Below are positions 1-64,000 of a DNA stretch of 64,000 nucleotides, one piece after another (position 1 is the stretch's first letter; each line of letters starts with the position of its first letter). Position numbers and translations under genes: made by a program. The stretch spans positions 7,195,501 to 7,259,500 of the forward strand of contig NC_020126.1 in the NCBI RefSeq assembly GCF_000331735.1. The letters are read 5' to 3'. Under the pieces are notes generated by a model. That model saw only the letters and a program-made list of their open reading frames with translations, had not been told where the DNA came from and did no database searches. Origin of the DNA: Myxococcus stipitatus DSM 14675 (GTDB taxonomy: Bacteria > Myxococcota > Myxococcia > Myxococcales > Myxococcaceae).

Positions 1-1
1 G

Positions 2-250
2 GAGGAGCAGGCGAAGAAGGTCGGCTCCATCAAGGTCACCATCAAGCGCAAGGTCGGCGAGCAGGACAAGCTGTTCGGCTCCGTCACCGCGCTGGACATC
101 GCCGAGGCCGTTGCCTCCGCGGGCCAGACGGTGGACCGCCGCGCCATCCACCTGCCGGAGCCCATCAAGACGCTGGGCAACTTCGAGGTGGAGCTGCGCC
201 TGCACCGCGAGGTGACGGCGAAGATCAAGGTCGAGGTCGCCGCCGAGTAA
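2..250 (+). CDS. rplI: 50S ribosomal protein L9, C-terminal part (5' end outside window)
   Basis: The reading frame is open from the window edge and encodes the last 82 residues of L9, a protein that binds 23S rRNA in the large subunit. The C-terminal domain is recognisable: a KLFGSVT segment, then an IAEAV helix, a [15 protein letters not shown] segment, and a final strand ending in KIKVEVAAE. The start lies upstream of the window. L9 is usually followed by dnaB; here three unrelated genes come first. Confidence 0.95.
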
Positions 251-280
251 CGGCGCGCTGCCACGCACCTGCTTCACAAG

Positions 281-314
281 AGGCCGTCCGGGGAGACCCG
301 GGCGGCCTTTTGCG
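281..314 (+). terminator. Rho-independent terminator after rplI
   Basis: A GC-rich stem (GGCCGTCCGGG paired with CCCGGGCGGCC, one mismatch) with a very short loop is followed by TTTT, 30 bases after the rplI stop. It should end the ribosomal transcript before the acyltransferase gene. Confidence 0.75.
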
Positions 315-412
315 TGGGAGTCCGGTTGGCGCCGCCGCCGGTCCGTCCCGCGACATGCGCATGGAGGCGTCCGGGCGGAGTGCGTATCCCGGGAGGCACT
401 GGAGGCTCACGC

Positions 413-1594
413 ATGAGCACGCCCGCGCCCTTCCCTGCCTCGCCGAGTGAATCCCATCGCCCCGACCTGGATTGGCTCCGTGTGGTCGCCATCCTGGTGC
501 TGCACTTCTTCCACACGGGGATGATGTTCAACACGTGGGACTGGCACCTCAAGTCGCTCGTGGCGCTCCCCGCGCTGGAGTGGACCATGGACATCCTGCA
601 CCACGTGCGCATGCCGCTGCTGATGGTCATCTCCGGCATGGGCACGGCGCTCGCCCTGCGGCATCGCTCCGTGCGGGCGTTCGCGGGAGACAGGGCGCGG
701 AGGCTCCTGGTGCCGGTGCTCTTCGGGATGCTCGTGGTGGTGCCGCCGCAGATCTACGTGGAGCGGGTGTTCCGAGGGCAGTTCCACGGCGGCTATGTGG
801 ACTTCTACCCGTCCGTGTTCGCGCTCGTGCCCTACCCCGCGGGGAGCTTGAGCTGGCACCACCTCTGGTTCGTCGTCTACCTCTTCGTCTACTGCGTGCT
901 CGCGTTGCCGCTGTTCGCCTTGCTGGGCCAGCCGCGCGTGAAGCCCTGGCTTGCGAAGCTGGAGGCGTGGCTGTGCCGAGGGGCGAACGTCGTGTGGTTG
1001 GCCGCGCCGCTCGCGCTCAATGACCTGTGGCTGCATGCCTACCCGGTGACGCATGGGCTGCTCGATGACCCGCGGAACTTCGGCCACTACGGGTGGCTGT
1101 TCCTCGCGGGGCACCTCCTCGGTCGAGCCCCTCGACTCTGGGAGGTGTTGGTGGAGCGCCGCTGGGTGCTCCTGGGCGTCTCGGCGGTGCTCTTCGCGGT
1201 GATGGCGCCGGAGAACGAGTTCCCACTCGTGCCGGAGACCCTCGGCGCCGCGTCGTCACAGTGGCTCTTCATCCTCACGGCGCTGGCGTGGGCCCGCCGG
1301 TGCATCCAGACGCGACGGCCGTGGCTGCGGTACGCGGCGGAGCGCTCGTATCCGTTCTACATCCTCCACCAGACGGTCATCATCGTCGTGGGCTTCGCGC
1401 TGCTGCGGTTGCCGGTGGGGCCGTGGCCCCTCTTCGGCTGCGTGCTGGTGTCGTCCTTCCTGGCCACGTGGGTGCTCAGCGAGATGGTGGCCCGCCTGTC
1501 CTGGCTGCGGCCCTTCTTCGGCCTGAAGGCCCGCGCGACCCGGGCCCGCGCCGAGGCCGCGATTCCCGCCGCGTCCCCCGGGCATACTGCGTGA
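413..1594 (+). CDS. Acyltransferase 3 family membrane protein
   Basis: This 393-residue integral membrane protein has about ten hydrophobic segments. It belongs to the acyltransferase 3 (OpgC/OafA-like) family, which moves acyl groups onto sugars or glycans across the inner membrane. The family N-terminus is present: DWLRVVAILVLHFFHTG at about residues 22-38, including the conserved His after the first helix. An in-frame ATG lies further upstream, but 413 is preferred because GGAGG sits seven bases before it and the upstream part is Pro/Arg-rich with no family similarity. The substrate is unknown. It is followed after 10 bases by a LytS/LytR-type pair, so the three genes probably form one operon. 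Confidence 0.8.
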   Translation: MSTPAPFPASPSESHRPDLDWLRVVAILVLHFFHTGMMFNTWDWHLKSLVALPALEWTMDILHHVRMPLLMVISGMGTALALRHRSVRAFAGDRARRLLVPVLFGMLVVVPPQIYVERVFRGQFHGGYVDFYPSVFALVPYPAGSLSWHHLWFVVYLFVYCVLALPLFALLGQPRVKPWLAKLEAWLCRGANVVWLAAPLALNDLWLHAYPVTHGLLDDPRNFGHYGWLFLAGHLLGRAPRLWEVLVERRWVLLGVSAVLFAVMAPENEFPLVPETLGAASSQWLFILTALAWARRCIQTRRPWLRYAAERSYPFYILHQTVIIVVGFALLRLPVGPWPLFGCVLVSSFLATWVLSEMVARLSWLRPFFGLKARATRARAEAAIPAASPGHTA

Positions 1595-1604
1595 CGGACC
1601 TCCC

Positions 1605-2750
1605 ATGGCCACCCTCGCCTCCAGCTCCGCGACCCAGCCGCGCCCCTGGCGATGGCCGCGCGTCCGACTCCAGCCCGCCCTCGCGACCTTCGCCCTCTGC
1701 ATGGTCGTAGGTGTCTCGTACGGCAGCGCGGTGCGGCTGGACCAGCTCGCCAACGGGTTGACGTCCGTGCCGGCGTCGCGCGCCTACCTCTGGGAAATCA
1801 CGGGAGCGCTGTCGGCGTGGCTGTCGCTGCCCATCATCCAGTTCGCGGCCCTCAACGCCCCGTCTCCCCGCGTGGGGTGGCCGCGCTTCCTGGCCGTGCA
1901 CGGGCTGGCGTTTCCGCTCTACTCGGTGGTGCACATCCTGCTCATGCTGGGCATGCGTCATCCGCTCTACGCGGCCCTCGGCTGGGGGGAGTACGAGTAC
2001 GGCCCGCTCGGCTTCCGCCTGCCGATGGAGGTGGCGAAGGACGTGATTGCCTACAGCCTGGGCGCGACGGTCATCGTCCTCCTGGCCGCGTGGCGGGAAC
2101 GGCACGAGCGGGCCTTGCGGGCCGCCGAGCTCGAGGGCGAGCTGAGGGCCGCGCAGCTCCGGGCCCTCACCGGACAGCTCCATCCGCACTTCCTCTTCAA
2201 CTCACTGCACGCCATCAGCTCCGTGATGTACGAGGACCTGGCGCGCACGGACCGGCTGCTGAGTGACTTGGGTCAGGTGCTCCGGGCCAGTCTGGAGCGC
2301 AGCGAGCCCACCTGGACACTGGCCGAGGAGCGCGCGCATGCGGGGCGGTACATCTCGCTGCTGTCGGCGCGCTTCGGAGACAGGCTCTCGGTGCGCTGGA
2401 GCGTGGACCCGGGACTGGAGTCGGCGCACGTCCCCTGCTTCGCCCTGCAGACGCTGGTGGAGAACGCGGTGAAGCACAACCAGGACCGTCGTGAAGCGCT
2501 CGAGGTGAGAATCCGCGCGCGGGCGGGACAAGCGTTGTGGCGCCTGGAGGTCGAGGACACGGGGCGAGGCTTTGGTGAGGAGTCCCCCGCAGCGGGCCCT
2601 CGCGTGGGGCTCTCGCACCTGGAGCAGGTGCTGTTGCTGCTGCATGGCGGGCAGGCTTCGCTGGAGCGAGGCCAAGGCCCCGAGGGGGGCGCACGCGTGT
2701 CGCTGACCCTGCCTCGAGGAGCCACCGGCGGGACGGAGGCGACGCCGTGA
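1605..2750 (+). CDS. LytS/YehU-type sensor histidine kinase
   Basis: This 381-residue kinase has four predicted membrane helices in its first 160 residues and no obvious extracellular sensor domain. A short coiled linker is followed by the His_kinase domain typical of LytS, AlgZ and YehU, with the phospho-acceptor motif QLHPHFLFNSLHAIS at about residue 190. The ATP-binding part shows the N-box ALQTLVENAVKHN and the glycine box EDTGRGF. Its stop overlaps the start of the response regulator gene by four bases (GTGA), so the two are translationally coupled partners. The signal is unknown. Confidence 0.88.
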   Translation: MATLASSSATQPRPWRWPRVRLQPALATFALCMVVGVSYGSAVRLDQLANGLTSVPASRAYLWEITGALSAWLSLPIIQFAALNAPSPRVGWPRFLAVHGLAFPLYSVVHILLMLGMRHPLYAALGWGEYEYGPLGFRLPMEVAKDVIAYSLGATVIVLLAAWRERHERALRAAELEGELRAAQLRALTGQLHPHFLFNSLHAISSVMYEDLARTDRLLSDLGQVLRASLERSEPTWTLAEERAHAGRYISLLSARFGDRLSVRWSVDPGLESAHVPCFALQTLVENAVKHNQDRREALEVRIRARAGQALWRLEVEDTGRGFGEESPAAGPRVGLSHLEQVLLLLHGGQASLERGQGPEGGARVSLTLPRGATGGTEATP

Positions 2751-3517
2751 CGGGCTTTCGCGTGCTCATGGTGGACGACGAAGCGCCCGCGCGGGCGAAG
2801 GTGAAGCGCCTCCTGGAACAGGAGACACGCTTCACGCTCGTGGGCGAGGCCGCCGACGGCACCGAGGCGCTGGAGCGCATCGAGGCGCTGAGGCCCGACG
2901 TGGTGGTCCTCGACGTGCAGATGCCAGGGCTCACGGGCTTCGAGGTCCTGGAGGCACTGGGGCCCGAGCACACCCCCGCGGTCATCTTCTCCACCGCCTA
3001 CGACAGCTTCGCGCTGCGGGCCTTCGAGGCGCACGCGGTGGACTACCTGCTCAAGCCCTACGACGGCGAGCGCTTCACCCGGGCGCTGGACAAGGCCCAC
3101 GCGCTGCTGCTCGGCGGAGGGCCCGAGGCCGGCAGACTCCAAGCGCTGCTGCGAGACGTGGCGGCGGCCTCCTCCCGGCGTCCCCTGGAGCGGCTGGTGG
3201 TGAAGGCGGGCGAGGCGTGGGTGCCCCTGCGGCTCGCCGACGTGTGGCGGCTGTCCTCCGAGGACAAGTACGTGCGCGTCTACACCGCCCAGGGGGAGCA
3301 TCTGATCCGCCAGAGCCTGCGGGCCCTGGAGGAACGGCTGGACCCGGCGCGGTTCGTCCGGGTGCACCGGGGCGACATCATCCAGTTGGACGCGGTGGCG
3401 AAGCTGGAGCCGTGGACACATGGCGACGGCATCCTGGTGATGAAGAACGGCACGACGGTGGTGCTCAGTCGCACCTGGCGTGATGCGTTCCTGGAGCGGT
3501 GGGGCCTGGAGGGCTGA
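2747..3517 (+). CDS. LytTR-family response regulator
   Basis: This 256-residue regulator has an N-terminal receiver domain (acidic pocket MVDDE at residues 8-12, phospho-acceptor D56 in VVVLDVQMPG, conserved Lys in LLKPYD) and a C-terminal LytTR DNA-binding domain, recognisable from IRQSLRALEERLDPARFVRVHRG. The start is GTG within the kinase stop overlap. LytTR proteins bind paired direct repeats and usually control envelope or membrane genes, so the adjacent acyltransferase is a plausible target; that is inference. Confidence 0.9.
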   Translation: MTGFRVLMVDDEAPARAKVKRLLEQETRFTLVGEAADGTEALERIEALRPDVVVLDVQMPGLTGFEVLEALGPEHTPAVIFSTAYDSFALRAFEAHAVDYLLKPYDGERFTRALDKAHALLLGGGPEAGRLQALLRDVAAASSRRPLERLVVKAGEAWVPLRLADVWRLSSEDKYVRVYTAQGEHLIRQSLRALEERLDPARFVRVHRGDIIQLDAVAKLEPWTHGDGILVMKNGTTVVLSRTWRDAFLERWGLEG

Positions 3518-3639
3518 CTTTCCAGGGAGTCCGGCCCACCCAGAGGGGAGGTCCACGCCCATCCGCCCACCCGCCGCTACAGGTCTGTGGCGGATTTCTT
3601 CTGAGATGTCAGAGCCGCCTGTACAGTGGTCGGGCAGCC

Positions 3640-5004
3640 ATGGAGAACTCCCTCGACGTCAGAGATGGGCGGAAGGTCCACGAGGACCTTGCCGCTGAGC
3701 GCGCCGTGCTTGGCTCGGTGCTCGCGGACAACACGCTCATCGCCGCGGTGGGCGAAGTCGTCCATGCGGACGATTTCTCCAGCCCGGCGCATGCGCAGAT
3801 CTTCGCGGCGATGATCCGGCTGGACGGCCAGAGCAAACAGGTCGACCACCTCACGCTGGCCGAAGAGCTGAAGGTCCTGGGGCAGCTCGTTGCTGTCGGC
3901 GGCCCCGCGTACCTGATGCGGTTGGACCAGGTGGTGCCGCTGGCCTCCAACGCCGTCCAGTACGCGAACATCGTCAAGGACCAGGCGCTGCGGCGCCGGT
4001 TGGCGAACGTCGGACGGGAGATCCAGGACCTCGCCAGCCAGGAGACGGGCGAGCTGGAGGTGTTGCTCGACGAGGCCGAGCGCAAGGTGTTCCTCCTCGC
4101 GGAGAAGAAGCGCGAAGGAGACCTGCGGCCGGTCAGCGAGCTGATGGAGCACACGCTGGACCTGCTCGACAAGATGAAGTCGGCGGCGACGGGCATCACG
4201 GGCCTGTCCACCGGCTACATCGACCTCGACAACCAGCTCACGGGACTCCACGCGGGCGAGCTCATCATCCTCGCGGCGCGTCCTGGTGTCGGCAAGACGT
4301 CGTTCGCCATGAACATGGCGGTGAACGCGGCGCTCAAGGAGAACAAGGCGGTCGGCATCTTCAGTCTCGAAATGCCCGCGGACCAGCTGCTCATGCGTCT
4401 GCTCGCCTCCACCGCGCGCGTGGACATGAAGAAGCTGCGCGGCGGTCGTCTGTCGCCGCACGACGAGGAGAAGTTCCAGGAGATGGCGGGTGCGCTCTAC
4501 AACGCGCCCATCTACATCGACGACTCCGGTGGTCTGTCTCCGTTCGACCTGCGCGCCAAGGCGCGGCGTGTGAAGCAGAAGGACCCGCGGCTGTCGCTCA
4601 TCATCATCGACTACCTCCAGCTGATGCATCAGAAGGGCAAGGTCGAGAGCCGCCAGTTGGAAGTCGCCGAAATCTCCCGTGCGCTCAAGCAGCTGGCCAA
4701 GGAGCTGGAGGTCCCCATCATCGCGCTCAGTCAGCTCAGCCGTAAGGTCGAGGAGCGCAAGGGTGGCAAGCCCATGCTGTCGGACTTGCGTGAGTCGGGC
4801 TCCATCGAGCAGGACGCCGACGTGGTGATGTTCATCCACCGTGAAGAGGTGGAGGAAGGCGGCGAGGCGCCTCAGAACGCCCAGACCACGGTCATCCCCG
4901 TGGAGCTCATCATCGCCAAGCAGCGTAACGGCCCCATCGGTGAAATCCCGCTGGTGTTCCTCGCCGAGTACACGCGCTTCGAGAGCCGCAGCCGGACCGA
5001 GTAG
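3640..5004 (+). CDS. dnaB: Replicative DNA helicase DnaB
   Basis: This is the 454-residue hexameric helicase that unwinds DNA ahead of the replisome. The N-terminal primase-interaction domain (AAERAVLGSVLADN) is followed by a RecA-type motor with Walker A ARPGVGKTSFAMN at about residue 213, Walker B LIIIDYLQLM, and the SGSIEQDADVVMF segment. Length is normal and no intein is present. The frame continues 141 bases upstream, but the ATG at 3640 gives the family N-terminus (MENSLDVRDGRKVHEDLAAERAVLG). The ribosome binding site is weak. Confidence 0.96.
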   Translation: MENSLDVRDGRKVHEDLAAERAVLGSVLADNTLIAAVGEVVHADDFSSPAHAQIFAAMIRLDGQSKQVDHLTLAEELKVLGQLVAVGGPAYLMRLDQVVPLASNAVQYANIVKDQALRRRLANVGREIQDLASQETGELEVLLDEAERKVFLLAEKKREGDLRPVSELMEHTLDLLDKMKSAATGITGLSTGYIDLDNQLTGLHAGELIILAARPGVGKTSFAMNMAVNAALKENKAVGIFSLEMPADQLLMRLLASTARVDMKKLRGGRLSPHDEEKFQEMAGALYNAPIYIDDSGGLSPFDLRAKARRVKQKDPRLSLIIIDYLQLMHQKGKVESRQLEVAEISRALKQLAKELEVPIIALSQLSRKVEERKGGKPMLSDLRESGSIEQDADVVMFIHREEVEEGGEAPQNAQTTVIPVELIIAKQRNGPIGEIPLVFLAEYTRFESRSRTE

Positions 5005-5093
5005 GCCACACGAGCACGGCGCCCTCCACGAGAGCGGCGCCTGTGCGGGATGGATCCCCTTCACGGCATGCCGCGGCGGCGTTCTCGCGCGAC

Positions 5094-5300
5094 GTGCGGG
5101 AGGTGTCCCGCGCTCACGTCGAGAGCCCCTCGCGCTACTCGCGGCCCGTGCGGAGGTAGCACTCCCCACCGCTCACGCCGCAAGCGAAGCAGGCTCCTCA
5201 TGTCCCGTGCGGAGATAGCGCGTCACCAGCGCTCACGTCGCAAGCGAGGCGAGCCCGCGCGCTATTCGTGGCCCGTGCGGAGGTAGCGCACGACCAGCGC
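5094..5300. repeat. Degenerate tandem copies of the thiD 3' end
   Basis: Four imperfect copies of a 53-67 base unit begin at about 5094, 5148, 5207 and 5275. Each opens with GTGCGG(G)AG-TAGC followed by CGCTCACGTCGCAAGCG-like sequence. The last copy is the coding 3' end of thiD on the minus strand. On that strand the unit 3 copy still reads ALVTRYLRTGHE against the genuine ALVVRYLRTGHE. This fills most of the 257-base gap between dnaB and thiD, which are convergent. Confidence 0.7.
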
Positions 5301-6002
5301 CCGCGCCGTGCGCGTCGCGGCCTCCACCGTGCGCCCTCGCCCCAACTCCGTCGCCAGCGCGGACGCGAGCCTGCACCCCGTCCCCCGGCGCTCTGGCGCG
5401 CGCACCAGCCGCTGCCCCCGCAGCACGCGCACTCGCTCCGGCGTGGCCAGCACATCCGCCAGCCCGTGTTCGTCCGGCAGGTGCCCGCCCTTCACCAGCA
5501 CCGCGCCAAAGCCATGCGCCAGCAGCGCGATGGCGGCCTCTCGCGCCGCCTCCACCGAGTCCGGCACCTCGCGCCCCAGCAGCCACCCCGCTTCATCCAG
5601 GTTCGGCGTGAGCATGACGCGCGGCCCCGCGAGCGACAGGTAGCGCCTCGCGGACAGCCGGGACAACAGCTGTCCTCGTGAAGTGCGCACCACCGGGTCC
5701 ACCACCCACCACGCCCCCGTCCCCTTCAGCCCCGCACTCGCGGCGGCGAGCTGCGCGGGGCCCGGCACCATGCCCCACTTCACCGCCTGCACCCCACCCA
5801 GCTCCCGCGCCGCCGTCAACTGCGCGAGCACGACACCCGGCGGAGCCGCCTTCCACGAGAAGGTCGTCCGCCCCTGCGCCGTCTGCGCCAGGGGCACCGC
5901 CACCGGCTGCCCCCCCAGCGCTCGCACCGCCGCGACGTCCGCCAGGAGCCCCGCCCTGCCCGTGGGCTCGAGCCCCGCCAACAGCACCACCCGAGGACTC
6001 AC
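5262..6002 (-). CDS. thiD: Hydroxymethylpyrimidine/phosphomethylpyrimidine kinase-like protein
   Basis: This 246-residue ribokinase-fold kinase matches ThiD, which phosphorylates hydroxymethylpyrimidine to its pyrophosphate in thiamine synthesis. Visible motifs are the N-terminal GLEPTGRAGLLADVAAV (usually GxDPSGGAG), KWGMVPG, VVDPVV, TPNLDEAGWLLG, VLVKGGHLP and the anion-hole GTGCRLASALATELGRG. The GTG start at 6002 overlaps the upstream hydrolase stop by four bases; a longer frame to 6089 would run deep into that gene. The changed N-terminal motif leaves some doubt about substrate. Confidence 0.82.
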   Translation of the reverse strand: MSPRVVLLAGLEPTGRAGLLADVAAVRALGGQPVAVPLAQTAQGRTTFSWKAAPPGVVLAQLTAARELGGVQAVKWGMVPGPAQLAAASAGLKGTGAWWVVDPVVRTSRGQLLSRLSARRYLSLAGPRVMLTPNLDEAGWLLGREVPDSVEAAREAAIALLAHGFGAVLVKGGHLPDEHGLADVLATPERVRVLRGQRLVRAPERRGTGCRLASALATELGRGRTVEAATRTARALVVRYLRTGHE

Positions 6003-6763
6003 CGCCGATGCTCTCGCGCCTTCTGCACGAAGGACTTGTAGAGCCCCACATGCACGGGAATCGTCGTGGACATGTACTCGGGATGCCACTGCACCCCCAC
6101 CGCGAAGGCATGCACCGTGGACTCGATGGCCTCCACCACGCCATCCGGCGCCAGCGCGGTGATGCTCACATCCGTCCCGGCGCTGCGCACCGCCTGATGG
6201 TGCGTGGAGTTCACCATCAGCTGCCCGTGCCCCACCGCCTCCGCCAGCAACGTGCCGCTGCGCACGTCCACCGGGTGCTGCGGCTGCGTCCGGTCATGCT
6301 TCTGCTCGTGCTCGCGCGCGCCCTGCACCTCGCGGCCGATGTCCTGGAACAGCGTGCCGCCCAGCACCACGTTGAGCAACTGCATGCCGCCACACACGCC
6401 CAGCACCGGCATGTTGCGCTTGAGCGCGCCGCGCATCAGCGCCGCCTCGAACGCCGTGCGGCCCTCCTTCAGCGCGCCCAATCCCTCGCGGGCCGTCTCG
6501 CCATAGGCCTCGGGAGGAATGTCGAACGCGCCACCGGTGACGAGCAGCCCCGACACCCGGTCCAGGTACGCATCCACGCACGTGGGGTCATCCGCGTACG
6601 GCAACACGAAGGGAAGCCCGCCTGCGCGCAGCACCGCCTCCGCGTAGGGCACCTTCAGCTCGTACCGCGCGAAGGGCGAGTCCTCCGGCTGGCTCCAATC
6701 CGGGGTGATGCCAATGTTCGGCCGCCGGGGCGGCTGGCCATGATGTCGCGGGTGATTGTTCAT
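5999..6763 (-). CDS. Class I glutamine amidotransferase-like hydrolase (peptidase C26)
   Basis: This 254-residue protein resembles gamma-glutamyl-GABA hydrolases (PuuD-like), cytoplasmic enzymes that cleave gamma-glutamyl bonds. The catalytic triad is complete: nucleophile C124 in LGVCGGMQLLNV, and H227 and E229 in GVQWHPEY. The N-terminal NIGITPDW is typical of the family. It lies between thiE and thiD, 21 bases after thiE and overlapping thiD by four bases, so it is co-transcribed with thiamine genes. Whether it acts on a thiamine-related amide is unknown. Confidence 0.82.
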   Translation of the reverse strand: MNNHPRHHGQPPRRPNIGITPDWSQPEDSPFARYELKVPYAEAVLRAGGLPFVLPYADDPTCVDAYLDRVSGLLVTGGAFDIPPEAYGETAREGLGALKEGRTAFEAALMRGALKRNMPVLGVCGGMQLLNVVLGGTLFQDIGREVQGAREHEQKHDRTQPQHPVDVRSGTLLAEAVGHGQLMVNSTHHQAVRSAGTDVSITALAPDGVVEAIESTVHAFAVGVQWHPEYMSTTIPVHVGLYKSFVQKAREHRR

Positions 6764-6784
6764 GAGGGGGTCCGTCGGTCGAAC

Positions 6785-7441
6785 CTACCCCCCCACTCGC
6801 CCCTGTTCAAACGCACTGGCGAGCAGACGCACGCGCTCGGCGATGTCCTGGGCGAGCAGCGCATCCGAAACCACCGCGGCGCCATGCACGCCCGTCGCCG
6901 CCACCCACGGCATGTTGTCCAACCCCACCCCACCAATCCCCACCACCGGCAGAGGGCTCCCCTTCACCACGCGCGCGAGCCCCTCCACCCCCAACACCGG
7001 TGCGGGAACCTGCTTCGTCGTCGTGCCGAAGACGGGCCCCACGCCCACGTAGTCCGCGCCCGCCTCGCGCGCGGCGATGGCGCCCTCCACACCACGCACC
7101 GTCACCCCCACCAGGCGCCCAGGCCCGAGCAACGAGCGCGCCGCCTCGGGAGGCACATCCTCGTCGCCCACGTGCACGCCATGCGCATCCGAGAGCAGCG
7201 CCAGGTCCACCCGGTCATTGAGCAGGCACACCGCCCCCGCGCGCCGGCAGAGCTGGACGACCTGGCGAGCCACCTCCAGCGCCTCACGCACCGGCGTGCG
7301 CTTCATCCTCAGCTGCACCACCCGCGCCCCTCCCGCCAGCAGCCGCTCCGCCTTGGCCACCAGCGGCATGTCCGGCCGCACGGTGTCGTCACAAAGCAGA
7401 TAGGGGCCCGGGGGAAGCAGTGGACGAAGCGAGGCGTTCAT
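6785..7441 (-). CDS. thiE: Thiamine-phosphate synthase
   Basis: This 218-residue TIM-barrel enzyme joins hydroxymethylpyrimidine pyrophosphate and thiazole phosphate to give thiamine phosphate. The family motifs LLNDRVDLALLSDAHGVHVG, GVTVRG, ADYVGVGPVFGTTTK and VVGIGGVG are present. The usual QLREK motif reads QLRMK at about residue 44. The ATG at 7441 gives normal length; the frame continues to 7630 but would cross the divergent gene. It is the first gene of a thiE-hydrolase-thiD operon. No TPP riboswitch fits in the 93-base region upstream. Confidence 0.88.
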   Translation of the reverse strand: MNASLRPLLPPGPYLLCDDTVRPDMPLVAKAERLLAGGARVVQLRMKRTPVREALEVARQVVQLCRRAGAVCLLNDRVDLALLSDAHGVHVGDEDVPPEAARSLLGPGRLVGVTVRGVEGAIAAREAGADYVGVGPVFGTTTKQVPAPVLGVEGLARVVKGSPLPVVGIGGVGLDNMPWVAATGVHGAAVVSDALLAQDIAERVRLLASAFEQGRVGG

Positions 7442-7468
7442 CGGCACCAGGAAGACGGGACGGCGGCG

Positions 7469-7494
7469 TTGACAGGCGGCCCCTCTGCTATAAG
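7469..7494 (+). promoter_or_regulatory. Possible promoter for the 7535-8849 operon
   Basis: TTGACA at 7469-7474 and TATAAG at 7489-7494 match sigma-70 elements well, but the spacer is only 14 bases, shorter than the usual 16-18. It lies 40 bases before the ATG at 7535, and the same region must serve thiE on the other strand. Confidence 0.4.
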
Positions 7495-7534
7495 GTGGCG
7501 CGCTGTTTTCCAAGCAATTCTGAGGATTTGAAAC

Positions 7535-7888
7535 ATGGCGGACACGGTGGACCCCAAGTATCTCGATAAGCGCACCGCGGAGCGGTACCTGCGCTCGGGC
7601 CAGTTGGACGAGAAGGCGCTGGAGCGCCACCTCAAGGGCCTGCCGGACGTGGCGGACAAGGCCACCCCGGTGGAGACGCTCATGGTCGACGACGTCGAGG
7701 ACTACGACGACGAAGACGATGATGAGGACATGGACGACGAGGACGAGAGCGACGACGAGGTCTCCAACGACGAGGCCGACCTGGAAGCCGTCGCCTCCGC
7801 CGCCGACACCTCCGACGCCGCCCCCTCCTCCGACGTCGCGGGCGTCCCTGATTCTTCCGACGAGGGCGGGGAGTCCAACACCCCATGA
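7535..7888 (+). CDS. Hypothetical protein with acidic low-complexity tail
   Basis: Function not recognised. The 117-residue product has a short helical N-terminal part (DPKYLDKRTAERYLRSGQLD, residues 6-25, the sort of sequence that could bind a partner) and then a strongly acidic, disordered tail of Asp/Glu runs from about residue 52. There is no signal peptide or membrane segment. GAGGA nine bases before the ATG supports the start. The stop overlaps the next start by four bases, so it is coupled to the DUF1844 gene. Confidence 0.8.
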   Translation: MADTVDPKYLDKRTAERYLRSGQLDEKALERHLKGLPDVADKATPVETLMVDDVEDYDDEDDDEDMDDEDESDDEVSNDEADLEAVASAADTSDAAPSSDVAGVPDSSDEGGESNTP

Positions 7889-8199
7889 GCCCCGTGGACG
7901 AGAAGCGCGGCGAGACCTTCGTGATGCGGGGGGAAGCGCGCTCCGCGTCCGAGGAGGCCATCTCCTTCAGCACCTTCATCGTGGGGCTGGGCACCGCGGT
8001 GCTCATCTACCTCGGTGATGCTCCGAATCCGGAGACGGGCCAGACGAGCAAGGACCTGCCGCTGGCCCGGCAGAACCTGGAGCTGCTGTCGATGCTGCGC
8101 GAGAAGACGCGAGGCAACCTCACCGTCGACGAAGAGAAGCTCTTCGACGGCCTGCTCGCGGACATGCGCCTGCGCTTCGTGGAGGCAAGCAAGCGGTGA
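7885..8199 (+). CDS. DUF1844 family protein
   Basis: This 104-residue protein carries the DUF1844 signature: ISFSTFIVGLGTAVLIYLGDAPNPETGQ near residues 26-53, then DLPLARQNLELLSMLREKTRGNLTVDEEKLFDGLLADMRLRFVE. The hydrophobic first part may associate with a membrane. The family is widespread in deltaproteobacteria-type genomes and has no assigned function. It is coupled by ATGA overlaps or near overlaps to the genes on both sides. Confidence 0.85.
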   Translation: MSPVDEKRGETFVMRGEARSASEEAISFSTFIVGLGTAVLIYLGDAPNPETGQTSKDLPLARQNLELLSMLREKTRGNLTVDEEKLFDGLLADMRLRFVEASKR

Positions 8200-8849
8200 T
8201 GGCGTCGCCTTCGAAGTCGGGCAGCTTGCCCAAACCCATCCGCTTCGCGGCCATCACCTGCATGGTGCTCGCCGCGCTCACCGGCTGGGCGGCCATCAGC
8301 GAGGCCACGGAGCTGGCCCACTTCTTCGAGTCCCGCTCACGGCGGATGGAAGCGGGCTCGCCGCTCCTGCTGGGCAATGACCCGGCCGACTTCCAGCGGC
8401 TCCTGGAGGCGCAGTACCAGGCCCTGGAGCCCATGCGCGAGCCGCGCGCCCTGCTGATGGGGGTGATGGCCATCGCGTGCGCCGTCGTCTTCGTGTCCGC
8501 GGGCCGCATCCTCCGGCCTCATGGGATGCCCGCGGAGCGGATCCGTCTGATGCTCGGACGCGCGGCAATCACAGTGGCGGTGCTGCGCACCATCGACGGC
8601 GCGCAGTGGGCCGTGGTCGCCCGCCGCACCAGCCACGCCGTCTCGCAGATGCTCATCAAGCGCCCCGAGTACCAGGACGCCGCCGCCGCGGAGATGGTCT
8701 CCACCGTGACGCAGGTGATGAGCCTGGGACTCACCGTCGCCGGAACCGCCCTCATCGCGGGCACGTTCGCCCTGCTGGGACAGTTCTTCCGCAGCGACTC
8801 CGTGCGCGAAGCCCTGGTGACGAGGGACCGCACCGCGGCCGACTCGTAG
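8196..8849 (+). CDS. Hypothetical membrane protein
   Basis: Function not recognised. The 217-residue product has hydrophobic segments at about residues 17-36, 85-105 and 172-195 and a less hydrophobic one near 120-140, so it is an inner membrane protein. Either GTG 8196, overlapping the DUF1844 stop, or ATG 8199 can be the start; GGAGG at 8181 serves both. It is last in a three-gene coupled operon that starts at 7535. Confidence 0.72.
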   Translation: MMASPSKSGSLPKPIRFAAITCMVLAALTGWAAISEATELAHFFESRSRRMEAGSPLLLGNDPADFQRLLEAQYQALEPMREPRALLMGVMAIACAVVFVSAGRILRPHGMPAERIRLMLGRAAITVAVLRTIDGAQWAVVARRTSHAVSQMLIKRPEYQDAAAAEMVSTVTQVMSLGLTVAGTALIAGTFALLGQFFRSDSVREALVTRDRTAADS

Positions 8850-8859
8850 TCGCCCGCCG

Positions 8860-9573
8860 TCAGTGGGCGTGGGGCGCCACGGAGACGGGCAGCAGGGCCT
8901 CCAGCGCCGCGTCCGCGTCCGCTGGGGTGCCCTCCAGCACCAGCACCCGCCCCTGCGTCGCCAGGGGCAGCTTCAGCAGCTCCTGCCGTGACAGCCCGAA
9001 GACATGCGCCAGGTGCCCCATGGGCCACCGCGACTGCATGTGCTTGAAGGCCGCCTCGTCCAGGTCTTCCGGCTTGCCCTCGGGCAGGTCCACGTTCTCG
9101 TAGACCACCCGCTCGCCGCCCACGCGCCGACCGTTGCCGTAGGCGATGACTTCCTCGCCCTCGTCCGGGTCATACACGTACGCATGCACGGTGGCGTTGG
9201 CCGCGCGGGAGAGCAGCCGGGGCAGCGCATGGTGCGCGGCATACCAGTGGGCACCCGGGCGGCCCTGCGTGAAGGGGGCCACGTAGGCCAGCCGAACCAC
9301 CTTGCGGCGCCGATTGACCGACACGTGCAACCCAGTGGCGGCCAACGCGCCGTCCAGTTGCAAGGCTTCGCGGGCCTGCTGGAGCAGCTCCAGCCCGCCA
9401 AAGCTCTCGAGTCGAATGAGGTAACCGCCGTGCGCTTCCAGGTGTTCAGCCCCCCGAGGGTGGGCGCCGCCTATAACCGAGCCGAGCCCTCTCTGGCAAC
9501 TCCAGCACCTCGAAAAGCCAGCCGCTACCAGGAGTCCAAAGTATTCTGCTTGCGGCACAGACCCAGGCGCCAT
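8860..9573 (-). CDS. Hypothetical protein
   Basis: No family is recognised. The 237-residue product is soluble, with a central part (LHVSVNRRRKVVRLAYVAPFTQGRPGAHWYAAHHALPRLL is typical of its composition) and a segment that mentions no catalytic motif. The frame opens at 9603; ATG 9573 is chosen because the first residues beyond it lack any support. The codons before about residue 40 are less GC-rich than the rest and no GTG or TTG start lies between, so the true N-terminus is uncertain. It is divergent from clpB. Confidence 0.6.
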   Translation of the reverse strand: MAPGSVPQAEYFGLLVAAGFSRCWSCQRGLGSVIGGAHPRGAEHLEAHGGYLIRLESFGGLELLQQAREALQLDGALAATGLHVSVNRRRKVVRLAYVAPFTQGRPGAHWYAAHHALPRLLSRAANATVHAYVYDPDEGEEVIAYGNGRRVGGERVVYENVDLPEGKPEDLDEAAFKHMQSRWPMGHLAHVFGLSRQELLKLPLATQGRVLVLEGTPADADAALEALLPVSVAPHAH

Positions 9574-9602
9574 TTTGACGCATCGAGTCAACTTGCCAAG
9601 CA

Positions 9603-9626
9603 CGAGTCGACCCTTACGTTGGGTGT

Positions 9627-9636
<10 letters not shown>
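9603..9636 (+). promoter_or_regulatory. Inverted repeat spanning the clpB start codon
   Basis: CGAGTCG at 9603-9609 pairs with CGACTCG at 9630-9636. The second arm is codons 2-4 of clpB, so the ATG at 9627 lies in the 20-base loop. In mRNA this could hold the start region in a hairpin. No strong Shine-Dalgarno sequence is seen before the ATG (only GTTGGG). Confidence 0.4.
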
Positions 9637-12251
<2,615 letters not shown>

Positions 12252-12269
12252 CGCCCTCGTGAGACGTTC

Positions 12270-12316
12270 GCGGGCCCCTCCCCGTCATCCTCGACGGGAG
12301 AGGGGCCCACTTGTTT
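12270..12316. terminator. Bidirectional terminator between clpB and the coiled-coil gene
   Basis: A long stem (GGGCCCCTCCCCGTC against GACGGGAGAGGGGCCC) with a five-base loop lies in the 86-base gap between two convergent genes. A short T-containing stretch follows on the plus strand. Confidence 0.7.
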
Positions 12317-12337
12317 CGCGCCGCTCGAACGGCGGGC

Positions 12338-12928
12338 TCAGGACGGGGACGGCGGAGACTCGGGCTGCTCGGGGCTGTCCGCGCGAATCTTGCGGGAGTT
12401 CTCCTTCAGCTCGCTCCACGACGCCTCGTACTCCTTGCGCAGCCGCGCCCAGTCGCCGCCCTTGGACGTCATCAGCCGCCGCAGGGCGTCCCCCGTGCTC
12501 TTGAAGGAGCTGCGCAGGAACTGCAGCTCCTGCTTCGACAGGAGCGCGTCCTCGGCGCGCGAGCGGGAGAGGTCCGCTTCCCACCCGTCGAACTGGGCCC
12601 CCATCTGCCGCAGCTCCGCGTCGCGCTTGCGCTCGTAGGCCGCTCGCCGCACCTCCGCCTGCTTCTCCGCTTCATCCAGGGACTTGCCCGTCGCCTCGCA
12701 GGCGCGGAGGAGCTCCTGCTTGCCTTGCTCGAAGTCCTCCGTCCCGCGCTGACGCAGGTCCTCCAATTGGCGGCGGAAGGCCTCCCGTCGCTCCTTCACG
12801 CCCCGCAGCTCCTTCAGCTCGTCCTTCGCCTCGCGGAGGTCGGACTCCGCCTCGACCTCGGCGATTCGCGCGTCGATGCGCTGCTTCTCGGCGTCCATCT
12901 TCCGCAGGGTTGCCTCGCGCTCGTTCAT
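12338..12928 (-). CDS. Coiled-coil hypothetical protein
   Basis: Function not recognised. The 196-residue product is almost entirely charged and helical (repeated Lys/Arg/Glu heptad-like sequence from residue 3 to about 150), with no membrane segment or signal peptide, and ends in a Pro/Ser-rich tail. The ATG at 12928 is where the helical protein begins; the open frame running upstream to 14344 overlaps two real plus-strand genes and is not coding. Confidence 0.72.
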   Translation of the reverse strand: MNEREATLRKMDAEKQRIDARIAEVEAESDLREAKDELKELRGVKERREAFRRQLEDLRQRGTEDFEQGKQELLRACEATGKSLDEAEKQAEVRRAAYERKRDAELRQMGAQFDGWEADLSRSRAEDALLSKQELQFLRSSFKSTGDALRRLMTSKGGDWARLRKEYEASWSELKENSRKIRADSPEQPESPPSPS

Positions 12929-13099
12929 GGCCTGGGTGCCTCCTCTTGGGTTGGGCTTGGGCGCCGTCTCCTCACGGCTGCTCGCACGGGTATGGATGCG
13001 GACGGTGCGAGGGGTTGTGGACAGGCAATCACGCGAGGGCCCGGTGTTCCGTGAGGAGTGCTTGACCCACGCGCCCACTCCAGGCGATGAGCCGGGCGC

Positions 13100-13780
13100 A
13101 TGAAGCCCTGGGAGACACTCGAAAGCGCGAATGTTCCGGAGGTCGGCGAGCTCACCCTCGTCCGCCGAGGAGATGAGTACGTCCTGCGCGTCCGCGGACA
13201 GACGCTGATGTCCAGCCGGATGCATGGCTCGGAGGAGGCGCTGGCCCGCGCGGGCTGCGCGGACCTGGTGAGCCGGGGCACCGGGCGAGTGCTCGTCGGA
13301 GGGCTCGGCTTCGGCTACACCGTGCGCGCCGTCCTGGACCAGGTGGGCCCGGGGGTGCGCGTCTCCGTGGCGGAACTGCTCCCCACCGTCGTCGACTGGA
13401 ACCGGGGCCCGCACCTGGCGCCGCTGGCCAAGGCGCCGCTGGAAGACCCTCGCGTCACCGTCATCCCGGGGGACGTCGGCCTCGTGATGAAGCGCCACTC
13501 CGCGTCGTTCGATTCCATCCTGCTCGACGTGGACAACGGCCCCAGCGCCCTCACCCACCCCGACAACCAGGGCCTCTATGGCGTGTCCGGGCTCAGCACC
13601 GCCGCCCAGTCCCTCCGCTCGGGCGGCACCCTGGCCATCTGGAGCGCCGGCCCCGCCGCCGGCTTCGAGCGGCGCCTGGAGAAGTGCGGCTTCACCGTCG
13701 AGGTCCTCCACCCCCACGCCCACGGCACCAAGGGGCCTCGCCACGTCATCTACGTCGGCAAGCTGGGCAAGCGCCGCTGA
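13100..13780 (+). CDS. Spermidine synthase-like methyltransferase-fold protein
   Basis: This 226-residue cytoplasmic protein has the Rossmann core of spermidine synthases: glycine motif VLVGGLGFGYTVRAVL at about residue 64, acidic strand VSVAELLPTVVDW, and FDSILLDVDNGP. It lacks the N-terminal beta domain and the full DxxD active-site pattern of true SpeE, so the transfer reaction is open. It is divergent from the coiled-coil gene over a 171-base region. Two other spermidine-synthase-like proteins are encoded at 49196-54347. Confidence 0.75.
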   Translation: MKPWETLESANVPEVGELTLVRRGDEYVLRVRGQTLMSSRMHGSEEALARAGCADLVSRGTGRVLVGGLGFGYTVRAVLDQVGPGVRVSVAELLPTVVDWNRGPHLAPLAKAPLEDPRVTVIPGDVGLVMKRHSASFDSILLDVDNGPSALTHPDNQGLYGVSGLSTAAQSLRSGGTLAIWSAGPAAGFERRLEKCGFTVEVLHPHAHGTKGPRHVIYVGKLGKRR

Positions 13781-13804
13781 GCCCGGCGTCAGAACGGCTC
13801 GACA

Positions 13805-13826
13805 GAATATGACGACCGGTATATTC
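13805..13826. promoter_or_regulatory. Operator-like palindrome before the TetR gene
   Basis: GAATAT and ATATTC flank a ten-base centre ending in ACCGGT. The site is 9 bases before the TetR GTG. It agrees at 14 of 22 positions with a second site before the SDR gene, and it resembles the LmrA/QdoR box known from Bacillus (an AT-rich left half with a GGTCTA-like right half). Confidence 0.6.
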
Positions 13827-13834
13827 ATCCTGGC

Positions 13835-14407
13835 GTGAGCAAGGGTGAAGACACGCGTCGTCGGATGATTGCCGCGGCGGCGGAGATGCTGGAGCGCTCC
13901 GGATATGCCGGTGCGGGCATCCAGGAGCTGCTCGAGGCGGGCAAGGCGCCTCGGGGCTCGCTGTACTTCCACTTCCCTGGGGGCAAGGAGCAGCTCGCCG
14001 TGGAGGCGCTCCAGGTCTCCGCCTCCGAGGTGACGCGGCTGCTCCAGGAGCACCTCGCCGGGGCCAAGGGGCTGGTCGCGGGACTGCGCCGCGCGCTCAC
14101 CGTCCTGGCGGACCGGGCCGAGGCCTCCGGCTTCGAGAAGGGCTGCCCCGTCTCGGCTGTCGTCCTGTCGTCGGGTGCGACGCCCGAGCCCGTGCGTGCC
14201 GCCGCCGCCGAGGCCCTGCGCATGTGGCAGCAGCTCCTCACGGAGCGACTTCGCGCGGAGGGCTTCACTCCCACGGAGTCCCGCCGGCGCTCGGCGCTGC
14301 TGCTCTCCTCCATCGAAGGGGCGTTGCTCCTCATGCGCGCCCACCGCAGCCGCGCCCCCGTGGACGAGCTGTCGAAGGAACTGGAGCGACTGCTCTCGTT
14401 GGACTGA
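13835..14407 (+). CDS. TetR family repressor (LmrA/YxaF-like)
   Basis: This 190-residue regulator has an N-terminal TetR helix-turn-helix (residues 6-52: RRRMIAAAAEMLERSGYAGAGIQELLEAGKAPRGSLYFHFPGGKEQL) and an all-helical ligand domain with the ASGFEKGCPVSAVVL stretch seen in LmrA/YxaF-type proteins. The start is GTG. Operator-like sites before its own gene and before the adjacent SDR gene suggest it represses both. The ligand is unknown; flavonoid-type or aromatic compounds are known for relatives. Confidence 0.87.
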   Translation: MSKGEDTRRRMIAAAAEMLERSGYAGAGIQELLEAGKAPRGSLYFHFPGGKEQLAVEALQVSASEVTRLLQEHLAGAKGLVAGLRRALTVLADRAEASGFEKGCPVSAVVLSSGATPEPVRAAAAEALRMWQQLLTERLRAEGFTPTESRRRSALLLSSIEGALLLMRAHRSRAPVDELSKELERLLSLD

Positions 14408-14410
14408 CCC

Positions 14411-14446
14411 GGGGCCCCTCGCCGACGAGGCAGGGGCCCTTCTTTA
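14411..14446 (+). terminator. Terminator after the TetR gene
   Basis: GGGGCCCCTCGCC pairs with GGCAGGGGCCC around a short loop and is followed by TTCTTT. It separates the TetR transcript from the SDR gene, which then needs its own promoter. Confidence 0.7.
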
Positions 14447-14454
14447 CGCACATG

Positions 14455-14476
14455 AAATATGCAAACCGGTCTACAT
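14455..14476. promoter_or_regulatory. Second operator-like site, before the SDR gene
   Basis: AAATATGCAAACCGGTCTAC shares ATATG and ACCGGT-TA, at the same spacing, with the site at 13805-13826. It is 16 bases before the SDR start, where a bound repressor would block transcription. Confidence 0.6.
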
Positions 14477-14491
14477 AAAGAGAGGACACCC

Positions 14492-15595
14492 ATGAAGGAC
14501 ACATCAGCGGACACCCTGGTCATCGGCGCCACGGGACTCATTGGACGGTGGCTCGTGCCGGAGCTCACGCGTCAGGGACGACGTGTGGCCCTGCTGTCGC
14601 GCAACGCCCAGGCGCGGGCCCAGGAGTATCGAGACTGGGTCGCGGCGCTGGGGGGCGAGCCGCGCCAGCTCGTGTTCCTGGAAGGAGACCTGGACGCGCC
14701 TCGACTGGGACTCAGCGCCTCGGATGATGCCTCCCTCGCGGGCGTCCGGGATGTGTTTCATCTGGGCGCTCGCTTCGCGTGGCATCTGCCTCCCGCGCTG
14801 GCGCAGCGGACCAATGTCGAGGGGACTCGCGCCGTGGTGGAGCTGGCGGCTCGATTGCCCGCCCTGCGGCGGCTCGTGCTCGTGGGGGGATATCGCATCG
14901 GGCCTCGGCTGGATGCCTCGGGCACCGTCATCTCCGCGTCCGAGCTGACACACTCCTCCCGCGCGGGGGCCTATGAGGCCTCGAAGATTCTAGCGCACCA
15001 GGTGGCCCTGGAGACGGCGGCGCGGCTCGGCGTGCCCATCACCTCGGTGCATCCCGCCTCCGTCGTGGGCGACAGCCGCACGGGCGCCACGGTGCAGCGC
15101 CTGGGCCTGGGAGACACACTGCAGCGCATCCACACGGGAGACATGCCCATCCTCCTGGGCACTCCGGAGACCTTCGTCCCCGTGGTGGCCGTGGACACGG
15201 TGGCGAGGTTCCTCGCGGGCGTCGTGGCCCTTCCCGAGACACAGGACCAGGAGTACACGCTGCTGGACCCGGCGACGCCGCCGCTCCATGAGTTGTTGCG
15301 CTGGGCGGCGAAGCGCTCGGGTCGGCGCGCACCCCGCATCACCCTGCCCGTGTCGTGGGTGCGCTGGCTGCCGGAGCGGCTGCTCGGGACCGCGACGGAG
15401 TCACTCGACTTCCTCGACACGGCCCGCTACCCGGTGGAGCCCACCCTGGCGGTGGCCCGGCGCATGGGGCTGGAGCTGCCTCCGGTGTCCATGGTGCTGG
15501 AGCGCTGGTTCGACTTCCTGCGAGACACGGGCTTCTCTCCGGACGTCGCGCGCGCCCAGGCCGCCGCCTCGCGGACGGGAGCAGATGTGGTGTAG
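14492..15595 (+). CDS. NAD(P)-dependent epimerase/dehydratase-type SDR
   Basis: This 367-residue extended short-chain dehydrogenase has the nucleotide motif GATGLIG at residues 12-18 and the catalytic pair Y161/K165 in YEASK, with S/T upstream in LTHSS. The C-terminal third is a variable substrate domain. ATG 14492 is preceded by GAGAGGA. The gene follows a TetR repressor and shares its operator motif, a layout common for detoxification or redox enzymes induced by their substrate. The substrate is unknown. Confidence 0.85.
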   Translation: MKDTSADTLVIGATGLIGRWLVPELTRQGRRVALLSRNAQARAQEYRDWVAALGGEPRQLVFLEGDLDAPRLGLSASDDASLAGVRDVFHLGARFAWHLPPALAQRTNVEGTRAVVELAARLPALRRLVLVGGYRIGPRLDASGTVISASELTHSSRAGAYEASKILAHQVALETAARLGVPITSVHPASVVGDSRTGATVQRLGLGDTLQRIHTGDMPILLGTPETFVPVVAVDTVARFLAGVVALPETQDQEYTLLDPATPPLHELLRWAAKRSGRRAPRITLPVSWVRWLPERLLGTATESLDFLDTARYPVEPTLAVARRMGLELPPVSMVLERWFDFLRDTGFSPDVARAQAAASRTGADVV

Positions 15596-15630
15596 TAGCG
15601 CCGCCCTCGCAACGGACCGGAGACCTCCTG

Positions 15631-16947
15631 GTGAACCGCCCTTCCCTGCTGGCCTTGCTCGTCGTCCTCCTGGCTGTGCCCACCGGACGCTCGCTCGCGG
15701 CACAACCCTCTCCGGTCCTGAGCGCGCTGGAGGGCCTCTATCCCGAGCTGGATGTGTTCTATCGGGACCTGCACCAGACGCCCGAGCTGGCGTTCCAGGA
15801 AGAGAAGACCGCCGCGAAGCTCGCCGAGCGACTGCGCAAGCTGGGCTTCGACGTCACCACGGGCGTCGGCGGCACCGGCGTGGTGGCCCTGCTGCGCAAC
15901 GGTCCAGGCCCCACCGTGATGCTGCGCACGGACCTGGACGGCCTTCCCATGGAGGAGAAGACGGGCCTGGCCTACGCCAGCAAGGCGACCGTCAAGAATG
16001 GCGAGGGCCAGACGGTGCCGGTGATGCACGCGTGCGGGCATGACGTACACATGACGGTGTGGCTCGGCACCGCCACGCTGCTGGCGCGCAAGAAGGACCA
16101 GTGGCGTGGCACCTTGATGATGGTGGGCCAGCCCGCGGAGGAGGTGGGCGCGGGGGCACGGAAGATGTTGGCCGACGGCCTCTTCAAGCGCTTCCCCAAG
16201 CCCGACTTCGCGGTGGCGCTCCACAACACCACGTCCGCTCCCGCGGGCCGCGTGGAGTACGTGTCCGGCTATGCGCTGGCGTACGTGGACTCGGTGGATG
16301 TCACGCTCTACGGCAAGGGCGGCCACGGCGCATATCCCCACACCACGGTGGACCCCGTGGTGATGGCGGCGCGCACGGTGCTCTCACTCCAGACCTTGGT
16401 CAGCCGCGAGAAACATCCCCTGGAGCCCGCGGTGGTGACGGTGGGCTCCATCCAAGGCGGCACGAAGCACAACATCATCCCGGATGAAGTCCGGCTCCAG
16501 CTCACCGTCCGCTCGTACAAGCCGGAGGTGCGCAAGGCCCTGCTCGCGGGCATCGAGCGCATCGTGAAGGCGGAGGCCCTCGTCTCGGGCGCGACGCGTC
16601 CTCCCGACGTCGCCGTCACCGAGGGCACCCCCGCGACCTACAACGACCCGGCGCTCACCCGCAGGCTCACCGCGTCCCTGATTCGCACGCTGGGCGAGAA
16701 GAACGTGGGCGAGGCCCAGCCCGTGATGGGCGGCGAGGACTTCTCCGAGTATGGCCGCGCGGGAGTCCCGGCCGTGATGCTGTGGCTCGGCGCGGTGGAG
16801 CCTGGGCGATTCCAACAGTCACGCTCGGGAGGTGAGCCGCTGCCGTCGCTCCACTCCTCCGGCTTCGTCCCCGACCGCGAGCGCACCCTGCGCACGGGTG
16901 TCACGGCCTTGACCTCTTCCGCGCTGGAGCTGTTGAACAAGCCCTGA
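15631..16947 (+). CDS. M20 family amidohydrolase/aminoacylase, exported
   Basis: This 438-residue metallopeptidase starts at GTG 15631 behind GGAG and begins with a signal peptide (about residues 1-22, ending ...RSLAAQ). The M20 features are clear: LRTDLDGLPMEE, ACGHDVHMT, PAEEVGAGA, HNTTSAPAG, GGHGAYPH and GGEDFSEY. Relatives hydrolyse N-acyl amino acids or hippurate-like amides in the periplasm. It lies 35 bases after the SDR gene and 22 bases before a second exported hydrolase. Confidence 0.88.
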   Translation: MNRPSLLALLVVLLAVPTGRSLAAQPSPVLSALEGLYPELDVFYRDLHQTPELAFQEEKTAAKLAERLRKLGFDVTTGVGGTGVVALLRNGPGPTVMLRTDLDGLPMEEKTGLAYASKATVKNGEGQTVPVMHACGHDVHMTVWLGTATLLARKKDQWRGTLMMVGQPAEEVGAGARKMLADGLFKRFPKPDFAVALHNTTSAPAGRVEYVSGYALAYVDSVDVTLYGKGGHGAYPHTTVDPVVMAARTVLSLQTLVSREKHPLEPAVVTVGSIQGGTKHNIIPDEVRLQLTVRSYKPEVRKALLAGIERIVKAEALVSGATRPPDVAVTEGTPATYNDPALTRRLTASLIRTLGEKNVGEAQPVMGGEDFSEYGRAGVPAVMLWLGAVEPGRFQQSRSGGEPLPSLHSSGFVPDRERTLRTGVTALTSSALELLNKP

Positions 16948-16969
16948 GCCGCCTTGGTAGAACGGCGGA

Positions 16970-18721
16970 ATGCGCCAAGCCTTCCGCCCCGTCCGCTCGC
17001 TGCTGCTCACCGCCTGCGGACTCCTCAGCGCCTGCGCCCACCAGCAGGCTCCAGCGACGCCACCGGCGGAGTCCTCGCCGGCGAGTGTCCAGGCACCGGA
17101 GAAGTTCCCGGAGCTGGTGGACGCTCTCTTCGCCGCGTCGTTCGACTTCTCTCCGTCCAGTGGCACGGCAGTGGGCCTGCACGAGTACGACACCCGACTG
17201 GAGGACTGGAGCCGGCCGCGCATCGAGGCACGAATCATCGAGCTGGACACGCTGCTCTCCCGACTGCGTGCGGTGGACCAGGGCGCCCTGTCATTCGACG
17301 ACGCCGTCGACTGGGCGGCGCTGGAGAGCCAGCTCCTCGCGGAGCAGTTCGAGCTGAAGGTCCTCCGCGGCTGGGAGCACAACCCCATGCAGTACGCGGG
17401 GCTTCCGGGCGGAGCCATCGACGGGCTGATGAAGCGCGACTTCGCTCCCAAGGCGGAGCGCCTGCGCTCGGTGATTGCGCGGCTGAAGGCCGTCCCCTCC
17501 GTCTTCGCCGCGGGAAAGGCCAACGTCCAGGCACCACCCCGCGAGTTCACCGACCTGGCCATCCGCATGGCGAAGGGCTCCGTGGGCTTCTTCGAGGGCT
17601 CGGTGACGACGTGGGCCCAGGACGCGGCGGGCGGAGACGCCGCGCTGCTCGCCGAGTTCACGTCCGCCAACGCGGCGGCGGTGGCCTCGGTGCGGGACTT
17701 CGCGCGCTGGCTGGAGGCGGACCTGCTGCCGCGCTCCACGGGGAAGTATGCGCTCGGCGAGGAGCGCTTCCTCACCAAGCTGCGCTACGAGGAGATGATT
17801 GACCTGCCGCTTCCGGAGTTGCTCGCGCTCGGCGAGGCCAACCTCGAGAAGGACTTCCAGGACTTCGTGGCCACCGCGAAGCGCATCAACCCTCGCCTCT
17901 CGCCCGCCCAGGTGATGGCGAAGCTGGAGGAGAACCACCCGACGGCCGAGGACCTCATCCCCTCGGTGCGTCGCTCGGTGGAGGGCGTGCGCCAGTTCCT
18001 CATCGACAAGGACCTGGTCACCATTCCCTCCGAGGTTCGCCCGCGCGTGGAGGAGACGCCGCCGTATGCGCGCTCGGGTTCCTTCGCTTCCATGGACACG
18101 CCGGGGCCCTACGAGACGAAGGCCACCGAGGCGTTCTACTACATCACACCCGTGGAGCCGGACTGGGACGCGAAGCACCAGGAGGAGCACCTGCGCCTCT
18201 ACAACGCGCCCGTCGTGTCGGTCATCAACATCCACGAGGTCTGGCCCGGGCACTACCTCCAGTTCCTCTACGCGCCTCGCTTCCCCACCAAGGTCCGCAA
18301 GCTCGTCGCCGTGGGCAGCAACGCCGAGGGCTGGGCGCACTACACCGAGCAGATGATGCTGGACCAGGGCTTCGGCGGCGGTGACCCCAAGCTGCGCCTG
18401 GCCCAGCTCTCCGAGGCCCTCCTGCGCGACTGCCGCTATGTCGCGGGCATCAAGCTGCACACCGCCGGGTGGACGGTGGAGGACGCCGCGCGGCTGTTCC
18501 GTGAGAAGTGCTTCCAGCAGCCGGCCAATGCCTACGAAGAAGCGCGGCGCGGTGCCTACAACCCCACGTACCTCTACTACACGTTCGGCAAGCTGGAGGT
18601 GCAGCGGCTGGCGAAGGACTTCCAGCTCGCGAAGGGGCAGAGCCTCAAGCAGTTCCACGACGCCTTCGTCTCACAGGGGAGCCTGCCCCTTCCCCTGGTG
18701 CGGCGACTGCTGATGCGCTGA
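16970..18721 (+). CDS. DUF885 family lipoprotein
   Basis: This 583-residue protein starts with a lipoprotein signal (LLSAC, Cys at about residue 22) and a Pro/Ala-rich linker. The rest is a DUF885 domain, an all-helical metallopeptidase-like fold. The zinc-site candidate is INIHEVWPGHYLQF at about residue 420, an HExxxGHxxQ pattern typical of the family, followed by EGWAHYTEQMML. Its position after the M20 amidohydrolase suggests envelope peptide or amide degradation; substrate unknown. Confidence 0.85.
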   Translation: MRQAFRPVRSLLLTACGLLSACAHQQAPATPPAESSPASVQAPEKFPELVDALFAASFDFSPSSGTAVGLHEYDTRLEDWSRPRIEARIIELDTLLSRLRAVDQGALSFDDAVDWAALESQLLAEQFELKVLRGWEHNPMQYAGLPGGAIDGLMKRDFAPKAERLRSVIARLKAVPSVFAAGKANVQAPPREFTDLAIRMAKGSVGFFEGSVTTWAQDAAGGDAALLAEFTSANAAAVASVRDFARWLEADLLPRSTGKYALGEERFLTKLRYEEMIDLPLPELLALGEANLEKDFQDFVATAKRINPRLSPAQVMAKLEENHPTAEDLIPSVRRSVEGVRQFLIDKDLVTIPSEVRPRVEETPPYARSGSFASMDTPGPYETKATEAFYYITPVEPDWDAKHQEEHLRLYNAPVVSVINIHEVWPGHYLQFLYAPRFPTKVRKLVAVGSNAEGWAHYTEQMMLDQGFGGGDPKLRLAQLSEALLRDCRYVAGIKLHTAGWTVEDAARLFREKCFQQPANAYEEARRGAYNPTYLYYTFGKLEVQRLAKDFQLAKGQSLKQFHDAFVSQGSLPLPLVRRLLMR

Positions 18722-18772
18722 AGCCGCGGGCCCTGGCCGAGGTGCCCCGCGCAGGCATCTCGGCGTGGTGGC

Positions 18773-19015
18773 TCAGCCAGCCCGGCGGGACGATTCGCGG
18801 CGCTCTCCCTCTTCCGGGACGTAGCGCAGGATGTCGCCGGGCTGGCAGTCGAGGTACTCGCAGATGCGCGCAAGGGTCTCGAAGCGCACGCCCTTCACCT
18901 TGCCCTGCTTGAGCAGGGAGAGGTTGGCTTCGGTGATGCCGACGTATTCAGCGAGCTCCTTCGAGCGGACCTGTCGCTCGGCGAGGACCACGGCGAGGCG
19001 GACGGTGATGGGCAT
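18773..19015 (-). CDS. XRE family transcriptional regulator
   Basis: This 80-residue protein is little more than a Cro/CI helix-turn-helix: VRLAVVLAERQVRSKELAEYVGITEANLSLLKQGKVKGVRFETLARICEYLDCQPGDIL is the domain, read in segments from residue 4. ATG 19015 lies five bases after the DUF2975 stop. Pairs of a DUF2975 membrane protein and a small XRE regulator are known in many bacteria (for example YoaS/YozG). Confidence 0.87.
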   Translation of the reverse strand: MPITVRLAVVLAERQVRSKELAEYVGITEANLSLLKQGKVKGVRFETLARICEYLDCQPGDILRYVPEEGERRESSRRAG

Positions 19016-19019
19016 GGCT

Positions 19020-19574
19020 TCACACAATCCGTGAGTGGTCTTCGGCCATGGCGGCGGCGGAGACCACCACCCCACCGAGCAACCGCAGCGCGCCCGCGAG
19101 GATGATGGGCAGCACCACGCCCGTTCCCACGTGCACCATGAGGGTGACCTTCCCGCTCGCGGCGGAGAGCACCAACCCCGCCAGTGTCGGCACGAAGAGC
19201 GCGCCCGCGCTCGACACGAGCATCCATGTGCCCGCGGCCCGCAGGTGCCTCGCCAGCTCGAGCGTCAGACCTTGCCCGTCGTGAACCGCGAGCGCGCAGC
19301 GGCGCAACGCCTCGAGCGAGAGGGACGTGGCGAGCACCGGCGCGAGCGCGAGTCCTGTCAGCGCCATGCGCATGAGGAGGCCTGGCTCGGTCGGCGAGGG
19401 AACCCCCAGGGCACGCGCGAGTTCGTCCACGGGCGACAACACGACCACCCCGAGGACACTCACGGGGATGGCCACGGCGAACGCACGGAACAGATACGCG
19501 AGGCGCAGCGGGGCTTCGGATGACGTGCGACGCATCTTGGGAGGCGCCACCAACGAGTGCAGGGTTGCGACCAT
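19020..19574 (-). CDS. DUF2975 family membrane protein
   Basis: This 184-residue inner membrane protein has four hydrophobic segments at about residues 26-46, 67-88, 112-136 and 142-162. The layout and the co-transcribed XRE gene identify it as DUF2975. The pair may work like a membrane-linked regulator, but no signal or target is known. The upstream region is AT-rich and shared with the divergent lipoprotein gene. Confidence 0.72.
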   Translation of the reverse strand: MVATLHSLVAPPKMRRTSSEAPLRLAYLFRAFAVAIPVSVLGVVVLSPVDELARALGVPSPTEPGLLMRMALTGLALAPVLATSLSLEALRRCALAVHDGQGLTLELARHLRAAGTWMLVSSAGALFVPTLAGLVLSAASGKVTLMVHVGTGVVLPIILAGALRLLGGVVVSAAAMAEDHSRIV

Positions 19575-19606
19575 GAATGCATCGTAGCACGGCGATTCAT
19601 TATCGT

Positions 19607-19634
19607 TTGACAGAAATTACTTGCCGCTTAACTT
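19607..19634 (+). promoter_or_regulatory. Sigma-70-like promoter for the esterase-like gene
   Basis: TTGACA at 19607-19612 is followed after 16 bases by TAACTT at 19629-19634. The expected start of transcription would fall within a few bases of the ATG at 19643, so the mRNA may have almost no leader. Confidence 0.55.
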
Positions 19635-19642
19635 GAAGTCCC

Positions 19643-20992
19643 ATGCGAACCTCCCTGGCCTGGGTCGTGGTGGCGACGTGCGTGCTGGCGCTCTGGGGCT
19701 GCGCCGCGCCGACGGTGCCGGTGCTCCCTCCCACCGCGGTGCTCGACCTCGGCCCCGAGTGGCCCGAGGCACTCCCCGACACCATCGCCGCCGAGGTGCA
19801 ACGCGCGGCGATGAGTCACCGGGTCCTCGCGCTGGGCGAGGGAGACCACTTCGTCGCGGAGAAGTATGAGTACCGACTGGCCTTCCTCCGACTCCTGGTG
19901 CAGCACCATGGGGTGCGTCACGTGGCGCTCGAGATGGGCGCCTCGGATGCGGGGCGGATTGATCGCTATCTGGAGACGGGCGACGAGCGATGGCTGCACC
20001 GCGTGGTGCTGCATGGCTACGCCGGAGAGGATGACGACGAGCGCCGCGAGCTTGCCCCTGTCACCCGAGGCGACCGTCGCCCACCGGATGACGCCTGGGC
20101 CGAGGCCGAACGCTCATTCTTCCGGAAGCTGCGCGAGCTCGGACTTGCACAGGGTGCACGGCTTCATGTGGCTGGCTTCGACTTCGACGCCGCGCCCGGT
20201 GGGGGCTACGCCGATGCACGGCGTTCACTCGAGTCCTGCGCGGACACCCCAGCGGTGCGCGCGCTTCGCGTCCAACTGACTCCTCCCAGGAACACCACGC
20301 CCACCCTCGAGGTGAGCCGGCTCGACCAGCTCATCACCCAGCTCACGACCGAACGCACCCGGCTCGACGCGGACTGCGGCGCGACGCAGGTGGATGCGGC
20401 GCGTGCGGCGCTCGACCAACTGGCCTCCTCCTACCGCACCTTCTTCGAGTGGCGTGCGTCCCAGGCCGATACCTCCGCGCAAGGCCCCCTGCGCATGCGG
20501 CGGATGTTCGATGAGCGCGAGTCACAGATGCATGCGCGATACAGGCGCTGGGCCCAGTCCCTTCCCGTCGATGCGCGGGTGGTCTTGCTCGGGCATGACA
20601 TGCATGTGGCGCGTGACTCGGAGGTCCTCCGCTACGGACGTGCCCCGCATGACCTTCCGATGTGGCGGAGCCTGGGCACCCGCATCGAACAGGACCATCC
20701 CGGCAGCCTGTGGGTCTGCTGGCTGCTCTATGGCGAAGGGACTCGATACATGCCCACGTCGCGGACCGGCCTCTCGGTCGTCCAGCCGCGCCCCGACTCG
20801 CTGGAGGCCACGCTGGCCCGCACGGCCGGACGGTACTTCGTGCGGATGGAGCGTGTACCGGCTGGCAGCGTCGTCGACCAGTCGTGGCCCTTTGGAACGG
20901 AGACCAGCGAGGGCCTGGGTCCAGTGCGGACCGTCACCGACGCCATCGTGTTTCTTCCCCAGGCTCACGCCCCGGGACCGACTCCGCGCTGA
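19643..20992 (+). CDS. Erythromycin esterase-like family lipoprotein
   Basis: This 449-residue protein has a lipoprotein signal (ALWGC, Cys20) and an erythromycin-esterase-like domain. Family features are VLALGEGDHFVAEKYEYR at about residues 55-72, VALEMGASDAGRIDRYLETGD, and VVLLGHDMHVARDS around residue 315, with the conserved Glu and His residues of the EreA fold. Most distant members do not act on macrolides, so resistance should not be assumed. It probably sits on the periplasmic side of a membrane. Confidence 0.75.
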   Translation: MRTSLAWVVVATCVLALWGCAAPTVPVLPPTAVLDLGPEWPEALPDTIAAEVQRAAMSHRVLALGEGDHFVAEKYEYRLAFLRLLVQHHGVRHVALEMGASDAGRIDRYLETGDERWLHRVVLHGYAGEDDDERRELAPVTRGDRRPPDDAWAEAERSFFRKLRELGLAQGARLHVAGFDFDAAPGGGYADARRSLESCADTPAVRALRVQLTPPRNTTPTLEVSRLDQLITQLTTERTRLDADCGATQVDAARAALDQLASSYRTFFEWRASQADTSAQGPLRMRRMFDERESQMHARYRRWAQSLPVDARVVLLGHDMHVARDSEVLRYGRAPHDLPMWRSLGTRIEQDHPGSLWVCWLLYGEGTRYMPTSRTGLSVVQPRPDSLEATLARTAGRYFVRMERVPAGSVVDQSWPFGTETSEGLGPVRTVTDAIVFLPQAHAPGPTPR

Positions 20993-20993
20993 A

Positions 20994-21013
20994 GACACCT
21001 TTCGTGGGGTGTC
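20994..21013. terminator. Small hairpin between convergent genes
   Basis: GACACC and GGTGTC form a six-base stem in the 19-base gap between the esterase-like gene and the sigma factor gene and overlap the latter's stop. It may act in both directions, but there is no T-tract. Confidence 0.3.
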
Positions 21014-21569
21014 AGTGCCCCACGCCTTCACACATGCAGCCGCGCAGGTAAGCCCAGTCACGACGCACGGTGGCGGGCGCCACTCCCAGCACCGCGGCCG
21101 TCTCGTGGATGCCCAGCCCCGCGAAGTAGCGCAGCTCCACCGTCCGGGCGAGGCGCGGCTTGAAGGACTCCAGCGAGACCAACATCCGCTCCAGGTCCAG
21201 CACGTCGACGTCCACACCCGCCGGGGAGTCGGGGACCTCGTCGCGCAGCCGCAGCGACTCACGCTGCGCCTCCCGGCGACGGGCATCCCGCCCACGCACC
21301 CCATCCACGAGCACGCGCCGCATCGCCTGGGCCCCCGCGCCCAGGAACTGTCTGCGCTGGTCCACGTCCGTCACATGCCCGGCCAACCGCAACCACATGT
21401 CTCGCAACAACAACATGGGCCGGACGGTGGGACACGGCACCCCACTGCTCATGGCCGCATGCGTCATCTCGCGAAGCTCGTGGTACGTCACCCGCCGCAG
21501 GTTGTCTCGAGCCTCCGAGCTCCCGTTGCGAGCACCTTCCAGCAGAGAGGCCATCTCCGGCATGCCCAT
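21012..21569 (-). CDS. ECF-like sigma factor (TIGR02999 type)
   Basis: This 185-residue protein matches the ECF-like sigma subfamily: an N-terminal sigma-2 region (ELREMTHAAM...LLLRDMWLRL) and a C-terminal sigma-4 helix-turn-helix (ARTVELRYFAGLGIHETAAVLGVAPATVRRDW). ATG 21569 has AGGAGGA seven bases upstream. No anti-sigma factor lies beside it. An AT-rich stretch at 21645-21720 upstream probably holds its promoter. Confidence 0.85.
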   Translation of the reverse strand: MGMPEMASLLEGARNGSSEARDNLRRVTYHELREMTHAAMSSGVPCPTVRPMLLLRDMWLRLAGHVTDVDQRRQFLGAGAQAMRRVLVDGVRGRDARRREAQRESLRLRDEVPDSPAGVDVDVLDLERMLVSLESFKPRLARTVELRYFAGLGIHETAAVLGVAPATVRRDWAYLRGCMCEGVGH

Positions 21570-21639
21570 CGTGTCCTCCTGGGTCTCACATCCCATCGAG
21601 TCACTTCGCCGCGCCTGCCAAGAAGTCGAACGACCTCCG

Positions 21640-21725
21640 CCGTAGATCTTGAGAATAAAGAATTGTTTTTCGTGAATGCCGACAATTCCCTGCTGGGTAG
21701 GATTTTCCCACCTGTACGTGGAAGG
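21640..21725 (-). promoter_or_regulatory. AT-rich upstream region of the sigma factor gene
   Basis: This stretch is far more AT-rich than its surroundings. Read on the minus strand it holds TTGTCG followed after 17 bases by TTCTTTATT, a plausible promoter, and a short inverted repeat (GGTAGG / CCCACC around ATTTT, near 21706-21722). Confidence 0.4.
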
Positions 21726-21787
21726 TCGACATGCGCCGCGCGAGCATCCGGCTTGCGGGCTTGTTTCCATTCGTCGAGGACCCGACG

Positions 21788-23548
21788 TCAGGCGGAGGGA
21801 AGCCAGAGCACGAAGCGGGCACCGCCCTCGCGGACGCGCTCGTAACGCAGGTCGGCACGCATGCTGCGCGCGAGCCTGCGGCAGAGCGCCAACCCCAGCC
21901 CCACGCCCGGCGCGGACTTCGCCGCGGCCTGCACGGACTTGGAGAAGGGCTCGAAGAGCTTGCGGGCCGTCGCGGCGTCGACGCCGGGCCCGTGGTCCCT
22001 CACCGACAGCCCCACTCGCGAGCCTCGCCGCTCGAGCTCGAGGTGGATGCGAGGGTCCTCCGTGCTCCCCCCGTACTTCGACGCATTGTCCACGAGGTTG
22101 AAGAGGACCTGCTCCACCGCCGAGGGGTCTGTCATCACCACCACGTCTCGCGGAACATCGACACACAGCGACAAGCCGGATTGGAGCGCGCGCTGAGACA
22201 GTCGCTCCTCCATGCGAGACAACAACGAGCCCACCGACACCCGCTCCAGCCTCGCGGGCGTGCGTCCTCGCTCGATGCGGGCATAGGACAACACGTTCTC
22301 CACCAGGTGGCTCAGCCGCTCCGCTTCGCGGTGGAGGATGTCGAAGTACTCCTGACGGCGCTCGGCATCCGGCACCATCCCCGCCGCGAGCATCTCCGTG
22401 TACATCCGGAACGTCGTCAGCGGCGTGCGCAGCTCATGCGTCACCGCCGAGACGAACGCGCCCCGGCGCTCGCTCAAGGACATCACTCCGGCCAACAGCG
22501 CCACCACGGCCACCGCGGCGAGCACCACGCCGCTCCACGCCACCGTCAACACCGCGGGCAGCGACGACAAGGCCCCGGACGAGCCCCGCTCGCGAGGCAC
22601 CGCGCCCGGCACCAATCGCACCGGCAACGCCGCCAGCATCCGTCCCTCGCCTGTCTCCACCGTGGCGTCCTTCACGGGCTCCAGCGTCGCGCCCGGCAGC
22701 AAGTCGGCCACCCTTCCTTGGAGCCAGCGCTGGAGCTCCGGCCAGTCCAGCCAGCATCCCTGGATGAACTCCTCGCCGTTGACCTGGACGCGACGCCCCA
22801 GGAACAAGGCGTCCTCCACCCAGAGGGCCCGCATGTCCTCCGCCACCTCGGGCGAGGCCACCTTCGGGAAGACGTTCGACACCTTGTTGTAGCCGGACAG
22901 GTTCTGGCTCGCGGCCTGGCGCGCGCTGCGCGAGCGGGCATCGAACTCGCTCGCGTTCTTCGTCCACTGGAGCTCGTCGGGAATCCGCTTCCGGTCCTCA
23001 CGAGAGGGCTTCTGCCTCGACTCGGAGGACGCTTGATTCACCAGGGCCTCCCGCACGGAGGCGACCTTGAGCAGGTGGGACACCTGCGCCAACCGGTGCC
23101 GCAGCACCTGCTCGCCGACCTCGGGGTGCGGCACGCCCAGCGCGTCTCGCAGCGACGGGTCCACCACCTGCGGCGAGGAGACCCCTCCCGTGGGGCCCAT
23201 CTGGAAGTGGAGCAGGACATGCTCCGGTGGTCCCGACATCAAGGGGGAGGCCACCCAGGCCCGTCCCTCCTGGAGAGGTTGGCGCTCCCCGTCCACCACC
23301 CCGCGCGCGGGGGACAGGGCCTCATAGGCCCCCACCGTCACCGCGCTCTCTCGCGCCACCAGCGGCAGCAACTCCGAGTCGAGCCGCCACAGCGCCAGCC
23401 GCACGTTCTCCTCGCGCGCCGCGCTCTCACGGGCCTGCCGGTCCGCGCGGTCCAGCCTCGAGGCGAAGACGGACAGCCACACCACACCGGCCAGCGCCAA
23501 CAACAAGCAGGCGCTCACCGCGAGCCACACGCGCCACGAGCGAATCAT
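21788..23548 (-). CDS. Sensor histidine kinase
   Basis: This 586-residue kinase has a membrane helix at residues 8-28, a large periplasmic sensor region (about 30-325, no family recognised) and a second helix at about 332-356. The HisKA domain follows, with H371 in SAVTHELRTPL, then the HATPase domain with N-box LFNLVDNASKYGG, RDHGPGV and GVGLGLALCRRL. It overlaps the regulator gene by four bases and is the last of three genes. Confidence 0.92.
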   Translation of the reverse strand: MIRSWRVWLAVSACLLLALAGVVWLSVFASRLDRADRQARESAAREENVRLALWRLDSELLPLVARESAVTVGAYEALSPARGVVDGERQPLQEGRAWVASPLMSGPPEHVLLHFQMGPTGGVSSPQVVDPSLRDALGVPHPEVGEQVLRHRLAQVSHLLKVASVREALVNQASSESRQKPSREDRKRIPDELQWTKNASEFDARSRSARQAASQNLSGYNKVSNVFPKVASPEVAEDMRALWVEDALFLGRRVQVNGEEFIQGCWLDWPELQRWLQGRVADLLPGATLEPVKDATVETGEGRMLAALPVRLVPGAVPRERGSSGALSSLPAVLTVAWSGVVLAAVAVVALLAGVMSLSERRGAFVSAVTHELRTPLTTFRMYTEMLAAGMVPDAERRQEYFDILHREAERLSHLVENVLSYARIERGRTPARLERVSVGSLLSRMEERLSQRALQSGLSLCVDVPRDVVVMTDPSAVEQVLFNLVDNASKYGGSTEDPRIHLELERRGSRVGLSVRDHGPGVDAATARKLFEPFSKSVQAAAKSAPGVGLGLALCRRLARSMRADLRYERVREGGARFVLWLPSA

Positions 23549-24252
23549 CTCGCGCCGTCCGAGGCGGAGAACATGTAGCCCTTGCCGCGCACGGTGAGGA
23601 TGACGCGCGGCTCGGTGGAGTCATCTCGGAGCTTCTCGCGCAGGCGCGCCATCGTCATGTCCACCGTGCGCGTCTGCACGCTCCGGGCTGGCAGGTGCCA
23701 CACACGCTCCAGCAACTCCTCGCGGGAGATGGCCCGCCCCGCGTTCTCGCCCAGGTAGCGCAGGGCCTCCGCCTCGCGCTCGGAGAGGTCCGTCCGGGAG
23801 CCGTCGTCGAACGTCAGCTCCCGGCGCTCCACCACGAAGTGGCCTCCGGGGAACTCGACGCGGTCCGTGCCCACGGGGCGCTCCGCCGAGCGCCGCAGCA
23901 CCGCGCCCGCCCTCGCCAGCAACTCCCGCACGGAGAAGGGCTTCACCACGTAGTCGTCCGCGCCCAGCTTCAGCCCCATCACCCGGTCCTCCTCCTGGCC
24001 CCGAGCGGTGAGGATGATGACGGGGAGGGTCGGCCGGCTCTTCCGCACCGCCTTGAGCAGGTCCAGCCCGTCCCCATCCGGGAGGACCAGGTCCAGCAGC
24101 ACCAGGTCCACCGGCGTGCGCTCGGCGATTCGCTGGCCTTCCTCCCGGACGCCCGCTTCGAGGACCTCGTAGCCCTCGAAGCGCAGCGCATCCACGATTC
24201 CGCGCCGGATGGCGGGGTCATCCTCGACGACAAGTACTCGGCGCGCGGCCAT
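23545..24252 (-). CDS. OmpR/PhoB family response regulator
   Basis: This 235-residue regulator has a receiver domain (VEDD at residues 9-12, phospho-acceptor D54 in LLDLVLPDGDG, Lys in YVVKPF) and a winged-helix trans_reg_C domain ending in RVILTVRGKGYMF. It is nine bases after the VWA gene and overlaps its kinase. Direct repeats with the 11-bp period typical of this family lie upstream of the operon, so it probably controls itself. Confidence 0.93.
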   Translation of the reverse strand: MAARRVLVVEDDPAIRRGIVDALRFEGYEVLEAGVREEGQRIAERTPVDLVLLDLVLPDGDGLDLLKAVRKSRPTLPVIILTARGQEEDRVMGLKLGADDYVVKPFSVRELLARAGAVLRRSAERPVGTDRVEFPGGHFVVERRELTFDDGSRTDLSEREAEALRYLGENAGRAISREELLERVWHLPARSVQTRTVDMTMARLREKLRDDSTEPRVILTVRGKGYMFSASDGAR

Positions 24253-24261
24253 GTCGGCATC

Positions 24262-25494
24262 CTACTCCATGGTGAACTTGCGCTTGGCCGCCTCGCGCGT
24301 CACCACCTGGCCGATGACGCCGTCCAGCGACTCCTGCTCCGGAGACGGCTGCTTCTTGCGCTCGGCCACGAGGAACTCCTGACGCGCCTTGCTCAGCTCC
24401 TGGATGCGCTTCTGCAAGTCGGCCCGCTCCTGCTCACGCGCGGCGAGCCACGCCTTGCGGCCCTCTGCGTCCAGTCCGCGCATCGGCTCCGGCAACTCCG
24501 CGGCCGGCACCGCCCCCAGGTCCACCTTGTTCTTCTTCACCGCGTCGACCAGGTCCCAGCTCTCGTTGGAATAGTTCCCGGAGGACTTCGCCATCGAGCG
24601 GGCCACCATGTTGGACATCGACACGCCCCGCGACGCCTTGTCCTGCGCGGCCTGGCGCATCTGGCTCTCCTCTCCCCGGGCGCCGCCATAGACGACGTAG
24701 GTCTTGTTGAGCTCCGCGCCCAGCCGGGCAATCTCCTCGTCCTGCGGCGCGGCCAGCTCCACCACCTTCAGGTTCTGGTCGATGTTCATGTAGCTGCCAT
24801 CCGCGAGCGTCGCGCCCTCCTTCCAGTGGTCCGAGATGCCCGTCTCGTAATCACCGCAGTGGATGGTGTTCACGGTGATGCCATGCCGGCGGGCGGTGTG
24901 GATGGCATCTCGGAAGTCGACGGGGCCCTGCTCGAACGACTCATTGCCCGCGATGAAGACGAGCCGCATCGCGTCCGGGTTCTTGCTCCAGGCGAGCTTC
25001 CGGGTGGCCTCCAGGATGACCTCGCCGGCGTGCTCGGAGCCACCGGACGTCCGCAGGGCGAAGAGGCGCTCGGAGATGGAGTCCAGGTCCGTGGTGAACG
25101 GCATCAGCTGGCGAATCTCGTTCTGGCCGGCGCCCTCCCCGCTGTAGCCGAAGGCGTAGAGGGCCAGCTCCAGCCGAGGCGCCACGCCGTCGCGCTTCGC
25201 CTTCGAGAAGCGGTTCACGATGTTCCACAGCTGCGTGCGCGCCTGGTCCAGCAGTCCGTCCATGCTCCCGCTGGTGTCCAGGAGGATGGCGATCTGGATG
25301 ACGGGGGCCGAACCCTCGGCCTGGGGCGCGACGGGCTTCGTCGGCGGGCTCGCGGGGGCCTGGGTGACAGGCGGCGGCCCCTCGAGCCTCGAGGGGATGG
25401 GCGCCGTGGGCGAGGGCTTGCCCAGCAGGAGGGCGGAGCCCGCGAGCGCCACGGCTGCGCCGAGGATGACAGGGAGCTTGAGGGCCGGCTTCAT
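24262..25494 (-). CDS. VWA domain protein, exported
   Basis: This 410-residue protein has an N-terminal signal or anchor (residues 7-25), a Pro-rich linker to about 65 and a von Willebrand A domain with an intact MIDAS motif DTSGS at D73-S77, followed by T at about 115 and a later Asp. The last 130 residues are charged and helical. VWA domains mediate metal-dependent protein contacts. It is first in an operon with a two-component pair, so it may be sensed by or controlled by it. Confidence 0.85.
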   Translation of the reverse strand: MKPALKLPVILGAAVALAGSALLLGKPSPTAPIPSRLEGPPPVTQAPASPPTKPVAPQAEGSAPVIQIAILLDTSGSMDGLLDQARTQLWNIVNRFSKAKRDGVAPRLELALYAFGYSGEGAGQNEIRQLMPFTTDLDSISERLFALRTSGGSEHAGEVILEATRKLAWSKNPDAMRLVFIAGNESFEQGPVDFRDAIHTARRHGITVNTIHCGDYETGISDHWKEGATLADGSYMNIDQNLKVVELAAPQDEEIARLGAELNKTYVVYGGARGEESQMRQAAQDKASRGVSMSNMVARSMAKSSGNYSNESWDLVDAVKKNKVDLGAVPAAELPEPMRGLDAEGRKAWLAAREQERADLQKRIQELSKARQEFLVAERKKQPSPEQESLDGVIGQVVTREAAKRKFTME

Positions 25495-25564
25495 CGTGAG
25501 TCCTTTCGGGTAGCGGTGCCCTTTCGAGCACGGTCAGGACAGTAACGATGGAGCCCCCCAGAAA

Positions 25565-25584
25565 GGTGTAACCGCCGTGTAACC
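25565..25584 (-). promoter_or_regulatory. PhoB/OmpR-type direct repeat upstream of the VWA operon
   Basis: GTGTAACC occurs twice, offset by exactly 11 bases (the TGTAACC copies start at 25567 and 25578). This is one helical turn, the standard arrangement for OmpR/PhoB-family dimers. It is 71 bases before the VWA start. Confidence 0.6.
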
Positions 25585-25605
25585 AGCCTCACGGCGGCCT
25601 TCGAC

Positions 25606-26034
25606 TCAGGCACTCTGGAGCATCAGCCGCTCCACCACCGAGCGCACCTCCCGCAGCCGGGACGGGTCCGTCACCGCGACGAAGATGGTGTCGTCGCCCG
25701 CCACGGTGCCCGCGAGCCCCGGCACCTCCGGCTCCCGGTCCAACGCCGCCGCGAGCGCGGGCGCGTAACCCGGCGACGTCCTGACGACGAGCATGTTGGG
25801 CGGCGCCTCGATGATGCGGATGCGTTGGCGCTCGGCGGTCACCGTCGGAGGCTCCACCGACGCGATGCGCTGGTAGCGCCCACCCACCTTCTGGACGCCC
25901 AGCTTCTTCAGCCGCCGCGACAGCGTGGACTGGCTGGGCGCCTGCCCCTCCGCCTCCAGCAGCTCCTGCAAGACCGCCTGATCGCTGATCTCCTGCTCCG
26001 TGATGAGCCGAAGGATTTCGTCGTCCAGGTTCAT
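25606..26034 (-). CDS. argR: Arginine repressor
   Basis: This 142-residue protein matches ArgR, which binds operator DNA as an arginine-filled hexamer. The N-terminal winged helix (EISDQAVLQELLEAEGQAPSQSTLSRRLKKLGVQKVGGRY in pieces, residues 14-53) is followed by the hexamerisation domain ending with GTVAGDDTIFVAVTD, where GDDT is the arginine-contact motif. The ATG at 26034 gives family length; the frame upstream crosses the arginine operon promoter and is not coding. Confidence 0.93.
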   Translation of the reverse strand: MNLDDEILRLITEQEISDQAVLQELLEAEGQAPSQSTLSRRLKKLGVQKVGGRYQRIASVEPPTVTAERQRIRIIEAPPNMLVVRTSPGYAPALAAALDREPEVPGLAGTVAGDDTIFVAVTDPSRLREVRSVVERLMLQSA

Positions 26035-26045
26035 TTTCACCAAGA

Positions 26046-26190
26046 TGCATGGAGGTGAATTTCCATGCAAGGCGCCTGAATGATCGGCCTCGGGGAACAA
26101 TGCTCTTGCGCGCCGCGTCCTTCTGCATAATATCCGCCGCCTATTCGCGGAACTGCACGCATACGCGTGCATATTCATCCACGTATGCAT
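26046..26190. promoter_or_regulatory. Divergent argR/arg operon control region with ArgR-like sites
   Basis: Three inverted repeats built on TGCAT-like halves are present. The first is TGCATGGA / TCCATGCA at 26046-26069 with an 8-base spacer. The second is TGCACGC / GCGTGCA at 26154-26171 with a 4-base spacer. The third is TGCATA / TATGCA at 26168-26189. A CATAAT at 26126-26131 may be a -10 element. The first site is 12 bases from the argR start and the others are just before argF'. Confidence 0.6.
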
Positions 26191-26217
26191 CCGGTCCAGG
26201 CCGGGGAGCGCAGGCCC

Positions 26218-27228
26218 ATGAAGCACGTCACCCACATCAAGGATCTCGGCCCCGAGGGCGTAGAGGCAGTCCTCGCGCAGGCGGAGGCCTGGAAGCAGAA
26301 GGCTCCGGGCTCGCTCTTCCCGGGAAGCATCCTGGGCATGGTGTTCTTCAACCCGTCCTTGCGCACGCGCACCTCGTTCGAGGCAGTGATGCTGCGCGGG
26401 GGAGGCAGCGCCATCATCCTGGATGTGGGCGCGGGCGTCTGGAAGCTGGAGCACCGCGAGGGCGCGGTGATGAACGCGGACCGGGCCGAGCACCTCAAGG
26501 AGGCCGCCCCCGTCCTGTCGCGCTTCGTGGACATGCTGGGCGTGCGGACCTTCTCCCAGGGCGGCGGCGACGAGGAGGACGAGGTCGACCCCATCATCAA
26601 CGCCTTCCGCAAGTGGGCCACGGTGCCGGTGGTCAGCATGGAGTCCGCGCGGGAGCACCCCTGCCAGGGCCTGGCGGACGTGCTGACCTTGCGCGAGAAG
26701 TTCGGCACCACGAAGAAGCTGCCGGTGACGCTGACGTGGGCGCCGCACATCAAGCCCCTGCCCAAGGCGGTGCCCAACTCGTTCCTCCTGAGCGCGGCGG
26801 CGGCCGGGTGCGAGGTCCGCGTTGCCCACCCTCCCGGCTTCGAGCTGCACCCAGCGGTGCGCGCGGAGGCGGAGGCCTACGCCAAGGCCACGGGCGGCAG
26901 CATCACGTACACGCATGAGCAGGACGAGGCACTCGCGGGCAGCCGCGCCGTGTACGCCAAGTCCTGGGGCCCGACGGCCGCGGCGGCCTTCTCGCCCAAC
27001 GACGTCACCGCGCTGTTGGCGTCCTACTCCGGTTGGATGCCCACGCTGCGCACCATGTCCCGCGCGGCGAAGGATGCCGCGTTCCTGCACTGCCTCCCCG
27101 TGCGCCGCAACGTGGAGGTGGCCGACGAGGTCCTGGACCACCCGAGCAGTCGCGTGGTGGACGAGGCCGGCAACCGGTTCCACGTCCAGCGCTCCCTGCT
27201 CCACTGGATGCGCTCGCAGTCCCGCTGA
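26218..27228 (+). CDS. argF': N-acetylornithine-type carbamoyltransferase
   Basis: This 336-residue enzyme belongs to the transcarbamylase branch that acts on N-acylated ornithine rather than ornithine. It has the carbamoyl-phosphate motif FFNPSLRTRTSFE, the HPCQGLADVL motif, WAPHIKPLP and the HCLPVRRNVE segment. The product would be N-acetylcitrulline (or N-succinylcitrulline), to be deacylated by the enzyme encoded two genes later. At the position that separates acetyl- and succinyl-ornithine enzymes it has Ala. It starts the arginine operon and diverges from argR. Confidence 0.88.
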   Translation: MKHVTHIKDLGPEGVEAVLAQAEAWKQKAPGSLFPGSILGMVFFNPSLRTRTSFEAVMLRGGGSAIILDVGAGVWKLEHREGAVMNADRAEHLKEAAPVLSRFVDMLGVRTFSQGGGDEEDEVDPIINAFRKWATVPVVSMESAREHPCQGLADVLTLREKFGTTKKLPVTLTWAPHIKPLPKAVPNSFLLSAAAAGCEVRVAHPPGFELHPAVRAEAEAYAKATGGSITYTHEQDEALAGSRAVYAKSWGPTAAAAFSPNDVTALLASYSGWMPTLRTMSRAAKDAAFLHCLPVRRNVEVADEVLDHPSSRVVDEAGNRFHVQRSLLHWMRSQSR

Positions 27229-27279
27229 GCGGCGCCACCCAGGCGCGCCTCTCCTTCTCTCTTTCTTTCGAGGTCTCCC

Positions 27280-28206
27280 GTGCCCTTGTCACCCGACCCG
27301 TACTCCGCGCTGCGCCACGCCGCGCGTTATGTGCAGCAGTTCCGGCGCAAGACGTTTGTCGTGAAGCTCGGCGGCGCCATGCTGAGCGACCCCCGCCTGC
27401 GCCGCTCCGCGTGCGAGCAGATTGCCCTGCTGTGGACCTTCTCCATCCGCCCCGTCGTCGTGCACGGCGGCGGCCCGGAGCTGGACACGCTCTGTGACGC
27501 CCTCCACCTGCCGGTGGAGAAGGTGGCTGGCCGCCGCGTCACCTCCGCGCCCGTGCTGGACGCGGCGAAGATGGTGCTCGCCGGCAAGCTGCACACGGAC
27601 CTGCTCGCGGACCTCCAGGCGGCGGGCGTGCCCGCGGTGGGCCTGAGCGGCGTGGACGCCGGGCTCATCAAGGCGCGCAAGCGGCCTCCTGTCATGGTGA
27701 CGGAGCCGGGGGCCACCGAGGGCAGGCTCGTGGACTACGGGCTCGTCGGCGACATCGAGCAGGTGGACACGCGCGTCGTGGAGCACCTGCGCTCCGCGGA
27801 CTACGTGCCGGTCATCGCGCCCCTCTCCGGCGGCGTGGATGGCTCCGTCTACAACACCAACGCAGACACCGTGGCGGCGGCGCTGTCGGTGGCCCTGTCG
27901 GCGGAGAAGCTCTTCTTCCTGGTCCAGGTGCCGGGCCTCCTGCGCGACTTGAACGACCCGACGTCGCTCGTCACGCTGGCGAACCTCACGGACCTGGCGA
28001 CGATGGAGAACCAGGGCACCATCTCCGGCGGCATGCGTCCCAAGGCGCACGCCATCCGCCACGCGTTGGTCGGCGGCGTGGGCAGCGTGCACCTGGTGAG
28101 CGGTGTGGCGCCCAACGCGCTCCTCGAGGAGGTCTTCACCAACGAGGGCAGCGGCACGATGGTGGTCCGCGAGAAGGCTCCGAAGAACGCGGGGACCGCG
28201 GGATGA
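27280..28206 (+). CDS. argB: Acetylglutamate kinase
   Basis: This 308-residue amino acid kinase phosphorylates N-acetylglutamate, the second step of arginine synthesis. Motifs are VVKLGGAML, VVVHGGGPELD, the substrate segment AGRRVTSAPVLDAAKMVLAGKLHTDLL, and NTNADTVAAALSVAL. The start is GTG. There is no N-acetyltransferase domain fused to it, unlike the bifunctional enzymes of Xanthomonas. It overlaps the next gene by four bases. Confidence 0.9.
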   Translation: MPLSPDPYSALRHAARYVQQFRRKTFVVKLGGAMLSDPRLRRSACEQIALLWTFSIRPVVVHGGGPELDTLCDALHLPVEKVAGRRVTSAPVLDAAKMVLAGKLHTDLLADLQAAGVPAVGLSGVDAGLIKARKRPPVMVTEPGATEGRLVDYGLVGDIEQVDTRVVEHLRSADYVPVIAPLSGGVDGSVYNTNADTVAAALSVALSAEKLFFLVQVPGLLRDLNDPTSLVTLANLTDLATMENQGTISGGMRPKAHAIRHALVGGVGSVHLVSGVAPNALLEEVFTNEGSGTMVVREKAPKNAGTAG

Positions 28207-29264
28207 AGGCGGCGGAGCTGCTCCAGGCGCTGGTGGCCATCCCCAGCGTTTCGGGTGACGAGCGACTCATCGCGGACACGGTGTCCGGGTGGGCGGAGGG
28301 CTGGGGTGCGCGCGTCCAACGCAAGGGCCACAATGTGTGGTTCTCCGTGGGAAGCGGGCCGCGCCGGCTGCTCGTCAACTCGCACCTGGACACGGTGAAG
28401 CCGTGTGCCGGGTGGACGTACGCGCCCCACGCGCCCGAGTGGCGTGAGGACCGCCTGTACGGCCTGGGCAGCAACGACGCCAAGGGCTGCGTGACGGGGA
28501 TGCTCGTCGCGGCCCGGACGCTGCTGAAGGAAGGCGCGTCGCTCGGCGGAGAGCTTGTCTTCGCGTTCACCGCCGAGGAGGAGACTGGAGGCCAGGGCCT
28601 GGGCACGCTCCTGCCCGAGCTGGGCCCTCTCGACGCCGCCGTGGTGGGCGAGCCCACCAGCCTCAAGCCCTGCACGGCGCAGCGGGGCATGCTGCTCCTG
28701 CGCTGCACCGCGCACGGCAAGAGCTCCCACGTCGCGCACGCGCACAACGCGGGCGCGGTGAACGCCATCCACGTCGCGGCGGGAGACATCGCCACGCTGG
28801 CGGAGCTGCGCTTCCCGTCGCATCCGCTGTTGGGTGAGGCGCGGGCACAGGTGACGCAGATCTCCGGGGGGCTGGCGCGCAACCAGATTCCGGACGCGTG
28901 CGAGTTCTTCGTGGACCTGCGCACCACGCCGAGCATGGACCACGCGCAGGTGGCGACGGGCCTGGGCGGCGTGTTGAAGAGCGAGGTGAAGGTGCACTCG
29001 GCGCGGTACCTGCCGAAGGCGACGGCCTCGAATCAGCCCATCGTCCGGGCGGCGATGGCCGCGTCGGGCGAGCAGCCCGTGGGCTCCAGCACCACGTCCG
29101 ACTGGGCCTTCCTGGGGGAGCTTCCCACGGTGAAGGTGGGGCCGGGCGACACGCTGAGGAGCCACCTGGCGGACGAGTACCTCACCCTGGCGGAGCTGGA
29201 AGCCGGCGCCGCCTTCTACACGCGACTGTTGCGCGGTTACTTCGAGGAGGCGGCCCGTGGCTGA
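28203..29264 (+). CDS. M20 family acetylcitrulline/acetylornithine deacetylase (ArgE/LysK type)
   Basis: This 353-residue metallohydrolase has the M20 pattern: LVNSHLDTVKP, GLGSNDAKGCVTGML, FTAEEETGGQG and VGEPTSLKP. It is shorter than classical ArgE and closer to LysK. With an acetylornithine carbamoyltransferase in the same operon, its likely task is to release citrulline from N-acetylcitrulline. It starts inside argB (ATGA overlap) and overlaps argH by eight bases. Confidence 0.87.
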   Translation: MKAAELLQALVAIPSVSGDERLIADTVSGWAEGWGARVQRKGHNVWFSVGSGPRRLLVNSHLDTVKPCAGWTYAPHAPEWREDRLYGLGSNDAKGCVTGMLVAARTLLKEGASLGGELVFAFTAEEETGGQGLGTLLPELGPLDAAVVGEPTSLKPCTAQRGMLLLRCTAHGKSSHVAHAHNAGAVNAIHVAAGDIATLAELRFPSHPLLGEARAQVTQISGGLARNQIPDACEFFVDLRTTPSMDHAQVATGLGGVLKSEVKVHSARYLPKATASNQPIVRAAMAASGEQPVGSSTTSDWAFLGELPTVKVGPGDTLRSHLADEYLTLAELEAGAAFYTRLLRGYFEEAARG

Positions 29265-30621
29265 GACCCTGTGGGGCAAGGGTGCCGCGTTGGACGCGGT
29301 CATCCACCGGTTCACCGTGGGCGACGACCCCATCGTCGACCTGTCCCTGGCGCCGCACGACGCGCTGGGCAGCGCCGCGCACGCGCGCATGCTGGGCAAG
29401 GTGGGCCTGTTGAAGCCCGAGGAGTCCCGCACGCTCGTCGGCGCGCTGAAGACGCTGCACGACGAGGCGCGCGCGGGCCGCTTCACCATCCTCCCCGAGC
29501 AGGAGGACGGACACACCGCGCTCGAGGCCGCGCTGGTGGAGCGCATCGGCGAGCCCGGCAAGCGCATCCATCTGGCGCGCTCGCGCAATGACCAGGTGCT
29601 GCTCGCGACGCGGCTGTTCCTCCGCGAGGAGGTGCTCGCGCTGGGGGCGGGCGCCGTCAAGCTGGCGGAGGCGTTCCTCGACTTCGCGCAGGCGCACGCC
29701 CAGGTGCCGATGCCGGGCTACACCCACCTGCGTCGCGCGATGCCGTCCACGTTCGGCATGTGGGGCATGGCCTTCGCCGAGGGGCTGCTGGAGGAGTTGG
29801 AGGCGCTGCGCGGCGTGTGGGCTCGGCTGGACCGCTGCCCGCTGGGCGCCGCCGCGGGCTTCGGCGTGCCGCTGCCCATCGACCGGGAGTACGTCGCGCG
29901 GCTGCTCGGTTTCAGTCGGGTGCAGAGAAGCCCCATCGACGCGCAGAACGGCCGGGGCCGCCATGAGCTGGCGGTGCTGAGCTGGGCGTGCGGCGTCGCG
30001 AACACGCTGGAGAAGTGGCTGTGGGACGTGCAGCTCTACAGCACGGACGAGTTCGGCTTCCTCGGGCTGCCGGACGCGTTCACCACGGGCTCGTCCATCA
30101 TGCCGCAGAAGAAGAACCCGGACGTGGTGGAGCTGGCGCGAGGCCGCTGCCGCGAGCTGCGCGGACTGGCGCACCAGGTGGAGGCCATCGCGGGCGGACT
30201 GCCCTCCAGCTACCACCGAGACTTCCAGCTCCTCAAGCGCCCCACCCTCGCGGCGCTGACGTCCAGCCGCTCGCTGCTGGACGTGCTGACGCGGCTGGTG
30301 CCGGTGCTGCAAGTGAAGGCGGACGCCGCCGCGCGCGCCTGTGACGACACGCTGTATGCGGCCCACCATGCGTACACGCTGGTGGCGGGTGGACAGGCGT
30401 TCCGCGATGCATACCGGCAGGTGGGCCGCGAGCTCGCCGACGGCACGTTCCGCCCGGACCGCGAGGCACTGACGGCCACCCACCTGGGTGGCGCGGGCAA
30501 CCTGGGCCTGCCCCAGGCCCGAGAGGAGCTGGCCGCCGCGCGCGCCTGGCTCGACGACACCCACCACGCGCTGGCCACCGCCTCCGCGCGCGTCTGGGAC
30601 CTGAACAACCCTTCCCCGTGA
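29257..30621 (+). CDS. argH: Argininosuccinate lyase
   Basis: This 454-residue member of the fumarase superfamily splits argininosuccinate into arginine and fumarate. It has the family signature GSSIMPQKKNPDVVEL near residue 284, plus RSRNDQVLLATRLFL and GYTHLRRAMPSTFG. The start is GTG, overlapping the deacetylase gene. The order argH before argG fits tight coupling in this operon. Confidence 0.95.
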   Translation: MAETLWGKGAALDAVIHRFTVGDDPIVDLSLAPHDALGSAAHARMLGKVGLLKPEESRTLVGALKTLHDEARAGRFTILPEQEDGHTALEAALVERIGEPGKRIHLARSRNDQVLLATRLFLREEVLALGAGAVKLAEAFLDFAQAHAQVPMPGYTHLRRAMPSTFGMWGMAFAEGLLEELEALRGVWARLDRCPLGAAAGFGVPLPIDREYVARLLGFSRVQRSPIDAQNGRGRHELAVLSWACGVANTLEKWLWDVQLYSTDEFGFLGLPDAFTTGSSIMPQKKNPDVVELARGRCRELRGLAHQVEAIAGGLPSSYHRDFQLLKRPTLAALTSSRSLLDVLTRLVPVLQVKADAAARACDDTLYAAHHAYTLVAGGQAFRDAYRQVGRELADGTFRPDREALTATHLGGAGNLGLPQAREELAAARAWLDDTHHALATASARVWDLNNPSP

Positions 30622-30632
30622 GGAGTGAAGTG

Positions 30633-31826
30633 ATGAGCAAGAAGAACGTGGTGCTGGCCTTCTCCGGCGGACTCGATACCGCTTTCTGCACGGTGTACCT
30701 GCGCGAGCAGGGCTACACCGTCACCACCGTCACCGTGGACACCGGTGGCTTCCCGCCCGAGCAGCTGGCGAGCATCGCCGCCCTGTCCGCGAAGCTGGGC
30801 GCGGTGGAGCACATCAAGGTGGACGCGCGCGCCACGCTGTTCCAGGGCTACCTGCGCCACCTCATCGCCGGCAACGTGCTGCGCGGCCAGCTCTACCCCC
30901 TGAGCGTGTCCGCCGAGCGCGCGTGCCAGGCGGTGGAGGTCGTGCGCGTGGCGCGCGAGAAGGGCGTGCAGTCGTTGGCCCACGGCAGCACCGGCGCCGG
31001 CAATGACCAGGTGCGCTTCGACGTGGCCTTCCGCTCGCTGGCGGGAGACCTGGAGCTGCTCACCCCCATCCGCACGCTGGGCCTGAGCCGTCAGCAGGAG
31101 CTGTCGTACCTGGCCGAGCGCGGCATCCACATGCCGCCGAAGCTGGGCTCCTACTCCGTCAACGAGGGCATGTGGGGCACGTCCGTGGGCGGCAGCGAGA
31201 CGCTCAACTCGTGGAGCGCGCTGCCCGAGGCGGCCTTCCCCGCGGGTGAGATTCCCACGGACCTGAAGCCTCGGCCCCTCACGGTGGGCTTCGAGCAGGG
31301 CATCCCCACGTCGCTCGACGGCAAGGCCCTGAGCCCCGTGGACCTCGTCGAGGCGCTCAACGTCCTGGGCCGCCAGTACGGCATCGGCCGGGGCGTGCAC
31401 CTGGGCGACACCATCCTCGGCATCAAGGGCCGCGTCGGCTTCGAGGCCCCCGCCGCGCACCTGCTCATCACCTCGCACCGCGAGCTGGAGAAGCTGGTGC
31501 TGTCGGGCAAGCAGCTCTTCTGGAAGGAGACCGTGGGCAACCTCTACGGCTCGCTGCTGCACGAGGGCCACTTCTTCGACCCGCTGGTGAAGGACCTGGA
31601 GGCGTTCCTCACGTCCTCGCAGGAGCGCGTGACGGGCGAGGTGCGGCTGATGCTCCACCCGCGCTCGATGGTGGTGGAGGGCGTGCGCTCACCGCACTCG
31701 CTGATGGACGCGAAGGTGGCGACGTACGGCGAGGCCAACGTGTTGTGGACAGGCTCGGAAGCGGCGGGCTTCGCCAAGCTGTACGGCGTGGCGCAGATGC
31801 TCTCGCACCGGGCGAAGGGAGGCTGA
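30633..31826 (+). CDS. argG: Argininosuccinate synthase
   Basis: This 397-residue ATP-pyrophosphatase joins citrulline and aspartate. The PP-loop AFSGGLDTAFC is at residues 8-18, and AHGSTGAGNDQVRFD and YSVNEGMWGTSVGG follow. ATG 30633 is preferred over the GTG at 30618 because AGGAG lies seven to twelve bases before it and the protein then begins with the family N-terminus. It follows argH by 11 bases. Confidence 0.95.
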   Translation: MSKKNVVLAFSGGLDTAFCTVYLREQGYTVTTVTVDTGGFPPEQLASIAALSAKLGAVEHIKVDARATLFQGYLRHLIAGNVLRGQLYPLSVSAERACQAVEVVRVAREKGVQSLAHGSTGAGNDQVRFDVAFRSLAGDLELLTPIRTLGLSRQQELSYLAERGIHMPPKLGSYSVNEGMWGTSVGGSETLNSWSALPEAAFPAGEIPTDLKPRPLTVGFEQGIPTSLDGKALSPVDLVEALNVLGRQYGIGRGVHLGDTILGIKGRVGFEAPAAHLLITSHRELEKLVLSGKQLFWKETVGNLYGSLLHEGHFFDPLVKDLEAFLTSSQERVTGEVRLMLHPRSMVVEGVRSPHSLMDAKVATYGEANVLWTGSEAAGFAKLYGVAQMLSHRAKGG

Positions 31827-31830
31827 CATC

Positions 31831-32892
31831 ATGAAGGTCTTCGTCGACAAGGTCGGAAGTGTCACCCGCAACCTGGGCCTGGGCCGCACGGTTCACCTCA
31901 CCACCGAGGTCAAGGCGGAGGAAGGCGCCGTCATCGCCGTGCGCATCCATGGCGAGAAGAGCGTCTACAACCAGCTCGAGGACTGCAACGGCCGGCTGGT
32001 GACGCTGCACGGGGGCGACATCATGGTGGGCGCCCTGGGTCACCGCAACGCGCTGCACGGCTACGAGGGCGTGGTGCCCGAGTCCGTCGTGGTGGGCCAG
32101 CGGCTCAACGTGCTCAACATGGGCGGCGTCATCGGCAAGTGCACCTCGCACAACCCGGGCGTGGGCGTGCCCTTCGAGGCCGAGGTGCTGGGCCAGGTGC
32201 TGGAGTTCCCGGAGCTGATGTCGCGCGAGGGCCAGCCGGCGCACATCTCCTCGGGCGCGCTGAAGGGCGGCTCGACGCCGGTGAAGTGCCCCGTCGTCTA
32301 CGTCGTGGGCACGTGCATGAACGCGGGCAAGACGTACGCGGCCAGCGCGATGGTGCGCAAGCTGGCGCAGGCGGGCTACCGCGTGGGCGGCGCGAAGCTG
32401 ACGGGTGTGTCGCTGATGCGCGACACGCTGAGCATGCAGGACTCCGGCGCGGACGTGGTGATGGACTTCACGGACGCGGGCATCGTGTGCACGGGGCCTC
32501 GCACGGCGGCGCGCGTGGCGCGGGTGCTGTTCTCCGAGATGGCCGCGGCGGAGGTGGACGTCATCGTCGCGGAGACGGGTGACGGCATCATGGGCGAGTA
32601 CGGCGTCCAGGCGATTCTCGCGGACCCGGAGCTCAAGGGCCTGGCGGGCGCGTGGGTGATGTGCGCGAACGACCCGGTGGGCGCCGCCGGCGGCGTGCGC
32701 CACCTGAAGGAGACGTACAGCATCGACGTGGACGTGCTCGCGGGTCCCGCCACGGACAACGCGGTGGGCGTGCGCTTCGTCGAGCAGGTGGTGGGAGTGC
32801 CCGCGCGCAACGCTCGCGCGGACGCGGCGGCACTGGGTGGTCTCATCCTGGAGAAGCTCGCGCCCAAGCTGGGTGCGGGGAGGAAGTCATGA
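31831..32892 (+). CDS. P-loop protein of unknown function in the arginine operon
   Basis: This 353-residue cytoplasmic protein has an N-terminal beta-rich half and a C-terminal nucleotide-binding domain with Walker A VVGTCMNAGKTYAAS at about residue 155, then GGAKLTGVSLMRDT and VIVAETGDGIMGEYG, which recalls dethiobiotin synthetase and DUF1611 proteins. The DUF1611 hallmarks GQTGI and EGQGS are not visible, so membership is doubtful. It sits between argG and argC, four bases after the former and overlapping the latter, so it should have a role in arginine metabolism. Confidence 0.75.
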   Translation: MKVFVDKVGSVTRNLGLGRTVHLTTEVKAEEGAVIAVRIHGEKSVYNQLEDCNGRLVTLHGGDIMVGALGHRNALHGYEGVVPESVVVGQRLNVLNMGGVIGKCTSHNPGVGVPFEAEVLGQVLEFPELMSREGQPAHISSGALKGGSTPVKCPVVYVVGTCMNAGKTYAASAMVRKLAQAGYRVGGAKLTGVSLMRDTLSMQDSGADVVMDFTDAGIVCTGPRTAARVARVLFSEMAAAEVDVIVAETGDGIMGEYGVQAILADPELKGLAGAWVMCANDPVGAAGGVRHLKETYSIDVDVLAGPATDNAVGVRFVEQVVGVPARNARADAAALGGLILEKLAPKLGAGRKS

Positions 32893-33956
32893 CGCGGGCG
32901 CATATCTACATCTTGGGAGCCTCCGGTTTCGGCGGCGGCGAGCTCTTGCGGATTCTCTCCGGCCACCCCGCCGTGGCGGGCATCCGCGTCGTGTCCCGGC
33001 ACCACGCGGGCGCGCCCGTCCACAAGGTGCACCCGCACCTGCGCGGACTGGTGGACGCGACCTTCGAGGCGGAGCCGGACTGGCGCTGGCTGGCGGACTC
33101 GCAGCAGCCGGTGGTGTTCAGCGCGCTGGGGCACGGCGAGCTGGCCACGCAGTTCCTGGCGCTGGAGAAGAAGTGGGCCGAGGTCGGCCTCGCCGACAGG
33201 GTCCTGCTCGTGGACCTGTCCAGCGACTTCCGGCTGGACCACCCGGGCCGGTACGCGGGCGCCTACGGCAAGCCGCACCCCGCGCCAGACCTGCTGGGCA
33301 CCTTCACGTACGGCCTCACCGAGTGGAAGCGCGAGGAACTCAAGGGCGCGCGTCGCATCGCGAACCCCGGCTGCTTCGCCACCGCGGTGCAGTTGGCGCT
33401 GCTGCCCATCGCGTCCACGCCGGGCCTGGGCCTGCTGGCCGTGTCGGGTGTCACGGGCTCCTCCGGCTCCGGCTCCCTGCCGGGCGAGGGCACGCACCAC
33501 CCCACCCGCGCGCATGACTTCCGCGCGTACAAGCCGCTGGAGCACCAGCACGAGGCGGAGGTGGAGGTCATGCTGGTGGCGCACGGCGCCCAGCGTCACC
33601 GGCTGGCCTTCGTGCCGCACTCGGCGCCCATGGTGCGCGGCATCTTCGCCACCGTGCAGTTCGAGTGGCCCGAGCACGGCGGCGCGGTGGTGACGCAGTC
33701 GCTGACGGAGAAGTTCCGCCGCTATTATGAGGGCTCGAAGTTCGTCCGCATCGTCGAGGGCACGCCCCGCATCGCCGCCGTCACGGGCAGCAACTTCTGC
33801 GACATCTCCGTCGCGACGAAGGGCCGCTCCGTCGCCGTCATGGCCGCGCTGGACAACCTGGTGAAGGGCATGGCCGGCCAGGCGGTGCAGAACTTCAACG
33901 TGTCCCTGGGCCTGCCCGAGGACACCGGTCTGCGGCAGGCGGCCTGCTACCCGTAG
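32889..33956 (+). CDS. argC: N-acetyl-gamma-glutamyl-phosphate reductase
   Basis: This 355-residue NADPH-dependent enzyme reduces N-acetylglutamyl phosphate to the semialdehyde. It has the nucleotide motif YILGASGFGGGELLR at residues 7-21, the catalytic Cys C162 in ANPGCFATAVQLA, and the VTGSSGSG and H-rich segment GEGTHHPTRAHDFRAY. ATG 32889 overlaps the stop of the preceding P-loop gene. It is the last gene of the arginine operon. Confidence 0.93.
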   Translation: MTRAHIYILGASGFGGGELLRILSGHPAVAGIRVVSRHHAGAPVHKVHPHLRGLVDATFEAEPDWRWLADSQQPVVFSALGHGELATQFLALEKKWAEVGLADRVLLVDLSSDFRLDHPGRYAGAYGKPHPAPDLLGTFTYGLTEWKREELKGARRIANPGCFATAVQLALLPIASTPGLGLLAVSGVTGSSGSGSLPGEGTHHPTRAHDFRAYKPLEHQHEAEVEVMLVAHGAQRHRLAFVPHSAPMVRGIFATVQFEWPEHGGAVVTQSLTEKFRRYYEGSKFVRIVEGTPRIAAVTGSNFCDISVATKGRSVAVMAALDNLVKGMAGQAVQNFNVSLGLPEDTGLRQAACYP

Positions 33957-34305
33957 GCCGATGAAGTCCCCCCGCTCCGGGGCCCATCCGGAGCGGGCTC
34001 GAGGGTGCTCTTCGTCAGGCTTCACCGTGCCTGGAAGTCGAGCACGAGAAGCACCCTCTGTTTCCAGGAACCGCGTGCGCGCTCGAGCGTGAGAATCCGC
34101 CGCCGACGCGTCAGACTCCTGGAATGCCCTCGTCCACGACGCCCTCGCGCCCCTCCCCTGCTGCCTGGAGAGGAAGGCGCGTCCTCGTGGATGAAAGGTC
34201 GCGCATGCCCATCGCGGAAGCCGCAGGTGGATGTCCTCGCGTCAGTCCTCTTCCCGTCACGCGCCCAGCCCGGACGGCCACCGTGAACCAGGGAGGGCGC
34301 TAGCC
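33957..34305 (+). other. Intergenic region with hairpins, no gene seen
   Basis: This 349-base stretch holds two hairpins. The first, CCCGCTCCGG / CCGGAGCGGG at 33971-33997, follows argC and is a likely terminator without a T-tract. The second is a longer imperfect stem-loop at 34001-34058. The rest shows no convincing coding frame or promoter. Confidence 0.6.
34001..34058 (+). ncRNA. Structured stem-loop element, possible RNA
   Basis: GAGGGTGCT at 34001-34009 pairs with AGCACCCTC at 34050-34058. CTTCGT and ACGAG extend the stem with a wobble, and an inner hairpin CAGGC / GCCTG lies at 34016-34033. It is 45 bases after the argC stop. There is no T-tract and no clear promoter, so it may be a processing or termination structure rather than a gene. 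Confidence 0.35.
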
Positions 34306-35202
34306 ATGCCCTCCCGCGCACGCGCCGTCCTCTTCGGGCGCAACCCCTCGCAGTACGACACCTTCGACGTGGAAGCGGAGGCGGCGGAGTCCCTGGGCTT
34401 CGACACCTACCAGGTGGACCTGGCCGCGCTGCTCAACGGCAACACCGAGCACGCGCTCGAGGCCGTGCCGAAGCGCGGCGGGCTCCGACTGCTCTATCGC
34501 GGGTGGATGCTCACCGAGGAGGAGTACGCCACGCTCGACGAAGCCCTCTCCGAGCGAGGGCACCGGCTGATGACCTCGCCGGACCAATACGCAGCCGCGC
34601 TGTACCTGCCACTCTGGTACCCCAACCTCTCGCGCTACACCGCGCGCTCCGTCTGGACGGAGGGCACCGACGCGGACGAGGCCTGGAGGGCGGCGCAGGC
34701 GCTCGGCCCTTCTCCGTGGATTCTCAAGGACCACGTGAAGTCCGCGAAGGAGCGCTGGGAGGAGGCCTGCTTCGTTCCCGCCCAGGCCACGCGCGAGGAC
34801 TTCGCGCGCATCTGCGCCAACCTCGTGGAGGAGCGAGGGGAGCGCTTCGAGCGGGGACTCGTCGTCCGCAAGTACCTGCCCCTCAAGGTCTACGGCCGCA
34901 CACCCACCGGGCCCGCGCACCTGGAGTTCCGCCTCTTCTTCGGGCACGGGCGACTGCTCGCCGCCGAGCAGCACCACGAGTTCGACGTCGACACGCCGGA
35001 CTTCTCCGCCTTCGAGCCCCTGGGCCGCCGCATCGACTCCCCCTTCTTCTCCCTCGACGTCGCGATGCTCGAGGACGGCGGGTGGGCCGTCATCGAGGTG
35101 AACGACGGAGGAGTCTCTGGGCTCCCTCCGGGACTGGACCCGCGCGTCCTCTTCGAGCCGCTGCTGGGAGGCTCGTCGGGCCTCAGTCGCTCACGGACAT
35201 GA
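34306..35202 (+). CDS. ATP-grasp domain protein (DUF4343-like)
   Basis: This 298-residue protein has an N-terminal Rossmann-like part and an ATP-grasp fold from about residue 130: PWILKDHVKSAKERWEEA, GLVVRKYLPL, LEFRLFFGHGRLLA and WAVIEVNDGG with the metal-binding ExN at the end. Such proteins ligate a carboxylate to an amine or thiol; substrates are unknown. GGGAGG nine bases before ATG 34306 supports the start. Its last 12 bases overlap the convergent gene. Confidence 0.77.
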   Translation: MPSRARAVLFGRNPSQYDTFDVEAEAAESLGFDTYQVDLAALLNGNTEHALEAVPKRGGLRLLYRGWMLTEEEYATLDEALSERGHRLMTSPDQYAAALYLPLWYPNLSRYTARSVWTEGTDADEAWRAAQALGPSPWILKDHVKSAKERWEEACFVPAQATREDFARICANLVEERGERFERGLVVRKYLPLKVYGRTPTGPAHLEFRLFFGHGRLLAAEQHHEFDVDTPDFSAFEPLGRRIDSPFFSLDVAMLEDGGWAVIEVNDGGVSGLPPGLDPRVLFEPLLGGSSGLSRSRT

Positions 35203-36078
35203 AATCAAGAGCGAAGTCAGGGCCGTGCAAGACGCCGTCGAGCTGTCGTTCTGGGGATTGGGGTCCGCTGGGTCGACTTGAGTCGTCGTCGCTGTCGCAT
35301 CCAGCGGCCCCAGCGCCAGGACCCCATAGTATGCGGTGAACGACAGGCTCCTGGAGTCGCCCGGCGCCAGTTCGTACATCCCGCAGAGAACCTCCCGAGT
35401 CCCCACATCGAACGAACAATCGTCCGAAGAGGGGGTGACCAGCAGCACGGAAGCAGGAAGCGTGGTCTTCACCAGTGTGAGCCATGCATCGTTGGGCCCA
35501 TCGTTCCGCACCGCCAACGTATAGAGCACGTTGCTCCCCAGGAGCGGCGCCTGCGCGCGCAACTGGACTCCGATGTCCGCTTGAGCCGGGACGTACAAGT
35601 CAAAGCCCGGCATGGGACCGCTGCGCAGAGTGCCGCCCCTCTCTCGGAAGGAGAACCCCGCCACCACACCGATTCGACTCCCCCTTGGCACGGAAGGCGA
35701 CACGGTGAAGTACGCGGTGACGGTACGAGCCTCACCCAATGGAAGGTCCGGAGGCGCGGCGGAGATGCGATAGGAACCCGAGACCTGAGTGCAAGCCTCC
35801 ACCGGCACACACCCCGTGAGCGTCAACGGAAGCGAGACGGGATAACTCGCATACGAAGCCACGAGCGGACTGTTGAAGATGTTCGTGAACGTATGGGTAA
35901 ACGCCAGCGTCTGCCCCGGCTGGACCTCATCATCCGCGACGGCGATTCGTAACATGCTCGTCGAGTCGACGACGACGATCGGGCTGGCTGCCGCGGCCCC
36001 AGAGCTCCCGGGCCCCGCAGCGAAAACAACGGCAAACATCAGAACCCCCTGCCACACCCACTTCCCCCTGCCACTCAT
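35191..36078 (-). CDS. Secreted DUF11-like protein
   Basis: This 295-residue protein has a signal peptide (about residues 1-31) and two beta-sandwich repeats of DUF11 type, most clearly IGVQLRAQAPLLGSNVLYTLAVRNDGPNDAWLTLVKTTLPASV from about residue 168, with VDPADPNPQNDSSTAS near the end. Four to six Cys suggest disulphides in the exported form. Base use is noticeably less GC-rich in third positions than in its neighbours, which hints at a more recent arrival. Function unknown. Confidence 0.75.
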   Translation of the reverse strand: MSGRGKWVWQGVLMFAVVFAAGPGSSGAAAASPIVVVDSTSMLRIAVADDEVQPGQTLAFTHTFTNIFNSPLVASYASYPVSLPLTLTGCVPVEACTQVSGSYRISAAPPDLPLGEARTVTAYFTVSPSVPRGSRIGVVAGFSFRERGGTLRSGPMPGFDLYVPAQADIGVQLRAQAPLLGSNVLYTLAVRNDGPNDAWLTLVKTTLPASVLLVTPSSDDCSFDVGTREVLCGMYELAPGDSRSLSFTAYYGVLALGPLDATATTTQVDPADPNPQNDSSTASCTALTSLLISCP

Positions 36079-36388
36079 GGACGACTCCCTTCAATTGGAG
36101 GGTCGCCGCATAGAAGTCCTTCGACTGCTCAACAAGCCACTCCTCTTCCGCAACCGTCACCACTGAACACTCTCCACGCATGGGGCCGTTCGTGAATGGC
36201 TGCCTTCTCATGGGAGCGAGGGTGATGGCCGGCGACGCGCCACCTCGGTACGAATCGCCTCCCGCAAGTCCCAGGGTGCCGGGTAGTCAGGCACCCGCCC
36301 CGCTGTTTCCTGCCCACGGCTCCCGCCCCCACGCGCATCTGCGGTATACCGAGCCCAGAACGTTTGACGTCAAATCAGGCAAGGAACG
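36079..36388. other. Intergenic region between the DUF11-like and antiporter genes
   Basis: This 310-base divergent region contains only short, unsupported frames. Its one striking element is the palindrome TTTGACGTCAAA at 36363-36374 just before the antiporter gene. No clear promoter was assigned. Confidence 0.5.
36363..36374. promoter_or_regulatory. Perfect 12-bp palindrome before the antiporter gene
   Basis: TTTGACGTCAAA ends 14 bases before ATG 36389. A protein bound there would cover the start of the mRNA or its leader. Confidence 0.4.
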
Positions 36389-37999
36389 ATGCACTTCGAA
36401 TTGGCCTTCGTCCTCATCTTCGCAGTCGCGACCGCGGTGGCCATCGCGGCGCGGTACTTCAAGATTCCCTACACGGTGGCCCTGGTGGTGGCGGGGCTGA
36501 CGCTGGGCGCGGTGCGCGCCTTCGAGCCGCCGCATCTCACCAAGGAGTTGCTGTTCGCCATCATCCTCCCGGGCCTGCTCTTCGAGGCGGCGTTCCACGT
36601 CGAGTTCCGCAAGTTCTGGAAGAACAAGGTGGCCATCCACTCGATGGCCATCCCGGGTGTCGCCGCGTCGGCGGGGCTGACGGCGCTCATCCTCTCGCCC
36701 TGGGTGGAGGGGATGGATTCGGCGGAGGGCTTCGGGCTGATTCCGGCGCTGGTGTTCGCGGCGGTCATCGTCTCGACGGACCCCATCGCGGTGGTGGGCC
36801 TGTTCAAGTCGCTGGGCGCACCCAAGCGCCTGCTCATCCTCGTCGAGGGAGAGAGCCTGCTGAACGACGGCACCGCCGTGGTGCTCTTCACGCTGGTGGT
36901 GGCGGTGGCCACGGGCGGGCAGTTCACCTGGGGCGGTGCGGCCTTCAACTTCGTCAAGGTCGTGGGCATGGGCATGCTGGTGGGCAGCGTGGTGGGCTAC
37001 ATCGCCGCGCGCGTCATCCAGCGCGTGGACGACGCGATGGTGGAGATCACCTGCACGGTCATCGCGGCCTACGGCTCGTTCGTCATCGCGGAGAACTTCC
37101 ACTACTCGGGCGTCATCGCGACGGTGGTGGCCGGCATGCTCTGCGGCAACTGGGCGACGCATGAGGGCATGAGCCCCACCACGCGCGTCGCGGTGGAGAG
37201 CTTCTGGGAGTACTGGTCCTTCGCGCTCAACTCGGTGGTGTTCCTCCTCATCGGCATGGAGGTGCAGCTGGGCTCGTTGCTCGCATCGTGGAAGCCCATC
37301 CTCGCGGCCTATGTGGCCGTGCTCGTGGGGCGCGCGGTGGTGGTGTACGGCATGTCCGCGCTCCTGCGGCTGACGTCCGAGCGACTGCCGTGGACCTGGA
37401 GCGCGGTGCTCACCTGGAGCGGCCTGCGCGGTGCCATCTCGATGGTGCTGGTGCTCAGCCTTCCCTCGGACTTCCCCCACCGGGAGCTCCTGGTGAACAT
37501 GACGTTCGGCGTGGTGGTGCTGTCCATCATCATCCAGGGCCTCTCGATGGCGCCGCTGTTGCGCAAGCTGGGCATCACCGGGCTGAAGGATGCGTACCAG
37601 GAGCAGTACGAGCTCGCGCGAGGCCGCCTGGGCTCCATCCACGCCGCGCTCGCCGCGCTGGAGGGAATGCGCCGCTCCCGTGAGATTCCGGGGGACGTGC
37701 TGAACCAGCTCGAGAAGGACTATCAGGCGAAGGAGAGCGTGACGGAGAAGGAGCTCACGGAGCTCAAGCAGCAGTCGATGCGCTTCCACGAGGAGGAGCA
37801 CCAGGAGGCGGTCCGCCGCATGCTCATCGTGGAGAAGGAGGCACTGCTCAAGTCCTACCAGTCCGCGACCATCGGCAAGGAAGCCTTCGAGCGGCTCACG
37901 GCGGAGCTGGACGAGCGCATCGCGCAAGCCGACGCGGCGGAGAACCACACGTCCGCGCCCGCGGTGCCTGCGAATCCCGCGGGCGCCACCGGAACCTGA
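36389..37999 (+). CDS. CPA1 family cation/proton antiporter
   Basis: This 536-residue inner membrane protein has about twelve membrane helices and a cytoplasmic tail. The ion-binding signature VSTDPIAVVGLFKSLGAP near residue 130 and GESLLNDGTAVVLF define CPA1 (NhaP-type) Na+/H+ exchangers. The last 120 residues form a charged, helical domain that could regulate transport. The gene is monocistronic; a pair of hairpins follows it. Confidence 0.9.
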   Translation: MHFELAFVLIFAVATAVAIAARYFKIPYTVALVVAGLTLGAVRAFEPPHLTKELLFAIILPGLLFEAAFHVEFRKFWKNKVAIHSMAIPGVAASAGLTALILSPWVEGMDSAEGFGLIPALVFAAVIVSTDPIAVVGLFKSLGAPKRLLILVEGESLLNDGTAVVLFTLVVAVATGGQFTWGGAAFNFVKVVGMGMLVGSVVGYIAARVIQRVDDAMVEITCTVIAAYGSFVIAENFHYSGVIATVVAGMLCGNWATHEGMSPTTRVAVESFWEYWSFALNSVVFLLIGMEVQLGSLLASWKPILAAYVAVLVGRAVVVYGMSALLRLTSERLPWTWSAVLTWSGLRGAISMVLVLSLPSDFPHRELLVNMTFGVVVLSIIIQGLSMAPLLRKLGITGLKDAYQEQYELARGRLGSIHAALAALEGMRRSREIPGDVLNQLEKDYQAKESVTEKELTELKQQSMRFHEEEHQEAVRRMLIVEKEALLKSYQSATIGKEAFERLTAELDERIAQADAAENHTSAPAVPANPAGATGT

Positions 38000-38006
38000 C
38001 GGCAGC

Positions 38007-38127
38007 GTCCGATGGGTGGGGAGGTTCGTCCTCTCCACCCACGGACAGACGGCCGGGCCTCAGGCCATCGGCCCTCCTGACAGTGTCGTCCGATGGGCGG
38101 AGAGCCCCGTCCGCTCCGCCCACGGAC
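38007..38127 (+). repeat. Two tandem hairpins after the antiporter gene
   Basis: Two 40-base hairpins lie at 38007-38046 and 38088-38127, 81 bases apart. Each starts GTCCGATGGG and ends CCCACGGAC. The flanks are also repeated (CTCAGGCC follows both). They sit between two convergent genes and could act as terminators although neither has a T-tract. Confidence 0.6.
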
Positions 38128-38140
38128 ACGCTACCGAGAC

Positions 38141-39070
38141 TCAGGCCGCTGGAGTCTTCGACGCGTCGGCGGCTTCGACGGGAGAGGGAGACGCGGCCTG
38201 CTCGGGCAGGTGGATGACCTGCCCGGCGCGCTCCTCCGTTGGCCCCGGTGCGCTCTCACGGGCCACCACGGGCGACGACGCATCCACCACGGGCGCGGGC
38301 GTCTCCGCCACGGACGACGCATCCACCACGGGCGCGGGCGTCTCCGCCACGGACGACGCATCCACCACGGGCGCGGGCGTCTCCGCCACGGACGACGCAT
38401 CCGCCACAGACGCGGGCGTGGACGGCGCGGGTGACAACACGTCCGCGACAGGCGCGGGCGCCTCCACCACGGACGACGACGCATCCGCCACGGGCGCCCC
38501 CGCCGTGGCGGCACCCTGAGCCTCGCGCTGCTCCAGCCGCGCCCCACCCTGCTCGGCGGCGCGGAGGAACTCGTCGTATTCGGACTTCCGCTCCTCGGCC
38601 TTCGCCTGCGTCTGCACGGACTGTTGCGCGGCGGCGGCCCGACCCATCATCAGCGCCTTCGCGCTCACGACGATGCCGACGCCGAACGCGGCGACATTCA
38701 GCACGGAGCCCAGCCCGCCCATCCACAGGGAGTCCACGCCGCCCTGCACGAAGCCCAGCGCGATGACGAACACCGAGCCCGACACGGCCGCGCCACCCGC
38801 CGTGTGCCAGGGCTTGAGCTCCATCACCCGGCCCGCGCCGTAGCAGAGCAGCGGCAACACGCCGAGCAGCCACAGGTTCTCCAGCAGCACCGCCGCCAGA
38901 ATCTTCAGGGGCATGAAAGGCAGTGCCTGCACGCGCAGGCTGAGTCGGAGCGTCAACGACACGCTGAGGGCCGAGCCCGCGACAAGCGCGATGAAACCCA
39001 GTCCCACGATGAACTGGAATCGGCGGATTCGGACGCGCAGCGGCTCGAGGACACTCGTCTTGGGGCTCAC
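38141..39070 (-). CDS. Membrane protein with Ala/Pro/Val-rich repeat tail
   Basis: Function not recognised. The 309-residue protein has four hydrophobic segments at about residues 17-40, 52-77, 88-110 and 117-143, then a charged linker and a low-complexity tail. The tail holds a 13-residue repeat of the form VVDASSVAETPAP, three times exactly and with weaker copies on both sides. The 3' end is near the antiporter hairpins. Confidence 0.75.
   Translation of the reverse strand: MSPKTSVLEPLRVRIRRFQFIVGLGFIALVAGSALSVSLTLRLSLRVQALPFMPLKILAAVLLENLWLLGVLPLLCYGAGRVMELKPWHTAGGAAVSGSVFVIALGFVQGGVDSLWMGGLGSVLNVAAFGVGIVVSAKALMMGRAAAAQQSVQTQAKAEERKSEYDEFLRAAEQGGARLEQREAQGAATAGAPVADASSSVVEAPAPVADVLSPAPSTPASVADASSVAETPAPVVDASSVAETPAPVVDASSVAETPAPVVDASSPVVARESAPGPTEERAGQVIHLPEQAASPSPVEAADASKTPAA
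38274..38390. repeat. 39-bp minisatellite, three perfect copies
   Basis: Units at 38274-38312, 38313-38351 and 38352-38390 are identical, starting GACGACGCATCCACCACGGG. A fourth, diverged copy follows from 38391 and further weak copies reach about 38500. The period is a multiple of three, so the repeat stays in frame in the overlapping membrane protein gene. Confidence 0.9.
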
Positions 39071-39091
39071 GGCCGCGAAGACTACCCCAGT

Positions 39092-39886
39092 TCAGCCCTC
39101 GTCCTCGTCTGCCTCGCCGCCACTCGTTCGAGGAGGCGGGCCATCCCCGTAGAAGACCTCCTCCATCACCAACCCCTGGGGCGGCGCGGTGGGGCCCGCC
39201 CGCTTCCTGTCCCCGGAGGCCAGCACCTCGGCGACCCATGCCTCCGGCCGCTTGCCCTTGCCCACGTCCACCAGCGTCCCGACGAGGTTGCGGACCATGT
39301 GCTTCAGGAAGGCCGTGCCCTCCACCACGAAGGCGATGGGCCCCCCGGGCTCCCCTTCGATGCGCAGGCTGCGCACCTCCCGGACCGCGTGCTTCGCCTG
39401 GCAGTCCGACGCCCGGAACGCGGAGAAGTCATGCCGCCCCACCAGGTGCACCGCCGCCCTCCGCATCGCCTCCACGTCGAGCGGGGTGAACACCTCCCAG
39501 TGCGTCGTCCGCAGCAGCGGAGACCGCGTCCGGCGATTGTTCACCCGGTAACGGTAACGCTTGCCCCGAGACCAGCGCCTCGGGTCGAACCCCTCGGGGG
39601 CCTCCTCCGCGCTCACCACCGCCACATCCGGGGGCAGGATGCCGTTGAGCCCCTGGACATACGCCTTCATCGGCAGCGTGCGTTCCGTGTCGAAGCAGAT
39701 GACCTGCCCCGTCGCATGCACCCCCGAGTCCGTGCGCCCCGCGGAGCGGACAGCCACGGACGCTTCGCCGAGCAGCGTGCCCAGGGCCTCCTCCATGACC
39801 GCCTGGAGCGAGCGCCCATTGGCCTGCACCTGCCAGCCCACGTACCGCGTGCCCTCGTATTCGAGCGTCAGCTTCAACCGAGGCAT
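39092..39886 (-). CDS. truA: tRNA pseudouridine synthase A
   Basis: This 264-residue enzyme makes pseudouridine at positions 38-40 of tRNA anticodon arms. The catalytic Asp is D53 in SAGRTDSGVHATGQV. KRYRYRV, HWEVFTP, GRHDFSAFRASDC and FLKHMVRNLVGTLVDVG are all family motifs. The C-terminus adds a short acidic tail. It follows the kinase gene after one base on the same strand. Confidence 0.95.
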   Translation of the reverse strand: MPRLKLTLEYEGTRYVGWQVQANGRSLQAVMEEALGTLLGEASVAVRSAGRTDSGVHATGQVICFDTERTLPMKAYVQGLNGILPPDVAVVSAEEAPEGFDPRRWSRGKRYRYRVNNRRTRSPLLRTTHWEVFTPLDVEAMRRAAVHLVGRHDFSAFRASDCQAKHAVREVRSLRIEGEPGGPIAFVVEGTAFLKHMVRNLVGTLVDVGKGKRPEAWVAEVLASGDRKRAGPTAPPQGLVMEEVFYGDGPPPRTSGGEADEDEG

Positions 39887-39887
39887 G

Positions 39888-41159
39888 TCAGCGGTACTTC
39901 AGCCAGGACTCGAGGAGCTCCGCCACCATGCGCCCGGGCGGAACGTCGTTGCGACGCGCCACCGACTCCAGCGCCTCCAGCAGCTCCGCGGTGAGCGGCA
40001 CGGCCAGCATGCGCGGCTCGGTGCGCTCGTCGGGCCCTCCCGGCGCCAGCGCGGCGATGCCCGGCGGGATGGTGAGGGGGGCGGTGATGGCGGGAGGGGG
40101 CTCGGCCACGACGGGCGGGCTCGCCGTCTCCATCGCGGTGGCGACCTCCGACAGCTCCAGCGCATCCTCCGCCGTCGGCGCGGTGGCGGCCCGAGACCTC
40201 GTCCTCCTCGTCTCCTCCTGGAGCTCCTCCTCGAAGAGCTGCTTGATGAAGTTGGCCAGGTGCAGCGGCGTGGGCGTGAAGTCGTACGCGTCCAGGAAGT
40301 CATCCAGGTCGCGCTGCATCTCCGCCGCCGTCTGGTAGCGCCGCTCGCGGTCGCGCTCCAGCGCCTTCATCAGGATGACTTCCACGCGCTCCGGCAGGAA
40401 GTACGAGGGCGCGTAGATCTTCCCCTCGGTGATGCTGCGCATCACGGCGACCTCGGACTCGCCGGTGAAGAGCTTGAAGCCCGTGAGCCACTCGTAGAGC
40501 ACCACGCCCAGCGAGAACACGTCGCTGCGGCAGTCCAGCGCCTTGCCCAGACACTGCTCCGGGCTCATGTAGCTGAGCTTGCCCTTGACCTCGCCGGTGC
40601 GCGTCTGGCTCACCTGGTTGGAGGCCTTGGCGATGCCGAAGTCGAGAATCTTCACCGAGCCGTCGAAGGCGACGACGATGTTCTCCGGCGACACATCGCG
40701 GTGAACGATGTTGAGCGGGTTGTCGTAGAGGTCCACCTTCGTGTGCGCGTGGTGCAGGCCCGCGCAGACACACGAGGCAATCTTCATCGCGTAGACCAGC
40801 GGGAAGGGAATGCCGAGCGCCTCCGCCTTGGGGACGACGCGCCGCATGTCCCGCCCCGCCACGTACTCCATCGCGATGAAGTAGCTGTCGGCGATCTTCC
40901 CCAGGTCGTGAATCTGCACCACGTTGGGGTGGTTGAGCTGGGCGGCCAGCCGCGCCTCGTTGAGGAACATCTTCACGAAGGCCGCGTGCTTGGACAGGTG
41001 CGGGCGGATGCGCTTGATGACCACGGGCGACTCGCGCCCGTCCTCCTCCTCCTGCTGCGCCAGGAAGATTTCCGCCATCCCTCCGACGGCGATGCGGTCC
41101 ACGAGCCGGTACTTACCGAAACGACCGGCCTCACGCTGCTGCGGTGCGACGGGAGACAT
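39888..41159 (-). CDS. Ser/Thr protein kinase with ribbon-helix-helix-like tail
   Basis: This 423-residue cytoplasmic kinase has a complete Hanks domain: glycine loop DRIAVGGMAEIF, K49, catalytic HRD at 153-155 (HRDVSPENIV), DFG at 173-175 and SPEQCLGK. There is no membrane helix. After a Pro/Ala-rich linker the last 35 residues (LTAELLEALESVARRNDVPPGRMVAELLESWLKYR, in two pieces) look like a ribbon-helix-helix or dimer helix pair. Kinases of this kind are abundant in myxobacteria. Confidence 0.92.
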   Translation of the reverse strand: MSPVAPQQREAGRFGKYRLVDRIAVGGMAEIFLAQQEEEDGRESPVVIKRIRPHLSKHAAFVKMFLNEARLAAQLNHPNVVQIHDLGKIADSYFIAMEYVAGRDMRRVVPKAEALGIPFPLVYAMKIASCVCAGLHHAHTKVDLYDNPLNIVHRDVSPENIVVAFDGSVKILDFGIAKASNQVSQTRTGEVKGKLSYMSPEQCLGKALDCRSDVFSLGVVLYEWLTGFKLFTGESEVAVMRSITEGKIYAPSYFLPERVEVILMKALERDRERRYQTAAEMQRDLDDFLDAYDFTPTPLHLANFIKQLFEEELQEETRRTRSRAATAPTAEDALELSEVATAMETASPPVVAEPPPAITAPLTIPPGIAALAPGGPDERTEPRMLAVPLTAELLEALESVARRNDVPPGRMVAELLESWLKYR

Positions 41160-41195
41160 GACGTCCCGACCTTACCCGCGCCAGGGGGCCTGACG

Positions 41196-42170
41196 CTAAC
41201 GAAGTTGGACGACGTGGACCTTCAGAGCGGGCTCCTCTCCAGGAGCGCTCGGAAAGTCGAGGGAAGAAGGCCCCGAGGAGCTCAGCGCGCGGCCTTGACG
41301 GCCCGCCAGGGCCACCCCTTCGGCCACCATGGCCTCGAAGCGCTTCATGGGCAGGCCCGCGTGGTTGCAGCAGGCCACCAATCTGCCCCCGGGGGCGACC
41401 ACCCGCGCGGCGGCCTCCGCCAGCCGGGCGTAGTCGCGCGCGGCGGAGAAGCGGGCCTCCTTCGTGTTGGAGAACGACGGCGGGTCCGACACGACGAGGT
41501 CGAAGGTCTCCCCCTTCTTCGCCAGGCGCTTGAGCCAGTCGAAGACGTCCCCCGCGATGTAGTCGTAGCGGTCCACGGGCTGCGCGTTGAGGCGCGCGTT
41601 CTCCTCGCCCCACTCCAGCACGCGCCGGCTGGCATCCACGTTGAGCGCCCGCTTCGCGCCGGAGGCCCTGGCGACCACGCCAAACGCGCAGGTGTATGCG
41701 AACAGGTTGAGCACCGTGAGGCCCTGGGCCTCTTGCTGGAGCCACGCCCGCGTGTCGCGCATGTCCAGGTACAGCCCCACCGAGAGCCCCTGCCCCGGAC
41801 GGATGAGGAACGACACGCCATTCTCGAGCGCCGTGAGCGACTCCACCGGAGCACCGCGCGCGGCGGTCTCCGGCGCCAGCGTCTCCTTCGCCACGTTGGC
41901 CAGGACCCGGGCCTCGCGAGGGCGGCGCTTGAGGTAGAGGCTGTCCGGGGCCCACGCGGCCACGGCGGCGTCGAGCAGCGCCTCCTCCTCCGAGGCCGTG
42001 AAGTCCCGATAGAGGCTGACGACATACAGGCCACCGAAGCGGTCCACCGTGACGTCGGGGACGCCATCCGCCCCGCCGTGGAGGACACGGAAGGCGGTGG
42101 TGCGGGCATCGGTCAGCAGGGCACCGCGTCGGGCGTGCGCGGTCCGGAGCGTGTCCACGAGGGTGGGCAT
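41196..42170 (-). CDS. Class I SAM-dependent methyltransferase (RlmI-like)
   Basis: This 324-residue protein matches the RlmI family, which methylates C5 of a cytosine in 23S rRNA. SAM-binding motif NLFAYTCAFGVVA is near residue 153, the catalytic-type motif VVSDPPSFSNTKEARF is near 232, and the Cys in ACCNHAG is near 268. The PUA domain usual at the RlmI N-terminus is weak or missing here. It lies 36 bases before the kinase gene. Confidence 0.8.
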   Translation of the reverse strand: MPTLVDTLRTAHARRGALLTDARTTAFRVLHGGADGVPDVTVDRFGGLYVVSLYRDFTASEEEALLDAAVAAWAPDSLYLKRRPREARVLANVAKETLAPETAARGAPVESLTALENGVSFLIRPGQGLSVGLYLDMRDTRAWLQQEAQGLTVLNLFAYTCAFGVVARASGAKRALNVDASRRVLEWGEENARLNAQPVDRYDYIAGDVFDWLKRLAKKGETFDLVVSDPPSFSNTKEARFSAARDYARLAEAAARVVAPGGRLVACCNHAGLPMKRFEAMVAEGVALAGRQGRALSSSGPSSLDFPSAPGEEPALKVHVVQLR

Positions 42171-42182
42171 GAGCCCCCTGTA

Positions 42183-43508
42183 TCAGCTTCCCAGCCGAGC
42201 GCGAGACCAGACGCGCTCCAGCGCCTCGGTGGCGGCGCGGGACAGGTCCACGTAGTCGGTGCCCAACAACTGGCCCTCGCGCACACGGACGCGGCCATCC
42301 ACCACCGTCCACGCCACGGGCGAGCGGGAGAGCTGACCAATCAGGTACGGCGAGTAACCGGTTTCCGGGTCGGCCGCGGGCACGGAGTCATAGACGACGA
42401 GGTCCGCGATGCTGCCTTCCTCGACGGTGCCCGAAGGCAGACCGAACAAGCGGGTGCACAGCTCCGCGGGGCCACTGACGAGCAGGTGCGCAAGGGTGCT
42501 GTCCACGTCCGGCAGGTGCCCCGCGCGGGAGATGCGAAGGACCCCCACGAGCGCCGCGAGCAGCTCCTCCTGCAGCGTGCCGTGCCCGCCCGTGCCCAGT
42601 CCGAGCAGGTGCAGGCGCAGGAGGATGGCCTCCATCGGGTCCGTGCCGCGCTCCAGCGTCCGCACACCTCGGGCCGCGAGCGAAACGAAGGTCTGACTCT
42701 GCTCGAGGCGCGCGACCTCCGCGCTGTCGAGCGCGCGGGCATACCCCGCGATGGCCCGAGGCCCCAGCAGCCCCAGCGCATCCAGGCGAGGGACGACGCG
42801 CTGGCCATGCCGCGCATACGTGGTGCTGAGGTCGTCCTCGTTCTCCGCGAGGTGGAAGACGGTGGGGACGTCGAGCTCGTTGCTGAGCTTCGCGATGCGC
42901 GAGAGGAGCGCGTCCTCGCAGGTGTACGACGCGTGGAAGCCCAGGGCCCCGCGCACCAGCCGGTGCTTCGCGTGGCGGCGGGCGAAGTCCGCGTTGGCCT
43001 CGAGCCACCCGTCGGCCTGCGATGCTCCGTCCATGCTGTGGGTGGAGTGACTCGTCACGAGCCGGAGGCCCACGCTCTCGGAGGCGCGGGCCTGGGCGGC
43101 GAGTCCCCCCGCCACGTCCGAGCAGGCCAGGTGCTCGACGACCAGCGTGACGCCGTCGCGCAGCGCTCGCGCGGCGGCGAAGCGGGTGAGCGCTTCGATG
43201 TCCTCGGAGGTGACGTGCCGGGCCACGCGGCGCATGCGCTCCAAGCGCTCGCGAGGAGGAAGCAGGAGGAACTGCCCGTTGGGCGGGAGGAGCTGGCCGT
43301 TGACGAGATGGGAATGGCTGTCCACCAGGCCCGGGGCCACGAGCCGTCCCCGGCAGGCCACTTCCCAGTCACCTGGAAGGACAGGCACCTGGACATCGGG
43401 CGCGACGCGGCGAATGACGCCGCCCTCGACCACCACGGCCATTCCACGCCGGACCCGTCCATCCGCCCGGAACACGGCGCAGTTCTTCAGCAGCAGGCGA
43501 CCTTCCAT
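42183..43508 (-). CDS. Amidohydrolase family protein (SsnA/chlorohydrolase-like)
   Basis: This 441-residue TIM-barrel protein begins with the small beta domain and VDSHSHL, the first metal motif, at about residue 60-66. FHLAENEDD carries a further His and Glu. In the segment where chlorohydrolases have HCVHL it reads AGYARALDSAEV, without His, and the late motif reads LGLGTGGHGT. It may therefore bind metal differently. The gene is 12 bases upstream of the RlmI-like gene on the same strand. Confidence 0.72.
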   Translation of the reverse strand: MEGRLLLKNCAVFRADGRVRRGMAVVVEGGVIRRVAPDVQVPVLPGDWEVACRGRLVAPGLVDSHSHLVNGQLLPPNGQFLLLPPRERLERMRRVARHVTSEDIEALTRFAAARALRDGVTLVVEHLACSDVAGGLAAQARASESVGLRLVTSHSTHSMDGASQADGWLEANADFARRHAKHRLVRGALGFHASYTCEDALLSRIAKLSNELDVPTVFHLAENEDDLSTTYARHGQRVVPRLDALGLLGPRAIAGYARALDSAEVARLEQSQTFVSLAARGVRTLERGTDPMEAILLRLHLLGLGTGGHGTLQEELLAALVGVLRISRAGHLPDVDSTLAHLLVSGPAELCTRLFGLPSGTVEEGSIADLVVYDSVPAADPETGYSPYLIGQLSRSPVAWTVVDGRVRVREGQLLGTDYVDLSRAATEALERVWSRARLGS

Positions 43509-43724
43509 GACCGGTCCCCGTCATAGCACGAAGTCCGGCTTTCACAGCGTGTGCATCCATTACCGTGGGAACCCACCCCGAGGGTGTGCCTGGGATGCCC
43601 CATTCCGGGCCTGAGGCCGCTCGAATGGCAGACGGCAACGGGGGCACGACAGTCATTGGGAGACACCGGCCCCAGGGCGCGGGCCATGACAGGCCGGGTG
43701 GCCCCAGGTAGGCTGAAGTCCCCA

Positions 43725-45227
43725 ATGCGAATGCGGGCCGTCCTCCCTGGGCCGGCAGCCCTCGCCGCCCTGGTGCTCGCGGTGCGGCTGGGCCTGTCTC
43801 CCCTCAAGAACTTCGACCTCTTCTTCCACCTCGCCGGAGGCCGGTTCGTCCTGGAGCACGGCTTCACCCGCGTGGACCCGTTCAGCGTCACCGGCACGGC
43901 CGGCTGGGTGCCCCACGAGTGGGGCTTCGGCGTCCTCTGCATCGCCCTCATCCACGCCCTGGGAGCCGCCGGGCCCGCGATGCTCGTCGCCGCGCTCGTG
44001 GCCTCCAACGCCGTCCTGCTCTGGAGCGCGCTGGGCCGAGCGGCCTCGGGCCGCCTGGGGCTCATGGCCCTGGCCGCGTTCGGCTGCATCCTCGCCGTGC
44101 ATGCGCCCACGTGGCCCCAGGAGCGGCCCTTCCATCTGGGCCACCTGCTCTTCACCGCGTGCGTCCTCGGCGTGCAGGCGTGGCGCGGCGGCAATGACCG
44201 GGTGCTCTGGCTCTTTCCGTTGCTCGGCGCCGCGTGGGCGAACCTGCATGGGAGCTGGCTGCTGGGCCCTGCCCTCCTCGGGGCCAGCGCCATGGGTCAG
44301 GTGCTGGATGTCCCGGGTGAAGCGACCCGCCGCCGGGCCTTGCGCGCCGTGGGCTTCGCCGTCGCCATGTTCCTCGCGGCCGGGCTCGGGCCAGATGGTC
44401 CCCGCATCTACCTCTATCCGCTCCAGCACTCGCTGCTGTCGTCGACCCAGGGAATCATCGAGTGGCGTCCGCTGAACCTGGACCTGCGCGCGAGCTGGGC
44501 GTACCTCGCGCTCGCGGGTGCGGCGCTCTTCGCCGTGGGACGCGCGCCGCTGCGCAAGGCCGCCATCCTCCTGCCCGCGGCGGTGCTCGGCGTGGCGGCC
44601 CTCAAGGTCCAACGGCACGCGCCCTTCGCGGCCGTCCTCCTGTCGCTCGCGCTGCTGGAGCACGCGGTGCAGTCTCGCGGCGGCGAGGCGGCTGTCACCG
44701 CGCCGGGGCTGCTGGAGCGACTGTGGCGGCGGCTCGATGTGTTCATCGAGGGCTGGAACCTCCGGTCGAGCACCGTCCTCTGGCCCGCCTTGGCGCTGGT
44801 CGTGTTGATGGGCGTCCACGTGGCGAGGCCCCGCACGATGGAGCAGGGCGTGAATCGCGCGGTGATTCCGCTCGGCGCGTTGGAGGCCCTCCGCCAGCAG
44901 CCACCGGGACGCGTCCTCAACCTCTTCGTCATCGGCGGGCCCATCTCCTACTTCGCGGGGCCGGACTACAAGGTGTTCATCGACAGCCGGAACGACCCCT
45001 TCCCGCTGTCCATCCACGAGGACCACGACAAGCTCGTCTGGGGCGAGCCGGGATGGGAGGACGCCCTCACGCGCTATGACCCGGACTACCTGCTCTGGGA
45101 GTCGGGCAACCCGGGCAACATCCTGCTCGACAGCCTGCGCGCACGGGGCGGTTGGCGCGAGGAGCGCCGCGACGGGAACTACGTTCTTTGGGTTCGCGAG
45201 CGCTCCACCTCGGCGGGACAGCCATGA
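43725..45227 (+). CDS. Large polytopic membrane protein, unknown function
   Basis: This 500-residue inner membrane protein has about ten hydrophobic segments and a soluble C-terminal part from about residue 390 (GGPISYFAGPDYKVFIDSRNDPF). The pattern, with WVPHEWGFG early on, recalls polyprenol-linked glycosyltransferase-like proteins. ATG 43725 is chosen because the hydrophobic protein starts there; the 58-residue upstream extension is Pro/Arg-rich. Its stop overlaps the start of the YfhO-like gene (ATGA). Confidence 0.7.
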   Translation: MRMRAVLPGPAALAALVLAVRLGLSPLKNFDLFFHLAGGRFVLEHGFTRVDPFSVTGTAGWVPHEWGFGVLCIALIHALGAAGPAMLVAALVASNAVLLWSALGRAASGRLGLMALAAFGCILAVHAPTWPQERPFHLGHLLFTACVLGVQAWRGGNDRVLWLFPLLGAAWANLHGSWLLGPALLGASAMGQVLDVPGEATRRRALRAVGFAVAMFLAAGLGPDGPRIYLYPLQHSLLSSTQGIIEWRPLNLDLRASWAYLALAGAALFAVGRAPLRKAAILLPAAVLGVAALKVQRHAPFAAVLLSLALLEHAVQSRGGEAAVTAPGLLERLWRRLDVFIEGWNLRSSTVLWPALALVVLMGVHVARPRTMEQGVNRAVIPLGALEALRQQPPGRVLNLFVIGGPISYFAGPDYKVFIDSRNDPFPLSIHEDHDKLVWGEPGWEDALTRYDPDYLLWESGNPGNILLDSLRARGGWREERRDGNYVLWVRERSTSAGQP

Positions 45228-47683
45228 GGGGACGTCCGGTGTCATGGGGCAAGGTGCTCATCTCCGCGGCGGGATTGCTGGCCCTGCTCGCGTTCGCGTA
45301 CAGCCCCGTGCTCGGCGGCAACCTGCTGGCGGGACGGGATGTGTTCCGCATCTTCTTCCCGGACTCGGCCTTCCTGCTCGAATCGCTGCGCGCGGGGGAA
45401 CTGCCGCTCTGGAATCCGTACCTGCGACTGGGCCAGCCGTTCGCCGCGACGCTGTACTCGCAGGTGTATTACCCGCCGCGCTGGGTGGCGGTGCTGCTCG
45501 CCGGGCCCATCGCGTCGATGACGGTGATGCACATCGCGCATGCGGCGCTCGCGTCCGTGGGCGTGTTCCTCCTCGCGCGAAGGCTGCGTGCGTCGTGGCC
45601 CGCGGCGCTGGTCGCGGGCGCGATGTTCGGCCTGTCGCCGATGATGACGGACCTGGGCATCCAGCAGAACGTCGTGGATGCGGCGGCGTGGAGCGGGTTC
45701 ATCGTGCTCGCCGCGCTGGACCTCACCTCTCGCTTCGGGCGAGGACCGCTGGTGCTGCTCGCGGTGACCTCCGCGATGTCGCTGTTCGCGGGCTCACCGG
45801 AGACGACGCTGTGGCAGGGAATCGTCGCGGTGCTCGTGGCGCTCCTCGGCCGCCCCTCGACGTCGGACCCTGACGCGGACTCCACGCCCACACCCGGTGG
45901 CGTCATCGGACTGGCGTCATCGGAGGGAGCGCGCGAGGAACCCCTGCTCGCCACGGGCACGCAGAGCCCCGCGGCAATCACGGTTCCTCACGACGCGGGG
46001 ACACGGGCCTTGTCCACCGCGGAAGCACACCTCCAGACCGTGACGGTGTCGCCCTCGCGGAGGGCTCGGCCCATCACACTTCGTGCACGGGTGCTCGCGG
46101 TCTCACGCGTCACCGCGGGCTTCGTCCTGTCCATCGTGCTCGCGTCGGTGGCGCTGCTCCCAGCCGCGGAGTTCGCCGGCAACTCCCTCCGAGCACAGCG
46201 CGGCTGGTCGGAGCAGCTCGCGTGGTCCGTCTCGTGGCCGCAAGTCCTCTCCACGGTGTGGCCGCTCGCGGACTGGCCTCGTGACAGGTACTGGGGCGAG
46301 GACCAGTGGTTCATCCTCAACCTCTTCCTCGGCACCCTGCCCTGCGCGCTCGCGGTGGTGGGCGGACTCCACGGCCCGCGCCGGGCTCGGCCCTTCGTGG
46401 TGGGTGCGCTGGGGCTCGTGATGCTGAGCCTGGGACGCCACCTGCCACCGGCCGCGTGGTTCATCCAGACGTTCCCGCCCTTCTCCCTCTTCCGCTATCC
46501 GGCGAAGTACTTCGTGGGCGCGGCCTTCTGCGGCGCGGTCCTCTCCGCCTTCGGGCTCGATGCGATGGGACGGCTTGCTCGCGGCGTGGCGCCGTCGCGA
46601 TGGAAGGCCGCGCTCGCGTTCGTCGGCATGGGCGTGGCCATCGCGGTCAGTGGCCCCTTGGTCCGCATGCTCCCCATGCGCGCCTCCGCCGAAGCCGGCG
46701 CGCCCTGGGTTCCCTTCGCGCTGGGCCTCGCGGTCCTCGTCTTCTTGCTGTTGCCCTGGTCCTTCGCGCGCCCTCGTCGCGTCCGGCATGGGCTGGCGGC
46801 ACTCGCGATCCTCGAGCTCGCCGCGGCGCACTCGCTGCTCGGCATTCCCAAGTACACGCCCTGGGAAGCCCTGCGGCAGCCCTTCTCCCTGCGCCCGCAC
46901 CTGCCCGCGCCCTTCCCAGGGCGCATCAGCGCGGACATCGAAGGCCCCGAGGACCCGACGCGTGCCGTGGTGACGAACACCATCGAGCGCAGCCTCGACC
47001 GCCTCATGCCCAATCGCTTCGTGGAGGAGCGCCTGCCCGCGCTGGAGGGCTACGGCGCTCCCGAACCGCTGCGCTCCAATGTCTTCCACCTCGCGGGGGA
47101 GCGCGGCGTCTACGACCTCGCGGGTGTCACCCACTATCTCCGCCAGGGCCCTCCTCCCTACGAAGACCTGGAGCTCTTGCATCAAGCGGAGGACGGAACC
47201 ACCCTCTCCCGCTCGCGCACCGCCCTGCCCCACGCCTTCCTCGTGCAGCGCGCCCGCGTCGTCACGGATGAAGAGGCCCTGGACGCGGTGCTCGACCCGG
47301 ACCAGCCCTTCCGCGAGATTGCCTTCCTCTCCTCCGGCGAGCCGCTGAATCGACCCACCTGCAAGGGAGCGGTGAGCCCCCAGGGACAGAGCGCCCAGCA
47401 CCTCGCGCTGGACGTGACGGCCTGCGACGACAGCTACCTCGTTGTCTCCGACAGCCACTACCCCGGCTGGCGAGCGACAGTGGACGGGAAGGACGTCCCC
47501 ATCCACCGCGCCAACCTGGCCCTGCGAGCGGTGCGATTGAGCCCTGGCGAGCACCACATCCGCTTCGACTACCAGCCCACCAGCTTCCGCCTCGGGCTCG
47601 TCTTGTCCTTGCTCGCGGGACTCACCCTCGTGGGGGTGGTGTTCGCGCCGCGACGCCGTCGTCCACAGGTCCGGCCGAGCTAG
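45224..47683 (+). CDS. YfhO family membrane protein
   Basis: This 819-residue protein has a polytopic N-terminal part of about twelve helices and a C-terminal soluble beta domain that ends in SHYPGWRATVDGKDVPI, the diagnostic YfhO segment, followed by one final helix. YfhO proteins are GT-C-fold sugar transferases of the envelope (lipoteichoic acid glycosylation in Bacillus). The first half carries an unusual polar insertion at about residues 210-290. It is coupled to the preceding membrane gene, so the two probably act together. Confidence 0.85.
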   Translation: MRGRPVSWGKVLISAAGLLALLAFAYSPVLGGNLLAGRDVFRIFFPDSAFLLESLRAGELPLWNPYLRLGQPFAATLYSQVYYPPRWVAVLLAGPIASMTVMHIAHAALASVGVFLLARRLRASWPAALVAGAMFGLSPMMTDLGIQQNVVDAAAWSGFIVLAALDLTSRFGRGPLVLLAVTSAMSLFAGSPETTLWQGIVAVLVALLGRPSTSDPDADSTPTPGGVIGLASSEGAREEPLLATGTQSPAAITVPHDAGTRALSTAEAHLQTVTVSPSRRARPITLRARVLAVSRVTAGFVLSIVLASVALLPAAEFAGNSLRAQRGWSEQLAWSVSWPQVLSTVWPLADWPRDRYWGEDQWFILNLFLGTLPCALAVVGGLHGPRRARPFVVGALGLVMLSLGRHLPPAAWFIQTFPPFSLFRYPAKYFVGAAFCGAVLSAFGLDAMGRLARGVAPSRWKAALAFVGMGVAIAVSGPLVRMLPMRASAEAGAPWVPFALGLAVLVFLLLPWSFARPRRVRHGLAALAILELAAAHSLLGIPKYTPWEALRQPFSLRPHLPAPFPGRISADIEGPEDPTRAVVTNTIERSLDRLMPNRFVEERLPALEGYGAPEPLRSNVFHLAGERGVYDLAGVTHYLRQGPPPYEDLELLHQAEDGTTLSRSRTALPHAFLVQRARVVTDEEALDAVLDPDQPFREIAFLSSGEPLNRPTCKGAVSPQGQSAQHLALDVTACDDSYLVVSDSHYPGWRATVDGKDVPIHRANLALRAVRLSPGEHHIRFDYQPTSFRLGLVLSLLAGLTLVGVVFAPRRRRPQVRPS

Positions 47684-48432
47684 CTGCTCTGCCGCGCGGC
47701 GTTCGCGACGAAGGCCTCCCGCGAGAAGAGCGCGAGCCCGGGCCGCTTGCTGTCGATGTTCTCCGTGAAGCGCGCGTCGCTCACGTACAGCTCGCCCAGC
47801 GCCCGGTGGAAGTCCGGGGTGCAGGGGTAGAACCAGCGGATGAGGTGTTGCCGATGCGCTTCCGCCAGGTCCATGGCCTCGCGCTCCGTCGGCGCGTGGC
47901 CCGCTTCGAGCAACCGCGCCAGCCCCTCGAAGACGCCATCGGCCTCCTCTTTGATTCGGCGCCAGTCATCCTTCTGGTACTTCGCGGTGCGCCGCTTCGA
48001 CTCCCGATACGCCTCCGTGTCGCCCCAGCGCTCCCTCACCTCGTCTTCGTAGCGCGTGGGCTCGAACCCCTCGAACATCTCTTCGCCGCTCATCTGCGTC
48101 CCCTGGTCAATGGAGGCCAGCGCCGCATCCACGGCGTGCCTCAAGGTGTCCAGCCGCTCGGCGCGCTCATCCAACAACCGGCGTTGCATGAGCAGAGCCG
48201 CGCGAAGGTTGAAGTCGGGATTGCCCAGGATGCGGCGAATCTCCTCCAGCGGGAACCCGAGCTCCCGGAAGAAGAGCACCTGTTGCAACCGCTGCAAGTC
48301 CGCCTGCGAATACAGCCGGTAGCCCGCGTCGCTGCGCTCCGACGGGCACAACAACTCCAGCGCGTCGTAGTGGTGCAGCGTGCGCACGCTGATCTTGGCC
48401 AGGCGAGCGACTTGACTGACGGTCAGGGCCAT
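47680..48432 (-). CDS. MerR family regulator with TipAS domain
   Basis: This 250-residue regulator has an N-terminal MerR helix-turn-helix (TVSQVARLAKISVRTLHHYDALELL), a coiled dimer helix, and a C-terminal TipAS-like domain from about residue 130 (YEDEVRERWGDTEAYRESKRRTAKY). TipAL proteins bind thiopeptide antibiotics and turn on resistance genes. The four-base overlap with the convergent YfhO-like gene leaves no room for a terminator. Confidence 0.88.
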   Translation of the reverse strand: MALTVSQVARLAKISVRTLHHYDALELLCPSERSDAGYRLYSQADLQRLQQVLFFRELGFPLEEIRRILGNPDFNLRAALLMQRRLLDERAERLDTLRHAVDAALASIDQGTQMSGEEMFEGFEPTRYEDEVRERWGDTEAYRESKRRTAKYQKDDWRRIKEEADGVFEGLARLLEAGHAPTEREAMDLAEAHRQHLIRWFYPCTPDFHRALGELYVSDARFTENIDSKRPGLALFSREAFVANAARQSS

Positions 48433-48506
48433 CTCTCTCCACCTCGGATGAGATGACTAATTCCTCACGTCACGTGAGGGTCAAGCCCTCGGGTTTCCTT
48501 GCCCGC

Positions 48507-48550
48507 AAAAAGAAAAACGGCGGAGCTGGAGGAACCCAGCATCCGCCGCT
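48507..48550 (-). terminator. Strong rho-independent terminator of the pilin gene
   Basis: On the minus strand GCGGCGGATGCTGG and CCAGCTCCGCCG form a stem with a short loop, followed by TTTTTCTTTTT. It is 44 bases after the pilin stop and is the clearest intrinsic terminator in the window. Confidence 0.88.
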
Positions 48551-48593
48551 TGAGGGAGGCACTCGCGACCAGCGCGGTGCCAGCCAGCGAGGC

Positions 48594-48851
48594 TCAGTAG
48601 TAGTTGTTCTCGCCGAAGTTCTTCATCGTCTTCTTGTTCAGACGGGCGTTGGAGCTCTCGCCGTCGTTCTGAACGTTGGAGTTACCCGCGAGGGCCGCGG
48701 CGGAGGCGCCGAACAGCTTGCGGATGTTGTCGCCGAACAGCGTGACCACGCCGATGGCGGCGATCGCGATGAGGGCCACGATGATGATGTACTCGGTCAT
48801 GCCCTGGCCACGAGCCTTGCGGAGCTGGTTCTTCTTCGAGATCGCCTTCAT
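48594..48851 (-). CDS. Flp/Fap-type type IVb pilin
   Basis: This 85-residue prepilin has a short charged leader and the Flp processing pattern G|XXXXEY, read as RGQGMTEYIIIVALIAI (cleavage after G15 or so), then one membrane helix. The tail of about 35 residues is polar and rich in Asn. AGGAG lies before ATG 48851. A strong terminator follows. No tad/rcp assembly genes or prepilin peptidase lie nearby, so the machinery must be encoded elsewhere. Confidence 0.9.
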   Translation of the reverse strand: MKAISKKNQLRKARGQGMTEYIIIVALIAIAAIGVVTLFGDNIRKLFGASAAALAGNSNVQNDGESSNARLNKKTMKNFGENNYY

Positions 48852-49195
48852 GGGGACTCTCCTGGGGTGGAATCGGGATTTGAAAGTCTGAAACGCACCC
48901 TGGGACGCAGGGTTCACAAGCACCCTACGGGAGATCCCACCTTCCCCTCCATCCGTCATCGGGAGGATAGGCGAAATATTCAGTGATTCCGAAAGGTTAG
49001 GCCCAAAACGCTGCTCGGAGAGCAGGAGTCCGAGCGAGCGCGGGGTGTCTTGGTGCCCCGCTGGAGGGTCCGGAAGGGGTGGCTCCGACGGAGCGTCACC
49101 TGCCGACCCTCGCTCTGAGTGTAGCTCCGGGGACGCCCTCCCGCCACCGCCGGGCTACAACCTGCCTCCAATCTCCGCCATCCTCGGAAAGGCGT
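48852..49195. other. Divergent region between pilin and spermidine synthase-like genes
   Basis: This 344-base stretch holds no supported gene. It contains an AT-rich patch near 48973-49000 with AATATT on the pilin strand and small GC-rich inverted repeats (for example CCCTG / CAGGG near 48899-48913). No promoter could be assigned with confidence. Confidence 0.45.
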
Positions 49196-51283
49196 ATGGA
49201 GGCACTCCCCCTGAATTCCCCGTCGAGCTGGCGCACCGGACTGCCGTTCCGACTCTGGGTCTTCCTCGGTTCGTTCCTGCTCTTCCAGGTGGAGCTCATC
49301 GTCGCGCGGGTGTTGCTGCCCTCGTACGGGAGCAGCGCGGCGATCTGGACGACGTGCCTGGTGTTCTACCAAGCGGTGTTGCTGCTGGGTTACTTCTACT
49401 CGAGCCGCGTCACCCCGCACGTCCTTCAAGGCCGCTATCGGTGGGCGCACCTCGCCTTCGTGCTGACAGCGGTGGTGGTCCTCCCCTTCCGGCTGCGCCA
49501 CTTCGAGCTGCCTCCAGTCGCCGCCATCCTGCTGACACTCACCCTGTCGCTGGGCTGGCCCTTTCTCGCGCTGTCGACGACCAGCGTCGTCGCGCAGGGC
49601 TGGCTCACCCGGACGTCGCATCCCTCCCGGGAGGACCCCTTCTTCCTCTACGGGACGTCCAATGCGGGGGCGCTGCTGGCGCTGCTGACGTTCCCGTTCA
49701 TCGTGGAGCCGGCGCTGGACCTCGAGACGCAGCTGCTCGTCTGGTACGTGGGCTACGGGGTCTTCGCGATGCTCGCGGCGCTGTGCATCCGGAACGTGCG
49801 GGCGGGGGCTCCCGAGGCGAAGTCGGCCACGGACCGCATGGAGTCGAGACCGAAGGCTCCGCTGACCTCGCGCCTCACGTGGCTGCTGCTGTCAGCGAGC
49901 GCCAACGCCCTGCTGCTCGCGGTGACGAATGTCCTCACGCTGGATGCCTCCATCCCGCTGCTGTGGATTCTCCCGCTGTCGCTCTATCTGCTCACGCTCA
50001 TCGTCTGCTTCTCGCGTCGACCGCCGACACCCACGGGGCTGAATCGGCTGGCGATGGGCAGCCTGGTGCTCGCGGGGGTGGCCGCGCTGTTCGCGTTGGC
50101 GCGGGCCCAGACGTCGCTGCCGTCGCTGGTGCTGCACGGCACGGTGCTCTGGGTGGGCTGCCTGTTGATGCATGGGAACCTGGTGTGGTGCCGGCCCACG
50201 GACTCCCGACTGCTGGGCTCGTTCTATCTGCACGTCTCGCTGGGAGGGCTTGCGGGGACACTGATGCTCGCGCTGGGAATCCCGCTGCTGATGGGCTCGC
50301 TCGCGCTTCCCTACCTGGACCATGGAGTCGCCGGACTGCTCATCCTCGCGGGGCTCGCGGCCCGGGATGCCTCGCGGCGGAACCAGGGGCTGCCGGTGCC
50401 TCGGCTCGCGCCCTATGTCTCCGCGGGCGCGGCGGTGTTCGTCGTCGGAATCCTCGCGGTGTCGGGCTGGGCGCTCGCGCGGGGGCGGCTGGAGGGCTCG
50501 CGCACGTTCTATGGCCAGTACACGGTGAAGGACGCGGAGGGACTGCGCCTCTTCCAGCACGGGAGCACGGTGCACGGCGTGGAGAACCTGGCGCCTGGAG
50601 AGCGAGGAGAGCCCCTCTCGTACTACCACCGAGGCTCCGCCGTGGGCCGCGTGTTCGCCTCGGCGCGGATTCCCCGGGAACAGGTCGCCGTGGTGGGACT
50701 GGGCATCGGGAGCCTCGCCGCCTACGGACGGCCCGGGGAGACGTGGGACTTCTACGAGCTGGACCCCGAGGTGGAGCGGCTGGCGAGGAGACACTTCAGC
50801 CTGCTCGGCTCGAGTCAGGCGAACGTCCGCGTGCTCGCGGGGGATGCGCGCTTGAGGATGGAAGAGGCCAAGGACCAGGGCTACGACGTCATCGTCCTCG
50901 ACGCGTTCTCCAGTGACTTCGTCCCCACGCACCTGCTGACCCGCGAGGCCATCTCGCTCTATCTGCGCAAGCTGCGGCCAGGGGGGCTCTTGCTGTTCCA
51001 CGTCTCGAGCCGACTCTTCAACCTCGTCCCCGTGCTCACGCGCTCGAGCGCGGAGCTGAACGTGCCGGGGCTGGTGAACCGACCGGAGCAGCTCTCCGTC
51101 GAGGAGCTGGCCTCGGGCCGCTCACCCAGCATCTGGTTCGCGATGTGCCCGAGTCCGGAGACGGCCGCGAGCCTCGCGCGGGAGTTCCCGTTCCAACCCG
51201 TGGGAGCAACACCCGAGATGCTCGGGCGCCGCGCGTGGACGGATGGCTACGTGAACCTGCTGCACGCGCTCGCGACCCCGTAG
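49196..51283 (+). CDS. Membrane-fused spermidine synthase-like protein (A)
   Basis: This 695-residue protein has about ten N-terminal membrane helices (to about residue 430) joined to a soluble spermidine-synthase fold. The latter shows VAVVGLGIGSLAAYG, EYLELDPEVERL-like FYELDPEVE, and YDVIVLDAFSSDFVP. The acceptor is unknown; these fusions are not proven polyamine synthases. ATG 49196 is preferred over 49079 because GGAAAGG precedes it and the hydrophobic part starts soon after. It faces a related gene. Confidence 0.82.
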   Translation: MEALPLNSPSSWRTGLPFRLWVFLGSFLLFQVELIVARVLLPSYGSSAAIWTTCLVFYQAVLLLGYFYSSRVTPHVLQGRYRWAHLAFVLTAVVVLPFRLRHFELPPVAAILLTLTLSLGWPFLALSTTSVVAQGWLTRTSHPSREDPFFLYGTSNAGALLALLTFPFIVEPALDLETQLLVWYVGYGVFAMLAALCIRNVRAGAPEAKSATDRMESRPKAPLTSRLTWLLLSASANALLLAVTNVLTLDASIPLLWILPLSLYLLTLIVCFSRRPPTPTGLNRLAMGSLVLAGVAALFALARAQTSLPSLVLHGTVLWVGCLLMHGNLVWCRPTDSRLLGSFYLHVSLGGLAGTLMLALGIPLLMGSLALPYLDHGVAGLLILAGLAARDASRRNQGLPVPRLAPYVSAGAAVFVVGILAVSGWALARGRLEGSRTFYGQYTVKDAEGLRLFQHGSTVHGVENLAPGERGEPLSYYHRGSAVGRVFASARIPREQVAVVGLGIGSLAAYGRPGETWDFYELDPEVERLARRHFSLLGSSQANVRVLAGDARLRMEEAKDQGYDVIVLDAFSSDFVPTHLLTREAISLYLRKLRPGGLLLFHVSSRLFNLVPVLTRSSAELNVPGLVNRPEQLSVEELASGRSPSIWFAMCPSPETAASLAREFPFQPVGATPEMLGRRAWTDGYVNLLHALATP

Positions 51284-51476
51284 CGAGCGGGAACACCCGA
51301 GGGCGATGCACACCCTCGGTAGAGCACCGCGCCCCCCGCAGGCCATCGCTCGCCAACGAGAAGGTCCACCAGGCCGGGGGCCCTCGAGCCCGTCCCTGGC
51401 GCGAGCTGCCCTCGTCAGGGGCCTCGGACGAGAGCAGGCGTCCCGTCCTCCCCTCAGTGCCCGAGACCTCTCGGGC

Positions 51477-54347
51477 TCACGGCACGGGAGGCGAGGCCAC
51501 GGAGGTCCCCGTGGACGCACACGCGGACGGCGGCATCGCTTCGCAGAGACCGCGCACCGCTCGGGCCAGCTCCGAGTCCTTCGGGTGCTCCGCCGCCACC
51601 AGCCGCCCCAGCTCCAGCGCGGGCATCGGATTCACGGGCGTCCACGCCGTCCGAGTCGCCCACGTCTGCTCGGTGACGAGCTTCAGATAGGTCGTGACCA
51701 GCACCGGCTCCCGCACGCCCTTGGCGATTTCAGGCTCGAGCAACGAGGCCGCCAGCGTCAGGTCCTTCTGCGCGAGCGCCGCCTTGGCCACCGCCACCGC
51801 CGCCTCACGGCTCTCCGGCGCCACCGAGCGCCACAGCGTCGCCACGCCCCGCACCAGCGGGTCGTTCAGCGCGTGGTAGCGCTCCATGTTGCGGTACAGC
51901 CGGGCCGCCTCGTCCGGCGTCGGTGGGTGCTGCTTCAGGTACTCCTCCAGGAAGAGCCGCGAGCTGCCCTCGGGAGACCGGCGCTCGTCCTTCACGCGCA
52001 CGTCCAGGTTCGCCACGAAGAACGCGATGGGCGAGGCGTACTCCAGCAGGTTCTGGTCATCCGTGTTGATGGGCCCTGGTCCCGCGAACGCAAGCTGCCC
52101 GTCCTCGCTGTGCACCTGCTTGGACAAGAGCGCGAACACATCCGTGAGCCCCACCCGCTCCAGGTCCGCCTTCACATCGGGCGCGGCCATGCGCGCGGCC
52201 AGCTTCCGGGCATCGAACGTCAGCGGCTTGCGGCTGGCCACCAGCACCAGGTCATGCGGCCCCAGCCACGTCGTCGCATGAGGGAAGGTGTCCCGCAGCG
52301 TCCGGACCACCAGCCGGATGAGCTCGTCGTTGCTCTCGTACGTGTGGATCCACTGCACCAGCACGCCATCGTCCGTGAGGTGCCGGTCCACCGTCTGGAA
52401 GAAGTCCCGGGTGAACAACCCGGACACCCCCGCCACCCACGGGTTCGAGGGCACGCTCACCACCAGGTCGTACTTGCGCTGCGCCAGCGCCATGAAGGTC
52501 TTCGCGTCGTCCACGTGGACGTGCGTGCGCGGGTCATCCACCGCGTTGCGATTGTCATCCTTGAACAGGCGCGCCGCGTCGATGACGGCCGGAGCAATCT
52601 CCACCATGTCCAGCCGCTCCACCGGATGCGCCAGCACACTGCCCGCGGTGATCGCGGCACCCGCCCCGACGAGCAGCACGTTCTTCGGGTCGCGAGGATG
52701 CAGCAGCGCCCCCAGGTGCCCCGCCACCACCTGCGTCTCCACGTCACTGCCGTTGGACGCGTCGATCTTCCCGTTGAGCTTCATGAAGCGAAGCCCCGCG
52801 GCCGGGTAGTCCGCCACCATCACCGTGGCGAAGGTGTCATCGCGATAGAAGACCGGGCGGATGTCGCGCTCCGTCTCCTCGACCAGCTTCGCGTAGCTCT
52901 CCGGGGGCTTCTGGTGCGAGCGGATGGACGCGATGCCCGACAGCCGCAGCGACCAGCCGCTCATCCCGCCCAGCACCACCACCGCCAGCAGCGCCGCCGC
53001 ACCCACCGGCCAGAGTGCGCGGGCCGGACTCGCGGGACGGCCCGGCACCGCGTGGAAGGCCAGGGCCGCGGCGATGAGGTTCGCCACCACTCCCGCCACG
53101 AAGTTGCCCTCCATGCCCCACCACGGCATCAGCACCAGCCCGCCCAGCGCGGAGCCCGTAATCGTGCCCACCGTGTTCCACAGGTACACGCTGCCCAGCT
53201 CGCGCCCCACCTCGGACACCTTCGCCGTCGCCACGCGCGCCGCCGCCGGGAACGCCGCGCCCATGAAGAACGTGGGCACCAACAGCACGAGGCAGCAGAA
53301 GCCGAACGTCAGCCACTGGAACAACGGCCACGTCTCCACCGAGCGCGTCATCATCCACTGCGCGGTGCGGAACAGATGCGGCAGCCGCACATACAGCGGC
53401 AAGGCCACGCAGAGGCTCGCCACCAACGCCACCTGCATGCGCCCGAACAGCCGCAGCGGGTCCGTCTTCTGGGCCCGCGTCATCAGCCAGAAGCTCCCCA
53501 GGCCGATGCCCAGGATGAACGCCGTCAGGATGAGCGTGAAGGCATACGTCGACGCGCCCAGGACGATGGACAGCAGGCGGATCCACGTCACCTGGTACAG
53601 CATCGCCGTGAAGCCAGACAGCAGCACGCCCACCAGCGCCGCGCGCACCGCCACGCGGGGATAGGCCACGTTCGCCGACTCATCCGCCACCGGCGCCGAG
53701 GCCCCGGGCGCCAACGCGGGAGGATGCCTGCGGGCCAGCAGCAGCGCCGCCACCGCGAGCACCACGTTGAGCCCCGCGGCCACCTTCGCGGAGGCCGACA
53801 ATCCCAGCACGGGCACCAGCCGCGTCCCCGCGATGAAGACCCCCAGCGCCGCGCCCAGGCTGTTCACCGCGTACAGCCGCGCCAACTCCCGCTGCACACC
53901 CGAGAGGCTGTCCGCGAAGTGACGCACCAGGGCAGGCAGCGTCCCGCCCATCAGCAGCGTCGGCACCACCAACGACAGGGCCGCCACCAGGAGCCGAGGC
54001 CCCACGCGCCACCCCTCCGGCACGCCCGGCGCCACCGAGAGCCACAGCGACCCCAGCGTGTCCAGCACGTGCGGGAAGATGAGCGCGTACAGCGCCACCC
54101 CCAACTCCAGCACACCGTAGAGCGCCAGTGGACTCTTCACCCGGTCCGCTGTCCGCCCGAAGACAGTCGCCCCCAGCGCCAGGCCCCCCATGAAGGTGGC
54201 GAGGACCACGGCGTGCGCCTGGCCACTGTTGCCCAGGACATTCCCGAGATACTTGGACCAGACCAGCTCGTAGACCAGCGCGGTACCTCCCGACAGGAAG
54301 AGGAGGACCGACACAAGGTTCTTCGGGAAACGCGCGTTGAGGGACAT
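51477..54347 (-). CDS. Membrane-fused spermidine synthase-like protein (B)
   Basis: This 956-residue protein has a polytopic N-terminal half of about fourteen helices, starting LVSVLLFLSGGTALVYELVWSKYLG, typical of spermidine synthase-fused transporters. A spermidine-synthase domain follows (VLLVGAGAAITAGSVL, MVEIAPAVIDAARLF, YDLVVSVPSNPWVAG, about residues 560-740), and a helical tail of some 150 residues ends it. Relative A is encoded convergently, 193 bases away. The reaction is not known. Confidence 0.85.
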   Translation of the reverse strand: MSLNARFPKNLVSVLLFLSGGTALVYELVWSKYLGNVLGNSGQAHAVVLATFMGGLALGATVFGRTADRVKSPLALYGVLELGVALYALIFPHVLDTLGSLWLSVAPGVPEGWRVGPRLLVAALSLVVPTLLMGGTLPALVRHFADSLSGVQRELARLYAVNSLGAALGVFIAGTRLVPVLGLSASAKVAAGLNVVLAVAALLLARRHPPALAPGASAPVADESANVAYPRVAVRAALVGVLLSGFTAMLYQVTWIRLLSIVLGASTYAFTLILTAFILGIGLGSFWLMTRAQKTDPLRLFGRMQVALVASLCVALPLYVRLPHLFRTAQWMMTRSVETWPLFQWLTFGFCCLVLLVPTFFMGAAFPAAARVATAKVSEVGRELGSVYLWNTVGTITGSALGGLVLMPWWGMEGNFVAGVVANLIAAALAFHAVPGRPASPARALWPVGAAALLAVVVLGGMSGWSLRLSGIASIRSHQKPPESYAKLVEETERDIRPVFYRDDTFATVMVADYPAAGLRFMKLNGKIDASNGSDVETQVVAGHLGALLHPRDPKNVLLVGAGAAITAGSVLAHPVERLDMVEIAPAVIDAARLFKDDNRNAVDDPRTHVHVDDAKTFMALAQRKYDLVVSVPSNPWVAGVSGLFTRDFFQTVDRHLTDDGVLVQWIHTYESNDELIRLVVRTLRDTFPHATTWLGPHDLVLVASRKPLTFDARKLAARMAAPDVKADLERVGLTDVFALLSKQVHSEDGQLAFAGPGPINTDDQNLLEYASPIAFFVANLDVRVKDERRSPEGSSRLFLEEYLKQHPPTPDEAARLYRNMERYHALNDPLVRGVATLWRSVAPESREAAVAVAKAALAQKDLTLAASLLEPEIAKGVREPVLVTTYLKLVTEQTWATRTAWTPVNPMPALELGRLVAAEHPKDSELARAVRGLCEAMPPSACASTGTSVASPPVP

Positions 54348-54392
54348 AAGGGGACAGCGCGGAACCTTACTCGGTATGTTCGGGACCCACCA

Positions 54393-55367
54393 ATGAACGC
54401 CCATCTCCTGCAAGCCGCATTGCTCGGCTGGTCCCCAGGCCTGCGGGTGACCCGCGCGCAGGGAGACTGCGCCGCCGTGCTTCGCCGCCCCGCGGAGGAG
54501 CTCCTGGACCGCCCGCTTCACCTGGTGCTCGGCGTGTCTCCCGAGCGCGCTCGCGAACTGGACGCCCTGGCGAAGGAGCACCGCCGCCACGTGGAGTTCA
54601 TCTCCTCGCAGCTGGGCGGAGAGGACGCCACGCCCCTGAGACTGACGCTCGGGATGGAGGAAGGCGAGAGCGCCGCGTGCGTGCAGGACCTCAACGCGCT
54701 GCTGGAAGGCGCGCCTCCGGTTCAAATCTCCCGGCTGTCGTCCTCGCTCAGCCACGAGATTCGCAACCCGCTGTCCTCCGTGAAGATGGCGGTGCAGACG
54801 CTGGCCCGGAACACCGGCCTGTCGGACCGCGACCGGCGACGGCTGACCATCGCCAACCGGGAGATTCGCACCATGGAGCGCATGCTGTGGCTCCTGTCCG
54901 AGTACGGCCGCGACACGACGCCCAACCTGGATGCCCACGCGCTGCGCTCGGTGCTCCAGGAGTCCACGGGCATGGTGGCGCTGGAGCTGGCCGAGCGCCG
55001 CATCGACGTGCGCGTGGACGAGGAGAATGACCTGCCTCGCGTGCGCGTGGACCCCAACCGCCTGCGCCCCGTGCTGGCCCAGGTGCTGCTCAACGTGGCC
55101 ATGGCCCAACCCGAGGACAGCGCCGTGGAAGTCGCCCTGCGCCGAGGCCCCCCGGGCCGGGTGCTGATGGTGCTCAAGGACCCCGCCGCCGCGCTTCCTC
55201 CCGAGGAGAGCGGCACCCTGTTCGAGCCGTTCGGCTCACGCCTGGCCCGCGGCGCGGGCCTGTCCCTGGCCGCACTGAGGCGCGTCATGATGGGACAAGG
55301 TGGAGATGTCGCAGCCGAGGGCAGCGCCGAGCCCGGCATGGTGTTCACCCTGACGTTCGCCACCTGA
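54393..55367 (+). CDS. mrpA: Sensor histidine kinase MrpA
   Basis: This 324-residue soluble protein is the first gene of the mrp locus. It has a PAS-like N-terminal region (1-105), the HisKA domain with H121 in SSSLSHEIRNPLSSVK, and a C-terminal ATPase-like domain. N234 of the N-box is kept (VLLNVAMAQ), but the DxGxG lid reads DPAAALPPE and the second glycine box reads GAGLSLAALR, so kinase activity may be weak. In Myxococcus, MrpA acts with MrpB upstream of mrpC. It is 10 bases before mrpB. Confidence 0.88.
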   Translation: MNAHLLQAALLGWSPGLRVTRAQGDCAAVLRRPAEELLDRPLHLVLGVSPERARELDALAKEHRRHVEFISSQLGGEDATPLRLTLGMEEGESAACVQDLNALLEGAPPVQISRLSSSLSHEIRNPLSSVKMAVQTLARNTGLSDRDRRRLTIANREIRTMERMLWLLSEYGRDTTPNLDAHALRSVLQESTGMVALELAERRIDVRVDEENDLPRVRVDPNRLRPVLAQVLLNVAMAQPEDSAVEVALRRGPPGRVLMVLKDPAAALPPEESGTLFEPFGSRLARGAGLSLAALRRVMMGQGGDVAAEGSAEPGMVFTLTFAT

Positions 55368-55377
55368 GAAGGACGCC

Positions 55378-56829
<1,452 letters not shown>

Positions 56830-56830
56830 A

Positions 56831-56852
56831 CACTGTCCAGGCCGCGACAGTG
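56831..56852. promoter_or_regulatory. MrpC-type palindrome 1
   Basis: CACTGTC-N8-GACAGTG is a perfect inverted repeat with 7-base arms, starting one base after the mrpB stop. Its spacing matches the GTGTC-N8-GACAC consensus recalled for MrpC. Confidence 0.6.
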
Positions 56853-56863
56853 ACGCGCCCGCT

Positions 56864-56911
56864 TTGAACGTTTCGTTCAACTTGATCAGACTGTTTGAAC
56901 GTTTTGTTTCA
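56864..56911. promoter_or_regulatory. Two inverted repeats, candidate MrpB sites
   Basis: TTGAACGTTTCGTTCAA at 56864-56880 is a perfect repeat. TTGAACG followed by TTTTGTTTCA at 56895-56911 is an imperfect copy. Their centres are 31 bp apart, three helical turns, and about 130-160 bp upstream of the predicted mrpC start, the usual place for an NtrC-family enhancer. Confidence 0.7.
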
Positions 56912-56923
56912 GGTTTTGGACAC
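56906..56923. promoter_or_regulatory. MrpC-type site 2, overlapping the second MrpB site
   Basis: GTTTC-N8-GACAC matches the MrpC half-site spacing and shares six bases with the second inverted repeat. Binding of MrpC here would exclude the activator. Confidence 0.55.
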
Positions 56924-56975
56924 AGCGAGGTGGGTGCTACGGACCTCTAGCGCTAAGTACCCGGCATTCCTGGAT

Positions 56976-56993
56976 GTGTTCCCCCCGGAGCAC
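56976..56993. promoter_or_regulatory. MrpC-type site 3
   Basis: GTGTT-N8-AGCAC has the same half-site spacing, centred some 45 bp before the predicted mrpC start. Confidence 0.5.
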
Positions 56994-57005
56994 TTCATTC
57001 CCGTC

Positions 57006-57020
57006 TGGCACGTTCCTTGG
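57006..57020 (+). promoter_or_regulatory. Sigma-54 promoter of mrpC
   Basis: TGGCAC-N5-TTGG at 57006-57020 matches the -24/-12 consensus TGGCAC-N5-TTGC at all but the last base. Transcription would start near 57031, giving a leader of about 60 bases before ATG 57093. Confidence 0.75.
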
Positions 57021-57092
57021 AACTGGAAAGCCCCGTTGCCGCCGAAGCAGGCGGCCTTGCTTTCCCCTGATTCCTTCCACGGAGTGAATGCC

Positions 57093-57839
57093 ATGCACGG
57101 TTTCAATCGCCCCCTCGGCCCTATCGGTTCCAACGTCGTGGCGCCGCTCCAGGCGACCAGCTCCGGGATGATGGTGACCGCGAACAAGCTCGTTCCGGGA
57201 CAGGAAGCCATCGACTTCAAGGGGTACTTCAAGGTCGAGTCCTTCCCGCACAACTCGACCATCTACCGCCCCGGCGACAACACGGACCGCGTCTATCTGC
57301 TCAAGTCCGGCCGGGTGCGGCTGATGCGCATCGGCAAGAACGGCACCCGCTCCGTGGTGTCCATCCTCCGCCCGGGTGACTTGTTCGGCGAGCTGTTCCG
57401 CCCCGAGGGCACGCCCATCGAGGAGATGGCCATCGCCGCGGGCGAGGCCGAGGTGTGGAGCATCGAGGGCCGCGACTTCCGCGCGCAGCTGGAGGCCCGC
57501 CCCGCCCTGGCCGTCGACGTGGTGCGCGCCTACGCCGAGCGCGTGCGTGCGCTGCGCAAGCGCGTGCTCGGGCTGACCTTCAAGGAAGTCCCCGCGCGGC
57601 TGGCGGACACGCTCCTGACGCTGGTGGAGGCGCACGGCGAGCGCTGCCCCCACGGCGGTGAGACGGACCTGCGCGGCATCACCCAGCAAGATTTGGCGGA
57701 CCTGGTCGGCGCGTCGCGCTCGTTCGTGTCCACGCTCATCAACGAGATGAAGCGCGAGGGTGTGCTGGGCAACGTCGGCCGCATCCTCTGCGTCCGCGAC
57801 CAGAAGGCCCTGCGCAAGATTGCCTCGAAGGAGAAGTGA
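57093..57839 (+). CDS. mrpC: Crp/Fnr family developmental regulator MrpC
   Basis: This 248-residue protein matches the Myxococcus fruiting-body regulator MrpC. It has an extra N-terminal segment (1-50), a cNMP-type beta barrel (IYRPGDNTDRVYLLKSGRVRLMR, GDLFGELF) and a Crp helix-turn-helix (QQDLADLVGASRSFVSTLINEMKREG). ATG 57093 is preceded by GGAG and gives the known length. The frame opens at 56895, but that would run through the promoter. MrpC is known to bind its own promoter and that of fruA. Confidence 0.96.
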   Translation: MHGFNRPLGPIGSNVVAPLQATSSGMMVTANKLVPGQEAIDFKGYFKVESFPHNSTIYRPGDNTDRVYLLKSGRVRLMRIGKNGTRSVVSILRPGDLFGELFRPEGTPIEEMAIAAGEAEVWSIEGRDFRAQLEARPALAVDVVRAYAERVRALRKRVLGLTFKEVPARLADTLLTLVEAHGERCPHGGETDLRGITQQDLADLVGASRSFVSTLINEMKREGVLGNVGRILCVRDQKALRKIASKEK

Positions 57840-57877
57840 GCTGGAGCGCCTCCTCGGGCGCCCGCGACTCCCAGGAC

Positions 57878-57921
57878 AGGCCCGCCCCCGCACCTGAAGC
57901 GGGGCCGGGCCTTCGTCGTTT
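57878..57921. terminator. Terminator after mrpC
   Basis: AGGCCCGCCCCCGC pairs with GCGGGGCCGGGCCT around a seven-base loop, followed by TCGTCGTTT. It lies between two convergent genes. Confidence 0.7.
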
Positions 57922-57927
57922 CGACAC

Positions 57928-59502
57928 TCAGGCGCGAGCCGTCCGCAGCTCGTCGACCTCGGTGCGCAGGAGCCAGTCGTCCTGGAAGTCCGTCGCGGCG
58001 GCGGCAATCTGGGAGAGCCGCTCCGGCCGGGCCTTCCCCGACTCGCGCAGCGTGCGCACCTCCCGGTAGAGCGCGGCGAGCGACGGGTGCAGCGCCAGCG
58101 ACTTGCGCGCCCGGGCCTGCTCCTCGCCGTCGCCCGCGGCGAACGCCTCCAGCTCGCCGAACCACCGGTCCCACGTCTCCGGGTCCGCCGGACCTCCCGC
58201 AACCGAGGGCAGGTGCGGGGTGAGGAAGAGCTTCGTCACCGCGGGGACTTCCAAGTTCCGTCCACCCAGCCGCGCCCGGAGCGCGAGCACCTCTCCGCCT
58301 CCCGCCGCGAAACCTTCCAGTTCCAGACCACTCGACATCGACACCTTGAACGGTCCGCGCTCCGGCAGCTCGCCCGCACCGAAGGCCACCAGCGCGTCGC
58401 CGTTCCAGGGCCGCGCGCCGTCGCTCTTCCCACCGCGTGAGACGATGATGGGGCCTTCCATCCGGACCAGCGCGGACGTGAGCCCCGGTGCCACCGGCCC
58501 CAACGCCAGCACCGACTCCCTCACCCGCCCCGTCACCTCGCGCCCATCCGCCAGCACCAGGTGGTTCACCGTGCGCGCCTCGCGAGCCACCTCGAGTCCG
58601 AAGTCGCCTCCGCGCTTCCACGCCAGCGTGGACTCGAACTCGGAGAGCACCTCGAACAGGTGCTCGAAGTCGCGCGCCACGAAGAGCTGCGGCTGCATCC
58701 GGGTGATGTCGTAGTCCGCGTCCGCGCACGCGACGGTGAGCGGCAGCTTGCGCACCGCGGGCGTCAGACAGTGCACCGCCTCGCCGATGCTCGACAGGAT
58801 GCCCGCGCCGTAGATGCGCGGCTGGTCCAGGCTCCCCACGAGCCCGTACTCCGCCGTCCACCAGTACAGCCGCGCCGCCCGCGTGCTCTCGCTCACGTAG
58901 CGACGGCTCGCGCTCGCCGCCGCCAGCCGCGCCTCCGCGTGCGCGACCTCCTCCGCGCTCGCGTCCGGGTCCTCCTTCACGACGGAGAGGTTGCGGATGG
59001 CCTCGAAGACGGCCTGGTCCTCCACGCTGGCAACCGACTTGAAGCCCACCATGCCGCAGGCCTTGAGGTACTCGGCGTAGCGGCGGCTCGCGATGATGGG
59101 CGCGTGCCCCGCGCTCTCGTGCACGATGTCCGGCGCGGGCGTGTACTCGATGTGCTCGTGCGTGCGGATGTCCGCGGCGATGGCCAGCACCCCCATCGAC
59201 TGGAGCTCCGTGAAGACCGCGGGCGGGATGAAGCCGCGCACGCCCACCGCCGACCAGCCCAGCCGCGACAGCTGCGCGTTCATCTCATCCAGACTGGGAA
59301 TGGCCTCGGCGTTGATGCCCGTCGCCGCCAGCCCTTCCAGGTACACCGGGTGCGCCCGCTCCGCGAGGTGCCCGCGCAGCTTGCCCATGATGTGACGCCA
59401 GACGGCGTGGTCCCTCGGCGTATACGCCGCGTAGTCCTGGCTCACCACGTAGCGCCGCAGATGCGCGGGCAGGCGGGATATCGTCAGTTCCGTTGGCGTC
59501 AT
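57928..59502 (-). CDS. Pterin-dependent aromatic amino acid hydroxylase
   Basis: This 524-residue enzyme carries the iron site of the phenylalanine hydroxylase family: H128 and H133 in PDIVHESAGHAP and E218 in YWWTAEYGL. It probably oxidises phenylalanine to tyrosine using tetrahydropterin. The catalytic domain ends near residue 300; another 220 residues follow with no recognised family, so the protein is about twice the length of usual bacterial PhhA. ATG 59502 gives the family-type start. Confidence 0.87.
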   Translation of the reverse strand: MTPTELTISRLPAHLRRYVVSQDYAAYTPRDHAVWRHIMGKLRGHLAERAHPVYLEGLAATGINAEAIPSLDEMNAQLSRLGWSAVGVRGFIPPAVFTELQSMGVLAIAADIRTHEHIEYTPAPDIVHESAGHAPIIASRRYAEYLKACGMVGFKSVASVEDQAVFEAIRNLSVVKEDPDASAEEVAHAEARLAAASASRRYVSESTRAARLYWWTAEYGLVGSLDQPRIYGAGILSSIGEAVHCLTPAVRKLPLTVACADADYDITRMQPQLFVARDFEHLFEVLSEFESTLAWKRGGDFGLEVAREARTVNHLVLADGREVTGRVRESVLALGPVAPGLTSALVRMEGPIIVSRGGKSDGARPWNGDALVAFGAGELPERGPFKVSMSSGLELEGFAAGGGEVLALRARLGGRNLEVPAVTKLFLTPHLPSVAGGPADPETWDRWFGELEAFAAGDGEEQARARKSLALHPSLAALYREVRTLRESGKARPERLSQIAAAATDFQDDWLLRTEVDELRTARA

Positions 59503-59610
59503 ATCCGAACACTCCAGGTGGATTCTTCCAGTTGCCAGGAAGATACCGATGGCGTTGGGATTCGGAAATCCGGCAGAATTCGACGGCTTCGTCGGTTTAT
59601 CGACGAGCGC

Positions 59611-60519
59611 TCATACGGGTTGACGCAGTCCGTCGAGCAGCGTCGAGGCGCCCAGGCTCAGCGCGCCCGACGGCCAGAGCGCGACGACCTCCACGGCCTG
59701 GGGCTCCTCCTCCTCCAGCGGCCACGCGTGGATGTCCGGAGGGAACGGGTGCATGCGGCGCAGGTCCGGTGCAATCGCGCACGCGCTGAACGCTCGCAGC
59801 AGATCGTAGAGGAGCAGGAAGCTCTCGACGCGCGCCACCTCGGCCACCGTGACGCCATGCGCCGCGAAGCGTGCGCTGTTGGCGCCACCGTAGGGGTCGT
59901 CTCGCAGCCAGTCGACGAAGGGCTGTCCTCCCAAGTCCCGCACGTGCAGGGAGCGTCGGGCCGCCGCCGTGCTCGCCAGCGCGCTGCCGGGCCCCGCCAG
60001 CACGACGAAGGGCATGCGCAGCAGGGACTCCGACTCCACGCCCTCGTGGGGCGGGAGCGGGGTGAAGTCGAGGGCCAGGTCGAGCTGGCGCGTCTGCACC
60101 TGGCGGGTGAGCTCATGCGGCCCGCCGAAGCTGAGGACCAGCTTGAGGCCCCGCGCGGCCGCGTCTTGCGCCACCTTGCCCAGCAAGGAGAGGGACAAGG
60201 TGGGGTTGAGGCCCAGGCGCACCACGGGCTCGGCGCTCGCCAAGTCTATCAGCCGCTTCATGTCGAGCTGGTGCAGGGGGGTCTGCGTGCCGGCGAAGAG
60301 GCGCTCGCCTCGCGCGGTGAGCTGGAGGCGCCGTCCGGGGCCTCGCTCGAGCAGGGTCGCGCCGTCCGCCAGCGCCATCTCCAGCGAGCGGATGTGCTCG
60401 CTCACCACGGAGCGCGCCACGCCCAGGTGCTCGGCGGCGGAGTCGATGCTGCCGGCCTCCACGGCGGCGGTGAAGGACTCCAGCCAGACGAGGTGTCGCA
60501 GGAGCTTGCGTGGCGGCAT
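59611..60519 (-). CDS. LysR family transcriptional regulator
   Basis: This 302-residue regulator has the LysR helix-turn-helix (residues 10-65: LESFTAAVEAGSIDSAAEHLGVARSVVSEHIRSLE, read in two parts) and a periplasmic-binding-type effector domain. ATG 60519 is preceded by AGGATGGGGG and gives normal length; the longer frame adds an unsupported 41 residues. It lies 108 bases upstream of the hydroxylase on the same strand, and may regulate it, though LysR targets are usually divergent. Confidence 0.87.
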   Translation of the reverse strand: MPPRKLLRHLVWLESFTAAVEAGSIDSAAEHLGVARSVVSEHIRSLEMALADGATLLERGPGRRLQLTARGERLFAGTQTPLHQLDMKRLIDLASAEPVVRLGLNPTLSLSLLGKVAQDAAARGLKLVLSFGGPHELTRQVQTRQLDLALDFTPLPPHEGVESESLLRMPFVVLAGPGSALASTAAARRSLHVRDLGGQPFVDWLRDDPYGGANSARFAAHGVTVAEVARVESFLLLYDLLRAFSACAIAPDLRRMHPFPPDIHAWPLEEEEPQAVEVVALWPSGALSLGASTLLDGLRQPV

Positions 60520-60596
60520 GGGCCCCCATCCTGGCACCGCCGCGCCCGCCGTCACGAGCTTCCGTGCGGCTCCCTCGCTGTCCCTCGGCGGGACGA

Positions 60597-60614
60597 GCCC
60601 CCTCGCAAGGGGGC
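60597..60614. other. Perfect hairpin in the LysR/sulfatase region
   Basis: GCCCCCT-cgca-AGGGGGC is a perfect 7-base stem in the 152-base divergent region, 58 bases before the sulfatase gene. It could be an operator or an mRNA leader hairpin. Confidence 0.3.
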
Positions 60615-60671
60615 AACCGGGCGCGTGTCCTTCCTTGAACATCGCCCGCGAGCGGGCTAGCAGGAAGCGCG

Positions 60672-62585
60672 ATGTCTCGGACGCCTCCCGCCACCCTCAC
60701 GCCCCCAGAGAGGCTCCGCCAGAGACTGGCCGACGCCCGGCCGTTGCTGGGCCCCGCGCTGCTCTGGTGCACCCTGCACGGGCTGCTCGCGCTGCTCTTC
60801 TTCGGCGCCCCGCTGCTCGCCTCCGTGGAGCGGCTGGCCCCGTCGCTGCGGCCCGTGCTGCTCGCGGGCGGCGTCGTCCAGGCCCTGTTCCTGGGGCTCC
60901 TCGCCTTCGTGGCCACGCTGCCCTTGGTGCTGCTCGGGCGGCGCTACGCGCTGACGATGACCCTCGCGGTGGCCCTGGGCGTGGCCATGCTCGGCGTGGA
61001 TGCGCTGGTGCTGTCGTCGCTGGGCTTCCACATCAACGGCCTGGTGCTCGCCGTCGCGCTCCAGCCGCGTGCGCTGGCGGAGACGGGGCTCGCGCCGCAT
61101 GAGCTCGCGATGGCGGCCCTGGCGGCGCTGGCCGTCCTGTCGTTCGACGTCTGGACCGGTGTCCACTTCCTGCGGCGCGTCCAGCGCCCCGTCCGCGTGG
61201 GACGGCTCGTCGCCCTCCTGGTCCTCATCACCGCCGCGGAGCGACTGACCAGCGCCTATCTGGTCTTCGCCCACGGCGGCGCGGTGCTGCACGCGGCCAC
61301 CACCCTGCCCCTCCAGGCCCCGGTGCGGATGAACACGCTGCTCACGCGGCTGACGGACCGCCCGCCCGCCTCCGGCCTGCGCCTGGGCGTCAGCCCCGAG
61401 GCCGGTGCCCCCGCCGCGAGCATCGAGCCCTCCGCCGTGCGCTTCACGCGGCGCCCCGACATCCTGCTCATCCTCGCGGAGAGCCTGCGCGACGACTTCT
61501 TCACGCCGGAGGTCATGCCGAACCTGTGGCGCAGGGCGGAGCACGGCACGCGCTTCCTGCATCACCACAGCGCGGCGAGCTCCACGGACTTCTCCCTCTT
61601 CAGCCTGTTCTTCGGCCTGGAAGCGCAGCGCCGGGACGCGGTGGTGGGCGCGGGGCGCGCGCCGCTCCTGTTCCCCGCGCTCAAGGCCAATGGCTACCGC
61701 CAGGCCTTCTTCGCCGCGTCCTCCGTGGACTGGATGGGCTTGAAGGACACCGTCTTCCGCGACGTCCACGGCGGCCTGCGCACGGACTACGAGGGCCGCA
61801 GCCACCTGCGCGACGCGGAGATGGTGAAGGACGCCGTGAGCCTGGCGCGCTCGACGCCTCGCGATGTCCCGCTCTTCACCTTCGTCTTCTTCGCGGGGAC
61901 GCACTTCGACTACGACTACCCGCCGCGCTCGGCCGTGTTCTCGCCGGCCTGGGATGGGGATGGGGGACTGGCCACCGCGCGTGTCCCCGCCGAGCACCTC
62001 AAGGCGCGCGCGTGGAACTCCGCCTACGAGGTGGACACCAAGGTGGAGGAGCTGTTGCGCCAGTGGGAGGCCGCGCGAGGCACCCGCCCCCTGGTCGTCT
62101 TCACCGGAGACCACGGCGAGGAGTTCCGCGAGCACGGCCGCGTGGGTCACGCCAGCGACGTCACCGAGCTCCAGCTGCATGTCCCCATGCTCATCTTCGA
62201 CGAGCGCCTGGCGCCCGGCGAGGTCGACTCCGTCACGGGCCACATCGACCTGGTGCCCACGCTGTTCGACCTGCTCGGGGATACACATCCGCCGGAGAAG
62301 CTGGGCGACGGCATTCCGATGACGCGGCCGGACCCTCGGCGCTACCTGCTCACCACCATCGGCTGGGAGCCTCGCTACGCGCTCATCGGCCGGGAGCTGA
62401 AGGTGCGCTTCGGCGCGGGACTCCCGGGCACGGAGCTCTCGGACATGTGGGACCGCCCGCTGCCGGACGCGCAGGAGCGCTTCGCCGCCGAGGCCCCTCG
62501 CATCCTCCGCCGCCTCCGAGGGGGCGACGCGGAGCGCGAGGAGTCCCCCGAGCCCACGAGCACCGCGACGACGCCTCCACGCTGA
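60672..62585 (+). CDS. Membrane-bound sulfatase/phosphoethanolamine transferase-like protein
   Basis: This 637-residue protein has about six membrane helices (to residue 215) and a periplasmic alkaline-phosphatase-type domain of the LtaS/sulfatase kind. Metal and nucleophile motifs are ILLILAESLRDDFF near 270, SAASSTDFSLFSLFFG near 300 (Ser/Thr nucleophile) and VVFTGDHGEEFREHG near 475. Relatives transfer phosphoglycerol or phosphoethanolamine to envelope glycans; the substrate here is unknown. Confidence 0.85.
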   Translation: MSRTPPATLTPPERLRQRLADARPLLGPALLWCTLHGLLALLFFGAPLLASVERLAPSLRPVLLAGGVVQALFLGLLAFVATLPLVLLGRRYALTMTLAVALGVAMLGVDALVLSSLGFHINGLVLAVALQPRALAETGLAPHELAMAALAALAVLSFDVWTGVHFLRRVQRPVRVGRLVALLVLITAAERLTSAYLVFAHGGAVLHAATTLPLQAPVRMNTLLTRLTDRPPASGLRLGVSPEAGAPAASIEPSAVRFTRRPDILLILAESLRDDFFTPEVMPNLWRRAEHGTRFLHHHSAASSTDFSLFSLFFGLEAQRRDAVVGAGRAPLLFPALKANGYRQAFFAASSVDWMGLKDTVFRDVHGGLRTDYEGRSHLRDAEMVKDAVSLARSTPRDVPLFTFVFFAGTHFDYDYPPRSAVFSPAWDGDGGLATARVPAEHLKARAWNSAYEVDTKVEELLRQWEAARGTRPLVVFTGDHGEEFREHGRVGHASDVTELQLHVPMLIFDERLAPGEVDSVTGHIDLVPTLFDLLGDTHPPEKLGDGIPMTRPDPRRYLLTTIGWEPRYALIGRELKVRFGAGLPGTELSDMWDRPLPDAQERFAAEAPRILRRLRGGDAEREESPEPTSTATTPPR

Positions 62586-62609
62586 GGCGACGCGCGGAGC
62601 GCCCGCACC

Positions 62610-63203
62610 TCAGAAGCGGAGCCGAGCCCCCAGCGCGAGCGAGAACAGCCCCGTGTTCACCGTGAGCGGGTTCTGGACGAACTGGACGATGCGGTAGTCG
62701 GTGGCGACCAGCTCGTAGTAGCCCTCCAACACGGACACGCCCAGCTCCGGCATGGCGTGCCCCACGCTTCCACCCAAGAGGAGCGCGGGGCGCAGCGCCG
62801 TCTTGAACCAGTAGTAGCCGGGCTCGTAGCGGTCCGGCAGCGTCAGGAAGTATCGGTCGCCGAAGGTGTAGCTGAACGCCGCGCCCACGGTGAGCGGGCG
62901 GATGCTCCAGTCTCCCCGGGCGATGTGGAACGGATGCCACTGGGCCTTGAGGGTCAGCGTCACGAAGTCCGCGCCCGCGACGGCTCGAGGCGCCCAGCCG
63001 AGCAGCACCTGCACGTCCACCTGCTCATCCAGGAACGCCCACCCCGGCCCCGCGGCCAGCATCCCGAGGGAGCCCGCGAACTGGAGTGACGCGTGGTCCG
63101 GCACGTACCACGGCGCCTCGGAGGCCCGAGACTCCGCGCGCGCGGGAAGCCCCAGGAGCAGCCACACCACCAGCAGTCCCGCCGCGAGTCCCGAGCGATT
63201 CAT
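62610..63203 (-). CDS. Outer membrane beta-barrel-like protein
   Basis: This 197-residue protein has a signal peptide (cleavage after about residue 23, ...LPARAES) and alternating beta strands rich in Tyr, Trp and Gly. It ends LALGARLRF, with the terminal Phe typical of outer membrane barrels. No family is recognised. Its start overlaps the stop of the phosphoesterase gene by one base, so the two are co-translated. Confidence 0.68.
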   Translation of the reverse strand: MNRSGLAAGLLVVWLLLGLPARAESRASEAPWYVPDHASLQFAGSLGMLAAGPGWAFLDEQVDVQVLLGWAPRAVAGADFVTLTLKAQWHPFHIARGDWSIRPLTVGAAFSYTFGDRYFLTLPDRYEPGYYWFKTALRPALLLGGSVGHAMPELGVSVLEGYYELVATDYRIVQFVQNPLTVNTGLFSLALGARLRF

Positions 63204-63976
63204 CAGTAGAAGACCTGCTCGATGCGCACCGAGTCACCCGCGACGGTGACCACCAGGTAGTTCCGCAACTCGAGTGCATCGGTGATGAAGTAGCGCACGC
63301 CCTCGCGCACATCGCTGCTGAAGCGGTGGACGTGGCCGTGGAAGGACACCACGACATCGCGCTCCGCCTGGAGGTGCTCGAAGGGCTCCTTCAGCGACGG
63401 GTCGAAGTCCGAATGCCACGGCGGAACATGGGAGAAGGTGAACAGGTGTCCTCCGCGCGGCGGCGACATCAACTCCGCGCGCAGCAGGTCCAGGTCCGGC
63501 ACGTCGCCGGGGTAGTCGAACTCGCGGGAGTTCGAATCGAAGAGGACGAAGCGGCTGCCGCCGTAGTCGAACGACAGGTCCGCCGCGCCGAAGTGGTGGA
63601 GGAAGAGCTGCCGCCCCGTCCCCAAGAGGTCGTGATTACCGATGACGGCCAGTGCGGGCACCGGCGCATCGTTGAGCAGGCTCGCCACCCGGCCATACTC
63701 CTGGGCCGAGCTGAACTCCGTCAGGTCGCCCACCTGGATGACGAAGTCGACCTCCCGCGTCGCCACGTCCTTCATGGCGTCGTTCGCCTCCCTCAAGAAG
63801 ACGCCGATGTCGCCCATCACCGCGAAGCGGAAGGCGCCGTCACCGCGGTCTCTCGGGAGCTTCTCGAGCGCGCGCGCGTTCACGTCCTGCTCGCCCCCAC
63901 GGACCTCGTAGGGGTGCAACTCGAAGACGCCGCACCCCGCGAAGAGCAGCAACAACCATGGGAGCCAATACCTCAC
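63203..63976 (-). CDS. Metallophosphoesterase lipoprotein
   Basis: This 257-residue protein has a lipoprotein signal (LLFAGC, Cys15) and a calcineurin-like phosphoesterase fold. The metal motifs are VMGDIG near residue 53, QVGDLTEF near 81, VIGNHDLLG near 110, SHVPPWHSD near 182 and HGHVHRF near 214, where the first motif lacks the usual second ligand (GDxH). It would act at the periplasmic face. It precedes the beta-barrel gene in an operon. Confidence 0.85.
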   Translation of the reverse strand: MRYWLPWLLLLFAGCGVFELHPYEVRGGEQDVNARALEKLPRDRGDGAFRFAVMGDIGVFLREANDAMKDVATREVDFVIQVGDLTEFSSAQEYGRVASLLNDAPVPALAVIGNHDLLGTGRQLFLHHFGAADLSFDYGGSRFVLFDSNSREFDYPGDVPDLDLLRAELMSPPRGGHLFTFSHVPPWHSDFDPSLKEPFEHLQAERDVVVSFHGHVHRFSSDVREGVRYFITDALELRNYLVVTVAGDSVRIEQVFY

Positions 63977-64000
63977 GGCCGTCCAGGTAACGACGTGATG

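Follow-up and report, generated by a model that had tools for sequence, protein, structure and literature searches.

Arginine operon of the window

The arginine operon of Myxococcus stipitatus DSM 14675 raises the question of what a P-loop protein encoded within it does, and of which enzyme acylates glutamate, the first step of arginine synthesis. The operon lies in the stretch of 64,000 nucleotides analysed here (the window). Its genes follow the order argF', argB, argE, argH, argG, X and argC on the + strand, where X (31831-32892) is an open reading frame encoding the P-loop protein of 353 aa (Table 1). Between the stop of argG at 31826 and the start of X at 31831 lies a gap of 4 bases, and the ATGA at 32889-32892 doubles as the stop of X and the start of argC. 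These coordinates agree with the initial annotation, which had placed X between argG and argC with this gap and overlap; the Walker A motif that it had pointed out in X is likewise present, as GTCMNAGKT.

Table 1. Features of the arginine operon in the window, with the evidence for each.
Feature	Position	Strand	Evidence
X, proposed N-acyl(succinyl)-L-glutamate synthase	31831..32892	+	ORF, context in the best 80 of at least 566 relatives, AlphaFold2 model
X N-terminal beta domain, residues 1-145	31831..32265	+	separate model, Foldseek, VIA
X Walker A GTCMNAGKT, residues 160-168	32308..32334	+	sequence, conservation in 40 sequences
argF', acetyl/succinylornithine-group carbamoyltransferase	26167..27228	+	NF003384 445 bits; alignment to solved chains
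argB, N-acylglutamate kinase	27280..28206	+	TIGR00761 201.6 bits
argE-like M20 deacylase	28203..29264	+	PF01546; TIGR01892 139.4, TIGR01900 134.6 bits
argH, argininosuccinate lyase	29257..30621	+	TIGR00838 296.6 bits
argG, argininosuccinate synthase	30618..31826	+	TIGR00032 306.9 bits
argC, N-acyl-gamma-glutamyl-phosphate reductase, ATGA overlap with X	32889..33956	+	TIGR01850 327.5 bits
argR, arginine repressor, divergent from the operon	25606..26034	-	PF02863 63.3, PF01316 38.8 bits

Acylglutamate synthases in the genome

The whole genome of M. stipitatus, a single contig of 10.35 Mb, was searched for known synthases. ArgJ gave no match in it, and the ArgJ model was positive in 10 of 14 control genomes. 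The NAT domain PF04768 (Xanthomonas/vertebrate type) is absent from the genome; it occurs in 10 of the 195 Myxococcota genomes and in none of the 14 controls. The full-length ArgA model TIGR01890 matched with its kinase part only, leaving the acetyltransferase end unmatched: model positions 4-282 of 429 correspond to the operon ArgB, and positions 20-296 to a weaker match elsewhere that contains an internal stop. The best match to the short ArgA (NF005921) had an E value of 4.8e-5, far under the cut-off, in a search without positive control, given that this model exceeded its cut-off in 0/195 genomes of the phylum and 0/14 control genomes. The initial annotation had noted that argA and argJ are missing from the window and had named a genome search as a check; for the models tested (ArgJ, PF04768, TIGR01890 and NF005921) the absence holds genome-wide. 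A hidden standard synthase (ArgJ, NAT, full ArgA or short ArgA) is ruled out for these models. Outside Myxococcota, the rival synthase tested was ArgJ only.

The genome also contains 49 matches to the GNAT model PF00583. No ArgA-type family was detected for them in the 25 listed of 42 matching NCBIfam families, which are RimI, resistance and other GNAT families. These 49 matches would accommodate a reading in which X binds ATP or CoA and serves the succinyl-type enzymes as a helper, be it a regulator, a channel or an assembly factor, while an unlinked ArgA2-like GNAT adds the acyl group. The P-loop fold group includes NTPases with roles in regulation and maturation (HypB, SRP proteins, MobB), and according to the available parts of two papers (PMC7311316, PMC9026213) the candidate for this step in Bacteroidetes is ArgA2.

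Sequence families and conservation of X

Scans with Pfam and NCBIfam found no model reaching its cut-off for X. The closest were DUF1611_C (PF07755; 22.5 bits against a gathering cut-off of 25, covering residues 146-187 only), mobB (23 bits, cut-off 76.2) and bioD (TIGR00347; 17.5 bits, cut-off 83.3). Among 40 sequences scanned, DUF1611_C was matched at E <=0.01 in 22, with a best value of 5e-5. In the same scans, ArgJ (PF01960), ArgA (TIGR01890) and NAT (PF04768) gave no match to X at E up to 0.1, and a GNAT match was not found either. A phmmer search of X against the sequences of solved structures returned no match up to E 1; the X profile returned bioD at E 0.23-0.24 and a periplasmic protein at E 0.5-0.64.

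Two orthology assignments were considered and rejected. X is not a BioD ortholog, as it scores far below the bioD cut-off, nor a DgcN ortholog, as it stays below the PF07755 cut-off and its likeness to the genome's own DgcN-like protein is limited to the P-loop (31 common columns; hhalign probability 0.7 percent, E 0.079). The DgcN-like gene is a separate one located just beyond the window end, with 402 bits to 7xrj, and X is therefore not the DgcN of this genome. We do not place X in DUF1611.

In the alignment of the 40 sequences, which come from several phyla, 66 residues are invariant, many of them polar and distributed over both domains. The invariant positions of the Walker A motif are G160, T161, C162, M163, G166, K167 and T168. 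Those of the beta domain include K43, Y46, E50, R55, R72, Y78 and N96, and those of the P-loop domain include K167, T168, K189, D198, D204, E248, D251, D281 and D309. This pattern is as expected of an enzyme, which speaks against the helper reading, and the conservation in both domains would fit an active site located between them. The more distant relatives at loci L034-L037 have GSSM in the P-loop where X has GTCM, so that a catalytic role of Cys162 cannot be universal.

Predicted structure of X

The AlphaFold2 model of X has a mean pLDDT of 94.9 and a pTM of 0.92. In this model, residues ~150-353 form the P-loop domain, which matches the DUF1611 protein TM0796 (2g0t; Z 16.4, rmsd 2.7, 171 aligned residues), CTP synthetases (Z up to 16.3) and dethiobiotin synthetases (Z up to 15.6) as tied top matches, followed by the other DUF1611 structure 2obn (Z 15.4) and by DgcN (7xrj, N-acetyltransferase by its entry title; Z 14.7). 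Foldseek placed SRP GTPases and BioD at the top ranks, and a library of viral structures yielded CTP synthase and weak P-loop hits. The fold match to DUF1611 is not specific, given the equally high scores of CTP synthetase and BioD. Residues 1-145, modelled alone, reached a pLDDT of 93.7. No clear solved relative of this N-terminal domain was found (best Foldseek E 0.84, best VIA Z 3.2), which does not prove a new fold.

Two resemblances proposed in the initial annotation thus stand in part. The faint resemblance to DUF1611 extends to the common P-loop fold and stops short of PF07755 membership, and the dethiobiotin synthetase-like second half is borne out as a fold and not by the bioD model. 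Compared with the DUF1611 proteins, X has in addition a beta domain of 145 residues without a clear match, and its gene lies in an arginine operon. From BioD it differs in the same way, by its operon and by the extra beta domain. DgcN is a D-glutamate N-acetyltransferase and hence a precedent for the acylation of glutamate. The dgcN gene is treated in PMC12363236, which serves here, with the title of 7xrj, as a source for this precedent.

Since DUF1611, CTP synthetase and dethiobiotin synthetase are tied and DgcN scores lower, the fold by itself does not single out acyl transfer. X might instead be an ATP-dependent ligase that activates a carboxylate (succinate or acetate) or the acceptor for attack by the amine of glutamate, with no acyl-CoA involved. 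In favour of this, the P-loop domain matches CTP synthetase and BioD no less well than DUF1611, and the Gly, Lys and Thr of Walker A are invariant; against it, a P-loop domain of this kind is also present in DgcN, an N-acetyltransferase by name, and a canonical P-loop is no proof of ATP use. We regard a ligase as very unlikely. Just as little credence is given to its more specific form, an unrecognised two-domain P-loop synthetase of several phyla (Myxococcota, Holophagae, Gemmatimonadota, Planctomycetota and others), which would join L-glutamate and succinate at the expense of ATP, without acyl-CoA or a GNAT, and would have co-evolved with the succinylornithine carbamoyltransferase branch.

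Gene neighbourhoods of X relatives

A profile search of named genomes revealed at least 566 relatives of X, of which the best 80 were kept, picked by X alone. In these best 80 of at least 566, X was beside argG or argC in 80/80 loci, so that its position is beyond chance. Within the same 80, argG was found <=600 bases upstream of X in 72 and argC <=600 bases downstream in 77; an argF' match was present at 66 loci, and argF', argB, argC, argG and argH occurred together with X at 58. The carriers among these 80 belong to Myxococcota, Acidobacteria (Geothrix, Holophagaceae), Gammaproteobacteria (Lysobacterales), Planctomycetota (Phycisphaerae), Gemmatimonadetes, Elusimicrobia, Armatimonadetes, Bdellovibrionales and others, and many are MAGs. 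Some genome names look doubtful: the X genes assigned to Comamonas sp. (L076), a Klebsiella pneumoniae MAG (L147) and a Xanthomonas sp. MAG (L102) resemble those of other lineages, and that of L076 is 90% identical to X of the window.

Gene order varies between lineages, with X retained. The Myxococcus relatives and Geothrix have argF'-argB-argE-argH-argG-X-argC; Phycisphaerae, Gemmatimonadetes and Elusimicrobia have argG-X-argC-(argD)-argF'-argB-argE-argH; and locus L117 has argF'-argB-X-argC. In three of the eight Acidobacteriota X loci sampled, X, argC and argB were found without argF' in the stretch read. A gap of 1.0-1.8 kb between argC and argF' was present in 13 of the 23 loci inspected for gaps, and a class-III aminotransferase, the expected argD, was identified in all nine gaps tested. 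Five operons (L126, L140, L142, L150 and L154) have the order argG-X-argC-argD-argF'-argB-argE-argH with no other gap >450 bases. As their seven other genes account for seven steps, X is left for the eighth, the N-acylation of glutamate. This leaves no other gene for the step in these operons and argues further against a helper function.

When plain identity distances, uncorrected for common descent, are compared pairwise, X follows the other six arg proteins (r 0.91-0.97) about as closely as these follow one another (0.90-0.96).

Distribution of X and ArgJ

Mutual exclusion with ArgJ is a feature expected of an acylglutamate synthase, and it was found in both phyla sampled. Among 195 Myxococcota genomes, X is present in 59, ArgJ in 90 and both in none; ArgJ thus occurs in 0/59 X genomes vs 90/136 others (Fisher P 5e-21, relatedness not corrected). 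One of the 60 X genomes listed, G016, was set aside, with an X match of 30% identity and 79 bits and with ArgJ present. Of the 96 genomes in the family to which the window belongs, 53 carry X without ArgJ; ArgJ is found in 40 of the remaining 43, and three have neither. None of the 59 X genomes of Myxococcota has the NAT domain, and 57 of them have an argF' above the NF003384 cut-off; in the other two, X is located at a contig end. X, ArgJ and NAT are all absent from 39 of the 195 genomes, which indicates that other solutions or incomplete genomes exist.

The Acidobacteriota sample consisted of 297 genomes drawn evenly around Geothrix. X scores were bimodal, with 68 genomes at >=242 bits and 12 with a best match of 119-165 bits; for this reason the 12 low scorers of 80 were left out of X. 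ArgJ was detected in 0/68 high scorers, in 5/12 low scorers (G408 with an 87-bit fragment only) and in 106/217 remaining genomes, that is, in 0/68 X genomes vs 111/229 others (P 1e-16). The Fisher P values of both phyla overstate independence, because the genomes are related. The sampled gene contexts support the split between high and low scores: arg genes were beside X in 8/8 sampled genomes at 242-379 bits, and an arg operon was found for 0/8 sampled low scorers (119-162 bits), one of which adjoins a 37-bit M20 match. ArgJ was also absent from all 49 genomes covered for a set of 50 named X-carrier loci.

A second group of X-like proteins, at 79-165 bits, is represented by L229-L236 in Acidobacteriota and L039 in Myxococcota. 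Where sampled, it lies outside arg operons, and its coexistence with ArgJ is possible.

The alternation of X with ArgJ, an enzyme of the same step, adds to the evidence against X as a helper of an unlinked GNAT, and we consider that function rather unlikely. X is probably an acylglutamate synthase, by whatever chemistry.

Acyl specificity of the neighbouring carbamoyltransferase

According to the available part of PMC4581275, N-acetylornithine and N-succinylornithine carbamoyltransferases differ at three positions, with E92, N185 and K302 in the former vs A/S/P/V/Q, P and V/I/E in the latter. In the accessible text of the GapMind paper, S, P, A or V at the corresponding position 90 indicates the succinyl type (PMC7311316). 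Aligned to solved N-acetylornithine carbamoyltransferase chains, the argF' of the window has Ala107, Pro199 and Glu317 at positions 92, 185 and 302 (X. campestris numbering) and is therefore of the succinyl type at all three. NCBIfam NF003384 names the same protein N-acetylornithine carbamoyltransferase, far above its cut-off; this model probably mislabels a succinyl-type branch.

The three positions were then read in 74 carbamoyltransferases linked to X, namely those of L033-L036 and L040-L043, 65 of L075-L154 and the window, with six controls besides. Two of the 74 come from genomes counted twice (L033 = L117 and L042 = L078), and matches <=150 bits were left out (L128, 79 bits). Glu92 was found in none of the 74, Pro185 in 72 and E, V or I at 302 in 68, and 65 satisfy all three succinyl criteria. 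The exceptions are Lys302 in six, Ala185 in two and Thr92 in four proteins; Thr92 is absent from the published residue list as available in PMC4581275. Five further carbamoyltransferases of Acidobacteriota have no Glu92, have Pro185, and have E or I at 302. All six controls, from genomes without X, have E/N/K, and five of these genomes possess the NAT domain, the sixth (G186) having none. In one operon without X (L214), consisting of argF', argG, argE, a 461-aa ArgB frame, argC and argH, the ArgB frame coincides with the NAT domain match. The residue counts and the distribution of NAT indicate that X travels with the succinyl-type branch and NAT with the acetyl-type branch. Proteins resembling argF' in genomes of family f11 (four read) were rejected as succinyl-type cases, having a different motif near position 92; we take them to be YgeW-like.

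The M20 neighbour does not decide on the acyl group, since the ArgE and DapE models score alike for it, both below their cut-offs. The possibility therefore has to be weighed that X is an N-acetylglutamate synthase using acetyl-CoA, in which case the product of argF' would be N-acetylcitrulline despite the residues. DgcN, the best functional precedent among the similar folds, is titled an N-acetyltransferase (7xrj), NCBIfam gives the neighbouring carbamoyltransferase an acetyl name, and the ArgE of M. xanthus is called an acetylornithinase in the accessible part of PMC1382215. A linear pathway with N-acetylglutamate synthase is likewise described for M. xanthus in the available text of PMC1865377. 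The succinyl-type residues at all three published positions in the window, and the six relatives without X that have E/N/K, five of them in genomes with the Xanthomonas-type NAT, point the other way. An acetyl donor appears unlikely to us, on a reading of acyl specificity through three residues, which is indirect.

Proposed role of X

The initial annotation had suggested that X might supply or regulate acetylglutamate, or form another acyl-amino-acid intermediate. A role in supplying or forming an acyl intermediate is strongly supported by the absence of the standard synthases tested, the gene context and the mutual exclusion with ArgJ, and a purely regulatory role is rather unlikely. Between the two products, the succinylornithine-type residues of the adjacent carbamoyltransferase tip the balance from acetylglutamate towards another acyl intermediate. 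X lies in arginine operons whose first step is otherwise unfilled as regards the synthases tested. We lean towards X being an N-acylglutamate synthase that transfers succinyl from succinyl-CoA to L-glutamate as the first step of arginine synthesis. Operon membership, conservation, the mutual exclusion with ArgJ, the absence of the tested synthases and the succinyl-type residues of the adjacent argF' are computed results; what we infer is the reaction, the acyl group transferred, CoA as its carrier and the part played by each domain.

In the proposed mechanism, X would catalyse the first committed step of arginine synthesis, in which the alpha-amino group of L-glutamate receives an acyl group; succinyl, donated by succinyl-CoA, is the most likely one. 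The product would pass through ArgB, ArgC and ArgD, the succinylornithine-type argF' and the M20 desuccinylase argE, and then through ArgG and ArgH. The P-loop domain may hold the acyl donor or ATP by its phosphates, and the N-terminal beta domain may help to form the pocket for glutamate and the acyl group.

Comparison with other systems

The Bacteroidetes ArgA2 (BT3761), a proposed N-succinylglutamate synthase, would act at the same step as X and, as with X, is accompanied by a succinylornithine-type carbamoyltransferase and arginine operon genes, according to the available parts of PMC7311316 and PMC9026213. However, ArgA2 is a GNAT, whereas X is a P-loop protein without a GNAT match. The Xanthomonas-type NAGS-kinase, a fusion of PF04768 and ArgB, belongs to an operon of similar make-up, which likewise includes an M20 enzyme and an argF' from the same family. 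Unlike the operons with X, this system has an argF' with E/N/K and a NAT-domain synthase, and X is absent.

Proteins resembling X or DgcN were also observed outside arginine operons. The plasmid NZ_CP085446.1 of Priestia megaterium KF18 (L157, 1730-10418) encodes an X-like P-loop protein of 26.6% identity in a cluster with a PEP-mutase (phosphonate), an OTCase, an M20 hydrolase, a TPP-enzyme pair and two ATP-grasps whose C-terminal domains are of the L-amino-acid-ligase type. Here, too, an X-like protein is accompanied by an OTCase and an M20 hydrolase, in a setting other than arginine synthesis. X-like genes annotated as DUF1611 are present on a Sulfitobacter plasmid (L155, 4956-6053) and a Paracoccus plasmid (L156, 4896-5948), each directly followed by a gene for an ABC transporter ATP-binding protein. 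In the organism's own genome, a DgcN-like DUF1611 gene (L044, 3200-5266, together with the gene directly after it) is followed by what, by eye, we take to be an enolase-superfamily epimerase, and the two are probably a DgcN/DgcA pair. Next to them, at 5331-9336 (-) of L044, are three similar tandem ORFs of 311-353 aa with an HELGH motif as in metalloproteases, recognised by eye.

Implications for arginine synthesis

Acylglutamate synthase is an already known reaction class. In the accessible parts of the open-licence literature, neither X nor a P-loop acylglutamate synthase was found named; as far as these sources go, what is new is the X family at the glutamate acylation step, its fold in this role and its distribution across phyla. 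In lineages that carry X, arginine synthesis seems to lack its first step. For Holophagaceae, the available text of PMC11561045 reports a complete arginine pathway in the Acidiparvus genomes and a lack of N-acetylglutamate synthase in the others, with Geothrix named. Geothrix carries X.

If X is the synthase, this gap would be closed in lineages of several phyla at once, acetyl labels would be corrected to succinyl in many genomes, and a P-loop type would be added to the GNAT and ArgJ types. Automated pathway prediction would also gain a clear marker in the combination of X with a succinyl-type argF'.
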